IMG/VR virus record: IMGVR_UViG_3300001686_000006
Coordinates: 1 to 55,655 of that record
DNA from: a virus
Length of the DNA stretch: 55,655 nt
Reading direction: 5' to 3' (one strand)
Part shown: positions 1 to 55,655 of the stretch, in pieces
Position numbering within the stretch: the first letter of the stretch is position 1
Layout: every line of letters begins with the position of its first letter
Notes under the pieces: generated by a model
What the model was told of the DNA's origin: nothing
The model's input: the letters and a program-made list of their open reading frames with translations, nothing else
Database searches by the model: none
Made by a program: the position numbers and the translations under genes

Positions 1-981
1 GGTGCTGGTGCTGCCCAAGCCATGCCCGGTAACCGCACGCTGGATGCCATCACCGCACCGGCGGCGGCGGTCAATCTCAACTCCAAGGCGATCACCAGTC
101 TGCTTGATCCGTCTGCGGCCCAGGACGCAGCGACCAAGAATTACGTCGACAACGCCATTCAGGGTCTTGATGTCAAGGGTTCGGTCAAGGCGGCAACCAC
201 GGCGAACGTCACGCTGGCCGGTGGCGCACCGAATACGCTTGACGGTATCGCCCTGGCCGCCAATGATCGTGTGCTGGTCAAGAATCAGACCACCACCAAT
301 CAAAATGGGATCTATGTGGTCACCACTTTGGGTACGGGTGCCAACGGTACCTGGACCCGAGCGACGGACATGGACGCTTGGGGCGAAGTTCCGGCATCGT
401 ATGTGTGGGTCGAGCAAGGCTCGGCTACGCAGGGCGATACCGGTTGGGTGTGCACGGCAGATCAGGGCGGCACGCTGGGTACGACGGCCATCACGTGGGT
501 GCAGTTCTCCGGCGCGGGTTCGATCACCGATGGCGCAGGTCTGCTCAAGACTGGTAATACCCTCGATGTCCAGGTCGACAACGCTTCGCTGGAAATCATC
601 ACCGACGCGCTGCGAGTCAAGGCGCTGGGTATCACCAATGCGATGCTTGCGGGCAGCATCGACGCTACGACAAAGTTGGCTGGTGCGGTTCCGGTGGCCA
701 ACGGTGGCACCGGTCAGACCGCACAGAAGGCAGCGCGGGAAACCGGCATGGCCGCTGCGGGTTACTATACCTCGGCCACCCATGGCGCCGGAGCGACAAT
801 CGCTGTCACCCAGGCTACGCATCTGCTGCGAGCCAGCCGTGGTCTGATCGTGCAAGTTCAGGATGAGGCAACCGGCAGTGTTGAGCTACCGGATGTGTCG
901 GTGGCGGCCAATGGCGATGTGACCGTGACTTACGGCGCTTCGGTTTCGGCCAACTCCAAGCGAGTTACGGTTATCGGCTGA
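1..981 (+). CDS. Tail fibre / receptor-binding protein (5' end outside window)
   Basis: The frame is open from base 1, so the start lies upstream; the first in-window ATG (22) has no ribosome site. The visible 326 residues contain a fibre-type segment (NLNSKAITSLLDPSAAQDA then TKNYVD) and a later VANGGTGQT motif. Both recur in phage tail fibres and side-tail proteins, where they form trimeric beta-rich shafts. The C-terminus is a small beta-rich domain ending in VTVIG. The stop overlaps the next start (TGATG), so it is translationally coupled to the following tip gene. It probably contacts the host surface; the receptor cannot be inferred. Confidence 0.75.
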   Translation, partial: GAGAAQAMPGNRTLDAITAPAAAVNLNSKAITSLLDPSAAQDAATKNYVDNAIQGLDVKGSVKAATTANVTLAGGAPNTLDGIALAANDRVLVKNQTTTNQNGIYVVTTLGTGANGTWTRATDMDAWGEVPASYVWVEQGSATQGDTGWVCTADQGGTLGTTAITWVQFSGAGSITDGAGLLKTGNTLDVQVDNASLEIITDALRVKALGITNAMLAGSIDATTKLAGAVPVANGGTGQTAQKAARETGMAAAGYYTSATHGAGATIAVTQATHLLRASRGLIVQVQDEATGSVELPDVSVAANGDVTVTYGASVSANSKRVTVIG

Positions 982-1460
982 TGCCTGAAATTCTAGGTCG
1001 GCTACGGACTCCACGTCTGGCGGCAGCGCCTTCTGCACCCACCGTGGGTGAGGTGTACTATGACACAGCTGCCAATAAACTGTACTGGTGGAATGGCACC
1101 GCTTGGATCGATGCCACCGGTGGCGCAGCTGCCAAGACGTTTCGTACAGGTCATACTTGGATGGTGGCTGGAGCTGTTTCTGCTGCCACATTGCCTCCTA
1201 TTTTTGTCCCGGAAGGCAGTGGTCAGGCAGCAACGCTAATCGCGGTACGCGCGCAAATTCTTTCGGGTACTAATGTTACCGTGCAAATGCAGTACAATGG
1301 TTCGAATTTAGGGTCTGCGATTATTGTCACGACCACGGCAGGAAGTACTGCGTTTTCTCAAGCGGTTACCGATCTCGACCGGTTGGGTCTTGTGCTGAGT
1401 ATACCGGTGGGATCACCTGCTGATCTGTCGGTCACGGCTATTGTGGAGCATGTGGTATAA
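981..1460 (+). CDS. Minor tail / fibre tip protein
   Basis: 159 residues. The N-terminus has a short 'GEVYYDTAANKLYWWNGTAW' element typical of phage appendage proteins. From about residue 52 (TFRTGHTW) to the end (AIVEHVV) the domain matches, in order and spacing, the C-terminal domain of the collagen-like protein at 9174 (TFRTSHGF ... VIEHTVT), including a shared PVGSP(A/T)DL motif. I infer a trimerising or ligand-binding tip. It sits between the fibre gene and a lectin-like gene with overlapping or adjacent stops and starts. Exact function is unknown. Confidence 0.6.
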   Translation: MPEILGRLRTPRLAAAPSAPTVGEVYYDTAANKLYWWNGTAWIDATGGAAAKTFRTGHTWMVAGAVSAATLPPIFVPEGSGQAATLIAVRAQILSGTNVTVQMQYNGSNLGSAIIVTTTAGSTAFSQAVTDLDRLGLVLSIPVGSPADLSVTAIVEHVV

Positions 1461-2678
1461 GTGACAATCACTACTCTAGGTCTGACCGGCTTCGAGCATG
1501 GTTTCATTGGTGCCGGAGCTCAGGCTGGCGGTGGGTTATTCGATGCCGCTCCCGGTTCAGGCTGGTCAGCTAGTACATCTAATCCGCGTAATGGTAATTA
1601 CTGCGCGCGTCTCGTAGCCCCAGCGAACATCGTGACGCAGCTTTTAAACAATATTTCCGGTAATCCGACGAAGATCATTTTGCGGCTTGGTATCAAGTTT
1701 GTATCAGCGGTCCCGGGTCTGGGAACAAACCAGACGCTTCTCACGCTGAACAACAGTACTCCAGTTGTCGTCTTTCAGGTACAGCGTGTATCTACCGGGC
1801 TTATTCAATTGACATATGGAGGTAGCGCATCCTCTAGCAAAGTTAGCGTACCGGACACTAATTGGCATTTGTTTGAGTTTCAACTGGACGCCATTGCCAA
1901 GACGGTGGACTGGAAACTCGATGGTGTTTCTCAAAATCAAATAGTTGCTTCTGGCACCGTAACTAACTTCGCTGCGCTGTTCTTAGGCACTAACGCTACC
2001 AACCAGCCGACGTTCACCGCTGACTACGACGACGCGATCATTGGCACCTGGACCAACGCCGTGACCGATTGGTACGGCGATGGCAAGGTGCTTGCGCAGC
2101 TACCGGGATCGGTACCTTTTGTCAATACGGTGGCCAACTTCTCGCCTGGTGATGCTGGGGCAGCTTACAATTCCACTACGGGCCTCGACGCCTGGCAAAT
2201 GGTCGATGACCCTCCCGGCACGGGTGGATGGACAGCGACACGAAGCACTACTGACAACATCGCAGGTCGGATCGCCACAATAACGACGGCTCAGATACAG
2301 ATGAGGCCTGTGCCAACAGCCGAAATAGGCAACGCCAACGCGGTAAAGGCGATCTTGTCCTACTCTTCCCCGGCTACGCAGGCCAATCTTTGGGCTTGTG
2401 AAGTGCAAAATTTAGCTGGTGCGAGAGCAGAGCTATGGGGTCTCGTAAGCGAGGTGGGTAAGGCGTACAACGTCACCGCCAACAATTTCAAAAGCGTGAT
2501 TGTGCCTATGCCTGTAGCTGGATGGACGCCCGGTCAGGTAAACGCGGCTAGCTGGACCTTCGGTTGCTGTGTCTCAGCGGACATCAGCCCGGTCCCGACT
2601 GTTCAGGCGTTAATGTTCGAAGTTGATTGGATTATCGCCGCGGCCGTCACTAGTAACAAACTCGTATCGGTCGCCTAA
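1461..2678 (+). CDS. Lectin-like (ConA/LamG-type) minor tail protein
   Basis: 405 residues, starting at GTG immediately after the previous stop. The N-terminal 200 residues read as a jelly-roll lamin-G/concanavalin-like domain: 'GLTGFEHGF', 'WHLFEFQLDAIAKTVDWKLDG', 'DYDDAIIGTW'. The rest is a second beta-rich domain. Such proteins bind carbohydrate on phage tails; that role is inferred from fold-like patterns only. The gene at 9842 is a second lectin-like protein in the same position after a tip/collagen gene, so the two-gene unit seems duplicated. No catalytic residues are recognised. Confidence 0.55.
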   Translation: MTITTLGLTGFEHGFIGAGAQAGGGLFDAAPGSGWSASTSNPRNGNYCARLVAPANIVTQLLNNISGNPTKIILRLGIKFVSAVPGLGTNQTLLTLNNSTPVVVFQVQRVSTGLIQLTYGGSASSSKVSVPDTNWHLFEFQLDAIAKTVDWKLDGVSQNQIVASGTVTNFAALFLGTNATNQPTFTADYDDAIIGTWTNAVTDWYGDGKVLAQLPGSVPFVNTVANFSPGDAGAAYNSTTGLDAWQMVDDPPGTGGWTATRSTTDNIAGRIATITTAQIQMRPVPTAEIGNANAVKAILSYSSPATQANLWACEVQNLAGARAELWGLVSEVGKAYNVTANNFKSVIVPMPVAGWTPGQVNAASWTFGCCVSADISPVPTVQALMFEVDWIIAAAVTSNKLVSVA

Positions 2679-2708
2679 CTTACTCTAGAAAGGAGGTGAA
2701 TCTTCAAA

Positions 2709-4838
2709 ATGAGTAGTAATTTGGTCATTGTGGCCATTCCTGATGAGAACGATCCTGTGTGGGAAGTTTCCAGTGAGAAGATTCCACACATGACATTGCT
2801 GTTTCTCGGCGATGCAGAGAAAGTTTCTCGGGTCGATCAGATCGTGCTCTTCGTGGAGCATGCGGCAAACACATCGTTGAAGCGATTCTACCTTCCGGTG
2901 GATCATCGTGGTGAATTGGGCGCTGATCAGGCCGACGTGCTGTTCTTTAAGAAGAGTCGCTATGATTTCAAGGCGGTTCATGATTTTCGCAGCTTGCTGC
3001 TAAGAGATCCAAACATCAAGACGGCTTACGATTCGTCTACCCAGTTCGAGGCACCAGATGCAGTGGGACTTCCAGGCCAGCCCTGGATTCCCCATCTGAC
3101 TTTGGGTTATCCGACGGCTCCGGCCAAGCCTATCCCAACCGACCACATTTCTAAGTTCTACGACGTGAACTTTAACAAGATCGCAGTGTGGATGGGCGAC
3201 TTCGAAGGTCCCGAATTTCTGCTTAAGGACTATTGGGAAGATTTCGACGAGATGACGTTTCCCACGGACGTCGCCATGAGTGATCTCGAGCATTTCGGAG
3301 TCAAGGGCATGCATTGGGGCCAGCGTAAGGATACCACCGTTACTGTCAATGGCCAAACCAAGCAAGTGTCAGCCAAGAAGGCCGACAAGCTAGACAAAGA
3401 GTGGAACAAGAATGCCGCGTCTGCCGAGACGTGGGTCAAGATCCACAACGCTTCGGCCGATCATTTCAATGCTCACATCGAGTCACTTAATGCCAAGCAC
3501 AGTCACGATATGTCCAAGGAGGATTGGGACAAACCCGATAGCTGGTCACCGGAGACCAAGAAGTACATGACCGAAGTTCACAATCTGTCCAAGGAGGGCT
3601 TGGATAAAGCAGTGAACCAACTGGCGCCAAGTCCTACGGGTAAGCACAAAATCGGGATCGTGCACGGTTCGCAGTATGGCGAGTGGGGTCTCGTACTCGA
3701 CGAAGTCAAGCATGCTACCAATAACGAGGTTACCTGGGTCAAGCCAAAGCGCAATGAACGAGGTCAAATTGTGAGCGCTGAGTTCAAAATGAATCCCATG
3801 GTTCACACCGAAGACCTAGGCGCCGAATTCATCGAGCATTTCGGAGTCAAGGGCATGCGTTGGGGCGTGCGCAAGGCTGCCGCCGGGGCCAAGGCCACCA
3901 GTACGTTCGTCAAGGACGTAAATTTCGAGGCTCGCACGGCTCGAGGCCCGGAAGGCCAGTCCAGTAAGGCCACGCGTATGGTGGTCAGTGCGGCACACAA
4001 GCCATTCAAGAATGAGGACTTGCCCGCGGTCAAGACGCGTCATGGCGATTACGCTAAGCTGATCAATCGTGCTAAGAAGCCATTGTCCAAGGAAGCCAAG
4101 GCCTATCGTAAGGACGCTCGAGAGACTTACATCAAGCGGTTGGAGACCACTGCCAACTCGATGAAGAATGCTTCCGGGACTCGGCAGTATACGATTCGAG
4201 AGCGTGGGGTCGATCTACCTGCTGAGGGTGGCGCACTGCCTAAGTCGAAGTATTTCTGGGAAGTCAGCGCACGTGATGTCAAGCACGCAGCCGGTAACGT
4301 CGATGTTCGGCTTGAGCTCATTATGGCCGACGGTTACATCACTGATCTCAAACCGGTCGAGCTCGAGACTCCCATGATTCACGGTGTCGATCTGGGCGAG
4401 GAGTTCGTCCTCGAGCATTTCGGCATCAAGGGTATGCGCTGGGGTGTGCGCAAAGAACGCGCAGTCACCGCCGAAACGCATGTCGATACCGGCGTATTCA
4501 AGCGACAGACCAAGATTCGTACCACCGGCGGCGAAGCCCATCCGGCCCATGTCGATGCGGTTCGGGCCGCTGTGCAAAAGCAGAAGCTCAAGAAGAGCGG
4601 CACTGATGCTCTGTCCACCCAGGAACTTCGAGACCTGGCCAATCGGCTACAGGTGGAGAATCAGGTGCAGATGCTTACCTCGTCCAAGGGCAAGCGATTC
4701 GTCAACAAGCAGCTCGAGGAAGAGACCAAGAACCAGATCAGTCGAGGAACCAAGAAGGGCATCAAGAAGGCCGCTCCGCATGTGATCAAGAAGGCGAGTA
4801 AGGCGGCAGCCACCGGAGCGGTGGTAGTCGCCCTATAA
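2709..4838 (+). CDS. 2H-phosphoesterase protein with three HFGVKGMRWG tags
   Basis: 709 residues with a strong AAAGGAGGTGA ribosome site. Residues 1-170 resemble the 2H phosphoesterase fold (LigT/2'-5' RNA ligase-like): H27-x-T29 in PHMTLLFLG and H129-x-T131 in PHLTLGYP form the two signature HxT motifs. Then come three copies of the tag EHFGVKGM(H/R)WG near residues 194, 376 and 569, each beginning a new segment. Segments 1 and 2 share a beta-rich end (KHA...V) and an acidic run just before the next tag, so the unit is duplicated. The C-terminus is basic and helical with a short hydrophobic end. Known: 2H enzymes cleave 2',3' or cyclic oligonucleotide phosphodiesters, and the tag occurs in minor head proteins of many phages. 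I infer a virion-packaged, perhaps injected, protein. Confidence 0.65.
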   Translation: MSSNLVIVAIPDENDPVWEVSSEKIPHMTLLFLGDAEKVSRVDQIVLFVEHAANTSLKRFYLPVDHRGELGADQADVLFFKKSRYDFKAVHDFRSLLLRDPNIKTAYDSSTQFEAPDAVGLPGQPWIPHLTLGYPTAPAKPIPTDHISKFYDVNFNKIAVWMGDFEGPEFLLKDYWEDFDEMTFPTDVAMSDLEHFGVKGMHWGQRKDTTVTVNGQTKQVSAKKADKLDKEWNKNAASAETWVKIHNASADHFNAHIESLNAKHSHDMSKEDWDKPDSWSPETKKYMTEVHNLSKEGLDKAVNQLAPSPTGKHKIGIVHGSQYGEWGLVLDEVKHATNNEVTWVKPKRNERGQIVSAEFKMNPMVHTEDLGAEFIEHFGVKGMRWGVRKAAAGAKATSTFVKDVNFEARTARGPEGQSSKATRMVVSAAHKPFKNEDLPAVKTRHGDYAKLINRAKKPLSKEAKAYRKDARETYIKRLETTANSMKNASGTRQYTIRERGVDLPAEGGALPKSKYFWEVSARDVKHAAGNVDVRLELIMADGYITDLKPVELETPMIHGVDLGEEFVLEHFGIKGMRWGVRKERAVTAETHVDTGVFKRQTKIRTTGGEAHPAHVDAVRAAVQKQKLKKSGTDALSTQELRDLANRLQVENQVQMLTSSKGKRFVNKQLEEETKNQISRGTKKGIKKAAPHVIKKASKAAATGAVVVAL
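3288..4445 (+). repeat. Three DNA-level copies of the HFGVKGMRWG tag
   Basis: Copies lie at 3288-3320, 3834-3866 and 4413-4445. The first two differ at only one of 33 bases, while the third is more diverged. Units are 546 and 579 bases apart. A fourth, distinct copy is in another gene at 7724-7755. Near-identity of the first two suggests recent duplication or gene conversion. Confidence 0.8.
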
Positions 4839-4878
4839 TCCACAACCGAATACGAAAGGGTAGTAAGAGGATGATCGC

Positions 4879-5115
4879 ATGCCGCGAACTACCGTCGAAC
4901 AACAGAAGCAAAGCCAACCGGTAAGATGGTTTCTCCTTATCGAAGAGGTTGATTCGTTTAATACCCGAACCGGTCTCAGACTCAGTAATGTCTGGGGTCA
5001 TATTCATCGGGAAGAGTTCGAGGCTGCGCAGATCGAATTCCAAGGAGTAACGAAAAGATACGAAGAGTGGACCACTTTGGCTACAGATGACCGCCGTTTA
5101 GAGGAAAGGAGGTGA
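4879..5115 (+). CDS. Hypothetical protein before terminase
   Basis: 78 residues, charged and Gln/Arg rich, with no membrane segment. A ribosome site (AAGAGG, nine bases upstream) supports this ATG over the one at 4871, whose frame is not this one. It sits two genes upstream of the large terminase, where a small terminase subunit is often found. No helix-turn-helix is clear, so that role is only a possibility. Confidence 0.55.
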   Translation: MPRTTVEQQKQSQPVRWFLLIEEVDSFNTRTGLRLSNVWGHIHREEFEAAQIEFQGVTKRYEEWTTLATDDRRLEERR

Positions 5116-5119
5116 TCGC

Positions 5120-5281
5120 TTGGGTCTGGCATTAGTGCTGATCGGGATTATTCTGTGGGTAGCCTTAGGCTGGGTGCTCATTGGCCTGATCTGTATCGTC
5201 GTCGGCATCATTTTGCTATTCGTGCCAGGAGTTCCTTACGGCTATTCCAGTTGGCATGGCCGACGGGGACCTCCGCCGTAG
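5120..5281 (+). CDS. Small two-pass membrane protein
   Basis: 53 residues from a TTG start, with AAAGGAGGTGA directly upstream (partly inside the previous gene's end). Two hydrophobic stretches, roughly residues 2-18 and 19-40, are joined by a short turn and followed by a polar tail ending GRRGPPP. It lies 15 bases before the terminase start. Function is unknown; it could be a holin-like or membrane-anchor protein. Confidence 0.6.
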   Translation: MGLALVLIGIILWVALGWVLIGLICIVVGIILLFVPGVPYGYSSWHGRRGPPP

Positions 5282-5296
5282 ATGAAAGGAGGGTAA

Positions 5297-7042
5297 GTGG
5301 CACTGTCCAATACGGCAGTCCCGGTGTATTACGGGCAGTTTCGCCACGCGGTGGTGCGGGGAGAGATTCCGGTTAACCGAGAGATCTCTTTGGAGATGAA
5401 TCGGATCGACTCGCTCATCAAGAATCCCAACATCTACTATGACGATCAGGCGGTGGAGGGTTTTCTCCGCTTCTGTGAGGGCGAAATGACCCTGACTGAA
5501 GGCAGTGACCTCCACCTCCTGTTCACCTTTAAACTGTGGGCTGAGCAGATCTTTGGCTGGTATTACTTCATGGATCGCTCGATCTACGTTCCTTCGGTGG
5601 GCGATCACGGCGGACATTACGAGACCCGAACGATCAAGATTCGTCTGGTCAAGAAATTCTATCTTATCGTGGCTCGAGGCGCGGCCAAGTCGATGTTCGC
5701 TGCTTTGGTTCAAGCCTACTTCATGACGGTGGATACATCCACCACTCATCAGATCACCACGGCTCCGACCATGAAGCAGGCCGAAGAAGTACTGTCACCG
5801 TTTCGCACGGCGATTACTCGAGCTCGGGGACCACTATTTCAATTTCTTACCGAGGGCTCGCTGCAGAACACCACGGGCAATCGCATGATGCGGCAAAAGT
5901 TGGCCACCACCAAGAAGGGAATCGAGAACTTTCTCACCGGGTCTCTGTTGGAGATTCGACCCATGGCCATTGTCAAACTCCAGGGTTTGCGGACCAAGAT
6001 TGCCACTATCGATGAATGGTTGTCCGGTGATCTCCGAGAGGATGTCATCGGCGCAGTGGAGCAGGGTGCGTCCAAGTTGGACGATTACCTGATCATCGCC
6101 ATCTCATCAGAAGGTACGGTGCGTGCCGGTTCTGGTGATACCATCAAAATGGAGCTGTCTGACATCCTTAAGGGTGAGTACTCGGCTCCGCATGTGGCTA
6201 TCTGGCACTACAAGTTGGATGAATTAGAAGAAGTGGGCGATCCAGCCATGTGGCTGAAAGCCCAACCCAATCTGGGACAGACGGTGACCTATGAAACGTA
6301 TCAGCTTGACGTGGAACGGGCCGAAAAGGCTCCAGCGGCTCGAAATGACATTCTCGCCAAGCGATTTGGCATTCCAATGGAAGGCTACACGTACTTCTTT
6401 ACGTACGAGGAAACCTTACCACATCGTGTTCGTGAATTTTGGCAGCTCCCTTGCGCACTGGGCATGGATGCGTCGCAGGGAGACGACTTCTGGGCATTTA
6501 CTTTTCTCTTCCCGCTGGGTGGAGATCGCTACGGAGTCAAGACCCGTAGCTATATCACTGAGCGGACGCTGATGCTGTTGCAGGCGGCCATGCGCCAGAA
6601 GTACGAGGAGTTCATCCAAGAAGGCAGTCTTCACGTGATGAACGGCACGGTGTTAAACTGGGAAGAGATCTATGAAGATCTCGATACGTTCGTCATCACC
6701 TCAGAGTATGACGTACGGTGTTTTGGTTACGATCCGTACAATGCCAAAGAGTTTGTCAAACGCTGGGAGGCTGAGAACGGTCCATTCGGAATTGAAAAGG
6801 TGATCCAGGGGGCCAAGACCGAGTCTGTGCCCCTGGGTGAGCTGAAGAAGCTGTCCGAGGATCGGCATCTCATATTCGATCAGGTCTTGATGTCATTTGC
6901 CATGGGCAATGCCATTACCATGGAAGATACCAACGGTAATCGTAAGCTGTTGAAGAAGCGCCAAGAAGAGAAGATCGATAACGTAGCCGCGATGATGGAC
7001 GCCTACATCGCGTTCAAAGCTCACCAGGAGGCATTCGAATAA
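5297..7042 (+). CDS. terL: Terminase large subunit
   Basis: 581 residues, GTG start with AAAGGAGGG upstream. This is the ATP-driven DNA-packaging motor and headful/site nuclease. A Walker A-like ARGAAKS lies at residues 126-132. The Walker B IATIDEW has the Asp-Glu pair at 239-240. The RNase H-like nuclease half shows GMDASQGDDF (Asp391), GYDPYNAKEF and a C-terminal NVAAMMDAYIAF with further acidic residues. Length and motif order fit the HK97-like Terminase_1 family. It lies between the tagged 2H protein and a second tagged protein, and its stop overlaps the next start (TAATG). Confidence 0.92.
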   Translation: MALSNTAVPVYYGQFRHAVVRGEIPVNREISLEMNRIDSLIKNPNIYYDDQAVEGFLRFCEGEMTLTEGSDLHLLFTFKLWAEQIFGWYYFMDRSIYVPSVGDHGGHYETRTIKIRLVKKFYLIVARGAAKSMFAALVQAYFMTVDTSTTHQITTAPTMKQAEEVLSPFRTAITRARGPLFQFLTEGSLQNTTGNRMMRQKLATTKKGIENFLTGSLLEIRPMAIVKLQGLRTKIATIDEWLSGDLREDVIGAVEQGASKLDDYLIIAISSEGTVRAGSGDTIKMELSDILKGEYSAPHVAIWHYKLDELEEVGDPAMWLKAQPNLGQTVTYETYQLDVERAEKAPAARNDILAKRFGIPMEGYTYFFTYEETLPHRVREFWQLPCALGMDASQGDDFWAFTFLFPLGGDRYGVKTRSYITERTLMLLQAAMRQKYEEFIQEGSLHVMNGTVLNWEEIYEDLDTFVITSEYDVRCFGYDPYNAKEFVKRWEAENGPFGIEKVIQGAKTESVPLGELKKLSEDRHLIFDQVLMSFAMGNAITMEDTNGNRKLLKKRQEEKIDNVAAMMDAYIAFKAHQEAFE

Positions 7043-7662
7043 TGGGTAATCTGCTAAAGGCGCATATCTTCAAACAACGTATTGTGGGTATGCGAGAAGA
7101 GGTCAAGCTTAAGCTGTTTCATCCAGACGATACGCCTTTCGATGTTGATGCGGGCGCGTCATTCGATGCTGCTAGCGCTCGTTTCAGTGCGATGGATAAT
7201 TCGGCTGATGCGAACCATGAATTCAGGATGGGACTGCGTACGTCCGATGATGAGGCGTTCTCCATCTATTCGGGCACATGGGCACGAGTTCCTGAATCCG
7301 CAGCCGAAGCTGAAAGCGATTACTATGTGGGCTCTCTCCGTCTTCCGGGTCCCGGTCTATATCTGGTGGCTGGGCGTGTCCAGTTCTTTACCAACTCGTT
7401 GGAAGACACTGCCGTATCGGTGGAGATTCACTTCGAAGGAGGTTCTGACTACAGAATCGTAACCTGTCACAATACCGGACCGATCTCATTTGGCGGCGTT
7501 CCATCTGCCTTTCCCGAGGTTCCGTTCTCTCAGCTGGTTGATATTACGCCCGAATGCTTTCAATATATGTATGCGCAGGTCGACATCGAGGATAACAAGT
7601 CGTTCGAAGGACGCATCGTTCCTCGCGTACTGGTTAACATCGTTCGTCTAATGCCGATCTAG
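7042..7662 (+). CDS. Putative virion beta-sandwich protein
   Basis: 206 residues, coupled to terminase by a TAATG overlap. The sequence alternates short beta-like runs (FSIYSGTWARV, YLVAGRVQFF) with polar loops and has no membrane segment. Patterns such as 'YYVGSLRLPGPGLYLVAGRVQFFT' resemble jelly-roll/TNF-like structural domains, suggesting a fibre or decoration protein. This assignment is tentative. Confidence 0.45.
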   Translation: MGNLLKAHIFKQRIVGMREEVKLKLFHPDDTPFDVDAGASFDAASARFSAMDNSADANHEFRMGLRTSDDEAFSIYSGTWARVPESAAEAESDYYVGSLRLPGPGLYLVAGRVQFFTNSLEDTAVSVEIHFEGGSDYRIVTCHNTGPISFGGVPSAFPEVPFSQLVDITPECFQYMYAQVDIEDNKSFEGRIVPRVLVNIVRLMPI

Positions 7663-7673
7663 AAAGCATTCGA

Positions 7674-8876
7674 ATGATATTGAGCGAAGCCCAGCCATTT
7701 GCCTCCCCGAGCGAAGCATTAAAACATCACGGCGTAAAGGGTATGCGCTGGGGCGTAGTGAACGAAGACAAACCGATTGGACGCGACTTTAGTGGACGAT
7801 CCCCTGTAGCTCCAAAATCTTCGATACGTAAGGCGTTGGATGATAGAAAACAGCGTCGCGTAGACAAGTTCATAAAACGCGCTGATATTGCGAATACTAA
7901 GATCTCAGAGATAAAGCTCAGAAATGAGGAACTCGAAGGAACCAAAAATTTGGCTAAACGTTACGAAAAGTACATCAACAAACAGAACATAAAGGAGATT
8001 GACAAGGCGCAACAACGAGCATTACGAGATGCCGAAGCTGTCCAAAAGGGCAAGCTGACGTCTACGCAAAAAAAGATTATTATCGGCGGCGTGGCGGTAA
8101 CGGCGGTTATTGCTGCTGGAGCCATATATCGAGGGCAACAATCCGGTGCGTTGAATTCCTTTGTGCTTCGCGGTTCAGCCCAACTTCGTGGACAAAAGGT
8201 TCCGTTCGATATGAAACCGGAGCTTCGGGCTAAGATGACCGCGGAAGAACTGCTGAATAAGGTGGCGAAACCGGTAAATCCGAATTACTCAAAGATGGGC
8301 GGCAAGATGAATTGTCGTCGTTCTACTTATGCCTACGAACTTCGTCGTCGAGGTTTCGATGTACACGCGACTACCGCGACTGCCGGTTGGGGGCAGAGTG
8401 AATCGGGCGTGATTAATGCGCTAACTCCGGGAAGTAAGAACTTTTATCGACAGATGTCTATGTCTCAGGCGATAGTGAATACCGGAAGAAGTAGCAAGGC
8501 TCCTGGGGACAAGAGATTTATTCCCGGAGCGAAGATTCTTCTGGATAATCTCGATGCGTCTAAGCCGCTGGGCCAGTATACTGGGTATATCTCTAATTCC
8601 AAGAGAGTTCTCGAAGAACTTGCCAAGCAGCCAAGTGGTTCACGTGGTGAAGTAGTGTTCAAATTCCCTAAATTTGGACATAGTATGGCTTACGAAATTG
8701 TGAATGGTGTGCCACATATTTTTGATAGCCAGAAGGGTACGTTATACAATGCCACGCATATGGTTGAGACGAAGTGGGATGGTTTCACTGCTGCCGAAAT
8801 CAGGCGTTTGGACAACGTAGATTTGGACATCGGCTTCCTTACGCGCTGGGCGACTAATGTGGGAGCTCCATCATGA
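7674..8876 (+). CDS. Tagged virion protein with papain-like (toxin-type) domain
   Basis: 400 residues. Near the N-terminus is KHHGVKGMRWGV (residues 17-28), the same tag as in the 2709 gene. A basic helical region follows, then a hydrophobic segment (IIIGGVAVTAVIAAGAIY, about residue 140). The C-terminal 200 residues show a possible Cys-His-Asp set: MNCRRSTYAYELRRRGFDV, then FGHSMAYEIVNGVPHIFDSQ. Order and spacing recall papain-fold toxins and deamidases of polymorphic toxin systems (Tox-PL type). It overlaps the 74-residue gene downstream by ATGA. I infer a head-associated effector; catalysis is untested. Confidence 0.6.
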   Translation: MILSEAQPFASPSEALKHHGVKGMRWGVVNEDKPIGRDFSGRSPVAPKSSIRKALDDRKQRRVDKFIKRADIANTKISEIKLRNEELEGTKNLAKRYEKYINKQNIKEIDKAQQRALRDAEAVQKGKLTSTQKKIIIGGVAVTAVIAAGAIYRGQQSGALNSFVLRGSAQLRGQKVPFDMKPELRAKMTAEELLNKVAKPVNPNYSKMGGKMNCRRSTYAYELRRRGFDVHATTATAGWGQSESGVINALTPGSKNFYRQMSMSQAIVNTGRSSKAPGDKRFIPGAKILLDNLDASKPLGQYTGYISNSKRVLEELAKQPSGSRGEVVFKFPKFGHSMAYEIVNGVPHIFDSQKGTLYNATHMVETKWDGFTAAEIRRLDNVDLDIGFLTRWATNVGAPS

Positions 8877-9097
8877 ATGAATCCGAAGCCCTAAAGATCG
8901 CCATGAAGTACATGGCGCCCGGAAGCAAGTTCATCAAGTCGGCCACTCACGGTAATCTCTTTATATTTCACATCAATGGCCCCGATCCACTTGAGGGAGA
9001 TCTAGATCCGTTCTTCTCGGTGGATAAGACAACAGGCAAGTTCAGTGATTTTTCTATCGCTGAAGGTGGGCCTGAACTACTCAGACAATTTATCTAG
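8873..9097 (+). CDS. Small partner of the papain-like protein
   Basis: 74 residues, soluble and acidic; its ATG overlaps the upstream stop (ATGA), implying coupled translation. Motifs include LFIFHINGPDPLEGDLDPFF and SVDKTTGKFSDFS, which look like a compact beta-sheet protein. The position right behind a toxin-like domain is typical of an immunity protein or specific chaperone. That role is inferred from context alone; no family is recognised with certainty. Confidence 0.55.
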   Translation: MNESEALKIAMKYMAPGSKFIKSATHGNLFIFHINGPDPLEGDLDPFFSVDKTTGKFSDFSIAEGGPELLRQFI

Positions 9098-9173
9098 CTT
9101 TACGGGCTCAATACTTCGCTATCGAGTACTCGTATAGGAGGTATATCCTAATACATACAGAGGAGACGTGTGA
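9098..9173 (+). promoter_or_regulatory. Leader with ribosome-site hairpin
   Basis: A ribosome-site-like TAGGAGG near 9135 sits inside a short inverted repeat (TAGGA...TCCTA). A second site (GAGGAG) lies just before the ATG at 9174. This could modulate initiation of the collagen-like gene; it is a weak, by-eye call. Confidence 0.25.
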
Positions 9174-9842
9174 ATGAGTCCAGTACGAATTTCTTCCCAG
9201 AAGATCCGACAATTTGTGCTCGCTCAAGGCGATCCGCTTGATGACGTTTTGGTGGCCGAGGCGTTAGAACTCTTCGATGCGGAGGGTAATCCACTTGAAA
9301 CAGTGGAAGGCCCTGAAGGTCCCGTTGGCCCGGCAGGTCCGGCGGGTCCCGCTGGTTCTGTAGGTGCTACAGGTCCAGCAGGATCCATTGGTCCCGCAGG
9401 TCCGGCAGGATCCGTTGGCCCCGCAGGTCCGGCAGGATCCGTTGGCCCCGCTGGTCCGACAGGTCCCGCTGGTCCGACAGGTCCGGCTGGGTCTGGTGGA
9501 GCTACTTCGCTTACTTTCCGAACTTCGCACGGCTTTGTGATCGGCGGTGTGATTGACGCAACGATCAACGTTCCCGATTTCAACTTTGCCAAGACCAATA
9601 ATCAAACTTCTTCGCTTGTCTCCATGACTGCTCGAGTGGAAAGCGGAACCAGTATTGATGTTACTGTGCGACGTAACGCTTCTGCAATCGGTACAGCGAA
9701 GACGGTTACGGGGACTAAACAATCGTTCGCCTATTCTCAAGCACTGTCTGACGGTGATGCACTTGACCTCACCTTTGCCAATCCGGTGGGTTCCCCAACC
9801 GATTTGGGTGTGACGCTGGTTATCGAACATACGGTGACCTGA
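9174..9842 (+). CDS. Collagen-like tail fibre protein
   Basis: 222 residues. The N-terminal 45 residues form a charged head. Then about 20 uninterrupted Gly-X-Y triplets ([23 protein letters not shown] and variants) cover roughly residues 45-107. A C-terminal beta domain (TFRTSHGF ... VIEHTVT) is paralogous to the gene at 981. Collagen-like triplets in phage fibres form a trimeric rod, and the C-domain would be the tip or trimeriser. The DNA repeat (9310-9490) may expand or contract by slippage. The stop overlaps the following start. Confidence 0.8.
9310..9490 (+). repeat. Gly-X-Y coding repeat
   Basis: Tandem nine-base units of the ggtcc(g/c)gc(a/t) type encode GPA and related triplets, with a longer period of GSVGPAGPA blocks visible three times. 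Such repeats are prone to length variation. Confidence 0.85.
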
Positions 9843-11164
9843 TGACTCGGCTCAAATCTACCAATGCTGAGACGGGTATCTTTAATACTGAAGGCTGGTC
9901 TCGTCAATCGGTGGGTGATGAAGTTGTTCGAGACAATACGATTACGCCGTATGCCGGATCATGGTCATGGTGTCTCGGTGGAGATGGTATTAATAAGAAT
10001 TCCTGGCAAGGGATAACCACACCAGCCGGGACGTGGACAATCATTCGCTGTCGAGTGCGTATCAGCGCAATTCCGGCTAGCATTCAGACGCTAATACAAG
10101 CTGGAGCAGCGTCTACATCAATCATGCCGATAAATTTGCTGTCTACCGGCGCATTGCAGATGGAAAGAACGACCAATCTGATAATGGATATAGTTCGTTC
10201 CTCGGCACCATTGACTCCGGGAGTATGGCATAAGTTAGAGGTGGCTTATCGTAGCCATCCTACCGATACGAATAGCCACTGGGCGATTGCTAAGTTAGAT
10301 GGAGTGGAGTTTGGCCGGTACATGTTCCGGGTTGGTGGTGTGGCTAATCGAGTTCTCTATACTTTGGCTTCAGCTGCATTTCCAGTTCGATTTAATCTTG
10401 ATGATGCAGTTATCAATGACTCGACCGGATCAGCGGATAACTACTGGGCCGATGATGCTAAGCCGCTTTCGCGTTCGACATTGGGATACGCCAAGCCCTC
10501 AGTACGTTCTGTCGGTGCGGTATCTCGTACAGTTTCTGGTAATCGAGTGGTGGCGGTTCCCGGAACGGTAAATCCCGGTGATCTGCTCGTTGCTTGCTTT
10601 TATTCGGTATCGACAGCTGACGTGATGAATCCGGCTTCGGGCTGGTCGCTTGCTTACCGATTGTCTGGCGCGATGGGTGGTTCATCAATATGGACGATTT
10701 TCACCAAACCGGCCGTATCTGGTGAACCAAGTTCTTATTCGTTCCCTTTAGCGTCAGGAACTTCATCCGACGGGGCAAGTGTTATGTATGCTCTACGTGG
10801 GGTAAAGTTGTCCAATCCGATTATCGATAAAGCCGCTTCCTACGTTAACACCAGTCGGCTGCTTATTCTGGGTCCAAGTCTGGATGTATCCGAAGGCGAC
10901 GCGCTTATTTTGGAGTTGGGTGGCACAGCAACTTCGACGGTTAGCTTAACTGCGAATTTCCCCAGCGTATCTTCCGGTGTGGTCAACAATAAGAACGCTA
11001 CTAGCGGTATCTCTATTTTCGGTGGGTGTTATGGCTCCGATGATGGAGGACTGATCGGCGGAGAAGGTGCGACATTTAGTGCTGCTCCTAATGAGGGACC
11101 TTTGATAGCCATTGCCTTCCGAGCGGCTGATCCGGTGCATAGTAAATACGAGATGGTCGTCTGA
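9842..11164 (+). CDS. Lectin-like minor tail protein, second copy
   Basis: 440 residues. The N-terminal half resembles a LamG/ConA jelly roll (GVWHKLEVAYRSH, AIAKLDGVEFGRYMF, RFNLDDAVI), parallel to the gene at 1461. The C-terminal half (from about residue 220) has the repeated beta pattern of phage 'VAVPGTVNPGDLLVAC...' surface domains. TGATG overlap couples it to the collagen-like fibre. I infer a role in carbohydrate binding at the tail tip. Confidence 0.55.
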   Translation: MTRLKSTNAETGIFNTEGWSRQSVGDEVVRDNTITPYAGSWSWCLGGDGINKNSWQGITTPAGTWTIIRCRVRISAIPASIQTLIQAGAASTSIMPINLLSTGALQMERTTNLIMDIVRSSAPLTPGVWHKLEVAYRSHPTDTNSHWAIAKLDGVEFGRYMFRVGGVANRVLYTLASAAFPVRFNLDDAVINDSTGSADNYWADDAKPLSRSTLGYAKPSVRSVGAVSRTVSGNRVVAVPGTVNPGDLLVACFYSVSTADVMNPASGWSLAYRLSGAMGGSSIWTIFTKPAVSGEPSSYSFPLASGTSSDGASVMYALRGVKLSNPIIDKAASYVNTSRLLILGPSLDVSEGDALILELGGTATSTVSLTANFPSVSSGVVNNKNATSGISIFGGCYGSDDGGLIGGEGATFSAAPNEGPLIAIAFRAADPVHSKYEMVV

Positions 11165-11182
11165 TGCAGAAAGGAGGTGAGA

Positions 11183-12505
11183 ATGGGCCTTAGAGATAGA
11201 TTGCAGCACGCCTGGAATGCGTTCACCGATAGTGATAGCGCGAGAAATCGTCCAGTAGAGGTAGTGACTGGATCATATTTTGGTGGGCGTCCTGATCGAA
11301 TTCGGCCACGATTCTCCACCGAGCGATCGATCATCTCCTCGATCTACACTCGTATTGGCATCGATGTGGCCGCGGTACCTATGCGACATGTGCGCACTGA
11401 TGATCAGAATCGATATTTGGAAGACATACAGAGTGGTCTTGATAACTGTCTGACCCTTGAGGCCAATATCGATCAAGCCGGTCGAGCGTTCCGGCAAGAT
11501 ATTGCTATGACTATCCTCGACGATGGCATTGCTTGTATTGTGCCGGTAGATACTACGCTGTCGCCTGAGGACTTTGGTGGTTACGATATCAAGACTATGC
11601 GAGTCGGACGAGTTACATCGTGGTTTCCCAAACATGTTCGGGTCTCGCTCTACAATGAAAATCGAGGGGTGCGTGAGGAGATTACGCTACCCAAACAAGT
11701 GGTAGCGATTGTCGAAAATCCGTTATATTCGGTGATGAACGAGCCGAATTCGACACTGCAACGGCTGATTCGTAAACTTAATCTACTTGATACGGTGGAT
11801 GAACAGTCGTCTTCGGGCAAACTCGATCTAATCATTCAGCTTCCTTATGTGATCAAGTCAGAAGCGCGTCGTGAGCAGGCTGAGCAGCGACGCCGGGATA
11901 TTGAGTTCCAGCTGAAGGGTAGCCAGTACGGTGTGGCCTACACTGACGGTACCGAGAAGGTCGTTCAGCTAAATCGTGCGGTGGAAAACAATCTATTACC
12001 GCAGATCCAAGATCTCAAGACCCAACTGTATGGTGAACTGGGCATCACTCCTGAAGTCATGAACGGCACGGCCGATGAGAAGGTCATGAACAACTACTAC
12101 TTCCGCACCATCGAGCCTCTGCTCGACGCGATTGTGGAAGCTATGATTCGGGTGTTTCTGACCAAGACCGCGCGCACTCAGGGTCAATCGATCATGTACT
12201 TCCGAGATCCGTTCAAGTTTATTCCGCTGGGTGGCGAAGGTGGAATCGCCGACATCGCGGACAAGTTTTCCCGTAACGAGATCACTTCGTCCAACGAGAT
12301 CCGTTCGGGCATCGGCATGAAGCCACGACCGGAAGCCAAGGCCGATGCGTTGATAAATTCCAACATGCCGGTTTCTGATACCGGAGTGGCTGTTGATTCC
12401 ACGGCAACCGACATTACAGACGTACCGGATCCAGCCGTGGCACAGTTGACGCAAGGGCTGGCCGACTCAGAAGCTGAGATCGACTCGGCGCTGGCGGGTG
12501 GATAA
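11183..12505 (+). CDS. Portal protein
   Basis: 440 residues. The ATG at 11183 is chosen because AAAGGAGGTGA ends just before it; the in-frame GTG six bases upstream lies inside that ribosome site. The protein forms the dodecameric DNA gate at the head vertex. Supporting features are an N-terminal SIYTRIGIDVAAVPMRHV segment, a central DTVDEQSSSGKLDLIIQLP, an ELGITPEVMNGTADE stretch and a clip/stem-like region. All fit the HK97/SPP1-type Phage_portal fold. The gene is followed by a scaffold-like protein and the protease-capsid fusion, as expected. Confidence 0.88.
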   Translation: MGLRDRLQHAWNAFTDSDSARNRPVEVVTGSYFGGRPDRIRPRFSTERSIISSIYTRIGIDVAAVPMRHVRTDDQNRYLEDIQSGLDNCLTLEANIDQAGRAFRQDIAMTILDDGIACIVPVDTTLSPEDFGGYDIKTMRVGRVTSWFPKHVRVSLYNENRGVREEITLPKQVVAIVENPLYSVMNEPNSTLQRLIRKLNLLDTVDEQSSSGKLDLIIQLPYVIKSEARREQAEQRRRDIEFQLKGSQYGVAYTDGTEKVVQLNRAVENNLLPQIQDLKTQLYGELGITPEVMNGTADEKVMNNYYFRTIEPLLDAIVEAMIRVFLTKTARTQGQSIMYFRDPFKFIPLGGEGGIADIADKFSRNEITSSNEIRSGIGMKPRPEAKADALINSNMPVSDTGVAVDSTATDITDVPDPAVAQLTQGLADSEAEIDSALAGG

Positions 12506-13065
12506 TGCAGATACCCACCGACTTCGAACTTCAACACTTAATGGCGGGCTACGATCCGGCCAAGGCGCATGACTATTACGAGAAGCACAAGCATCTCACC
12601 GGGCGGCAAAGAGGGTCTAAGCCTGCAGACAGCTCTGCTCGATCAAGATCTAGCCCTTTAGGTTTGGTCAAAGTCCAGCAGAAACACGATCTTAAAGCAC
12701 ACATCCAGACTCTGGAACTCAAACTTCATAATCTCGAGCAGCTTATCCAGAAGAAGGAAGCCGTTCTGAAACGGGATCAGGCAACGGCAAAATCTAAAGC
12801 TAAGAAGGAACGCGCAGCTAAGGACAAGAACAAGCCTCAGACGGCGGCTGAGAAGGCTAAAGCAGCTCGTGATAGCAAGCAATACCGTCGTAAGCATAGT
12901 CAGGAATTAAAAACCAAGGCGAAGCAAGATAGTCATACGTCGGGCGGTGGTTCGGGAAAGGCAAAGAACAAAGTGTCTGAAAAGCCTATTGCCGAACTTA
13001 AAGCGTTGGCCACCAGAGTCAAAGGTCAACTCGCAATCGCCAAACAAAAGCTAGCTGCGCTCTGA
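12505..13065 (+). CDS. Scaffold-like basic coiled-coil protein
   Basis: 186 residues starting in a TAATG overlap with portal. It opens with YDPAKAHDYYEKHKHLTGRQRG, a motif that recurs in small actinophage head proteins near the portal. The rest is Lys/Ala/Gln-rich coiled coil (about 55-110) and a basic tail. High helicity, low complexity and location between portal and capsid suggest an internal scaffold or capsid-assembly factor. The 'KAH-YY' motif also occurs in tagged minor head proteins, from memory of such families. Confidence 0.6.
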   Translation: MQIPTDFELQHLMAGYDPAKAHDYYEKHKHLTGRQRGSKPADSSARSRSSPLGLVKVQQKHDLKAHIQTLELKLHNLEQLIQKKEAVLKRDQATAKSKAKKERAAKDKNKPQTAAEKAKAARDSKQYRRKHSQELKTKAKQDSHTSGGGSGKAKNKVSEKPIAELKALATRVKGQLAIAKQKLAAL

Positions 13066-13102
13066 GAGCGCCGAAGATCCAAAAACGAAAGGAACAGTCA
13101 AA

Positions 13103-15202
13103 ATGGGAGAAAAGTCCCAGTGGCTGGACTTCGGTGACTCTTCGCCGGAGAACAGTTTGATGCACTCGGCCATTGCGGCCGACAAGCCCGACTTCAGTGG
13201 CTGGGCCACTAAGTACGGCTTGAAGTGCTCAGATGGACGAACGATCCTGAACGGCGCATTTGAGCATCAGGATGGCGATCGGGTTCCGCTGGTTTGGCAT
13301 CACGGACACAGTTCGCCCGAGAACGTACTGGGCCATGGCATTTTGGAACATCGGGCCCAAGGTACGTATATCTATGGCTACTTCAACGAGACGGCCCAAG
13401 CCAAGAACGCGAAGACTCTGGTACAGCACGAGGATATCTCGGCTCTCTCGATCTTCGCCAATTCGCTCATCGAGAAGGCCAAGCAGGTCTCTCACGGTAT
13501 CATCCGTGAAGTGTCGCTGGTGTTGGCGGGAGCCAATCCGGGCGCTCTGATCGACAACATCGAAGTTCGACATGCCGATGGCGATGTCGATATTATCGCC
13601 GATGAGGCGATTATCTACACCGGTCTCGAGCTCGAACACGCGGACAGCTCTGTCGTCGAGACGGATACCGTGACCGAGACGGATAAGACGGATACGGTTA
13701 CGCACGAAGACGATCCCACCGTTCAGGACGTCTACGAGACGATGACGGAGGAGCAGCAGCAAGTTGTCCACTACTTTGTGGGCGCAGCTCTGGAAAGCAA
13801 TGGGGTCACCCATAGCGCTACCGAAACCGAAGCAGAGACCAGTACCTCCACTTCGGAGGAGGTCGTCACCCACGAGGACAAGGACGAGAACGAAATGAGC
13901 GGACGCAACGTCTTTGAGCAGGTGAAGGAGGATCGCAAGAGCGAACCCCGTACCGTGCTCTCCCATGACGCAATGAGCGGTATCGCTGCGGACGCTGTCA
14001 AGCGCGGCTCGCTGAAGGAGGCGGTGGAGGATTACGCCTTCAAGCACGGCATCGAAAACATCGACACGCTGTTCCCGGACGCGCGAACGATCACCGACAG
14101 TCCCGAGTTCGACCAACGGCGGGTCGAATGGGTTACCCAGGTGCTCTCCAAGGTGCGCAAGAGCCCGTTCTCGCGGATCAAGTCGATCACCGCGGACATC
14201 ACCCATGCCGAAGCGCGGGCGAAGGGCTACATCAAGGGCACGCTGAAGAAGGAAGAGTTCTTCGGCCTGATGAAGCGGATCACCACGCCGAGCACGATCT
14301 ACAAGAAGCAGCGTCTCGACCGGGACGACATCATCGACATCACAGACTTCGACGTTGTGCTGTGGCTGAAGGCCGAGATGCGCCTCATGCTCGACGAGGA
14401 GATCGCACGAGCTATCCTCATCGGAGACGGTCGCGACGTCGACGACGAGGACAAGGTCCGTGACCCGAAGGGCGCCACGGACGGAGCGGGTATCCGGTCC
14501 ATTGTCAATGACGACGATCTCTACGCCGCAACGATCACCATCGACGTCGACGGCGACCTGCGCAACACGGACCTCGTGGACAAGATCCTCGAGTCCATGC
14601 GGTTCTACAAGGGCTCCGGGCTGCCGACCTTCTACACGACGCTGCCTGTGACGACGCAGATGCTGCTGGCTCGCGACAAGCAGGGCCGTCGGTACTACCG
14701 TACGGCGTCCGATCTGGCTGCCGAGCTGGGCGTCGATCAGGTCGTGGCCGTCGAGGCCATGGAGGACGAGCCGGACCTGGTCGGAATCGTGGTCAACCTG
14801 GTCGACTACACGGTGGGCGCCGACCGCGGCGGCGAGGTGTCGTTCTTCGACGACTTCGACATCGACTACAACCAGTACAAGTATCTGATCGAGTCGCGGG
14901 CTTCCGGCGCTCTGACCAAGATTCGGTCGGCACTGGTCATCCGCCAGGCCGCAGCAGGGGCCACCAAGGTTACCCCGGCCGAGCCGACGTTCGACGCCGA
15001 CAACTCGACGTTCTCGATCCACGACACCACCGGTGTGACCTACCGGCGCGGCGATACCAACGCGGCTGTGACCGCCACGGGCTCGCCGTACACGGTTGCC
15101 GAGGGCGTGGACCTCACGATCTACGCCGTCTCGAACGCGGGCTACTTCTTCGACAACAATGTCGAAGACGAGTGGACCTTCCGCGGTACCGCGGGCTCCT
15201 AG
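13103..15202 (+). CDS. Fused capsid maturation protease-major capsid protein
   Basis: 699 residues. Residues 1-180 match the HK97 prohead protease (S78/U35) pattern: LVWHHGHSS with His66/His67 and REVSLVLAGANPGA with Ser138. An acidic, Thr/Glu-rich linker (180-264) follows. Residues 265-620 form an HK97-type major capsid protein: SGRNVFEQVKED, a long E-loop/spine region, FTTLP-like and 'LIESRASGALTKIRSALVI' segments. Residues 625-699 add a compact Ig-like domain also seen at the end of the tail-tube protein. Met265 could serve as an internal start for unfused capsid protein. Third-position G/C rises clearly in the capsid half, as often in highly expressed genes. Confidence 0.85.
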   Translation: MGEKSQWLDFGDSSPENSLMHSAIAADKPDFSGWATKYGLKCSDGRTILNGAFEHQDGDRVPLVWHHGHSSPENVLGHGILEHRAQGTYIYGYFNETAQAKNAKTLVQHEDISALSIFANSLIEKAKQVSHGIIREVSLVLAGANPGALIDNIEVRHADGDVDIIADEAIIYTGLELEHADSSVVETDTVTETDKTDTVTHEDDPTVQDVYETMTEEQQQVVHYFVGAALESNGVTHSATETEAETSTSTSEEVVTHEDKDENEMSGRNVFEQVKEDRKSEPRTVLSHDAMSGIAADAVKRGSLKEAVEDYAFKHGIENIDTLFPDARTITDSPEFDQRRVEWVTQVLSKVRKSPFSRIKSITADITHAEARAKGYIKGTLKKEEFFGLMKRITTPSTIYKKQRLDRDDIIDITDFDVVLWLKAEMRLMLDEEIARAILIGDGRDVDDEDKVRDPKGATDGAGIRSIVNDDDLYAATITIDVDGDLRNTDLVDKILESMRFYKGSGLPTFYTTLPVTTQMLLARDKQGRRYYRTASDLAAELGVDQVVAVEAMEDEPDLVGIVVNLVDYTVGADRGGEVSFFDDFDIDYNQYKYLIESRASGALTKIRSALVIRQAAAGATKVTPAEPTFDADNSTFSIHDTTGVTYRRGDTNAAVTATGSPYTVAEGVDLTIYAVSNAGYFFDNNVEDEWTFRGTAGS

Positions 15203-15217
15203 TTCGCAAATCTGATT

Positions 15218-15559
15218 ATGGCGAGGTTTCACGGACGGGTTGGATTCGGTGAGTCCGTCGAGGAAACGCCTGGCGTGTTTGCTGACAATATTGTGGAACA
15301 TACCTTTTATGGCGACATCGTTCAAAATAGAAGAAGTTTCCGTCAAGACGAGGGTTTGAACAAGGATCTCTCGGTTAGCAATTCGATCAGTATTGTGGCT
15401 AATTCCTTTGCGCGTGGAAATTTCTTCGCCATTCGTTACGTGGAATGGGCGGGGGAGCTTTGGACTGTGACTGATGTCGAAGTCCAACTTCCCCGTCTTA
15501 TTCTTCAGTTGGGGGAGGTGTATAATGGCCCCACGGCTGGAACTTCAGTCACTCCTTGA
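15218..15559 (+). CDS. Head-tail connector protein
   Basis: 113 residues. Pattern MARFHGRVGF...ETPGVF..NIVEHTFYGDI, SISIVANSFA and RYVEWAGELWTVTDVEVQ...PRLIL is a conserved head-completion/neck protein signature in actinophages, from memory. It sits directly after the capsid gene. The last 35 bases overlap the next start. I infer a place in the ring between portal and tail. Confidence 0.7.
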   Translation: MARFHGRVGFGESVEETPGVFADNIVEHTFYGDIVQNRRSFRQDEGLNKDLSVSNSISIVANSFARGNFFAIRYVEWAGELWTVTDVEVQLPRLILQLGEVYNGPTAGTSVTP

Positions 15560-15824
15560 GGAAGTGACTGACCACGTATACTTTCAGCCTCCCGCGAATG
15601 TTCAGATGAAATACCCGTGTATTATTTATTCACGGGATGGGACTTCAACGGATCACGCGAATAACGGACTGTATCGACATGCCAAGCGTTATCAGATTAC
15701 GGTGGTCGATCGAAATCCTGACACAGAGCTAGCAGATAAGGTCGAAGCTTTGCGCTTTGCCAGTTTTGACCGATCTTTCGCAGCGGATGATCTCAATCAC
15801 TACGTCTTCCACATTTTCTTTTAG
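15525..15824 (+). CDS. Tail terminator / neck protein
   Basis: 99 residues. The ATG at 15525 has a GGGGGAGGTG site six bases upstream and overlaps the previous gene; an upstream in-frame extension lacks a ribosome site. VYFQPPANVQMKYPCIIYSRD followed by RYQITVVDRNPD is the conserved tail-completion (gpU-like) pattern. It lies just before the tail-tube gene. It probably caps the tail tube and joins it to the head. Confidence 0.72.
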   Translation: MAPRLELQSLLEEVTDHVYFQPPANVQMKYPCIIYSRDGTSTDHANNGLYRHAKRYQITVVDRNPDTELADKVEALRFASFDRSFAADDLNHYVFHIFF

Positions 15825-15841
15825 ACAAGGAGCCCTTAAGC

Positions 15842-16723
15842 ATGACAGTCCTCACGTGGGACCAGGTTGGTGACCGTCGGTACGAGACGGGCATCGATCG
15901 CGGAGTCCTCTATCAGCTCGATCCGTCGGGTGTCTACGGTGACGGTGTTCCATGGAATGGTCTCACCACCGTTACCGAGTCGCCGTCGGGTGCCGAATCC
16001 AACAAGCAGTTCGCGGACAACATCGTTTACGTGAATCTCATTTCGGCCGAGGAGTTTGGCGGCACGATCGAGGCCTTCACCTATCCGGACGAGTTCGCTC
16101 AGAACGATGGCTCGTTCGAACCGGCTCCCGGTGTAGCAGTCGGACAGCAGGGACGACGTCCGTTCGGTCTGGTCTATCGCACCCTCCAGGGTAACGATAC
16201 CGAAGGCCAGGAGCACGGATACAAGCTGCATCTGCTCTATGGGTGCCAGGCTTCGCCATCGGAGAAGGCGTACGCCACGGTCAACGACTCACCAGAGGCG
16301 ATTGCCTTCTCGTGGGATTTCTCCACCACTCCGGCGCCAGTCACCGGGCACAAGCCGACCTCGCTCCTGACCATCGATTCCACCATGTCAGACCCGGCCG
16401 ATCTGGCTGAGCTGGAAGGTATCCTCTTCGGTACGGTGGGTGACGATGCCCGTCTGCCCACCCCCGATGAGGTCGTCGCACTGTTCACAGGTAGCGTCAC
16501 CAATGTCGATCTGGGCACGGCGGCTAACCAGCCGACATACAACTCAGGTACCCATGTCGTGACTCTGCCGAACGTCACCGGCGTTCAGTGGAAGGTCAAC
16601 GGGGCTAACAAGGCTCCGGGTGCGCAGCCTGCGCTTGCCTCTGGTCAGACGGCCGAGGTCCAAGCCGTGGCTCAGCCGGGCTACAATCTCCAGGGTGACG
16701 ACGAATGGACGTTCGACTTCTAG
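15842..16723 (+). CDS. Major tail tube protein with C-terminal Ig-like domain
   Basis: 293 residues. Residues 1-215 form the tube fold (LTWDQVGDRRYETGIDRGVLY, WNGLTTVTE, EAFTYPDEFA, FGLVYRTLQGNDTEG, YKLHLLYGC). After an acidic stretch, residues 222-293 form a beta-rich Ig-like module ending DDEWTFDF. This resembles the end of the capsid fusion (VEDEWTFRG), suggesting a shared surface-adhesin domain. A paralogue lacking the module is at 17437. Confidence 0.82.
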   Translation: MTVLTWDQVGDRRYETGIDRGVLYQLDPSGVYGDGVPWNGLTTVTESPSGAESNKQFADNIVYVNLISAEEFGGTIEAFTYPDEFAQNDGSFEPAPGVAVGQQGRRPFGLVYRTLQGNDTEGQEHGYKLHLLYGCQASPSEKAYATVNDSPEAIAFSWDFSTTPAPVTGHKPTSLLTIDSTMSDPADLAELEGILFGTVGDDARLPTPDEVVALFTGSVTNVDLGTAANQPTYNSGTHVVTLPNVTGVQWKVNGANKAPGAQPALASGQTAEVQAVAQPGYNLQGDDEWTFDF

Positions 16724-16731
16724 ATCGACGT

Positions 16732-16882
16732 TCTTGATGTGTACGCGGTCGTGACTTCCAGGTAAGGGTCGCGGGGTGCCGTCGAGCAACTGATCCTCTA
16801 ACTCTCCGGGATCGCTCGTAATTCGGTGGAAGTTTTCGTAACCGGATCACCGCGTACCATAGAAGACGAAAGGATAAAGGAG
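16732..16882 (+). ncRNA. Structured intergenic RNA in the tail operon
   Basis: The gap holds a perfect 9-bp closing stem (16741-16749 with 16849-16857). Inside is a two-part hairpin: 16783-16787 with 16814-16818, then 16792-16796 with 16809-16813. A 4-bp stem lies near 16825-16844. There is no poly-T run. It may be an mRNA processing or ribosome-control element between the tail-tube and chaperone-like genes. An in-frame open extension of the next gene starts at 16826 but ignores this structure. Confidence 0.45.
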
Positions 16883-17425
16883 ATGCTCACCATTACAGTT
16901 GGAGCTACCGATGTTTACGATGAGAGCGACGAAAAGTTTAGCACTCACGGCGGCATCGAGCTCCAACTGGAGCATTCTTTGGTTTCTCTTTCAAAATGGG
17001 AGTCAGAATTTGAAAAGCCGTTCCTGGGTAAGAGCGGTAAAACTACAGAAGAGACTCTGGCGTACATTCGCTATATGGTTTTGACGCCAAATCCCCCGGA
17101 GGATTTTCTCCAGAGCCTTTCTAAAGAGAATATGGAGGAGATTAACCGGTACATCGACCGCAAGATGACGGCTACTTGGTTCTCTGATCAACCAGGAGAG
17201 CCTAAATCACGGGAAGTAATCACGGCGGAACTGGTGTATTACTGGATGACCGTGTTCAACATACCATTTGCATGTGAAACTTGGCACATCAATCGGTTGT
17301 TTACCTTGATTCGGATTTGTAACGTCAAACAAGCCAAGCCACAAAAGATGAGCCGAGGAGAAACCGCTCGACGCAATCGAGAACTCAACGCTCAGCGTAG
17401 ATCACAGCTGGGTACGAGAGGTTAG
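16883..17425 (+). CDS. Tail assembly chaperone-like protein
   Basis: 180 residues. The ATG at 16883 is preferred: AAAGGA lies eight bases upstream and the upstream extension crosses a structured region. LEHSLVSLSKWESEFEKPFL, KTTEETLAYIRYM and TATWFSDQ...ITAELVYYWMTVFNIPF.CETWH.NRL are the conserved pattern of chaperones preceding tape measures in actinophages and Firmicutes phages. The C-terminus is basic. No frameshift product was found; a paralogous tube gene follows instead of a second chaperone frame. Confidence 0.65.
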   Translation: MLTITVGATDVYDESDEKFSTHGGIELQLEHSLVSLSKWESEFEKPFLGKSGKTTEETLAYIRYMVLTPNPPEDFLQSLSKENMEEINRYIDRKMTATWFSDQPGEPKSREVITAELVYYWMTVFNIPFACETWHINRLFTLIRICNVKQAKPQKMSRGETARRNRELNAQRRSQLGTRG

Positions 17426-17436
17426 AAAGGAGATAG

Positions 17437-18075
17437 ATGACCGCGCTTGTCTGGGATAAAGTTGGTGATCGTCGGTATGAGACGGGCGTTGATCATGGTG
17501 TGCTGTATCCATTGGACGGTGACGCAGTTCCCTGGAATGGTCTGATCTCGGTCAACGAGACGCTGGGTCAAGAGGTCAAATCATATTACATCGACGGGGT
17601 CAAATTCCTGGATCAATCGATTCCCGGAGCGTATTTCGCAAAACTGTCCGCCTTTACCTATCCCGATGAGCTGGATGAATTAGTGGGAATTGGCGAATTT
17701 GCTCCCGGTGTCTTCGTGCATGATCAACAGACGTCTAAGTTCTTCAATCTTTCCTATCGAACCATGGTCGGTAACGATTCGGAAGGGTTTTCGCACGGCT
17801 ACAAGATTCATATTCTCTACAATCTTCTGGCCGTGCTCAGCGACACGACGATGGGAACTATCGGAGAATCGGTAGCGCCTCAGGTATTTGAATGGTCAGT
17901 TTCCGGAACTCCACCGCCACCACTGATTGGTATTCGGCCTACCAGTCATATTTCGCTGGATTCGCGGCGGCTTGATCCGGAGAGATTGGCTACGCTCGAA
18001 GCCACGCTTTACGGTTCCGAAGATCAGGAGCCGAATTTGCCAAACTTCAATGCGCTGTTAGGCTTCGTGAGTTAG
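17437..18075 (+). CDS. Second tail tube protein (paralogue)
   Basis: 212 residues, closely similar in order to the tube domain at 15842: LVWDKVGDRRYETGVDHGVLY, WNGLISVNE, SAFTYPDELDE, LSYRTMVGNDSEG, YKIHILYN. It lacks the Ig-like C-terminal module. A strong AAAGGAGATAG ribosome site precedes the ATG. It could be a minor tube subunit, a tail-end subunit, or a tube protein of which the other is the decorated form. Confidence 0.75.
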   Translation: MTALVWDKVGDRRYETGVDHGVLYPLDGDAVPWNGLISVNETLGQEVKSYYIDGVKFLDQSIPGAYFAKLSAFTYPDELDELVGIGEFAPGVFVHDQQTSKFFNLSYRTMVGNDSEGFSHGYKIHILYNLLAVLSDTTMGTIGESVAPQVFEWSVSGTPPPPLIGIRPTSHISLDSRRLDPERLATLEATLYGSEDQEPNLPNFNALLGFVS

Positions 18076-18100
18076 AGCTCGCCAAGGAAAGGAGGGAGTC

Positions 18101-28173: not shown

Positions 28174-28212
28174 GGGAGGGGCTCGTGTGAAATACACGGC
28201 CTCTCTTTTTTC
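28174..28212 (+). terminator. Terminator T1
   Basis: Inverted repeat around CGTGT/ACACG with flanking GAGG/CCTC, then a T run. Confidence 0.75.
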
Positions 28213-28293
28213 AAAATTCAAAAAAATCCCGGGGGGAGATTTTCGTACAACGTTCAGATATTGACTCGTCTTTGTCATAGATACTGATTCGTG

Positions 28294-28319
28294 CTCGCGT
28301 ATATTTCCGGGCGTATAGT
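28294..28319 (+). promoter_or_regulatory. Phage promoter P2
   Basis: CTCGCG and TATAGT with the same 14-base spacer, including TATATTTCCGGGC. A TTGACT at about 28259 upstream may add a weak host-type promoter. Confidence 0.75.
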
Positions 28320-28344
28320 GATACCCACTACCCAAGGAGTTGTC

Positions 28345-28560
28345 ATGCCCAAGAAGTATGCCATTCGTATTACCGAGAACACCCTCGACCTCGTCACCGT
28401 TCTGAATTCGGGTGTGCGACCGCGGCGGGGAGAGGGGAATAACACCTATTTCCTCTTCGCCGTCGATTCGCCAAACACGACCACGGACCATGACGTCGTC
28501 CACATGGATGACCTCGCGATCTACGACGGCAACGATCCGGACCCCCGCATCATCCTTTAG
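28345..28560 (+). CDS. Cassette protein, LT-EN family member A
   Basis: 71 residues; ATG nine bases after AAGGAG. It opens KKYAIRITENTLDLVTVL, resembling the start of the next three cassette proteins ((Y/F)A-(I/T)-LT-EN---IV). No membrane segment or known motif. It has its own promoter and terminator, so it is a monocistronic accessory gene, perhaps a host-takeover factor. Confidence 0.7.
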   Translation: MPKKYAIRITENTLDLVTVLNSGVRPRRGEGNNTYFLFAVDSPNTTTDHDVVHMDDLAIYDGNDPDPRIIL

Positions 28561-28576
28561 TAGTATTCAAGACTGT

Positions 28577-28606
28577 AGAGCCCTGTAACACGGGCTCTCA
28601 GTTTTT
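28577..28606 (+). terminator. Terminator T2
   Basis: AGAGCCC (28577-28583) pairs with GGGCTCT (28592-28598), then a T run that merges into the next promoter. Confidence 0.85.
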
Positions 28607-28630
28607 CGCGTATATTTCAGGGCATGTAAT
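28605..28630 (+). promoter_or_regulatory. Phage promoter P3
   Basis: TTCGCG, spacer TATATTTCAGGGCA, TGTAAT. The terminator T-run overlaps the element's 5' edge. Confidence 0.85.
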
Positions 28631-28659
28631 AGATAACCCCACTAACCAAAGGAATTCAA

Positions 28660-28944
28660 ATGCCCTCATTTGATGTCTACGCAATCAAGCTCACGAACGA
28701 GAACATCCCCGCCATCGTCGCAGCCGCGCAGCCTCTCGGTTGGAACCTGGACCACCTTCAGGATAGCATGAGTGCCAATTTCGATGTTCTCTACTTTGAC
28801 ACCATGCTGTACATGAAGCTGTGGCACGGAACCATCGAGATCGCTACGTTCTCCGACGAGGCGCTGGATCCTAACTTCGAGCCCCGATTGACTAGCACCA
28901 TCGATCCGCTATTTGGACTTCTCTACAAGCTAGAGACCATCTAA
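28660..28944 (+). CDS. Cassette protein, LT-EN family member B
   Basis: 94 residues. YAIKLTNENIPAIVAAAQ, then a loop and LDHLQDSM, aligns with members at 29036 and 29425. The C-terminal half has Trp/Phe/Leu-rich beta-like patches. Ribosome site AAAGGA. Function unknown; monocistronic. Confidence 0.75.
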   Translation: MPSFDVYAIKLTNENIPAIVAAAQPLGWNLDHLQDSMSANFDVLYFDTMLYMKLWHGTIEIATFSDEALDPNFEPRLTSTIDPLFGLLYKLETI

Positions 28945-28945
28945 A

Positions 28946-28977
28946 GAGCGAGCCCCTAACACGGGCTTTCTCTTTTT
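28946..28977 (+). terminator. Terminator T3
   Basis: AGAG-cg-AGCCC pairs with GGGCT-tt-CTCT, followed by TTTTT. Confidence 0.8.
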
Positions 28978-29001
28978 CGCGTATATTTCAGGGCGTATAA
29001 T
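28976..29001 (+). promoter_or_regulatory. Phage promoter P4
   Basis: TTCGCG, TATATTTCAGGGCG spacer, TATAAT. Confidence 0.85.
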
Positions 29002-29035
29002 GAGATCCTAAACAACCTTACAAGGAGAACCAATT

Positions 29036-29329
29036 ATGCCCGAACCCATCCCTGGGAGCGTCATGCTCACGGACGATAACGTCGAACGCATTATTGAAGT
29101 TGCCGCTAAGCGCGGCTTCACGATTGGCCGCCTTCGCGACAGTATCAAATATCACGCCCGTCACGGCGATGAGACGATTCTGTTCACGTCGGTCTACCCG
29201 TGGAGCCAGCAGATCAGCAATTTCAACGATGTGCCGTTCGACTCGTCGATCCATCCCGCATCTGGCGTTCCTCTGATGACTACCGAGGAATTTCTGGCCC
29301 TGCTCGAAAGCACGCCCGAGATCTCATAA
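29036..29329 (+). CDS. Cassette protein, LT-EN family member C
   Basis: 97 residues. SVMLTDDNVERIIEVAAKRG and LRDSIKYHARHGDE resemble members B and D; the C-terminus ends with a TTEEFLALLEST helix. AAGGAG lies upstream. Charged, soluble, no known domain. Confidence 0.75.
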   Translation: MPEPIPGSVMLTDDNVERIIEVAAKRGFTIGRLRDSIKYHARHGDETILFTSVYPWSQQISNFNDVPFDSSIHPASGVPLMTTEEFLALLESTPEIS

Positions 29330-29335
29330 AGGCAG

Positions 29336-29362
29336 GCCCGCAAACGCGGGCTTTCCTTTTTT
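29336..29362 (+). terminator. Terminator T4
   Basis: GCCCGC (29336-29341) pairs with GCGGGC (29346-29351) with loop AAAC, then a T-rich run. Confidence 0.85.
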
Positions 29363-29370
29363 GCACTATA

Positions 29371-29396
29371 GTCGCGGGAATTTCATGGAGTATAAT
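29371..29396 (+). promoter_or_regulatory. Phage promoter P5
   Basis: GTCGCG, GGAATTTCATGGAG spacer, TATAAT; GGAATTTCATGG subclass. Confidence 0.8.
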
Positions 29397-29424
29397 AGAT
29401 AATCCCTAACAAAAGGAAAACACA

Positions 29425-29697
29425 ATGACCACTCATATTTTCGCTACCCAGCTTACTGAAGAAAACATGGACGCTATTGTCGCCTATGGCGCCGAGCATC
29501 ATCTGAACATTGAACATTTTCGCAATGAAATCGAGTTTTACGCCGAAGACGGCTTGAAACCCTATGTCATCGCGTCGATCGACATGGACACGGAGGAGCT
29601 TGTGCACATTACGACAAAAGACGATTTTACATTCTTCCTCAGCTGGAAGTTCATTGACGAGAAGTACAAGATGTTCACTCGCGTTACTGAAATCTAA
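29425..29697 (+). CDS. Cassette protein, LT-EN family member D
   Basis: 90 residues. FATQLTEENMDAIVAYGAEH and IEHFRNEIEFYAEDG match members B and C in order; the C-terminal Phe-rich half differs. Ribosome site AAAGGAAAA. Four neighbours with this shared start suggest local duplication and rapid divergence. Confidence 0.75.
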   Translation: MTTHIFATQLTEENMDAIVAYGAEHHLNIEHFRNEIEFYAEDGLKPYVIASIDMDTEELVHITTKDDFTFFLSWKFIDEKYKMFTRVTEI

Positions 29698-29704
29698 AGC
29701 CAAG

Positions 29705-29730
29705 AGTCCCTAACACGGGCTCTAGCTTTT
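29705..29730 (+). terminator. Terminator T5
   Basis: AGAGTCCC...GGGCTCT (one G-T pair) then TTTT running into P6. Confidence 0.75.
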
Positions 29731-29754
29731 CGCGCATATTTCAGGGCATGTAAT
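29729..29754 (+). promoter_or_regulatory. Phage promoter P6
   Basis: TTCGCG, CATATTTCAGGGCA spacer, TGTAAT. Confidence 0.85.
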
Positions 29755-29777
29755 GACAACTAGCAAAGGAGAGACCT

Positions 29778-29891
29778 ATGCTCACGACAAAGCAGAAGCT
29801 TGCCGTCGCGCTTGTTCTGCGCATGCATAAGCTTGCAGGACATATTCTCGATGCCGCAGACGCTCTCGAGAGCCGAATCAATCCGCAGTAG
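29778..29891 (+). CDS. 37-residue cassette peptide
   Basis: ATG after AAAGGAGAG. The peptide (MLTTKQKLAVALVLRMHKLA...) is one amphipathic helix with basic and hydrophobic faces, ending with acidic ALESRINPQ. Own promoter and terminator make it a real gene. It could be a small inhibitor or membrane-binding peptide. Confidence 0.7.
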   Translation: MLTTKQKLAVALVLRMHKLAGHILDAADALESRINPQ

Positions 29892-29905
29892 CTGTTTAAG
29901 ACTGC

Positions 29906-29936
29906 AGAGCCCTATTACAGGGGCTCTCAGTTTTTC
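29906..29936 (+). terminator. Terminator T6
   Basis: AGAGCCC...GGGGCTCT hairpin followed by TTTTT. Confidence 0.8.
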
Positions 29937-29946
29937 TCAGGGGGTC

Positions 29947-29972
29947 TTCGCGTATATTTCAGGGCATATAAT
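29947..29972 (+). promoter_or_regulatory. Phage promoter P7
   Basis: TTCGCG, TATATTTCAGGGCA spacer, TATAAT. Confidence 0.87.
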
Positions 29973-29998
29973 AGAAACTACTATCAAGGAGAATTGAA

Positions 29999-30202
29999 AT
30001 GTTTTTCAAGAAGCGCCAGCCCACTGAGATCGAGACCACCAAGATCATTCTGAACTACCTGAATGAGGAATTGCGAGCCTTGTGCCAGAACACCGACCCC
30101 GCTGTTCAGGACACGGTCAGCATCCGCCTCACCCAAGTTCAGAACATGATCTCCGGCCAGACTCAGAAGCTACAGCAACTTTATTGGCCATCACCATCCT
30201 AA
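29999..30202 (+). CDS. Cassette protein, helical
   Basis: 67 residues, ribosome site AAGGAG. Predominantly alpha-helical with Gln/Glu/Leu heptad-like spacing (IILNYLNEELRALCQNT, VSIRLTQVQNMISGQTQKLQ). No known family; short coiled-coil binding protein is likely. Confidence 0.72.
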   Translation: MFFKKRQPTEIETTKIILNYLNEELRALCQNTDPAVQDTVSIRLTQVQNMISGQTQKLQQLYWPSPS

Positions 30203-30211
30203 TAGAAATCT

Positions 30212-30243
30212 AAAGAGCGAGCCCCACACGGGCTTTCTCTTTT
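30212..30243 (+). terminator. Terminator T7
   Basis: AGAG-cg-AGCCC with GGGCT-tt-CTCT, loop CACAC, then T run. Confidence 0.8.
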
Positions 30244-30245
30244 CG

Positions 30246-30271
30246 TTCGCGGGAATTTCATGGATTGTAAT
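30246..30271 (+). promoter_or_regulatory. Phage promoter P8
   Basis: TTCGCG, GGAATTTCATGGAT spacer, TGTAAT. Confidence 0.83.
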
Positions 30272-30295
30272 GAACCCCTACCAGAAAGAAACACC

Positions 30296-30379
30296 ATGAC
30301 CGACCTGCCGAAGACCGCCGTGATCACCATCAAGATCATCAACTTCATCGACTCGAAGTTCGACCGTTTCCGCAAGTAG
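30296..30379 (+). CDS. 27-residue cassette peptide
   Basis: MTDLPKTAVITIKIINFI followed by basic DSKFDRFRK. AGAAAGAA upstream is a weak ribosome site. Placed exactly between P8 and T8, with one amphipathic segment; likely translated. Confidence 0.6.
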   Translation: MTDLPKTAVITIKIINFIDSKFDRFRK

Positions 30380-30390
30380 TTTAATCGGAG

Positions 30391-30418
30391 AGTCCACACG
30401 GACTTTCTTTTTTTTTAT
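30391..30418 (+). terminator. Terminator T8
   Basis: AGTCC (30391-30395), loop ACAC, GGACT (30400-30404), then a run of T. Confidence 0.82.
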
Positions 30419-30443
30419 TCGCGTATTTTTCACGTCCTATAAT
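30418..30443 (+). promoter_or_regulatory. Phage promoter P9, drives an RNA
   Basis: TTCGCG, TATTTTTCACGTCC spacer, TATAAT. No convincing gene follows; a folded RNA does. Confidence 0.83.
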
Positions 30444-30573
30444 AGAAAGGAGATCGGACTAAACCCCGATTCCGAGATACGCATGTGCGGGAGAAACCCC
30501 CGCCCGGAGTGCAACCACAAGACAGGTTGCTAAAGATAGTTTGCCTTAGGCTATCGCCTCCTTTCCCTTTTTT
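30444..30573 (+). ncRNA. Structured RNA with four hairpins closed by an 8-bp stem
   Basis: Closing stem GAAAGGAG (30445-30452) with CTCCTTTC (30558-30565). Inside: 30453-30457 with 30466-30470; 30487-30491 with 30499-30503; 30511-30516 with 30525-30530; 30535-30539 with 30551-30555. A T run follows immediately. Arrangement is a five-way junction, like a compact cloverleaf. An ATG at 30483 would encode only 16 residues without a proper ribosome site. The exact transcription start may shorten the closing stem. No known RNA family is recognised. Confidence 0.65.
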
Positions 30574-30599
30574 TTCGCGGATATTTCCGGGCCTATAAT
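30574..30599 (+). promoter_or_regulatory. Phage promoter P10
   Basis: TTCGCG, GATATTTCCGGGCC spacer, TATAAT. Confidence 0.87.
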
Positions 30600-30630
30600 G
30601 AGAACAAAATCAAATTTTAGGAGACACTAA

Positions 30631-30789
30631 ATGGACCGTGAGCGAATCAAGCTCGAAGTTTATGTGGACCTCGACCCGGTTCCCGGTACCTTCCATTCCA
30701 AGGAAAGCGCCCAGAACGTGGTGAGGAATATACTGAACGGAGCTATTCCGCATTACAACCCAACTGTAAGTATCGCCCAAGACAAATAG
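30631..30789 (+). CDS. 52-residue cassette protein
   Basis: MDRERIKLEVYVDLDPVPG... with TTTTAGGAGACAC upstream. Beta-strand followed by two helices (SKESAQNVVRNILNG) in a ferredoxin-like pattern. Soluble, function unknown. Confidence 0.72.
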   Translation: MDRERIKLEVYVDLDPVPGTFHSKESAQNVVRNILNGAIPHYNPTVSIAQDK

Positions 30790-30798
30790 CTCTCAAGA

Positions 30799-30829
30799 GA
30801 GAAGCCCTAACCGGTTTCTCTTTTTTTTG
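30799..30829 (+). terminator. Terminator T10
   Basis: AGAGAAGCC...GGTTTCTCT hairpin (one G-T) then eight T. Confidence 0.85.
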
Positions 30830-30831
30830 TC

Positions 30832-30857
30832 TTCGCGGATTTTTCAGGGCATATAAT
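30832..30857 (+). promoter_or_regulatory. Phage promoter P11
   Basis: TTCGCG, GATTTTTCAGGGCA spacer, TATAAT. Confidence 0.86.
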
Positions 30858-30885
30858 GACAACCAAACCTATCCAGGAGAATCCC

Positions 30886-31047
30886 ATGACCAATCCCGCC
30901 GATGAAGCTATCTGCATGTTGATCGAAGATCTGACCCGTCGCGCCACTCGTCTCACCACGAATGCCGAAGAGCGTCAGAACTACATCAATCAGATCGCTC
31001 AGCTCCGTGCGTCGATGAATCCCCAGATCATCCAGCAGGTCCGGTAA
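30886..31047 (+). CDS. 53-residue helical cassette protein
   Basis: ATG at 30886 after CAGGAGAATCCC; the in-frame ATG upstream is inside the promoter's -10. MTNPADEAICMLIEDLTRRATRL then NAEERQNYINQIAQLRASM is two helices, coiled-coil like. No known family. Confidence 0.72.
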   Translation: MTNPADEAICMLIEDLTRRATRLTTNAEERQNYINQIAQLRASMNPQIIQQVR

Positions 31048-31051
31048 CAAA

Positions 31052-31081
31052 ACGCGAGCCCTTCACGGGCTTTCGTTTTTT
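31052..31081 (+). terminator. Terminator T11
   Basis: CG-a-GCCC with GGGC-ttt-CG, then TTTTTT. Confidence 0.75.
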
Positions 31082-31088
31082 CACTATA

Positions 31089-31114
31089 GTCGCGGGAATT
31101 TCATGGTATGTAAT
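31089..31114 (+). promoter_or_regulatory. Phage promoter P12
   Basis: GTCGCG, GGAATTTCATGGTA spacer, TGTAAT; same left flank (ACTATA) as P5. Confidence 0.8.
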
Positions 31115-31138
31115 GAACCCCTAACAAAGGAATCCAAC

Positions 31139-31297
31139 ATGACTTTCAAGCATGCTGCCAAGACCACCGCCTACGCCATCGGCATGTTCGTCTTCCCCGT
31201 CAAACCCAAGACGACGGAGAAACCGTTCGATATTGATGCGCATGCCGCGGCCGTTCAAGCCAGCTGGCACGAAGCCACCAAGGACTTTACCAAGTAG
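31139..31297 (+). CDS. 52-residue cassette protein
   Basis: Basic N-terminus with one hydrophobic segment (YAIGMFVFPV) and an acidic/aromatic C-terminal helix (AAVQASWHEATKDF). AAAGGAATCC precedes ATG 31139. Possibly membrane associated. Confidence 0.7.
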   Translation: MTFKHAAKTTAYAIGMFVFPVKPKTTEKPFDIDAHAAAVQASWHEATKDFTK

Positions 31298-31306
31298 TTC
31301 AAAAGC

Positions 31307-31338
31307 CCAGAACCCCTAACACGGGTTCTAGCTTTTTT
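31307..31338 (+). terminator. Terminator T12
   Basis: AGAACCC...GGGTTCT hairpin then TTTTTT. Confidence 0.82.
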
Positions 31339-31345
31339 CCTGCAA

Positions 31346-31371
31346 TTCGCGGGAATTTCATGGCCTGTAAT
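31346..31371 (+). promoter_or_regulatory. Phage promoter P13
   Basis: TTCGCG, GGAATTTCATGGCC spacer, TGTAAT. Confidence 0.86.
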
Positions 31372-31403
31372 AGAAGAAGATCACATCTATACAGGAGAAT
31401 CAC

Positions 31404-31598
31404 ATGACCATCCAGATCACCATCCCGAACCCGAAGACCGCCTACAACTACGCCAAGTATTTTCACCAGCTGAATCGCGAGAACAAGAAGTTCCGCAATC
31501 AGCTCCGTGAGGAGAAGCGCTACGAGAAGCGCATTCGTAAGTCCCAGGAGAAGATCGGTACCTACGTGCCCCCCACCTGCAAGACCATCTACGCCTAA
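31404..31598 (+). CDS. 64-residue basic cassette protein
   Basis: CAGGAG upstream. About one third Lys/Arg/Tyr (RENKKFRNQLREEKRYEKRIRK) as a long basic helix, then PPTCKTIYA. A nucleic-acid or ribosome binding role is plausible but unproven. Confidence 0.72.
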   Translation: MTIQITIPNPKTAYNYAKYFHQLNRENKKFRNQLREEKRYEKRIRKSQEKIGTYVPPTCKTIYA

Positions 31599-31603
31599 AG
31601 GCG

Positions 31604-31633
31604 AGCCCCCTAATACGGGGCTTTCCTTTTTTT
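31604..31633 (+). terminator. Terminator T13
   Basis: AGCCCC...GGGGCT hairpin then T run overlapping P14. Confidence 0.82.
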
Positions 31634-31657
31634 CGCGGATATTTCATGGCCTGTAAT
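31632..31657 (+). promoter_or_regulatory. Phage promoter P14
   Basis: TTCGCG, GATATTTCATGGCC spacer, TGTAAT. Confidence 0.87.
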
Positions 31658-31686
31658 GAGACCAAATCTATCCGGAAGGATTCATC

Positions 31687-31893
31687 ATGAAGGACGCCAT
31701 CAACGAGAAGGCCGTCTCCGTCAAGAACCATATCATTCACCACCGCGCCAAGTACGCTTCCGCAGCCACCCTCGTGGTCTGCTATAAGCTGCACCGAGTC
31801 TCGGTGAAGCAGTGGTATGCGTTCCTGGAGGAGAAGGGCATCGACCCGACGGAGTTCCTCCTGCCCGAACATTTCGCAGAGATGCACTCATAA
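31687..31893 (+). CDS. 68-residue cassette protein
   Basis: CGGAAGGATTC upstream. MKDAINEKAVSVKNHI, a hydrophobic middle (ASAATLVVCYKL), then VKQWYAFLEEKGIDPTEFLLP. Possibly membrane-edge helical; unknown. Confidence 0.7.
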   Translation: MKDAINEKAVSVKNHIIHHRAKYASAATLVVCYKLHRVSVKQWYAFLEEKGIDPTEFLLPEHFAEMHS

Positions 31894-31899
31894 AGCTAT

Positions 31900-31930
31900 G
31901 AGCCCTTAATTGGGCTCTAGTTTTTTTTTC
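31900..31930 (+). terminator. Terminator T14
   Basis: GAGCCC (31900-31905), loop TTAATT, GGGCTC (31912-31917), then a run of nine T. Confidence 0.87.
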
Positions 31931-31953
31931 AATACACAAGGAGCAGAATTAAA

Positions 31954-32397
31954 ATGAGACTTCTGGTTTCAGATCGAACGTCCCATCCTCGTCGTTGGCA
32001 TGTAAAGAAGCCGATGTCGAAAAAGACAGTGTGCGATCTACCTATGCTGGGTATGCGGGATCGAAAGCATGCTGATACGCCCATCCCGTGTGTCGAATGT
32101 TTCGCGTATATTTCACCCACTATAATGACACAACACTACCAAAGGAGTACCATGTCCACCGAGTCCTCCGAGCCCAAGCTCGAAAGCGCCCCGGAGCCCG
32201 AGACCGTCAAGCCGTCCAAGCTGAAGCGCATCAAGTCCGCCGCCACTGTTGCCGGAATCTACGCGATTCCCGTCACCATGGTGGGTGGTCTGATGCTGTT
32301 CAGCTACAAGACGAGCCAGATGGACCTCGAGGCTGCCAGGCTCAACTTCGAAGCCGCCAAACTCACCCGCCTCGCCGACGCTGCTACCCAGCAGTAG
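31954..32397 (+). CDS. Long form with zinc-ribbon-like N-terminus (spans promoter P15)
   Basis: 147 residues; ribosome site AAGGAG, ten or more bases before ATG. Residues 1-66 are Cys/His-rich (WHVKK...VCDLP...CVECF) and resemble small phage zinc-binding proteins; they run in frame through promoter P15 and into the 81-residue gene at 32152. No promoter is visible between terminator T14 and this ATG. It could be a separate small zinc protein or a fused long form. The open frame across a promoter is unusual. Confidence 0.4.
   Translation: MRLLVSDRTSHPRRWHVKKPMSKKTVCDLPMLGMRDRKHADTPIPCVECFAYISPTIMTQHYQRSTMSTESSEPKLESAPEPETVKPSKLKRIKSAATVAGIYAIPVTMVGGLMLFSYKTSQMDLEAARLNFEAAKLTRLADAATQQ
32101..32126 (+). 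promoter_or_regulatory. Phage promoter P15
   Basis: TTCGCG, TATATTTCACCCAC spacer, TATAAT. Lies inside the open frame starting at 31954. Confidence 0.85.
32152..32397 (+). CDS. Membrane-anchored cassette protein
   Basis: 81 residues; ATG after AAAGGAGTACC. Acidic/Pro-rich start (STESSEPKLESAPEPE), a basic patch, one membrane span (AGIYAIPVTMVGGLMLF), then an Ala/Leu coiled coil (LEAARLNFEAAKLTRLADAA). Own promoter P15 and terminator. Confidence 0.75.
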   Translation: MSTESSEPKLESAPEPETVKPSKLKRIKSAATVAGIYAIPVTMVGGLMLFSYKTSQMDLEAARLNFEAAKLTRLADAATQQ

Positions 32398-32406
32398 TAG
32401 TCCAAT

Positions 32407-32438
32407 GAGAATCCGTAACCCACGGGTTCTCATTTTTT
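32407..32438 (+). terminator. Terminator T15
   Basis: GAGAATCC...GGGTTCTC hairpin, then TTTTTT. Confidence 0.82.
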
Positions 32439-32464
32439 CTGAGACCTTAAACAAGGAAAAAACT

Positions 32465-32707
32465 ATGGCTATGCCTAGAGGTTTGCGCCCTAACTCGAGG
32501 GCACGAGCCATCTATGAGTACATCAAGGCGAATCCGGGGTGTGCTCGTAAGGATATTTTGACTGTTCTTCCTTCGGATGTTGATCCAAACGTAGTCAGCA
32601 TTACTATCAATCGTCTTCGCTGTAATAATTTGATTGTCAAATCCGGCGGATACAAAGACGCTACTTGGCACATAGTCGAGACGTCATCGCAATCTGAGAC
32701 CCCCTGA
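32465..32707 (+). CDS. Winged-helix DNA-binding protein 1
   Basis: 80 residues; AAGGAAAA upstream. ARAIYEYIKANPGCARKDILTVL ... VVSITINRLRCNNLIVKSGGYKDATWHI is a winged-helix pattern with a C-terminal wing and Trp. Related small proteins are at 35201 and 35649. Start of a gene run without further P-type promoters until 35512. Confidence 0.7.
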   Translation: MAMPRGLRPNSRARAIYEYIKANPGCARKDILTVLPSDVDPNVVSITINRLRCNNLIVKSGGYKDATWHIVETSSQSETP

Positions 32708-32721
32708 GCTAGGAGAGTAAC

Positions 32722-32934
32722 ATGGAAGATAGATATTTCATCGCCATCAAGGCACACAAGAATGTGATGCCGACGCACGACGAAGTTCTCGACGCCGTTC
32801 GCAATACGCTTGCTGAATTGGTGCGCAAGAACATTGAGCCCGTGGAGGCCCTGGCCAAGTCCCAGACCATGCGCGAAGCCGTTTCGACCTTCACGGTCGA
32901 GGTCGAGACTGATCTCTATTCTTCGAAGAAGTAA
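32722..32934 (+). CDS. Hypothetical 70-residue protein
   Basis: GCTAGGAGAGTAAC leader upstream. MEDRYFIAIKAHKNVMP then a helical segment VLDAVRNTLAELVRKNIEPVEAL and an acidic tail. Soluble; no known family. Confidence 0.65.
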   Translation: MEDRYFIAIKAHKNVMPTHDEVLDAVRNTLAELVRKNIEPVEALAKSQTMREAVSTFTVEVETDLYSSKK

Positions 32935-32959
32935 CCTGAGACCCCAAACTAGGAGAATC

Positions 32960-33172
32960 ATGAACCGCATCAAGTCAGTGATTTTTCAGGACTCCCGTCA
33001 CCGTTATGGCGACAAGGAGGCCATCGCCACCATGGACGACGGCTCCACGGAGCTGGTATTCCACTGGTTCAGCGACGAGCTGAGCTTCCGCGAGGAGGAG
33101 CTCATCGCCATGACCATCGAGCAGGCCCGCGACCTCAAGGAGGAACGCGACATCGCATATTTGCAGTCATGA
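32960..33172 (+). CDS. Hypothetical 70-residue protein
   Basis: ATG 32960 follows ACTAGGAGAATC. VIFQDSRHRYGDKEAIATMDDGSTELVFHWFSDE then acidic/hydrophobic helix REEELIAMTIEQARDLKEE. Resembles small phage beta-alpha proteins. Its last bases overlap a possible early start of the next gene. Confidence 0.65.
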   Translation: MNRIKSVIFQDSRHRYGDKEAIATMDDGSTELVFHWFSDELSFREEELIAMTIEQARDLKEERDIAYLQS

Positions 33173-33198
33173 TCGACGGTCAACCGGCAGGAGTTACT

Positions 33199-33672
33199 AT
33201 GATCGCTTCCCGCTGTGCTCCCTTCGTGTTGCATGAATCCCACACGCTGAATGTCCTGCAAAGCCGACTACACGGGCTTGATCATTGGTTCCGGGTGTGG
33301 CAGAACGCTCAGTTGTTGAGCGGAAAGGGGACCAACGCCGATCTGGAAGTCGTGGGTCTGTATGCCTTGTTTCACGATTCCATGCGAGTGAACGATGGCC
33401 TGGATTCAGGCCATGGGCTCCGTGGATACAACTTGTGGGAGCGTATCAACCAACGGCTGGATCTGGGACGGTTTCTTTCCCAGCGACAGAACGAGCAGCT
33501 ATTCGAGGCTTGTGCCGAGCATAGCAATGGTCTTCGAAGTATGGATCCCACCATTGCCGTATGCTGGGATGCTGATCGATTGGATCTGCATCGTAAAGGG
33601 GTCTGGCCGGATGCTCGATTTATGAGCACGCAAGACAGCATTGATTTGACCATGAATCGGCTTCGGCCGTAA
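33199..33672 (+). CDS. HD-domain phosphohydrolase-like protein
   Basis: 157 residues. ATG 33199 has GGCAGGAG upstream; an in-frame ATG at 33169 overlaps the previous stop (ATGA) and is the alternative. LHGLDHWFRVWQNA supplies the first His, LYALFHDSMR the His-Asp pair, ACAEHSNG a later His and CWDADRLDL the last Asp, in the order of HD enzymes. Such enzymes hydrolyse nucleotides or cyclic nucleotides with a divalent metal. The substrate is unknown; a role in nucleotide metabolism or counter-defence is inference. Confidence 0.72.
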   Translation: MIASRCAPFVLHESHTLNVLQSRLHGLDHWFRVWQNAQLLSGKGTNADLEVVGLYALFHDSMRVNDGLDSGHGLRGYNLWERINQRLDLGRFLSQRQNEQLFEACAEHSNGLRSMDPTIAVCWDADRLDLHRKGVWPDARFMSTQDSIDLTMNRLRP

Positions 33673-33698
33673 ACCCTATATTTGCAGGAGAAAAACTC

Positions 33699-33947
33699 AT
33701 GAAGAGAATCTTACTGAGTCTTACCGTGGGAATCATATCAACGTCAATTGCCTGGATCTATATCCTTCGGCATGCAATCGTGGACGGTCTCATCGAAAAG
33801 CTCGACACCATTGCTGCACGATTGTCCGAGCGTCGACGGAACCGACAGAACCTGGGGAACCTGGGATATTCTGGACAAGTCAGGTATCACAGCATGACTG
33901 CCATCCGCGAGCGACGTAGACAGGATAGTCACACGTCGAAGCGCTAA
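33699..33947 (+). CDS. Single-pass membrane protein
   Basis: 82 residues. GCAGGAG upstream. Membrane span at about residues 4-25 (LLSLTVGIISTSIAWIYIL) then a long basic cytoplasmic tail (RLSERRRNRQNL, RERRRQD). Unknown role. Confidence 0.7.
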   Translation: MKRILLSLTVGIISTSIAWIYILRHAIVDGLIEKLDTIAARLSERRRNRQNLGNLGYSGQVRYHSMTAIRERRRQDSHTSKR

Positions 33948-33965
33948 GCCAAACTAAGGAGAGTT

Positions 33966-34853
33966 ATGTCCAGCAGTGAGGAACGAGGCCGCGTGGCGAA
34001 GGATCGTACGCTGTCTCGCGAAAAGCAGATCGAGATGGCGAAGGCTCTGAAGGACAAAGGTCAGTCGAACGCGAGTATCGCCCACATCATGCAGCTCAAC
34101 GAAAGCAGTGTACGCGAGCTGCTCAAGCCGAAAGGCACCCAAGCTAAGGAGAGTAACGTGCAAATTGAAGGTCCCTATTCCATGAAGTCCGTGGACGGGC
34201 TGAAGACCCCCGTCTATATTTTTCTGCCCGGAGGAGAGGGCCAGCGTAAGCACATCGGCGAGGCCACGGTCAGCTCGGGTGAACCCGGCATGACCTTCGC
34301 CGTCGAATTGAACGAGCCGTACAAGGATATCGAGACGGCACATTTCGATGTTCCGATGCGGTATGTCTATTTGAACCGTCCCGATAAGCCCAGGATCAAC
34401 TGGCGCCACAACTGTCTCACCCCGGATATTCACGATGGCCGTCCGGGAGCGATTTGGAACATTCCGCTGGGATATGCGGTGTCGATTTTCTCGAAGGAGA
34501 GCCTGCAGGAGCTCGTTATCGAGCGCATCTATTCCGATGCCATGCAGTTCGTGGAGGCCTCCCCGTTTGTTCAGCGGGGCACCGACGTCTCCACGGAATA
34601 CACTCAGGAATGGGCCGAGCAGGTCAAGTACGAGGCCGAGAGGCGCTATCCGACTATCCTCCAGCACAAGGTCGGAGAGCTTTCCCGATATTACAAGACG
34701 CCAAGCTGGGAGCTCGAGCAGCAGGAGGCAATTAGCCGACTTAAGGAGAACAAACTCAACCCGTACTACGAGCCGCTGCACTCTCACGACACGATCAATC
34801 TGCTCTGCCGCATTCTCGGCGTCAGTGCTGAGATGAGCGTGGGGGGACAATAG
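33966..34853 (+). CDS. HTH-domain fusion protein with embedded ribosome site
   Basis: 295 residues. Residues 10-55 form a helix-turn-helix (REKQIEMAKALKDKGQSNAS, ESSVRELL). After residue 60 the DNA reads AAGCTAAGGAGAGTAAC-GTG at 34141-34160, matching the leader of neighbouring genes (e.g. before 32722), and GTG is in frame. The remaining 231 residues could thus also be made separately. The C-part is unrecognised, with a proline-rich beta start and a helical end (EQQEAISRLKENKLNPYYEPLH). The layout suggests a fused pair of formerly separate genes. Confidence 0.7.
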   Translation: MSSSEERGRVAKDRTLSREKQIEMAKALKDKGQSNASIAHIMQLNESSVRELLKPKGTQAKESNVQIEGPYSMKSVDGLKTPVYIFLPGGEGQRKHIGEATVSSGEPGMTFAVELNEPYKDIETAHFDVPMRYVYLNRPDKPRINWRHNCLTPDIHDGRPGAIWNIPLGYAVSIFSKESLQELVIERIYSDAMQFVEASPFVQRGTDVSTEYTQEWAEQVKYEAERRYPTILQHKVGELSRYYKTPSWELEQQEAISRLKENKLNPYYEPLHSHDTINLLCRILGVSAEMSVGGQ

Positions 34854-35201
34854 ATGGATCAGGATAAACGAGCACTATTTATTCTGGCCACCCACACGCT
34901 CCGGTTCGCCACGGAGCATCCTTATGCCGCCACAGGGATATTTGGGGCAGCAGTGGGCTCCGCAGTCACCTACCGGGTGATGAAGTACGAAATGGTAAAC
35001 GAAGCGGCGACCAAGGTGTTCACCCCCAAAGTCTACAAGCTGGCGCTTTCCACAGAAGATCTGCATCGACTGTTGGCTGATCCGGCCTACGAGATGTGTT
35101 GGGACACACCAGATGCTTCGCTGATCATCACCTCAGAGAAAAAGGTGCCGCCGAAGGAATTGCCGATCATCCAAGTGATGGACAACGAACCCGAGGAGTG
35201 A
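34854..35201 (+). CDS. Hypothetical protein with one hydrophobic segment
   Basis: 115 residues. Starts immediately after the previous stop (TAG-ATG). A Gly/Ala-rich hydrophobic stretch (YAATGIFGAAVGSAVTY) around residues 24-40, then STEDLHRLLADPAYEM and a charged tail. Possibly membrane associated. Stop overlaps the next start. Confidence 0.65.
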   Translation: MDQDKRALFILATHTLRFATEHPYAATGIFGAAVGSAVTYRVMKYEMVNEAATKVFTPKVYKLALSTEDLHRLLADPAYEMCWDTPDASLIITSEKKVPPKELPIIQVMDNEPEE

Positions 35202-35536
35202 TGAACAAAAAACAGCAAATTGTCGATCTGGTCAGAGCGCAACCGGGGATTTCCAGTCAAGATATTTCTAAAACGCTGGGAATTACTCGAGTTGAACTCA
35301 GCGCGCATACGTCTTATCTGCGCGATGTCAAAAACCAGATATACAACCAAGGTAAAAATGGTCGCTCGTTTCTGTGGTATCCGGTTACCGCAGAAACCGA
35401 AGATCAGATTCCGTTTATCCACGAAGCTCGAGCCATACTCAAAGATCTGCAACAAACGCCTGTAGCCCATCGAGAACGGCGTTTGGCTAAGCTGTTAAGC
35501 GAGCGAGAAGCTTCGCGGGAAAAACACATCCTATAA
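35201..35536 (+). CDS. Winged-helix DNA-binding protein 2
   Basis: 111 residues. VRAQPGISSQDISKTLGITRVELSAHTSYLRD and a wing ending FLWYP match the winged-helix plan of 32465 and 35649. A Lys/Arg/Glu-rich helix follows. The stop codon lies inside promoter P16 (TATAA of the -10), so this gene and P16 share bases. Confidence 0.75.
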   Translation: MNKKQQIVDLVRAQPGISSQDISKTLGITRVELSAHTSYLRDVKNQIYNQGKNGRSFLWYPVTAETEDQIPFIHEARAILKDLQQTPVAHRERRLAKLLSEREASREKHIL

Positions 35537-35537
35537 T
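35512..35537 (+). promoter_or_regulatory. Phage promoter P16
   Basis: TTCGCG, GGAAAAACACATCC spacer, TATAAT; third spacer class. Embedded in the end of the upstream gene. Confidence 0.83.
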
Positions 35538-35615
35538 AGAAGAGAACGGACTTGACGTCCAGATTCATACCACCGATCCCCGGTAGCAATGAATCTTCTC
35601 TTCTATATTTTTTTG
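35538..35615 (+). ncRNA. Short structured RNA after P16
   Basis: Closing stem AGAAGAGAA (35538-35546) with TTCTCTTCT (35596-35604). Inside: 35548-35551 with 35557-35560; 35562-35568 with 35589-35595; and 35572-35575 with 35581-35584. A T run follows. No protein frame fits. It is a promoter, compact fold, terminator unit. Confidence 0.6.
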
Positions 35616-35648
35616 AGGAGACCTCAACCCAAACTATAAGGACCCATC

Positions 35649-35861
35649 ATGCTTACGACAACCAAGGAAGGCAACTCGAAACGAGTTCTCGAGATCGTCC
35701 TGGACGATCCGGGGGTTTCCGTCGATCATATTTACGATCGGCTGAACGGCGAAGTCACCCGGAAGCAGATCAGCAACTCTCTGCATTTTCTGCGTCGTAC
35801 CAACCAGATCGAGAACTTGGGCAGGCATGCCAAGGGTGCCAGCTGGTATCCCAAGCAGTAG
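35649..35861 (+). CDS. Winged-helix DNA-binding protein 3
   Basis: 70 residues; AAGGACC upstream. VLDDPGVSVDHIYDRL, VTRKQISNSLHFLRRTNQIENL and GASWYP follow the recognition-helix and wing arrangement. It is compact, like an operator-binding repressor. Paralogue of 32465 and 35201; possible regulator of the P-type promoters (inference). Confidence 0.78.
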   Translation: MLTTTKEGNSKRVLEIVLDDPGVSVDHIYDRLNGEVTRKQISNSLHFLRRTNQIENLGRHAKGASWYPKQ

Positions 35862-35894
35862 TAACGAGACCTCAACCCCAAACTAGGAGCAAGG

Positions 35895-36359
35895 ATGTTC
35901 GATAAGTTCAAAGCACGAATCGCCAAGTTGGAGGAGGACCACGACAACTTGCGTAAGCTCCATCAGCACGTGGATAGCAACAAGATCGCCTATGCCGCTG
36001 GTGCGAGTGGTCTAGGGTGTCTTATTCTTGGCGGAATGGCCGGATTGGCCTTGGGTCACGAAGTGGCAGTATCGCCAACGGCCAAGAATATGATGCTTCT
36101 TGGCTACAAGTCACCTCAGAGCATCATCCAGGAAACGGTTGTCAATGTGGCTGCCAAAGGATCTCGAGGGCACATCATCGTCGACGGGGCAGGAAATGTT
36201 GTAGGTCGAAGCCTTAGAGAAGCCGCGGCCAACGAGCACGTTCCTTACACCACAATGCGAAACGTGTGCAAGGGACTTCGCGCAACAGCAGGAAACGGTA
36301 AGACGTATACCGATCTCGGTGAGAATCTTAGCGAGCAGATCAAAGTCGGCCTCGCGTAG
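35895..36359 (+). CDS. Membrane protein with glycine-rich span
   Basis: 154 residues. N-terminal coiled coil (LEEDHDNLRKLHQHV), a membrane span (AYAAGASGLGCLILGGMAGLALG), then a beta/helix soluble domain with GHIIVDGAGNVVGRSLREAA. Its stop lies inside promoter P17. Function unknown. Confidence 0.72.
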   Translation: MFDKFKARIAKLEEDHDNLRKLHQHVDSNKIAYAAGASGLGCLILGGMAGLALGHEVAVSPTAKNMMLLGYKSPQSIIQETVVNVAAKGSRGHIIVDGAGNVVGRSLREAAANEHVPYTTMRNVCKGLRATAGNGKTYTDLGENLSEQIKVGLA

Positions 36360-36376
36360 AAATCCCACCGTATAAT
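36351..36376 (+). promoter_or_regulatory. Phage promoter P17
   Basis: CTCGCG, TAGAAATCCCACCG spacer, TATAAT; overlaps the end of the upstream gene. Confidence 0.7.
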
Positions 36377-36485
36377 GAGACCCATCAGGCCGCGCCTAGC
36401 GCGCCGCCAACCGTTCTTGCGTCTAGCACGTATCCGGTTCTCCCGCGTTTCCGCACGTCGGAGTTGATGGGTCTCTTATTTTTTC
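36377..36485 (+). ncRNA. Structured RNA inside an 11-bp terminator-type stem
   Basis: GAGACCCATCA (36377-36387) pairs with TGATGGGTCTC (36465-36475), then a T run. Inside: a GC-rich GCGC-cta-GCGC hairpin near 36393 and a stem 36409-36413 with 36435-36439 closing a small CGT/ACG hairpin. No gene. Its stem sequence is shared with the next element, hinting at duplication. Confidence 0.65.
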
Positions 36486-36508
36486 GCGGGAAAAACCCGC
36501 CGTATAAT
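36483..36508 (+). promoter_or_regulatory. Phage promoter P18
   Basis: TTCGCG, GGAAAAACCCGCCG spacer, TATAAT. Confidence 0.82.
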
Positions 36509-36580
36509 GAGACCCATTTGAGCGCGGCTTTGCCGTACTCCTCGCTAGCGCGGCTTTGCCGTACTGGCGAGATGGGTCTC
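36509..36580 (+). ncRNA. Structured RNA with a 19-base direct repeat
   Basis: Closing stem GAGACCCAT (36509-36517) with ATGGGTCTC (36572-36580). Two exact copies of a 19-base element (36521-36539 and 36547-36565) each contain a CGGC-ttt-GCCG hairpin; a CTCGC/GCGAG stem encloses the second. Likely a designed RNA rather than a coding gene. Confidence 0.65.
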
Positions 36581-36583
36581 ACT

Positions 36584-36642
36584 AAGAGAGCCTCCTATTA
36601 GTGCCTAACAGCCTAAGAGTTGAGGGTTCTCTCTTTTTTTCT
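36584..36642 (+). ncRNA. Terminator-type hairpin after the 36509 RNA
   Basis: AAGAGAG-CCTC (36584-36594) pairs with GAGG...CTCTCTT (36622-36635), followed by TTTTTTT. No TTCGCG promoter immediately precedes it; it may end the preceding transcript. Confidence 0.55.
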
Positions 36643-36666
36643 CACCCCCAAACGCAAGGATGCACA

Positions 36667-37050
36667 ATGTTCAAGAACCTCATCGAGTATCGAGAGATGC
36701 AGCAACTGCGCAAGGATCATCTCAACCAGCAGAAGCGTCGTCAGGCTATCGTTTTGTTCGGCGCCCTGATGGGACTGCTGCTGGTCATGGCCGCCATCGA
36801 GGCAGTTACGGCCAAGGAGCCGGTCAAGCCCGCTACGGTGGCGGCACATGTCACAACGACCAAGCCTCAGCCCACCGACGACACCTCGACGTCGACGAGC
36901 ATTCAGCATGACCAAGAATGGTCGAGCAAGCAGGCGAAGTATTGCCTGAATGTGGGCCAGCAGGCGGGGCTCAAGGAGCCGGAGCTGACCAAGCAGTACG
37001 ACCGCTGTGTCGACCATACGGCCAACTGGCCGATGGAGAAGTTCGAGTAA
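36667..37050 (+). CDS. Single-pass membrane protein
   Basis: 127 residues. Basic coiled N-terminus (LRKDHLNQQKRRQA), membrane span (VLFGALMGLLLVMAAIE), Thr/Pro-rich linker, then a small outer domain with two Cys (YCLNVGQQAG, YDRCVDH). AAGGATG upstream. Could act outside the membrane; a superinfection-exclusion role is speculative. Confidence 0.7.
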   Translation: MFKNLIEYREMQQLRKDHLNQQKRRQAIVLFGALMGLLLVMAAIEAVTAKEPVKPATVAAHVTTTKPQPTDDTSTSTSIQHDQEWSSKQAKYCLNVGQQAGLKEPELTKQYDRCVDHTANWPMEKFE

Positions 37051-37060
37051 GGAGCATAAC

Positions 37061-37246
37061 ATGCACGAGAAGATCGAAAAGCTCAAGCCCATCGCCGGAT
37101 ACGTTCATAGACGCCGTGGTCGTTTCTCGGCGTTCGGTACATTTGTTGTGTTATATCCGTGGCTGAGACGCCCTCGACATGATTGGACAGAGTTCGAGAA
37201 GGACTTCCGCATGTACGACAGGATCCATGCCAAAACCCAAACGTAG
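37061..37246 (+). CDS. Small basic protein
   Basis: 61 residues, ATG after GTAAGGAGCATAAC. Basic/aromatic (YVHRRRGRF, YPWLRRPRHDW). No known family. Confidence 0.6.
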   Translation: MHEKIEKLKPIAGYVHRRRGRFSAFGTFVVLYPWLRRPRHDWTEFEKDFRMYDRIHAKTQT

Positions 37247-37282
37247 TACCTGTAAACCTATACCCAACAGAAAGGATCCGCC

Positions 37283-37441
37283 ATGCGGACCAAGAAGTCG
37301 AAGCGCCTCTATACCGTCGTGTTGGAGTACGCGAACGGTGTGACCCGAACTGTCACGGTCCGGGCGGTCACTCGGGATATCGCCGAACGGCGGGCTCTCA
37401 AATTCAATCGAGGGGCCAAGCGGGTGAGGCATGATGTCTAG
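37283..37441 (+). CDS. 52-residue basic beta protein
   Basis: AGAAAGGATCCGCC upstream. MRTKKSKRLYTVVLEYANG...VTRTVTVRAVTRDIAERRALKF is a beta-beta-alpha fold, strongly basic. Overlaps the start of the next gene. Confidence 0.65.
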   Translation: MRTKKSKRLYTVVLEYANGVTRTVTVRAVTRDIAERRALKFNRGAKRVRHDV

Positions 37442-37622
37442 TAAGCCTAATAAGGTGCTCGAGCATGAGATCAGCCAGGATGAGGCTTACCAGAGGAGTG
37501 GACATCCCATTATTCTTCCGATGAATTCGGTAGTTCGAGGGCTGATGCCTGGATATTACGAACTTCAGCTCCGTGAGAAGAAGCCAAGAATCACCTCCAA
37601 GGAAGTGAAGCGCGATGCGTGA
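37431..37622 (+). CDS. 63-residue hypothetical protein
   Basis: Starts in the end of the previous gene (ATG 37431 or 37434). HEISQDEAYQRSGHPIILP and a charged C-terminus. Overlaps the next start by eight bases, consistent with a coupled operon. Confidence 0.62.
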   Translation: MMSSKPNKVLEHEISQDEAYQRSGHPIILPMNSVVRGLMPGYYELQLREKKPRITSKEVKRDA

Positions 37623-37785
37623 AATCTTCCGTGACAATCAGGCATATTCTCGCAGTCTGTACATCGGTGGCCCGCCGCAGAAGCGCTACGGCTTCTTTTC
37701 GTTCATGTTCGACATCGTGATGACGTTTGTCACCGGGGGCTTCTGGCTGATCTGGATATTTGCCCGGGAGATGCGTCGGCGATGA
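37615..37785 (+). CDS. 56-residue membrane protein
   Basis: Overlaps the previous gene. Basic N-terminus, then a C-terminal span (FFSFMFDIVMTFVTGGFWLIWIF) ending AREMRRR. Very short membrane anchor. Confidence 0.62.
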   Translation: MREIFRDNQAYSRSLYIGGPPQKRYGFFSFMFDIVMTFVTGGFWLIWIFAREMRRR

Positions 37786-37877
37786 GAGTGCTACTGATCA
37801 AGTCAGCCTACTGGGCCGGGTTCTGGATGTCATATTTCCAGACCCGGCGCCGTCTCCGTGAGCCGAGATATTACTGA
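37782..37877 (+). CDS. 31-residue basic peptide
   Basis: ATGA overlap with previous and TGATG overlap with next gene. MRVLLIKSAYWAGFWMSYF then RRRLREPRYY. Likely real from chained overlaps. Confidence 0.5.
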   Translation: MRVLLIKSAYWAGFWMSYFQTRRRLREPRYY

Positions 37878-38152
37878 TGACCAAAGACTGGCAGTTTATC
37901 CTTCTCTACGGCGTAATCATTCTACCCCTCTGGCGTTGGTTTTCTATCTGGGATTACAAACGCATGCTCAAACGTCGGGAAACCAAGTTCCTCAAGATGG
38001 TCAAGGTGCAATTTCCTGATGCTTCTTATGTGACGTTCACGGCGATCGAGACCAGTGACAAACAGGCCATGACTAATCTGGTTCAGCAACTAGGAGCATA
38101 TGAATCAGAGCGAGCACAATTAGACGATTGGCCATGGCCTCGAGTGGATTGA
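37877..38152 (+). CDS. 91-residue membrane-anchored protein
   Basis: Begins in the previous stop. N-terminal span (FILLYGVIILPLWRWF), basic neck, then a mixed soluble domain (SYVTFTAIETSDKQAMTNLVQQL). Function unknown. Confidence 0.65.
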   Translation: MTKDWQFILLYGVIILPLWRWFSIWDYKRMLKRRETKFLKMVKVQFPDASYVTFTAIETSDKQAMTNLVQQLGAYESERAQLDDWPWPRVD

Positions 38153-38161
38153 GCGGAAAAA

Positions 38162-38187
38162 TTCGCGGGAAAAACACGTTATATAAT
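38162..38187 (+). promoter_or_regulatory. Phage promoter P19
   Basis: TTCGCG, GGAAAAACACGTTA spacer, TATAAT. Confidence 0.83.
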
Positions 38188-38244
38188 AGAAGGGAGGAAC
38201 ATAGCCAACTAACCTAGCAAGTTAGCTTGGCTCTCTCTTTTTTT
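38188..38244 (+). ncRNA. Very short promoter-terminator RNA / attenuator
   Basis: AGCCAACTAAC (38203-38213) pairs with GTTAG-(C)-TTGGCT (38221-38232), then CTCTCTTTTTTT. Transcripts from P19 should mostly stop here before the gene at 38276, forming a roughly 50-base RNA or an attenuator. Confidence 0.6.
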
Positions 38245-38275
38245 CCGCCCACCAAGTTCGAGAAAGGCCAGGAGA

Positions 38276-39076
38276 GTGCAGTTTCTCAACGATGTAAAGC
38301 AGAAGGCCACGGTGTTCGCAGAAGCGAACGCGGCTGCTCTGCTCACCGCGGGAGGTGTTGTCGGCACAGTCGCCACCGCAATCCTCACCGGACGCGCCGG
38401 ATTCAAGGCGCACGAAATCCTTCAGACTCTGGAGATGGAAGCAAAGCTCAAGGCGAATAGCTTCGAAAACGACGGCGGAACCGAAGTGGTTTCGCCGACC
38501 ACGTTCGAGAAGTTCGTCGCTGTCGGACCGCAGTTCATTCCGCCGGTCATCGTCGGCGGAGCCACGATCGCCAGTATCGTCATGGCCAATCGAGTGTCGG
38601 CTCAGAAGGCTGCCGCTTTGGCTGCGGCTTACGGGCTGGCCGAGCGCAATCTCTCCGAGTACAAGGAGAAGATCAGCGAGAAGCTCACCGGTCCGAAGAA
38701 GCAGCAACTCGAGGAAGAGCTCTCACAGGATCGAGTCAACCGGACCGACGGTTACCAGAACATCGTCATCGTGGAAGGCGAAGTTCTGTGTTTCGACGAG
38801 CCCACGGGTCGATATTTCCGCAGCACGATGGAGAAGATTCGTAAGGCGGTGAACACCACCAACGCGGAGATCCTCCACTCCGGCTGGGCCAATGCGACCT
38901 TCTTCTACCATGAGCTCGGGCTTACCGCCACGTCATGGACTGACGACATGGGCTGGAACACCGATCAGCTCTTGGATTTGAAGTACGATACGGTCAGATC
39001 GCCGGATGATCGGCCGTGCCTGTCCATCGACTTCACCGTCCTGCCGAAGCCGGATTACGTCCCAAAGCACTTTTAG
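38276..39076 (+). CDS. DUF6353-like membrane protein 1
   Basis: 266 residues, GTG after GAAAGG. Two hydrophobic segments (AALLTAGGVVGTVATAIL near 20-37; FIPPVIVGGATIASIVMA near 90-107), a coiled region, then a C-domain with WANATFFYHELGLTATSWTDDMGWN. Order and motifs match the paralogue at 43939 and, from memory, DUF6353 proteins of Firmicutes and actinobacterial phages. No enzymatic motif; membrane remodelling or host interaction is possible. Confidence 0.68.
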   Translation: MQFLNDVKQKATVFAEANAAALLTAGGVVGTVATAILTGRAGFKAHEILQTLEMEAKLKANSFENDGGTEVVSPTTFEKFVAVGPQFIPPVIVGGATIASIVMANRVSAQKAAALAAAYGLAERNLSEYKEKISEKLTGPKKQQLEEELSQDRVNRTDGYQNIVIVEGEVLCFDEPTGRYFRSTMEKIRKAVNTTNAEILHSGWANATFFYHELGLTATSWTDDMGWNTDQLLDLKYDTVRSPDDRPCLSIDFTVLPKPDYVPKHF

Positions 39077-39105
39077 ACCGACTCGAAGCACCCGAGCTCC
39101 GGTTG

Positions 39106-39354
39106 ATGCCCTGGTATATTCAGCAGCACCGCCAGTGGCATCACCGGGGGAGTCGGTCTGATGGTCCTCGGACCAAACCACCGATAGCGAGCAGCATGGA
39201 AGTGGCGCAAGGGTATCCAACTAACAGAAACCCACGTCGGTGGTTGAACAAGTTAAAGTCAGAGAAGAAGATAAAGTCGAAGCAGTATATACTCAACGAT
39301 CAATGGGGCGATCCGTCCTTGATTCTTGATCGGTCTTTCTTTCTCGACGAATGA
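39106..39354 (+). CDS. Basic hypothetical protein, start uncertain
   Basis: 82 residues from ATG 39106, with no clear ribosome site. A shorter ATG at 39196 would give 52 residues. The C-part (RNPRRWLNKLKSEKKIKSKQ, then DRSFFLDE) is basic then acidic. Reported with reserve. Confidence 0.4.
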   Translation: MPWYIQQHRQWHHRGSRSDGPRTKPPIASSMEVAQGYPTNRNPRRWLNKLKSEKKIKSKQYILNDQWGDPSLILDRSFFLDE

Positions 39355-39381
39355 ACAGCAATCAAATTAGGAGAGTCCAAA

Positions 39382-39477
39382 ATGAAGATGCCCTTTCGCC
39401 GTCGTAAGCAGACCCGGAAGCAGCGTCTGGCCGAAGCTTTCGTCCGGATGATGGAGAACTGGTCGAAGCAGCGGTAA
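39382..39477 (+). CDS. 31-residue basic peptide
   Basis: TTAGGAGAG upstream. MKMPFRRRKQTRKQRLAEAFVRMMENWSKQR is a strongly basic amphipathic helix. It may bind nucleic acid or membrane. Confidence 0.6.
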   Translation: MKMPFRRRKQTRKQRLAEAFVRMMENWSKQR

Positions 39478-39520
39478 GCCTAAATTTCGCACTATCCCCA
39501 AACAAGGAGAGTAACCCAAG

Positions 39521-39772
39521 ATGCTGGGTTTTACCAGCCTGAATCCTGCAGACGGATTCACCACGCCGCTCGGTGAACGAGAGGCTGTGCGTATCATCAT
39601 CACCGAACACGGACGGAGGGTGTTCAAGCAGAGCCTGCTTGGCAGTGCGGTGTTCGGCGTGGGACTCATGTTCACCCTCAACCGCTTCGGCAGCACGAAG
39701 TTGCGCAGCGAGGCGGCAGAAACCGTGGCCAAGGTGGCCGAGGCCGTGGAGCCCAGCGGAGTGACACGATGA
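39521..39772 (+). CDS. 83-residue membrane-associated protein
   Basis: AAGGAGAGTAACCC upstream. Soluble start, a weak span (QSLLGSAVFGVGLMFTL), then an Ala/Glu helix. Overlaps the next start. Confidence 0.62.
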   Translation: MLGFTSLNPADGFTTPLGEREAVRIIITEHGRRVFKQSLLGSAVFGVGLMFTLNRFGSTKLRSEAAETVAKVAEAVEPSGVTR

Positions 39773-39933
39773 CCAAGTTCCTGCTTGGCGTCGCCGTGGG
39801 CTATGTGTTCAGCGACATGATCGATGAGCTCATCACTCGGATTCCCGACACCATGAAGGATTCCGAGCCAACCACACCGTCGCCGATGCCTCCGCCGACA
39901 TCAACCACGACCGCCAGTGAGGAGACTCTGTAA
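39769..39933 (+). CDS. 54-residue protein with Thr/Pro-rich tail
   Basis: ATGA overlap. Short hydrophobic start (FLLGVAVGYVFSDM) then Pro/Ser/Thr-rich linker (EPTTPSPMPPPTST). Overlaps the following gene. Unknown. Confidence 0.6.
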   Translation: MTKFLLGVAVGYVFSDMIDELITRIPDTMKDSEPTTPSPMPPPTSTTTASEETL

Positions 39934-40019
39934 TGAAGTTCATGCTCATTCTCCTTACTGCGTTTCTCGGTGTCGCCGCAGCTGCTTGGGCGATCGAGAA
40001 AGCGTTCATCAAGTCGTAA
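39933..40019 (+). CDS. 28-residue membrane peptide
   Basis: TAATG overlap. MKFMLILLTAFLGVAAAAWAIEKAF is one membrane span, possibly a cleaved signal-like peptide. Chained overlaps support translation. Confidence 0.55.
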   Translation: MKFMLILLTAFLGVAAAAWAIEKAFIKS

Positions 40020-40143
40020 ATAGGCGTTAAAGGACTCCCCAGGGATCGTATGTCCTGGGGCTAGGGTGGGGGTAGCTTCCTACAATTTGGAACGCGCCCC
40101 CACCCGCCGGTCTTTCCATTTCACAACCAGGAGAACTTCAGCC
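40020..40143 (+). promoter_or_regulatory. Leader with G/C hairpin before the 40144 gene
   Basis: CCCCAGG...CCTGGGG hairpin near 40036-40059, without a T run. No P-type promoter. It may regulate the next gene. Confidence 0.35.
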
Positions 40144-40725
40144 TTGCTGAAAAAGACGATTGTCTACGAGAACCCATTCACCCAGCAAATGGTGAGTGAG
40201 GAACATTACTTTCATATCTCCAAGGCTGATCTCATCGAGATGCAGATGGAGAATCTGAATGAGCCCGAGGTAATCAACCCGCAGACCGGGGCCAAGCTCG
40301 AGGGCTACCCGGCCATGCTGCAACGCATCGTCAACGACAAGGACGGCAAGGAGATCCTGGTCGTCGTCAAGGACATGGTGCGCCGAGCCTACGGCAAGAA
40401 ATCTGGAGACCGGTTTCTCCGCAGCCCAGAAATCTGGGAGGAGTTCATCTCCAGCGAAGCCTGGTCTCAGCTATATTTCGAATTATGCACCGACGCCGGT
40501 GCCCAAGCCGATTTCATGAACGGCATATTCCCCAGAGACATGCTGGAAGAAGCTAACAAACTTGCCGCCGCACAGGCGCAAACAAACGGAGACGTGTCTA
40601 CGCCCGAACAGGATGTTCCGGCTGACGTTTCCACACCCAGAGTCCTCACTAATCAAGAAGTGGCTGAGATGGACTCTGATGAACTTAAGTCCGGGCTGGC
40701 CACCGGGCGCTACAAGCTTTCGTAG
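40144..40725 (+). CDS. Tail-assembly-chaperone-like protein, misplaced
   Basis: 193 residues from TTG with AGGAG ten bases upstream; an open extension to 40066 lacks a ribosome site. LKKTIVYENPFTQQMVSEEHYFHISKADLIEMQM, KEILVVVKDMVRRAYGKKSGDRF, WEEFISSEAWSQLYFELCTDA and FMNGIFP resemble a chaperone/assembly family found with tail genes in other phages, from memory. Here it is in the early region, far from tail genes, with a Pro/Thr-rich C-terminus. Either relocated or a related regulator. Confidence 0.5.
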   Translation: MLKKTIVYENPFTQQMVSEEHYFHISKADLIEMQMENLNEPEVINPQTGAKLEGYPAMLQRIVNDKDGKEILVVVKDMVRRAYGKKSGDRFLRSPEIWEEFISSEAWSQLYFELCTDAGAQADFMNGIFPRDMLEEANKLAAAQAQTNGDVSTPEQDVPADVSTPRVLTNQEVAEMDSDELKSGLATGRYKLS

Positions 40726-40908
40726 GACTGATTTTAGATCGCGCGAAGTAAATATCGGATACTAAAGAAGCAAAAAAAGCCGCGTCCATAGTAAGTGAAT
40801 CATGGAGTAGGCGAGATTCACCTTTGACTACCGGAGAGACAACCGGGAAAGAAGAACTCCACCGACGCGATCACATAATATTATAGCAAACCCAAGCTAG
40901 GAGAGTAT
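40726..40908 (+). ncRNA. Structured RNA with a possible pseudoknot
   Basis: GATCGCG (40737-40743) pairs with CGCGATC (40866-40872). Inside: a 7-bp hairpin 40795-40801 with 40815-40821, and CCGG/CCGG (40831-40834 with 40842-40845). The hairpin loop TGGAGT (40803-40808) can pair with ACTCCA (40856-40861), outside the hairpin: a six-base-pair pseudoknot. No gene fits the interval and no P-type promoter is seen. Confidence 0.5.
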
Positions 40909-41160
40909 ATGCCAGACGAAGTTTCTACCACCACCACCGAAGCTGTCAAGAAGATGAGCGACGGGACCGTGAAGATCTCGGTCGAGAAATACAACGAGTT
41001 GCTCGAGAAGGCGGCCATCAAGCCTCCGGTGATCAACCGCACCATCGTCCACAAGACAGCCGAAATGCTCACTCAAGAGCATCAGGCGTGGGGAGCCACC
41101 TTCATGGGGGCGGGTGTGGCGCTCTTCGTCATCGGAGCATTCCGCTACAAATTCGCCTAG
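40909..41160 (+). CDS. Membrane-anchored protein
   Basis: 83 residues; GCTAGGAGAGTATATG leader. Thr/Lys-rich soluble N-part, then C-terminal span (TFMGAGVALFVIGAFRY). Unknown; it borders two structured RNAs. Confidence 0.62.
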   Translation: MPDEVSTTTTEAVKKMSDGTVKISVEKYNELLEKAAIKPPVINRTIVHKTAEMLTQEHQAWGATFMGAGVALFVIGAFRYKFA

Positions 41161-41839
41161 ATCTTCTAGAGAGATGAGATTGCAGCAGTGTGGATCCTGG
41201 ACTTTATAACGCCAGCTTTGGGGTTATAAAGGGGTGGGAGCGGTCTAATAAACCGCCGCGACCAGATTGACCCCGCGCACTGCTCTCATATTCTCGAGAG
41301 GGATCAACGCTGTCTACTGGTGAAAAGCAGCATTAAGTTGGCTACAACATCCACTCCGGACGGCCGGTACACGGGTGAGATAGCCAGTAGACAGCACGAT
41401 CCGAATCAAATGCGAGCTCTCTTAGAGCTTATATTAGGAGGCCTATCTGGATCCGCAGTACGTGACCGTCTAACGACAGGCCAGTCGATCCGGAGATGGA
41501 GAAGTCTGATTACGGGGTAGGTCCGCATAGGACTAGAAGTTGGAAGGGGTAGATCAGACATATTAGTACAAGCGTCCTAGCGGACGGGTGAGGTCTCAAC
41601 ACTGGGGGTACTGCGGTGGCGCATACCTTAAACGATCACCTAAGCATACAAGATCTGGAGTATGCTGAAATGGCGCCCAGTGCTCGCTATCGCTAGCACT
41701 CATTTCTCCTAAAGGGTGTGATTTTAACTCAGGGGTACCAGCGGCTAATGCGCTCTGGTATTAAACGACAGCAAATGGCACGGTTTGGCAAGTTTTCTTG
41801 CCGAAATGCCCCACCGTCCGTACGCGCCCCTGACTTAAT
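41161..41839 (+). ncRNA. Large ornate-type structured RNA region (about 670 bases)
   Basis: No convincing coding frame, but dense pairing. A: 41174-41179 plus 41185-41190 with 41278-41289 (5-base bulge). B: 41202-41210 with 41223-41231 (9 bp). C: 41240-41244 with 41252-41256. D: 41309-41320 with 41384-41395 (12 bp perfect). A local hairpin: 41415-41420 with 41424-41429. E: 41522-41533 with 41574-41584 (bulge). F: 41600-41606 with 41676-41682. G: 41643-41649 with 41660-41666. I: 41724-41735 with 41827-41838 (one mismatch). J: 41736-41743 with 41751-41760. K: 41780-41784 with 41813-41817, and 41787-41792 with 41797-41802. Pseudoknot candidate: 41504-41510 with 41553-41559, the latter inside E. 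It may be one ornate RNA or several. P20 starts one base later. Confidence 0.62.
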
Positions 41840-41865
41840 TTCGCGGGAATTTCATTGCCTATAAT
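41840..41865 (+). promoter_or_regulatory. Phage promoter P20
   Basis: TTCGCG, GGAATTTCATTGCC spacer, TATAAT; begins directly after the last pairing of the large RNA. Confidence 0.85.
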
Positions 41866-41899
41866 GAGAAGAAACCATATCCCTTTAAGGAGTATTTCA

Positions 41900-42181
41900 A
41901 TGACCACACCCGAGTTTACCGCTCGCAACGTCGCGAAATTCCTCGCGAAGGCAGTCGTCGCCACCAAGACGGCTCGTCTGACCGCCGATGTCGTGGCTGA
42001 CCACACCAACTACGAGAAGGACGACACCGTCGTCGATCTCGGTAGCCAGGTGGTCGGCTGGTACATCAGCGCGAAGCTCGAGCCCGTCACGGACAAGATC
42101 GTCGACACCACCGCAGACTTCGTCACCGAGCAGCGCAACAAGCGCCAGGCCAGGAGAGACGCCAAGAAGAAGGACCAGTAA
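41900..42181 (+). CDS. 93-residue helical cassette protein
   Basis: AAGGAGTATTTCA upstream. FTARNVAKFLAKAVVATKTARLT, a short segment DLGSQVVGWYISAKLEPVT and a basic end (RNKRQARRDAKKKD). No known family. Own promoter and terminator, like the 28-32 kb cassettes. Confidence 0.7.
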   Translation: MTTPEFTARNVAKFLAKAVVATKTARLTADVVADHTNYEKDDTVVDLGSQVVGWYISAKLEPVTDKIVDTTADFVTEQRNKRQARRDAKKKDQ

Positions 42182-42188
42182 ATCTCAG

Positions 42189-42222
42189 AAAGAGGATCCC
42201 TAACCCGGATTCTCTTTTTTTC
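42189..42222 (+). terminator. Terminator T16
   Basis: AGAGGATCC...GGATTCTCT hairpin (one G-T), then TTTTTT. Confidence 0.82.
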
Positions 42223-42244
42223 TTAATTAGCGAAAGGATTCGCA

Positions 42245-42655
42245 ATGTCAGATCTGACCCAGCTTGTTGTCGGTCCGGGCGAGCCGGATAACGCTGAGCT
42301 CGGAGAGATTCTCGAACGATATCGAATAAATGCCGAGCTGTCACGCCGTGCCGCCGCAGCTCAGCTTGAGCTAAGTTCTGAGTACGTTCGTTTGGTCGAA
42401 CGAGGAAAGCGCACATTTACTCTCGGAATGATGCCGAAGGTACTGAGCATCTATGACATAACTTACGAACTTGAACTCGATCGAATTGTATTTGATCGTT
42501 ACTCCGTTCAATTCTCGAGTCGCATCCGAGAAGCTCGATACAAGGATATCGAACGTCCTAATCGAGACGAACGTCTTGGCCAAATAGTACGACTCTTGGC
42601 TATCACAGATGAGGAAACTCTGGACCAAATTTACCGAAGATTACTTCGCGGCTAA
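42245..42655 (+). CDS. XRE-type HTH regulator
   Basis: 136 residues. GCGAAAGGATTCGC upstream. AELSRRAAAAQLELSSEYVRLVERGKRTFTLG is the helix-turn-helix; the remaining 85 residues form a helical dimer/ligand region (YELELDRIVFDRYS). Its stop overlaps promoter P21. Could repress the P-type promoters or early genes; the target is not shown by sequence. Confidence 0.78.
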   Translation: MSDLTQLVVGPGEPDNAELGEILERYRINAELSRRAAAAQLELSSEYVRLVERGKRTFTLGMMPKVLSIYDITYELELDRIVFDRYSVQFSSRIREARYKDIERPNRDERLGQIVRLLAITDEETLDQIYRRLLRG

Positions 42656-42670
42656 AACACGTCGTGTAAT
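42645..42670 (+). promoter_or_regulatory. Phage promoter P21
   Basis: TTCGCG, GCTAAAACACGTCG spacer, TGTAAT; overlaps the regulator gene's end. Confidence 0.78.
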
Positions 42671-42697
42671 GATACCCAACCTACCGAAGGAGTATTC

Positions 42698-42853
42698 ATG
42701 AACGAGTTCGTGGAAAACCTCAAGCATCAAGCCGAAGAGAACCCACTTGTGGCTCTCGGTATTGCAGCTGCGCTGCTTACCGCGACAAGCAAGCTGGTCA
42801 ACTCGATGGCCTGGAAGCAGGAGGTTGCCCGACGTACCAGGAAGACCCCCTAG
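42698..42853 (+). CDS. 51-residue membrane-anchored peptide
   Basis: AAGGAGTATTC upstream. MNEFVENLKHQAEENPLVALG then one span (VALGIAAALLTATSKLV) and a basic end. Own promoter and terminator. Confidence 0.65.
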   Translation: MNEFVENLKHQAEENPLVALGIAAALLTATSKLVNSMAWKQEVARRTRKTP

Positions 42854-42867
42854 TAGTACCTATCAGA

Positions 42868-42897
42868 AAGAGAAGCCCTAACACGGTTTCTCTTTTT
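42868..42897 (+). terminator. Terminator T17
   Basis: AGAGAAGCC...GGTTTCTCT hairpin, then TTTTTT. Confidence 0.85.
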
Positions 42898-42921
42898 TGC
42901 CAATCGGATTCGAGGAGTTAG

Positions 42922-43563
42922 ATGCAAGATTTTCCGCCCAATAGTGCCAAGGCGAGAGAACGATCTCAAGGACCGCCGTCAGATGAGCGCCGGACCAAGA
43001 TCGAGCAGGTCACTTCCGCCACGGCTGAACAGCGGAAGAAAGGATTGGGAGGTCGGTTCAAGGAGACTTTCATCGGTGGTAGTGCGCGCGATGCCGGAGA
43101 ATATATGATGATGGAAGTCATCATCCCGTCGGTCAGAGATTTAATGGCTGAAGCCGTCCACTCGCTCACCGATCGGATGATCTATGGCAATCAGCGTCCC
43201 CGGCGAGGTACGACCACATCTTCATATTCTGGTCTGGGACATGTCGACTATCAGGGAATGAGTCGTTCGAATCGGCCGCCTACTACTCGCACCTTGTCTC
43301 AGACCTCGAGAGCCCGTCACGACTTCGGGGAGATTGTCATCCCCAACCGCCAGGAAGCCGAAGAAGTGCTCGATCGGCTGTACGACGTGCTGTCTCAGTA
43401 CGGTTCGGTGCCAGTGGCCAATCTCTACGCGCTTACCGGAATCCAAAGCAGTCATGCAGATCACAAATGGGGATGGACTTCGCTGCGAGGAGCCAAGGTA
43501 GCTCGTCTCCGAAATGGCGGATATTTACTGGACCTACCCAACCCAGAGCCATTGGATAGATGA
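42922..43563 (+). CDS. Conserved phage protein of unknown function
   Basis: 213 residues. Motifs GGRFKETFIGG.ARDAGEYM, PSVRDLMAEAVHS, RHDFGEIVIPNRQEAEEVLDRLYD and KWGWTSLRGAKVARLRNGGYLLDLP make a block conserved, from memory, across many actinobacterial and Firmicutes phages with the genes that follow. No enzymatic residue is clear. The stop overlaps the next start (ATGA). Confidence 0.7.
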   Translation: MQDFPPNSAKARERSQGPPSDERRTKIEQVTSATAEQRKKGLGGRFKETFIGGSARDAGEYMMMEVIIPSVRDLMAEAVHSLTDRMIYGNQRPRRGTTTSSYSGLGHVDYQGMSRSNRPPTTRTLSQTSRARHDFGEIVIPNRQEAEEVLDRLYDVLSQYGSVPVANLYALTGIQSSHADHKWGWTSLRGAKVARLRNGGYLLDLPNPEPLDR

Positions 43564-43823
43564 GTAAGAAGAAAAAAGAGTATCGGCCGAAACGAGCCGA
43601 CCGATCCTACGGATCCGACAGACCCAAAAGAGTGAACAAATCGGAGGAATTCCGGGTCTGCGATAAGCCAGGTTGTGCCAACGTTGTTTCAGTCGCCGAT
43701 AAGCCACGATATGCCGGACCGATCTATTGCGTATTACATCGAGAAAGTGAATCACATGGACGATTCTCCGAAAACGGAAACGGAACGTATAGCTCGTCCG
43801 CTTCCCTGCCCCGAGTGCAATAG
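43560..43823 (+). CDS. Small zinc-binding-like protein
   Basis: 87 residues. Basic start (KKKKEYRPKRADRSY), then CDKPGC...YCVLH, a Cys/His cluster fitting a small zinc fold, and a Ser-rich tail. Overlaps both neighbours. Confidence 0.6.
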   Translation: MSKKKKEYRPKRADRSYGSDRPKRVNKSEEFRVCDKPGCANVVSVADKPRYAGPIYCVLHRESESHGRFSENGNGTYSSSASLPRVQ

Positions 43824-43929
43824 CACTAGAGGATATTCTCGAGTGGGTAAATTTCGCTCACAGTGTCTGAACTGTAATTCTCTGCTCAAGAACGCAGAGG
43901 TCAACCAAGAAGATCTAGATCCTCAATAA
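43756..43929 (+). CDS. Zinc ribbon protein
   Basis: 57 residues in another frame, overlapping the previous gene by 68 bases. CPECNSTRGYSRVGKFRSQCLNC is a classic two-pair zinc ribbon. Ribosome site weak (GAGAAAGTG). Possibly a DNA/RNA-binding or transcription-related accessory. Confidence 0.62.
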   Translation: MDDSPKTETERIARPLPCPECNSTRGYSRVGKFRSQCLNCNSLLKNAEVNQEDLDPQ

Positions 43930-43938
43930 GGAGTCTTA

Positions 43939-44886
43939 ATGAAATTCATTCCACCCGCGATCAGTCGAAAGGTCGCTGAGCAAGGTCTACTTGCTCGCAA
44001 GAACTCGCCGACAATCCTGCTGGGAGTTGGCGTGGCCAGCATGGTGGGTTCCACGGTTTTGGCCTGCCGGGCAACCCTCAAACTTGACGACGTGCTGTCT
44101 GAGATCAACGCCGACAAGCAGAAGGCTGTTATGGCCAAGGAGAAGGTCGCCGCGGGTGAGGTTCCGGCCGGGACCACATATTCCGATCAGGAGTTCAAGC
44201 GCGACAATACGATCATCCTCACTCGTGGAGCGATCAGCATTGTCAAGCTGTATGCACCTTCGGTTATTCTCGGTGGCGTGGGCATTGTCTGCCTGACCAA
44301 GTCGCACCGGATTTTGCAGAATCGCAATTCGGCCTTGACTGCCGCCTATATCGCCGTGGATACGGCGTTCAAGAAGTATCGCGAACGAGTCGTCGATCGC
44401 TACGGCGAAGAGATCGACCGCGAACTCCGATATCCATCGGAGGAAGTCACGATCATCGACGAAGAAACCGGTAAGGCCTTCGATACGGTGCATGCGGCTC
44501 CGGGTGAGCCCTCAGGCTACGCGCGGTGGTTCGACGAGACGAACAGCAACTGGACTGCGGCACCGTTTGACAACAATAATTGGGTCTTTCTGCGTATGCA
44601 GCAGAATTGGGCCAATGATCAGCTTCACGCTCGGGGCCATCTGTTTCTCAACGAGGTCTATGCGATCTGTGGTCTACCCCATACTTCGGCCGGATCGGTA
44701 GTGGGCTGGCTGTACAAGCGCGACAACATCGCAGGCGACAACTGGGTCGACTTTGGCTGCTTCGATAAGCAGAATGGGCAACCGATCGAGTTCTTCAATG
44801 GTCGTGAAGGGGCGATTCTCCTCGATTTCAATGTCGACGGGTTGATCTGGGACAAGATCGACCAGAGCGTTGAGAACAGCTCATGA
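43939..44886 (+). CDS. DUF6353-like membrane protein 2
   Basis: 315 residues, AAGGAG upstream. KNSPTILLGVGVASMVGSTVLA (about 22-43) and a second span IVKLYAPSVILGGVGIVCL (about 97-115) precede a soluble domain with FLRMQQNWANDQLHARGHLFLNEVYAICGLPHTS. Same order as the gene at 38276, longer. It is the first of a trio with the next two genes. Membrane-embedded; role unknown. Confidence 0.72.
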   Translation: MKFIPPAISRKVAEQGLLARKNSPTILLGVGVASMVGSTVLACRATLKLDDVLSEINADKQKAVMAKEKVAAGEVPAGTTYSDQEFKRDNTIILTRGAISIVKLYAPSVILGGVGIVCLTKSHRILQNRNSALTAAYIAVDTAFKKYRERVVDRYGEEIDRELRYPSEEVTIIDEETGKAFDTVHAAPGEPSGYARWFDETNSNWTAAPFDNNNWVFLRMQQNWANDQLHARGHLFLNEVYAICGLPHTSAGSVVGWLYKRDNIAGDNWVDFGCFDKQNGQPIEFFNGREGAILLDFNVDGLIWDKIDQSVENSS

Positions 44887-45746
44887 GTGCTGCCGAAAAG
44901 GCGGTTGACACCGCGAAGGAAGTTGTGGCCGAGGCGGCTGACGAGGTCTCAGAGAAGGCTGAGCAGTTCGCCGAATACGCTCGCCGGTTGAATCGAGCCA
45001 AGGCTCAGTTCTATCTGCTCGGCATGGCTGTGGGTGGGCTTACCGGGGCCGTGGTGACCTATAAGCTCGTTTATGCGAAGGCCGAGACCAAGTATTCCAA
45101 GATCGCCGATGACGAGATCGCGGAAATGGGCGAGCACTACCGAGCCAAGAGCCGAGCGCTCGACGCCGAGGCGGCCAAGCGTCCGGTGGAGGAGATCGTC
45201 AGAGATCGCGGCTATGCCTCGCCGGAGCCACCGCAGGGGGACAAGCCGCCGATGGCGGTTCCGCCGCCTCGGGGGGTGACCGAGAACGAATCCGCTTCGC
45301 CCGAGAAACCCGAAGTACGTAACATATTCACAGAGCAGGAAACTCAGGCCATTCCGGAATGGGATTGGCACACTGAGAAAAAGCGGCGATCGCCGGATAT
45401 CCCGTACGTCATCCACTACGACGAGCGTTTCGATACCGAAGGCTATGCCGACGTCACCCTGACGTATTACGACGGCGATGATGTTCTGTGCAATGAACGG
45501 GACGAAATCATCGACCCGGAGAGACGTACGGAATTGTTGGGCGAAGGCTATTTGGATCGGTTTGGTCACGGTTCCAATGATCCGTCCATCGTCTATATTC
45601 GCAACGATACGCTGGAGATCATTTACGAGGTGGTGAAATCACCACACTACTACGCAGAGGAGGTACACGGGTTTAAGCACGAAGACCTCTACCGTGGCAA
45701 CCTCGAACGCATGCGGGCGAGGGAACGGGATGACAACGAAGACTAG
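44883..45746 (+). CDS. Conserved membrane-anchored phage protein
   Basis: 287 residues, ATGA overlap. N-terminal Ala/Glu coiled coil, a span (FYLLGMAVGGLTGAVVTYKLV), a Pro/Glu linker and a C-domain (PYVIHYDERF, VTLTYYDGDDVLCNERDE, RFGHGSNDPSIVYIRND) seen, from memory, in many phages beside DUF6353-like genes. Likely part of one membrane complex. Confidence 0.72.
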   Translation: MSAAEKAVDTAKEVVAEAADEVSEKAEQFAEYARRLNRAKAQFYLLGMAVGGLTGAVVTYKLVYAKAETKYSKIADDEIAEMGEHYRAKSRALDAEAAKRPVEEIVRDRGYASPEPPQGDKPPMAVPPPRGVTENESASPEKPEVRNIFTEQETQAIPEWDWHTEKKRRSPDIPYVIHYDERFDTEGYADVTLTYYDGDDVLCNERDEIIDPERRTELLGEGYLDRFGHGSNDPSIVYIRNDTLEIIYEVVKSPHYYAEEVHGFKHEDLYRGNLERMRARERDDNED

Positions 45747-46275
45747 CCAGAATCTGACCCAGGATTACCTTAATTGGTTAGGCTCTCAGATCCAAAACGA
45801 GCACAGTAATCCGGACAAGACCTATCAAGGCTTGCTCTTCACTATGTTCGAGAAGAACTTCGAGTTCAGTATGCCCATGGACGAGAATCGCATGGTCGAT
45901 GGGCTAGATCTACGGGTGGAGTTCGCCCGCGAGAATCGTCTACGCCCCACTGCCTTGCGTAATCTGGGTCCGTGTTCGTTTCTCGAAGTGGTGATCGGAC
46001 TGTCTCGTCGATTGGCATTTATCGCCGGAGGCGATGCTTCGATATGGGCCTGGACCCTCTTGAGCAATCTCGAGTTGCACAGGCTGTCTGATCCGTTCAC
46101 GCCAGCCAAGCAGCGTAAAGCGTTGACGATCATGGACACGGTGATCAACAGATCATATTCACCCGACGGAACTGGTGGCTTCTTTCCGTTGGCGTGGCCC
46201 GATGAGGATCAGACCGGAGTAGAGCTCTGGTATCAGATGAACGCCTATGCCACGGAAATCCATCCGGAGCATTAA
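45730..46275 (+). CDS. Conserved phage protein of unknown function
   Basis: 181 residues, overlapping the previous gene. YLNWLGSQI, DENRMVDGLDLRVEFA, LGPCSFLEVVIGLSRRL, INRSYSPDGTGGFFPL and GVELWYQMNAY are a known conserved set across phages (memory, not searched). Probably cytoplasmic and helical. Confidence 0.68.
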   Translation: MTTKTSQNLTQDYLNWLGSQIQNEHSNPDKTYQGLLFTMFEKNFEFSMPMDENRMVDGLDLRVEFARENRLRPTALRNLGPCSFLEVVIGLSRRLAFIAGGDASIWAWTLLSNLELHRLSDPFTPAKQRKALTIMDTVINRSYSPDGTGGFFPLAWPDEDQTGVELWYQMNAYATEIHPEH

Positions 46276-46281
46276 AGAAAA

Positions 46282-46470
46282 ATGACTGTTATGCCCAGAC
46301 CAAAGGAAGTTCTACACGACGAAACCCCATCGATCGTCAAGGACCATAAATTCGAGCCGAGAGGAGAATGGTGGACGTTGTGTAAGCACTGTCATCTTGC
46401 TGAAAGTGCCCACGCGGAAACGACCCGGCGGTTTCAGTACTACAGCGATGATCTAACTGAAGACATCTGA
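46282..46470 (+). CDS. Small zinc-finger-like protein
   Basis: 62 residues. WWTLCKHCHLAESAH gives a compact Cys/His cluster. Weak ribosome site; the ATG at 46291 is an alternative. Sits directly before the replication gene. Confidence 0.55.
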   Translation: MTVMPRPKEVLHDETPSIVKDHKFEPRGEWWTLCKHCHLAESAHAETTRRFQYYSDDLTEDI

Positions 46471-46481
46471 TAAGGAGGATA

Positions 46482-49400
46482 ATGGATTTCTATCAGATCC
46501 GGGTACGAGAAACGAAGGACAAGCTCTTAGAGCTATATCCAGACTTCGTCATCGGCCGTTCTGAGGATCTGATGGTCCAGGGTGGAAAGTTCTATGCCAT
46601 CTGGGATCCCGAGAAGGAACTATGGTCTAGAGATGAGTACGATGTGCAACGACTCGTCGATGAGGATTTGCTCCAGGAGAAGGAGAGACTGCAACGGGAA
46701 ACCGGGCAGACGTACACCGTAAAGTTCATGCGGTCGTTTCACTCCAACTCCTGGGCGCATTTCCGGAAATTCATGTCGAATATTTCCGACAACAGCCATC
46801 CGCTGGATAACAAGCTGGTGTTCGCCAATACCGAGGTGAAGAAGACCGATTACGCTAGCCGCAAACTCCCATACGCTATCGGAGAAGGGGATATCTCCGC
46901 ATGGGATGAGCTGATGTCTACACTATATTCACCTGATGAGCGGGATAAGGTGGAATGGGCGATTGGCTCTATCATTGCTGGCGATTCAAAGAAGATCCAG
47001 AAGTTCTTGGTCTTCTACGGACCACCGGGTACCGGGAAATCAACGGTTCTGAACATTATTCAAAAGCTATTCGAAGGCTACACAACCTCCTTCGATGGCA
47101 AAGCCCTAGGGTCATCCAACTCGCAATTTGCCACTGAGGCATTCAGGTATAATCCGCTGGTAGCAATTCAACACGACGGAAACCTGAGTCGCATCGAGGA
47201 CAATGCGCGGCTGAACTCGATCGTCGCTCATGAACAGATGACGATGAACGAAAAGTATAAGGCGTCATATTCTTCGCGAATTGATGCCATGCTGTTCCTG
47301 GGATCTAATCAACCGGTAAAGATCTCTGACGCCAAGTCAGGCATCATTCGTCGGTTGATCGATATTCATCCTACAGGAATCAAGTTCGGGTCCAAGCATT
47401 ATCAGGCGCTCCTGACTCAGATTGACTTTGAACTTGGTGCCATAGCGCACCATTGCCTCACTGTTTATTTGAGTATGGGCAAAAATTTCTACAATGCTTA
47501 TCGCCCGTTGGAGATGATGCTGCAAACCGACATCTTCTTCAACTTTATCGAAGCCCACTTCGACGTGTTCAAAGGCCAGGATTACACCACGTTGAAGCAG
47601 GCATATTTGCTCTACAAGGAATACTGCTCGGAAAGTGGGATCGAACGGCCTTTGCCCCAATACAAGATGCGCGAAGAACTGCGCAACTACTTCGATGAGT
47701 TCAAGGATCGAGCCGAGATCGACGGCGAAACTGTTCGTAGCGTGTATCGAGGGTTCACGGCAGAGAAGTTCAAGGCGCCCAAAGATGACAAGACCGCATT
47801 CTCATTGGTCTTGGAAGAGACGATATCTCTCCTGGATGAGGATCTAGCGTCGTGTCCGGCTCAGCTCGCGAATGCCAACGGAATGCCTTCCAAGCGATGG
47901 TCAAATGTACAGACCACCCTGACAGATATTGATTCGCGAGAAACTCATTACGTAAAAGTTCCAGAAAATCACGTGGTGATCGATTTCGATCTCAAGGATC
48001 AGAATGGCGATAAGGGTTTGGAACGAAATCTGGATGCGGCTTCGCATTGGCCTGCGACGTATGCAGAAATCAGCCGTTCTGGTTCGGGGATTCATCTGCA
48101 CTATATTTACGAGGGAAATCCCGCTGAGCTCGCTCCCATGTTCGCCGAGGGAATCGAGATCAAGGTCTATTCTGGTGATGCTGCGCTACGAAGGAAACTG
48201 TCGCTCTGCAACGCAGTGCCCGTGGCAAAGATCAGCTCGGGGTTGCCGCTCCGAGAGAGAAAGGATAAGATGCTTAAGGACAAGACGATTCAGAGCGAAC
48301 AAGGATTGCGGGCACTGATCCTACGGAATCTGCGCAAAGAGATCCATCCGGGAACCAAACCCTCGATCGATTTCATCAAGAAGATTCTCGACGACGCTTA
48401 TGAATCGGGCATGAAGTACGACGTAACTGATCTGCGTAGCCGAATCGTAGCCTTTGCCAACAACTCGTCCAATCAGGCCTCGGCGGCTCTGAAGGTGGTC
48501 ACCGAGATAAAATGGGCCTCGGCTGACGCTGGAGAGACCAAGGAAGAGGCATTCACGGCCGAGCATAAGGTAGAGGTATCCGACGATCGACTGGTGTTCT
48601 TCGACGTCGAGGTATATCCCAATCTGTTTGTGATCGCCTGGAAGTTCCAAGGGTCATCCGAAGTGGTGCGAATGATCAACCCCAAGCCGCACGAAGTGGC
48701 TGAGTTGTTCAAGTTGAAGCTGGTGGGCTTCTACAATCGTCGTTACGACAACCATATTATCTATGCCGCGGCCATGGGCGCCAGCACAGAGGAACTGTTC
48801 CGCTTGAGCACCAAGCTCATCGAGGGAAACCGCTCGGCTACCTTTGCCCAGGCCTACAATCTGTCCTACGCCGATATTTGGGACTTCTCGGTAGAGAAGA
48901 TGAGCCTGAAGAAATTCGAGATCAAACTCGGAATTCTGCACATGGAGTTGGATCTGCCCTGGGATCAACCGGTGGATAAGAAACACTGGTCTCGTGTGGT
49001 GGAATATTGTGTCAACGATGTAATCGCTACTGAAGTCGTGTTCGAGGATCGTAAAGCTGATTTCGTGGCTCGGCAAATTCTGGCTGAGCTATCTGGGCTC
49101 ACAGTCAATGACACCACGCAAACTCATACGGCCAAGATCATATTCGGCGATGACGTCAAGACGGCAAACAAGCAGTTCGTCTACACCGATCTCTCAAAGG
49201 ATTTCCCGGGGTACAAGTTCGAGCTGGGTAAGAGCTATTACAAGGGCGAAGAGCCAGGAGAGGGTGGCTATGTCTACGCTGAACCGGGAATGTATGAGAA
49301 CGTAGCGGTATTGGACGTTGTGAGCATGCATCCCAAGAGCATTGACCTACTTAATCTTTTCGGCCCGTATACGAAAAATTACGCTGCGCTTACAGAGGCT

Positions 49401-50309
49401 CGAATAGCGATCAAGCACCAAGACTATGACAAGGCGCGTTCGTTGCTCAATGGTCGGCTAGCCCCGTTTCTAGAGGGAGCTGAGAACGACCGAGCAGATC
49501 GTCATGGTACTGAGTTAGCTTTCGCTCTACGCATTGCCCTCAATATCGTCTACGGCCTTACTTCCGCCAAATTTGATAACCCCTTCCGGGATATTCGTAA
49601 CGTCGACAATATTGTCGCCAAGCGCGGCGCATTATTTATGATCGACCTGAAACAGGCTCTGCAGGAACAAGGCTTTCAGGTGATCCATATCAAGACGGAT
49701 TCCGTGAAAATCCCTAATGCTACTCCCGAAGCCATCGCTGCGGTGAAGACGTTGGGCTCGTTCTATGGGTATGAGTTCGATCACGAAGAAACCTACGACA
49801 GGTTCTGCCTGGTCAACGATGCGGTCTACGTGGGCGGAATCCTCACTGTTCCTTGGGAAGAGGGTCATCCGAAATACCACTGGACCGCAGTAGGGGCCCA
49901 ATTCCAACACCCCTATGTGTTCAAGACGCTGTTCTCAAATGAGCCGCGCACGTTTTACGACTATTGTGAAGCTCGAAGCGTGTTGAAGGGCACGATGTAT
50001 ATCTATACAGGCTCTGAGAAGCCCGTTAACGGTGTTCTCAGCGCCACCCCTAAGCAATTACGACATGTGGGTAGGACCGGCCTGTTTGTGCCTGTAGAGA
50101 GCGGTGGCGGTGCCTTGTACCGAGTCTATGAAGATAAGTATTACGCCGTGAGCGGCACCAAGGGTCATTTGTGGATGGAAGCGGATCTGGCGATTGAAGC
50201 TGGAGAGAAGGATGACCTGAAGATCGACATGACATATTTCGATAAGCTGAAGAACGACGCGGTCAAGGCGATCGACCAATTCGGGCCGTTCGAGGCATTT
50301 GTAAGCTAG
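46482..50309 (+). CDS. Fused SF3 helicase-primase-family B DNA polymerase
   Basis: 1275 residues, AAGGAGGAT upstream. Walker A GPPGTGKS at about 180-187, Walker B-like region VAIQHDG near 226, and SGIIRRLIDIHP near 285 give a D5/P4-type SF3 helicase. Residues 495-575 show AEP-primase-like motifs: VVIDFDLKD, SGSGIHLHY, and EIKVYSGDAALRRK. An exonuclease follows (FFDVEVYP near 705; GFYNRRYDNHIIY near 748; YCVNDVIATE near 841). Polymerase motifs: LDVVSMHPKSI near 945, KSI-to-NIVYGLTSAKFDNPF near 1020 and IHIKTDSVKIP near 1069. Motif C reads KTDS rather than DTDS, and motif A has His where Tyr is usual. All the main replication activities in one chain; helicase first is the reverse of usual prim-pol order. 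Confidence 0.8.
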   Translation: MDFYQIRVRETKDKLLELYPDFVIGRSEDLMVQGGKFYAIWDPEKELWSRDEYDVQRLVDEDLLQEKERLQRETGQTYTVKFMRSFHSNSWAHFRKFMSNISDNSHPLDNKLVFANTEVKKTDYASRKLPYAIGEGDISAWDELMSTLYSPDERDKVEWAIGSIIAGDSKKIQKFLVFYGPPGTGKSTVLNIIQKLFEGYTTSFDGKALGSSNSQFATEAFRYNPLVAIQHDGNLSRIEDNARLNSIVAHEQMTMNEKYKASYSSRIDAMLFLGSNQPVKISDAKSGIIRRLIDIHPTGIKFGSKHYQALLTQIDFELGAIAHHCLTVYLSMGKNFYNAYRPLEMMLQTDIFFNFIEAHFDVFKGQDYTTLKQAYLLYKEYCSESGIERPLPQYKMREELRNYFDEFKDRAEIDGETVRSVYRGFTAEKFKAPKDDKTAFSLVLEETISLLDEDLASCPAQLANANGMPSKRWSNVQTTLTDIDSRETHYVKVPENHVVIDFDLKDQNGDKGLERNLDAASHWPATYAEISRSGSGIHLHYIYEGNPAELAPMFAEGIEIKVYSGDAALRRKLSLCNAVPVAKISSGLPLRERKDKMLKDKTIQSEQGLRALILRNLRKEIHPGTKPSIDFIKKILDDAYESGMKYDVTDLRSRIVAFANNSSNQASAALKVVTEIKWASADAGETKEEAFTAEHKVEVSDDRLVFFDVEVYPNLFVIAWKFQGSSEVVRMINPKPHEVAELFKLKLVGFYNRRYDNHIIYAAAMGASTEELFRLSTKLIEGNRSATFAQAYNLSYADIWDFSVEKMSLKKFEIKLGILHMELDLPWDQPVDKKHWSRVVEYCVNDVIATEVVFEDRKADFVARQILAELSGLTVNDTTQTHTAKIIFGDDVKTANKQFVYTDLSKDFPGYKFELGKSYYKGEEPGEGGYVYAEPGMYENVAVLDVVSMHPKSIDLLNLFGPYTKNYAALTEARIAIKHQDYDKARSLLNGRLAPFLEGAENDRADRHGTELAFALRIALNIVYGLTSAKFDNPFRDIRNVDNIVAKRGALFMIDLKQALQEQGFQVIHIKTDSVKIPNATPEAIAAVKTLGSFYGYEFDHEETYDRFCLVNDAVYVGGILTVPWEEGHPKYHWTAVGAQFQHPYVFKTLFSNEPRTFYDYCEARSVLKGTMYIYTGSEKPVNGVLSATPKQLRHVGRTGLFVPVESGGGALYRVYEDKYYAVSGTKGHLWMEADLAIEAGEKDDLKIDMTYFDKLKNDAVKAIDQFGPFEAFVS

Positions 50310-50321
50310 TCAGGAGAGTTC

Positions 50322-50510
50322 ATGCCGGAGATTCGCTATTACACGGTGACTCAGGAACGCGAAGTCAAAGTTTCGGCCAATAGTCCAGTAGAGGCGGCTC
50401 AGATCGCCGACGCAGCGTTCAAGGGCGAGATTCAACCCGATGATCTTGTAGTTCAGTATATCACCCGGCCGGTTCGGGACCGGGATCTCGTAGTTCGTGA
50501 AGATTACTAA
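50322..50510 (+). CDS. 62-residue replication-neighbour protein
   Basis: CAGGAGAGTTC upstream. IRYYTVTQEREVKVSANSPVEAAQIADAAF resembles the gene at 50787 (YRYRVSETREVEVTAEDVLEAA), so both belong to one small family with a beta-beta-alpha layout. Role unknown. Confidence 0.65.
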   Translation: MPEIRYYTVTQEREVKVSANSPVEAAQIADAAFKGEIQPDDLVVQYITRPVRDRDLVVREDY

Positions 50511-50529
50511 CCTAATTTGAAAGGTCGTA

Positions 50530-50787
50530 GTGTCAAAGCACGTTATTGCGAACGGTAAGACCAAGTTCGTATTTGGATGGGATCAACCGCTACAGACATT
50601 CTTCTTCCAGGTCCACGATCTCCAGATTGCTGATGCTGATAGTAATCCCGTGATCTGGATGGGGGCAACGCCGGATACTGAGATCTATGACATTCCGGAG
50701 CTGCTCAGCATCGCCGAACAACACGATTGCGTGATCCCATACAAAACCCAAATTTACCTCTTCATCGAGAAAGATAATGGTATCTGA
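50530..50787 (+). CDS. Conserved small phage protein
   Basis: 85 residues, GTG start with GAAAGG upstream. KTKFVFGWDQPLQTFFFQVHDLQ...PVIWMGATPDTEIYD matches a widespread small phage protein of unknown function (memory). Soluble, beta-rich. TGATG overlap with next gene. Confidence 0.65.
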   Translation: MSKHVIANGKTKFVFGWDQPLQTFFFQVHDLQIADADSNPVIWMGATPDTEIYDIPELLSIAEQHDCVIPYKTQIYLFIEKDNGI

Positions 50788-50948
50788 TGGCCGATGTTTA
50801 TCGATATCGGGTGAGTGAAACTCGAGAAGTAGAGGTCACCGCCGAAGACGTCCTCGAAGCTGCCGGGAAGGCCAAGGAAGAGTTCGACGCCTCTCCCACC
50901 AATTACAAAGTTACGGTAACGTCGTTCATCGTAGAAAAGAGCAGCTAA
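50787..50948 (+). CDS. 53-residue paralogue of the 50322 protein
   Basis: Starts in the previous stop (TGATG) and ends in the next start (TAATG). YRYRVSETREVEVTAEDVLEAAGKAKEEF. Same family as 50322; no motif. Confidence 0.65.
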   Translation: MADVYRYRVSETREVEVTAEDVLEAAGKAKEEFDASPTNYKVTVTSFIVEKSS

Positions 50949-51256
50949 TGGCTGGAAGCTATAATCATATTGTCACGGATGACGGAAACCTCGGTTCCAA
51001 CGAACACGTTGTCAGCATGCTGGAGAATGGTGGCGACGTGTTCGAAGCGGTCGAGGAGCTGTACGGCATGATCTGGTATTTGGCCGCGGGCCATGTGGAA
51101 TCCATCGAAAATCGTTTTCCCTATGACGCACCTAGGGCAAAGCAAGCGGCCACCAAGCTCTTGGTCGAAGTCGCTCACAAAAACTACAAACTCGGACTTG
51201 AGGTGGCTAAGGAGGTCCATGCCCAATACCCCGACAATGGACGAGGAGACGAATGA
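50948..51256 (+). CDS. Conserved helical phage protein
   Basis: 102 residues. LENGGDVFEAVEELYGMIWYLAAGHVESIENRF...LGLEVAKEVH is a conserved helical phage family. Coupled to both neighbours; soluble. Function unknown. Confidence 0.65.
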   Translation: MAGSYNHIVTDDGNLGSNEHVVSMLENGGDVFEAVEELYGMIWYLAAGHVESIENRFPYDAPRAKQAATKLLVEVAHKNYKLGLEVAKEVHAQYPDNGRGDE

Positions 51257-51618
51257 AGTATAGACCAAAGGTGGTGTTGACCGAAGCTACGCAATGGCTC
51301 AAGCTTGGCGATCATCCTCAGGTAAAAGAACTCCCGGTTTCAGACCCGTTTCCAAATCGGCCGCCGGAAAATCCATACTGCTCGATCTGTGGCAATCTTA
51401 CAGAACGACATGGAGTTCTGGATAGTGGGGACGGGGAAGAACTGGTGTGCCCCAGTGACTATATTGTCACTGATCGACGGGGGGTAGCATACCGTTTTAG
51501 CCGGGGCGAATTCGAATCGCAATACGAACCCTACGTGCGCCCGCCTAATCATCCGCCCGTCCCCATTTCCGATGTCGAAGCGCGCCAGCAACGTACTAGA
51601 CGACATGAAGTATCGTAA
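51253..51618 (+). CDS. PGDYIVT-type conserved phage protein 1
   Basis: 121 residues. MKYRPKVVLTEATQW, GDHPQVKELP, a possible zinc-binding pair CSICG, and CPSDYIVTDRRGVAYRFSRGEFESQYEP. Paralogue of the next gene. From memory the core (AVQxT...PGDYIV...F...YEP) is very common in phages. Function is unknown. Confidence 0.7.
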   Translation: MKYRPKVVLTEATQWLKLGDHPQVKELPVSDPFPNRPPENPYCSICGNLTERHGVLDSGDGEELVCPSDYIVTDRRGVAYRFSRGEFESQYEPYVRPPNHPPVPISDVEARQQRTRRHEVS

Positions 51619-51982
51619 AAAGCCCGTTCTCACCGAAGCTACGCAGTGGTTTAGCAATGGTGATCATCCCCACGATGAGACGACCATTATCGAGACTCCA
51701 GATGGTGCCCTGCGGTCCAGCGAAGGCAAAGTGGTCAAGTATTTTCGTTCGCTGAAAATTCCCGGGGGGAGATTCTGCCCGGTATGTGGCAATGTCATGC
51801 AAGATCATGGTATGTTGGATGGGCCAAACGGCGAAGAGACGGTGTGTCCTGGTGACTATATTGTCACCGATCGTAAAGGCAATTACTACGTGGTCAAAGC
51901 CAGTGAATTTGAGGCACAGTATGAGCCCTATGAACTTATTGCTCATCTGCCCGAAATTATTGCTCATCCGCCCAAAGGTTAA
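51605..51982 (+). CDS. PGDYIVT-type conserved phage protein 2
   Basis: 125 residues from ATG 51605, chosen because it aligns with the neighbour's start (MKYRKKPVLTEATQW); an upstream ATG at 51572 is possible. CPVCGNVMQDHGML and CPGDYIVTDRKGNYYVVKASEFEAQYEPY parallel the previous gene. Recent tandem duplicate. Ends with a short repeat (IAHLPEIIAHPPK). Confidence 0.7.
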   Translation: MKYRKKPVLTEATQWFSNGDHPHDETTIIETPDGALRSSEGKVVKYFRSLKIPGGRFCPVCGNVMQDHGMLDGPNGEETVCPGDYIVTDRKGNYYVVKASEFEAQYEPYELIAHLPEIIAHPPKG

Positions 51983-51985
51983 TAC

Positions 51986-52204
51986 ATGACGCTGACCATC
52001 AGTACGGATATTCTGCGACGGGATACGATTCACCTATTACGCCAGATCGATGCGCAAATCGACGTAATAAAAAAGGAAGCGCATCGGCTAGGAGTAGCGG
52101 TTGAACAAATGCGTGACAATAACGGCGCTTGGGTGATGAGTCCGTTGTTACTGGCCAAGACTCAGGCTTATTCGACTTTGGTACAGCTGCAAGACTATAG
52201 ATAG
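51986..52204 (+). CDS. 72-residue helical protein
   Basis: AAAGGTTAATAC upstream. STDILRRDTIHLLRQIDAQIDVIKKEAHRLGV then SPLLLAKTQAYSTLVQL: coiled coil. No family. Confidence 0.62.
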   Translation: MTLTISTDILRRDTIHLLRQIDAQIDVIKKEAHRLGVAVEQMRDNNGAWVMSPLLLAKTQAYSTLVQLQDYR

Positions 52205-52258
52205 TTCAGCCACCGAGAATGCCCATACACTTAACTGGAAAGGGACAATTTCCAACTC

Positions 52259-52525
52259 ATGTATAATGTGGCCATTCTCAAAGCGGTGAAGATTCCTACT
52301 CACCCAATGTGGGATGGCGACCAATGTTGGTTTCGCGCTGTCACGGATGTCCGCACTTCGGAGAAAATCTATCTGTTGCCTGAGCATAGAGTGATCCTAG
52401 TGGAAAAGCTCATTGCGATTTCCGATGCCGAAACATCTGTGGATCTGGAAGTGGAAGTAGTTGATTGGACGCTTGGTGCCCGCAGCGGAAGCAAGATGTA
52501 TCTCAAAGAGATCAAGGAGAGTTAA
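52259..52525 (+). CDS. 88-residue hypothetical protein
   Basis: YNVAILKAVKIPTHPMWDGDQCWF, YLLPEHRVILVE. Beta-rich and soluble. Ribosome site only weak (AAAGGG, about 12 bases). Stop overlaps the next start. Confidence 0.58.
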   Translation: MYNVAILKAVKIPTHPMWDGDQCWFRAVTDVRTSEKIYLLPEHRVILVEKLIAISDAETSVDLEVEVVDWTLGARSGSKMYLKEIKES

Positions 52526-52992
52526 TGCCTGCTGAGAATACTGTCTTGATGGAGGGGGTGCGGATCATCTTCCGCAACTTCTCGGGCAAAGAAGGACAAT
52601 ACAACCGCGAAGGTGACCGCAACTTCGGGGTCATCCTACCACCCGATGTGGCTGAGCAAATGGCGGCTGACGGCTGGAACGTCAAATGGCTAAAGCCTCG
52701 CGAAGACGACGAGGAGGAAGCCGAGACCCCGTGGCTCGCTGTGTCGGTAAACTTCGACAAGGGCAAACCCCCGAAGATCATGCTGGTTACTGAGCGAGGA
52801 CGTACCGCGCTCAACGAAAATACCGTAGACACGCTCGATTGGGCTGACATCACCAATGTGGACTTGATTGTTCGGCCATATTCCTGGGAAGTCTCAGGAC
52901 GCACCGGCATCAAAGCATATCTCCAGTCCATGTATGTGACCATCGAGGAGGATGCCCTCGAGCGTAAATACGCCGAGATGGACGCCCAGTAG
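52525..52992 (+). CDS. Putative single-stranded DNA-binding protein
   Basis: 155 residues; ATG after CAAGGAGAGTTA. MEGVRIIFRNFSGKEGQYNREGDRNFGVILP, NVKWLKPRE, TPWLAVSVNFDKGKPPKIMLVTERGRTALNE and DWADITNVDLIVRPYSWEVSGRTGIKAYL are the conserved pattern of a phage family annotated as ssDNA binding (family memory). Placed near the polymerase, it would coat template strands during replication. The C-terminus is acidic (EEDALERKYAEMD). Confidence 0.7.
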   Translation: MPAENTVLMEGVRIIFRNFSGKEGQYNREGDRNFGVILPPDVAEQMAADGWNVKWLKPREDDEEEAETPWLAVSVNFDKGKPPKIMLVTERGRTALNENTVDTLDWADITNVDLIVRPYSWEVSGRTGIKAYLQSMYVTIEEDALERKYAEMDAQ

Positions 52993-53183
52993 TCACTGGG
53001 ACAAGGTTTGCTCATCGGAATACTAATGGGGTATATTCTTACCGCCACAGTAAGTCTGAAGGAGTAAAATGCGTCAAGACGTGTAAAGGTTGTATCGGCA
53101 AGCACTGCGCGCTGTGGTGTTGGCGATTAATTACGGCACGTTTCCCTAATCGCAGGCCATTCGAAGCTGGATAAAGTTACTAC
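52993..53183 (+). promoter_or_regulatory. Gap with a possible host-type promoter and mini-ORF
   Basis: TTGCTC near 53008 and TATATT about 18 bases on may be a sigma70-type promoter. AAGGAG then ATG (53069) opens a frame that stops after five codons. A Cys-rich frame (CVKTCKGCIGKHCALWC) follows in another phase without a start codon. Possibly a decayed zinc-finger gene. Confidence 0.3.
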
Positions 53184-53744
53184 ATGGGAAAGGTTTTTGT
53201 AAACCCCATGAGCATTTCCACAGCGCAGTACATCAGAAAGCCTCTCTATGTGGCTGCCGTGCGTGTCACGAATGGCAACTTCGAAGAGATCGCCGACTGG
53301 TGCCAAGGGGAGATCCGACTTGACGATTCGGAATCGCTCCTCAACAACCCACGAAAGTATGTCGAAGTTCGGGTCCACAACCCGAAGAACGCCCGCCAGA
53401 CCAAAGCGTACGTCGGCGACTGGCTGCTATACACCGAGAAGGGCTACAAGGTTTACACGAACAAGGCCTTCCATGCCTCGTTCGACGAAGTGACTGAGCT
53501 GGACGAAAGCGATCTGGCAGGCGATGCCGAAACGGTGGTGCTCGGGCCGGAGTGCTTTGCCAAGATGAACGGCGAAGTGCTCTCGTGGAAGGGAGTCAAC
53601 TACGTGCGACAGACCACGCGCGAAGACCTCTACGTGGGCCACGAGGAGATCATGCCGGGAGTCACCGTCAACCAGGCGGTCGCCTTCGCCCGGTCCAACG
53701 AAGCCGTGGACATTCACTCTAACGGGGCTGATCAAGCCGCGTAG
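53184..53744 (+). CDS. Conserved phage protein, PGDYIVT relative
   Basis: 186 residues; start uncertain (53184 or 53208). ISTAQYIRKPLYVAAVRVTNGNFEEIADWCQGEI, RQTKAYVGDWLLYTEKGYKVYTNKAFHASF is a common phage family and structurally like the 51253 core. The C-half adds a beta domain (CFAKMNGEVLSWKGVNYVRQ) of unknown function. Confidence 0.68.
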   Translation: MGKVFVNPMSISTAQYIRKPLYVAAVRVTNGNFEEIADWCQGEIRLDDSESLLNNPRKYVEVRVHNPKNARQTKAYVGDWLLYTEKGYKVYTNKAFHASFDEVTELDESDLAGDAETVVLGPECFAKMNGEVLSWKGVNYVRQTTREDLYVGHEEIMPGVTVNQAVAFARSNEAVDIHSNGADQAA

Positions 53745-54035
53745 TCAAGTTAGGTAGGGAAACCTAAACTTTATGAAATGAGAGGCCATTGCGCCTTCTT
53801 CGCTTCTTAGGCTCTCCGTAACCACTCGGAGGCCAAATCATAACGAGACGGGACACGCCCGTCGCCGTAAGTCCCGCAGTATGCGTGGAGGCTGCCAACC
53901 ACAGTCGGAGAAGCCATGCGTAAGTCGGGTAAATCGGCAAACCTTCTGAGTTAGCCGCAGAAGGGATTCAAACCCCGGGTAGTGTCCGGGTACCAGCGGG
54001 GTCGGCTCTCGCTGGTTATTGTTTTTTATCACCTA
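53745..54035 (+). ncRNA. Structured noncoding region ending in a terminator
   Basis: No gene in about 300 bases. Stems: 53750-53755 with 53762-53767; 53771-53776 with 53838-53843; 53810-53818 with 53827-53834; 53847-53852 with 53858-53863; 53890-53893 with 53912-53915; 53942-53948 with 53958-53964; 53974-53978 with 53986-53990; and 53992-53998 with 54010-54016, then TTATTGTTTTTT. It looks like a folded RNA of about 280 bases with a terminator. No promoter of the P type lies at its start. Confidence 0.55.
53992..54028 (+). terminator. Terminator at the end of the 53.7-54.0 kb RNA
   Basis: ACCAGCG (53992-53998) pairs with CGCTGGT (54010-54016), followed by a T-rich run. Confidence 0.7.
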
Positions 54036-54052
54036 AGCTAAGAGGAGTACAG

Positions 54053-54274
54053 ATGGATCCAATCGTATGGGCTGTGAGACGACGAGGCCCCGATGTAAAA
54101 GGTGTGGTTATCTGTCGGGCCCGAGACCGAGAAGAAGCCAAGCAGATAGCTCGTCAATGTCTGCTTGGTAATCCCGATCTCTTCGTCGTCGAGCCTCTCT
54201 CTCATGCAGGAGAAGCCGTTGTATTCCATCTTAATACCGAGGGTGAAGCAGATGCAATACGCCGTGTCGCATAA
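54053..54274 (+). CDS. 73-residue hypothetical protein
   Basis: AAGAGGAGTACAG upstream. IVWAVRRRGPDVKGVVICRARDREEAKQIARQCLLG then VVFHLNTEGEADAIRRV: mixed beta/alpha. No family recognised. Confidence 0.62.
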   Translation: MDPIVWAVRRRGPDVKGVVICRARDREEAKQIARQCLLGNPDLFVVEPLSHAGEAVVFHLNTEGEADAIRRVA

Positions 54275-54290
54275 CCTCGAAAGGAAAATC

Positions 54291-54362
54291 ATGCTCCAGT
54301 CCAGACTCCTCTGTGTTGCTCCCGATCACGGGTCGCAACTAGAGCTTACTGAGACGCAGTAA
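54291..54362 (+). CDS. 23-residue peptide
   Basis: GAAAGGAAAATC directly before ATG. MLQSRLLCVAPDHGSQLELTETQ. The strong ribosome site and close spacing to the next gene support translation; role unknown. Confidence 0.42.
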   Translation: MLQSRLLCVAPDHGSQLELTETQ

Positions 54363-54385
54363 GCCACAACCCAAGGAGGTCCCTC

Positions 54386-54526
54386 TTGCCCAACAGCATC
54401 GCCGATCTGAAGAAGTTCTTCACGCCGGAGGGCGGAAGGCTGTCGATCGCCGAGTTCAAGGCCGAGTGGGATCAGCTCTCCGACGAGGAGAAGGACTGGT
54501 TCAAGTCGCAGCCCCTCGACGACTAG
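54386..54526 (+). CDS. 46-residue conserved phage protein
   Basis: TTG start after CAAGGAGGTCCCTC. SIADLKKFFTPEGGRLSIAEFKAEWDQLSDEEKDWFK is a widespread small phage helical protein (memory). Acidic and soluble; unknown function. Confidence 0.65.
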   Translation: MPNSIADLKKFFTPEGGRLSIAEFKAEWDQLSDEEKDWFKSQPLDD

Positions 54527-55229
54527 TCTCGTCGTGGGTAGGGAGTCCTAGGTAACCGAATTCTTTCCTGTTCGCGTTCGGATATCGTAAGAGGACGAAG
54601 CTGGATTGGGGTGAGCCGGAGAGTGTCGCTCGAGGCACAGAAGGTCGGGAGACTCCAGCATAATTTCACCATATTCGCCACCGCATAGGCCCCTCCTAGC
54701 GTGTGGTGAATCGTAAGCCTGCTCTACGAATTCAGGAAGTCCGAATCCGACGATGCCTCCTCGATGACCATCGTTGGATAGGCGCTGCGTGGAAGGCCCC
54801 ACGTAGAGAAGATGGAGAGAATCAGAACTCTTGAACGATGACGAGAAACGCTGGAACCCGGGGTGAGCCGGTTCCAAGCGCGAACTCGTTGGTTACGACC
54901 ATGGTCGTAGGGTCATATCGAACAAGAGCCCTCACTGCAAAGTCGATTCTTTCGCGATCTTCAAATCTTTCATATTTGCTTTAACCTCTGATAGGAAAGG
55001 AGGAACCATGGGTCGAACCCGATAAAGGGCCTACGTTCTCATTCTTTCGTCAATTTATTAGCCCACAAGACGCTCATAGTCTAAATAGGAGGATCGGGAG
55101 CAGCTTGGCCATGGTTTGAGTTGCTCCCCCTCCCCCATATTCCACCATCCAAAGGAGGTTGTCTACCGGTCATGGCCGATGCGCCGAGGACGCAATAATG
55201 CATCGGAGAGATGATCGAGGACAAAAGTT
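54527..55229 (+). ncRNA. Long gene-free leader with structured elements before the Rpf gene
   Basis: Stems: 54542-54547 with 54651-54656; 54556-54560 with 54577-54581; a long hairpin 54673-54689 with 54695-54711 (ATTC-CCAC-CGC-TAGG, minor bulges); 54841-54845 with 54885-54889 enclosing 54849-54858 with 54870-54880. A 12-base direct repeat (54608-54619 and 54860-54871) follows a shared GCTGGA. A perfect 16-base palindrome is at 54894-54909. Mini-ORFs with strong ribosome sites: 55008-55025 and 55172-55198. A 7-bp hairpin 55096-55102 with 55122-55128. May be one or more RNAs, a riboswitch-like leader, or a late control region. Confidence 0.45.
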
Positions 55230-55655
55230 ATGCGTACCATCAGCAAAACCATCGCTGCCATTGTCTCTATGGCCGCAATGATGATGGTCCTCCCGGCATT
55301 TGCCGCGGCGGACACCCCAATTTGCCACAACGGAATCCTCAGCGACGACGCGGGACAAGGTTGCGCAGACGGTCTCTACGCTCAGGTTTACGGATCCGGA
55401 GGCGGATCCAACGACGGAGCGATTTGCCATGACGGGATTCTGTCCAACGACGTCGGCCAGGGCTGCTCTGACAGTTTCAGAAGTACGAATCAGTCATCGT
55501 CAGCTAGCTCATCATCCTATAACGGTGGGAGCAGCAACTCGATGGTCAACCCCAACTGCGAAAGCGGGGGGAACTCTCAGATCGTCTCGGCCAACGGCCT
55601 ATACTGGGGTAAGTATCAATTCGATCGCGCTACCTGGATAGCCAATGGCGGCTCG
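55230..55655 (+). CDS. Secreted Rpf-like cell-wall hydrolase (3' end outside window)
   Basis: 142 residues visible; runs off the window exactly in frame. GAGG lies nine bases before the ATG. Residues 1-27 are a signal peptide (basic RTISK, hydrophobic IAAIVSMAAMMMVLP, AFAAAD cleavage region). Two Cys-pair repeats follow (ICHNGILSDDAGQGCAD and ICHDGILSNDVGQGCSD), then a Ser-rich linker. From about residue 105, NPNCESGGNS and GLYWGKYQFDRATWIANGG match the resuscitation-promoting factor domain, with Glu111 as the expected catalytic residue. Rpf proteins are lytic-transglycosylase/lysozyme-fold muralytic enzymes that wake dormant actinobacteria. Here it may degrade the wall or promote host growth. 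Confidence 0.8.
   Translation, partial: MRTISKTIAAIVSMAAMMMVLPAFAAADTPICHNGILSDDAGQGCADGLYAQVYGSGGGSNDGAICHDGILSNDVGQGCSDSFRSTNQSSSASSSSYNGGSSNSMVNPNCESGGNSQIVSANGLYWGKYQFDRATWIANGGS

What the first reader, a model, noticed from the sequence alone, without database searches (positions are those of the whole stretch)
41161..41839. Candidate large ornate noncoding RNA (about 670 bases) with long-range stems and a pseudoknot
No plausible gene lies here, yet I can draw a 12-bp perfect stem (41309-41320/41384-41395), a bulged 12-bp stem (41174-41190/41278-41289), 9- and 11-bp stems, and a 7-bp pairing (41504-41510/41553-41559) that crosses stem 41522-41533/41574-41584. Known large phage RNAs of this kind (GOLLD, ROOL and other ornate RNAs) have similar size and multi-branched folds with pseudoknots. 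I cannot tell whether it is one molecule or several tandem RNAs.
Basis: partly seen in the sequence, partly recalled or inferred. Interest (0 to 1): 0.87.

Follow-up and report, generated by a model that had tools for sequence, protein, structure and literature searches.

The report
Tandem small RNAs of actinobacterial phages
The stretch is not one giant RNA but a row of small folded RNAs, at least two of which belong to a previously undescribed RNA family found right behind the same gene in many phages of Gordonia, Rhodococcus and Streptomyces, where it probably pairs with the starts of the phage's own genes to control them.

Summary
The stems reported at 41161-41839 exist, and the stretch folds better than shuffles. 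It is not one GOLLD/ROOL-like RNA. The window is an actinophage contig, and the stretch is a tandem set of small structured RNAs. The last two, W5 (41600-41682) and W6 (41726-41838), belong to an RNA family absent from Rfam 15: P1, P2, a junction UUAAACGACARC, P3, UGYG, then P1'.

Covariation is decisive. In 30 members the P1 strands pair with their own partners far better than with others' (0 of 5000 permutations). Twenty of 20 contigs picked only by the short junction motif carry the full structure. The RNA begins 4-20 nt after the stop codon of a tail-assembly-chaperone-like gene in 24 of the 29 loci measured (1002 nt in the window). It occurs unannotated in phages of Gordonia, Streptomyces and Rhodococcus.

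In most relatives the RNA carries UAGGGGUCUC, complementary to GAGACCCCUA just after the -10 box of a promoter repeated along these genomes. One phage changed both partners together, and seed and leader co-vary across 29 phages. Best reading: a small RNA cut from the end of the chaperone transcript that pairs with the phage's own leaders or promoters. The window's copies lack that uniform seed, so its function there is inferred. No expression data exist.

The parts
40147..40725 (+). Tail-assembly-chaperone-like gene (PF23803, TTG start): the conserved upstream neighbour of the RNA family
   Evidence: Pfam PF23803 1.4e-37 and phrog_4282 2.3e-37; present upstream of the RNA in 29 of 29 loci tested
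40909..41160 (+). Small protein gene that, with the extra RNAs, lies between the chaperone gene and W6 in this phage; upstream of the chaperone gene in L002 and L020
   Evidence: tblastn map of relatives
41174..41289 (+). W1: P1-closed RNA (bulged P1 41174-41192/41276-41289, inner hairpin about 41203-41231), followed by CAUAUU. No homologue found
   Evidence: z -4.6; stem; no match
41309..41395 (+). W2: RNA closed by the perfect 12-bp stem 41309-41320/41384-41395. No homologue found
   Evidence: z -4.7; stem
41504..41559 (+). W4: weak candidate hairpin RNA (41504-41510/41553-41559), followed by CAUAUU; the pairing 41522-41533/41574-41584 would cross it
   Evidence: z -2.2; not testable by covariation
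41600..41682 (+). W5: divergent member of the new RNA family. P1 41600-41606/41676-41682, P2 41607-41627, junction UUAAACGAUCAC 41628-41639, P3 AGCAUAC/GUAUGCU, AUGGCG 41670-41675
   Evidence: Not used in either model: R2 21.9 bits, E 5.8e-4 in 3.3 kb; R1 E 0.0056 in 1.2 kb; P1 partner rank 1 of 30
41726..41838 (+). W6: canonical member of the new RNA family. P1 41728-41735/41827-41834, P2 41736-41760 (loop GCUAAUG), junction UUAAACGACAGC 41761-41772, P3 about 41780-41817, UACGCG 41821-41826
   Evidence: Covariation; R1 93.4 bits (W6 is in its seed); homologue 86% identical over 58 nt in L020
41836..41865 (+). Promoter of the phage's repeated kind (TCGC-N15-TATAAT-GAGA) after W6, so W6 is not a 5' leader of the next gene
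41900..42181 (+). Next protein gene (phrog_7539-like); right boundary of the RNA array in the close relatives

Best explanation
The stretch is a tandem cassette of small structured RNAs between two phage genes. W5 and W6 (probably arisen by duplication and divergence) belong to a new, conserved family of actinophage RNAs that sits at the 3' end of the chaperone-like gene's transcript. Inferred: the RNA is released as a stable unit of about 85-130 nt by cleavage in the AU-rich (C)AUAUU flanks that often border P1. In most family members an exposed hairpin (UAGGGGUCUC) base-pairs with the matching GAGACCCCUA element just downstream of the -10 box of the many copies of the phage's own promoter, so that one RNA controls a set of phage genes together (leader pairing or promoter-level interference). 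Shown: the RNA family, its structure, its strand and location, and seed-leader complementarity with co-variation. Inferred: expression, processing and regulatory direction. In the window's phage the leaders have diverged and the uniform seed is missing, so its copies would act on other partners or through the conserved core.
For: Structure: pair counts with 0/500 shuffles reaching the observed values (A6; A8); P1 own partners -14.4 against -7.8 kcal/mol for cross partners in 30 members, 0/5000 permutations, z -14; junction A-A-C-R-A-C-A nearly invariant and UGYG before P1' in 24 of 30. Held-out tests: L119-1 found by R1 at 1e-11; 20 of 20 contigs chosen only by the junction motif match the whole structure. 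Location: all 16 R1 hits in 1.0 Mb are on the gene strand and, wherever a chaperone-like gene was mapped, just downstream of it; 29 of 29 loci have that gene upstream, with the RNA 4-20 nt from its stop in 24. Distribution: 68-69 phage records by blastn, mostly with no feature annotated under the match. Seed: in an unbiased 8-mer scan the RNA word with most antisense sites in its own genome is the (U)AGGGGUC(UC) seed in most phages tested (for example 11 sites in HotFries, 12 in LibertyBell), and these sites mostly follow TCGC-N15-TATAAT. L134 has leader AGGAAACCC and RNA UGGGUUUCU. Seed-leader co-variation over 29 phages: none of 20000 permutations; 5e-5 without L134, the window and L020.
Against: No RNA-seq, so expression and size are unproven. 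W5 has no excess complementarity to the window's own leaders (z -0.3); W6 has z 4.0 but at scattered places, not one seed. L018 and L020 also lack the seed. If transcription starts 6-8 nt after TATAAT, part of GAGACCCC would not be in the mRNA. The permutation test does not correct for shared ancestry. ATATT lies within 36 nt downstream of P1 in only 15 of 30 members, is also common inside genes, and the mycobacterial RNase E prefers to cleave before cytidines (PMC10641625).
Confidence: 0.45

Rival explanations
1. Promoter-mimic model: the RNA does not pair with mRNA. Its GGGGUCUC(A) strand resembles the template strand of the phage promoter around the transcription bubble (-7 to about +2), and it acts on RNA polymerase or on the open promoter, like 6S RNA or an R-loop.
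For: The complementary element starts immediately after TATAAT, upstream of where a transcript would usually begin. In several members (L031, L032, L119, L120, L036, L043, Rosa) the match extends by one conserved A to the last T of TATAAT.
Against: The complementarity does not continue into the -10 box. There is no 6S-like long bubble hairpin and no Rfam 6S match. No biochemical data.
Confidence: 0.15
2. The GGGGTCTC words are DNA operator sites for a phage regulator, in inverted orientation inside the RNA gene, like stoperators of mycobacteriophages; the RNA structure has a separate function.
For: The same word recurs at many promoters in one orientation, as operators do.
Against: In the long-form members it sits at a fixed place inside the P2 hairpin of a structure conserved by covariation, and it is not followed on the other strand by a -10 box.
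Confidence: 0.12
3. Cis-acting 3' element: the structure only protects the 3' end of the chaperone-like mRNA or aids its termination, with no partner in trans.
For: Position 4-20 nt after the stop codon in 24 of 29 loci; stable closing stem; a new promoter follows directly.
Against: A stabiliser needs no invariant junction UUAAACGACA and no seed; there is no terminal U-run directly after P1'; in the window the family copies lie about 900-1000 nt away behind another gene, with extra units.
Confidence: 0.2
4. The RNA core (UUAAACGACARC junction plus UGYG) binds a host protein or ribosome component as a decoy or inhibitor, and the seed is a secondary feature.
For: The core is more conserved than the seed and stays in phages without the seed (window, L018, L020). 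Copies multiply in the window clade, as expected for decoys.
Against: No partner known. The match of ACGACAGC to the complement of a 16S rRNA segment is from memory, untested, and varies among members.
Confidence: 0.15
5. One large ornate RNA (GOLLD/ROOL-like) of about 670 nt.
For: Global fold z -4.4; long stems and a possible crossing pairing.
Against: No Rfam match; W6-type units occur alone in relatives; each family unit is closed by its own covarying P1; no conserved pairing joins the units.
Confidence: 0.03

Closest known systems
GOLLD (RF01998) and ROOL (RF03087) ornate RNAs
   Same: Structured noncoding RNA in a phage genome outside coding sequence
   Different: Those are single molecules of several hundred nt forming homo-oligomeric complexes (PMC12286853). 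Here there are separate units of about 60-180 nt with another consensus, and no covariance-model match
Phage-encoded regulatory small RNAs (reviewed in PMC12197685; for example 24B_1, PMC4426718)
   Same: Noncoding phage RNA proposed to regulate phage gene expression, possibly cut from a longer transcript
   Different: Here one conserved, strongly structured family, fixed behind one gene, with a seed matching a promoter-linked element repeated across the phage genome; not homologous to any family in Rfam
Highly transcribed noncoding regions of actinophages (Rhodococcus phage WC1, cluster A mycobacteriophages; PMC10986025)
   Same: Noncoding RNAs of actinobacterial phages with unknown function
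   Different: Different phages and positions (genome ends and middle); no sequence or structure relation was tested here
6S RNA (works like, in one rival)
   Same: Possible imitation of promoter sequence
   Different: No 6S fold and no match to the Rfam model

Membership tests
GOLLD / ROOL ornate large RNAs | Match to the Rfam covariance model | tested here: not met
   No match at gathering score; with E<=10 only two chance matches to other families
GOLLD / ROOL ornate large RNAs | One RNA of several hundred nt conserved as a whole | tested here: not met
   Homologues in relatives are single units of about 60-180 nt; 41161-41590 has no homologue in the loci searched
New actinophage RNA family (P1-P2-UUAAACGACA-P3-UGYG-P1') | Closing stem P1 kept by compensatory changes | tested here: met
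   window W5 and W6 rank 1 and 2 of 30 for their own partner
New actinophage RNA family (P1-P2-UUAAACGACA-P3-UGYG-P1') | Conserved junction and 3' joining segment | tested here: met
   W6 UUAAACGACAGC and CGCG; W5 UUAAACGAUCAC and GGCG
New actinophage RNA family (P1-P2-UUAAACGACA-P3-UGYG-P1') | Lies directly behind the chaperone-like gene | tested here: inconclusive
   Same interval between chaperone-like gene and next conserved gene, but 1002 nt from the stop in the window because of inserted gene and RNAs
Trans-acting base-pairing small RNA | Specific complementarity to several targets in the same phage | tested here: inconclusive
   Met in most relatives; not met for the window's W5 and weak and scattered for W6
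Trans-acting base-pairing small RNA | Expressed as a discrete RNA and changes target expression | not testable with these tools
   No transcriptome of these phages was available
6S RNA, riboswitches, tRNA/tmRNA | Rfam or ARAGORN match | tested here: not met
   (one ordinary tRNA in L032 only)
Programmed stop readthrough or frameshift element, or hidden gene | An open frame continuing through the element in most members | tested here: not met
   Only 9, 6 and 5 of 30 members have an open run of 105 nt or more in the three frames

The most novel reading that the evidence does not exclude
An ancient, unannotated RNA gene of Gordonia, Rhodococcus and Streptomyces phages is a master regulator made of RNA: one hairpin pairs with, or mimics, the element following the -10 box of a promoter repeated along the phage genome, so that one RNA co-regulates the phage's whole set of these transcription units; seed and leader co-evolve. 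In the window's clade the gene has been duplicated into an array whose copies have taken on different targets.
Probability: 0.3. Interest if true: 0.88.

Novelty: new variant of a known kind. Interest (0 to 1): 0.72.

Why it matters
A covariation-supported RNA gene behind the chaperone-like gene lies unannotated in dozens of sequenced phages of Gordonia, Streptomyces and Rhodococcus, several of which grow on laboratory strains, so it can be tested at once. If the seed-leader pairing works as inferred, these phages time a whole block of genes with one structured RNA rather than a repressor protein, and the seed-leader covariation gives clean compensatory mutants. It also explains the odd noncoding stretch here as a duplicated RNA array rather than another ornate giant RNA.

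Tried and rejected
Protein-coding: the 66-aa ORF in 41320-41520 has no codon bias and no homologue among relatives. Known RNA: Rfam whole library at gathering and permissive thresholds and ARAGORN. DNA homology in known phages: none for the window region; the family was only reachable through relatives. Readthrough or frameshift: no consistent open frame (for many loci the offset in that script is one base off, which only relabels the frames). Minus-strand RNA: the fold is even better by energy on that strand, but all covariance-model hits lie on the gene strand and P1 shows more G-U (14) than A-C (6) cells, so the plus strand is used. Prophage carriage: one hit in 84,980 bacterial genomes, which reads as part of a protein-coding sequence. 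Homologues of W1, W2 and W4: none in the loci searched. MAFFT alignment of all members misplaced P1' and P3, so anchored subsets and an alignment-free P1 test were used. The seed hypothesis for the window's own RNAs was tested and not supported. My first 8-mer count for L134 used the wrong strand; it was redone.

Full report
What was checked. The window is a 55,655-base virus record, a siphophage-like genome with terminase, maturation protease and tape-measure genes related at protein level to Streptomyces, Gordonia and Arthrobacter phages. The named stems are present as stated, and the 679 nt folds better than 20 of 20 dinucleotide shuffles. Sub-segments differ: 41165-41296, 41300-41402 and 41711-41842 are clearly better than chance, 41500-41562 marginally, 41590-41690 and 41445-41500 not by energy alone. 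No Rfam family matches and no tRNA.

Relatives. The window region has no DNA match in 50,697 phage records. Relatives were found through proteins: the primase/polymerase, the chaperone-like PF23803 protein and the DUF6353 protein. The closest contigs are L002, L020, L031, L032, L119 and L120. In these the interval between the chaperone-like gene and the next conserved gene is full of noncoding sequence. The first clear homology to the finding was 41733-41788 against L020, 86% over 58 nt, followed by L031 and L032.

The conserved RNA. Reading these intervals gave a common architecture: closing stem P1 of variable letters; P2, usually a 4-bp outer stem and a short inner GC stem; the junction UUAAACGACARC; P3, optional; then UGYG; then P1'. 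A covariance model from seven sequences had 85.8% of pair cells standard against 64.5% in shuffles, 17 of 20 pairs with changes on both sides, and 0 of 500 shuffles reaching any measure. It found the held-out L119 copy at E 1e-11. All 16 hits below E 1 in 1.0 Mb lay on the gene strand and, wherever a chaperone-like gene was mapped, just behind it, including one in the cultured Streptomyces phage HotFries.

Extension to cultured phages. Downstream of the same gene, Gordonia, Streptomyces and Rhodococcus phages carry the RNA, mostly without annotation under the match; blastn counts 68-69 records. With 30 members an alignment-free test asked whether each P1 5' strand pairs best with its own 3' strand: mean -14.4 against -7.8 kcal/mol for cross pairs, 0 of 5000 permutations. 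The A8 alignment, which was fitted to the model, agrees. In the junction two positions are invariant in all 30 and several others in 29. A scan with only CCGGATGC-N5-7-UUAAACGACARCCG found 39 viral stretches; a second model recognised the full structure in 20 of 20 of those tested. In 29 of 29 loci the chaperone-like gene is upstream; the RNA begins 4-20 nt after its stop in 24, 35-121 nt in four, and 1002 nt in the window. No reading frame stays open through it. It is not in Rfam in any of the phages scanned.

The window's copies. W6 (41726-41838) is canonical and is in the seed of both models. W5 (41600-41682) is a divergent second copy; it was in neither model and is found at E 5.8e-4 in 3.3 kb, with P1 partner rank 1 of 30. 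W1 (41174-41289) and W2 (41309-41395) are well-folded, P1-closed units without detected homologues; W4 (41504-41559) is weaker. The neighbouring small gene 40909-41160 lies upstream of the chaperone-like gene in L002 and L020, so the interval has been rearranged. L020, L119 and L120 also hold two or more copies: tandem copies are a habit of this clade. Two other repeated elements occur there (see noticed items).

What it may do. These genomes carry a repeated promoter, TCGC-N15-TATAAT, almost only on the gene strand (window 20 against 0), followed in most phages by GAGACCCCUA and a ribosome-binding site. An unbiased count of all 8-mers of each RNA found that the word with the most antisense sites in its own genome is the seed (U)AGGGGUC(UC) in most phages (11 sites in HotFries, 11 in Gravy, 9 in Poco6, 12 in LibertyBell, 11 in L031). 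In HotFries the match is 11 of 11 (GUAGGGGUCUC to GAGACCCCUAC). The sites mostly sit directly after the -10 box. In the long-form RNAs the word lies in the P2 hairpin; in the window's clade, where present, it lies just before P1.

Co-evolution. L134 has other leaders, AGGAAACCC in most of nine, and its RNA reads UGGGUUUCU: both sides changed. Its leaders are paired better by its own RNA (mean run 7.17) than by any of the 28 others (maximum 7.0, mean 5.35), and its RNA prefers its own leaders. Over 29 phages the double-centred own-pairing score exceeds all of 20,000 permutations, and stays at 5e-5 without L134, the window and L020. Shared ancestry is not corrected for. The window and L020 have degenerate leaders and no uniform seed, which fits joint loss but leaves the function of the window's copies open.

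Mechanism. Shown: a structured RNA under selection on the gene strand, its place, and its seed-leader complementarity. Inferred: it is cut from the chaperone-like transcript (AUAUU flanks in 15 of 30 downstream and 8 of 30 upstream; the responsible nuclease is open, since mycobacterial RNase E prefers cytidines, PMC10641625), and pairing with leaders or open promoters changes the expression of many phage genes. Because the element starts right after TATAAT, promoter-level action cannot be excluded. Direction of regulation is unknown.

Novelty. No match in Rfam 15, and none of seven literature searches in open PMC papers turned up a description. Phage small RNAs as a kind are known (PMC12197685, PMC4426718), and noncoding transcripts of actinophages are known (PMC10986025), so I file it as a new variant of a known kind. 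The existence of the family I hold at about 0.97; the regulatory mechanism at about 0.45.

Noticed in passing
window, whole; L002, L020, L113: Strong strand bias of ATATT (window 120 on the gene strand, 31 on the other; L020 46 to 1; Gravy segment 27 to 0) and CATATTT (window 13 to 0). It is not purine-rich like the other biased words, so it may mark RNA processing sites or promoter spacers.
   Followed up: partly
window, 20 sites on + strand, for example 28996, 30594, 36371, 41860: Repeated promoter TCGC-N15-TATAAT-GA before small genes (20 on the gene strand, 0 on the other), often directly behind a terminator hairpin of the previous gene.
   Followed up: partly
L002 4351-4460 and 5385-5480; L020 5146-5240; L120 1692-1770: A second repeated structured element, GCUCUACGAAAGACCGGC..GGCGCCAGUAGAG followed by a second hairpin (GCGAGC..GCUCGC in L002), 81% identical over 122 nt between L020 and L002; not in Rfam for L020 and L120.
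   Followed up: partly
L119 4925-5005; L031 4728-4850: T-arm-like sequences (GGCGGAGTTCGAATCTCCG.., GCCAGGTTCGAATCCTGG..) with a matching acceptor-like end in the RNA interval; not called as tRNA in L031 by ARAGORN or in either locus by Rfam. Possibly decayed tRNAs or tRNA-like RNAs.
   Followed up: no
L002 4874-5019 and L024 5154-5280: A third noncoding element shared by two relatives (70% over 146 nt).
   Followed up: no
window 40726-40875: Noncoding interval behind the chaperone-like gene with a long-range stem GATCGCG/CGCGATC; fold z -2.5.
   Followed up: partly
L120 1438-1524: Another P1-closed unit (CACACTGGC/GCCAGTGTG) behind GGGGTCTCA without the conserved junction; may be a degenerate family copy.
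   Followed up: no
window 41761-41772 and family junction: ACGACAGC in the junction is, from memory, complementary to a conserved 16S rRNA segment; not tested, and the junction varies there in some members.
   Followed up: no
L114 (Arthrobacter phage Shiba) 4744-4800; L006 2836-2900: Relatives without the RNA still have a GGGGTCT or GGGTCTCA word behind the chaperone-like gene.
   Followed up: no
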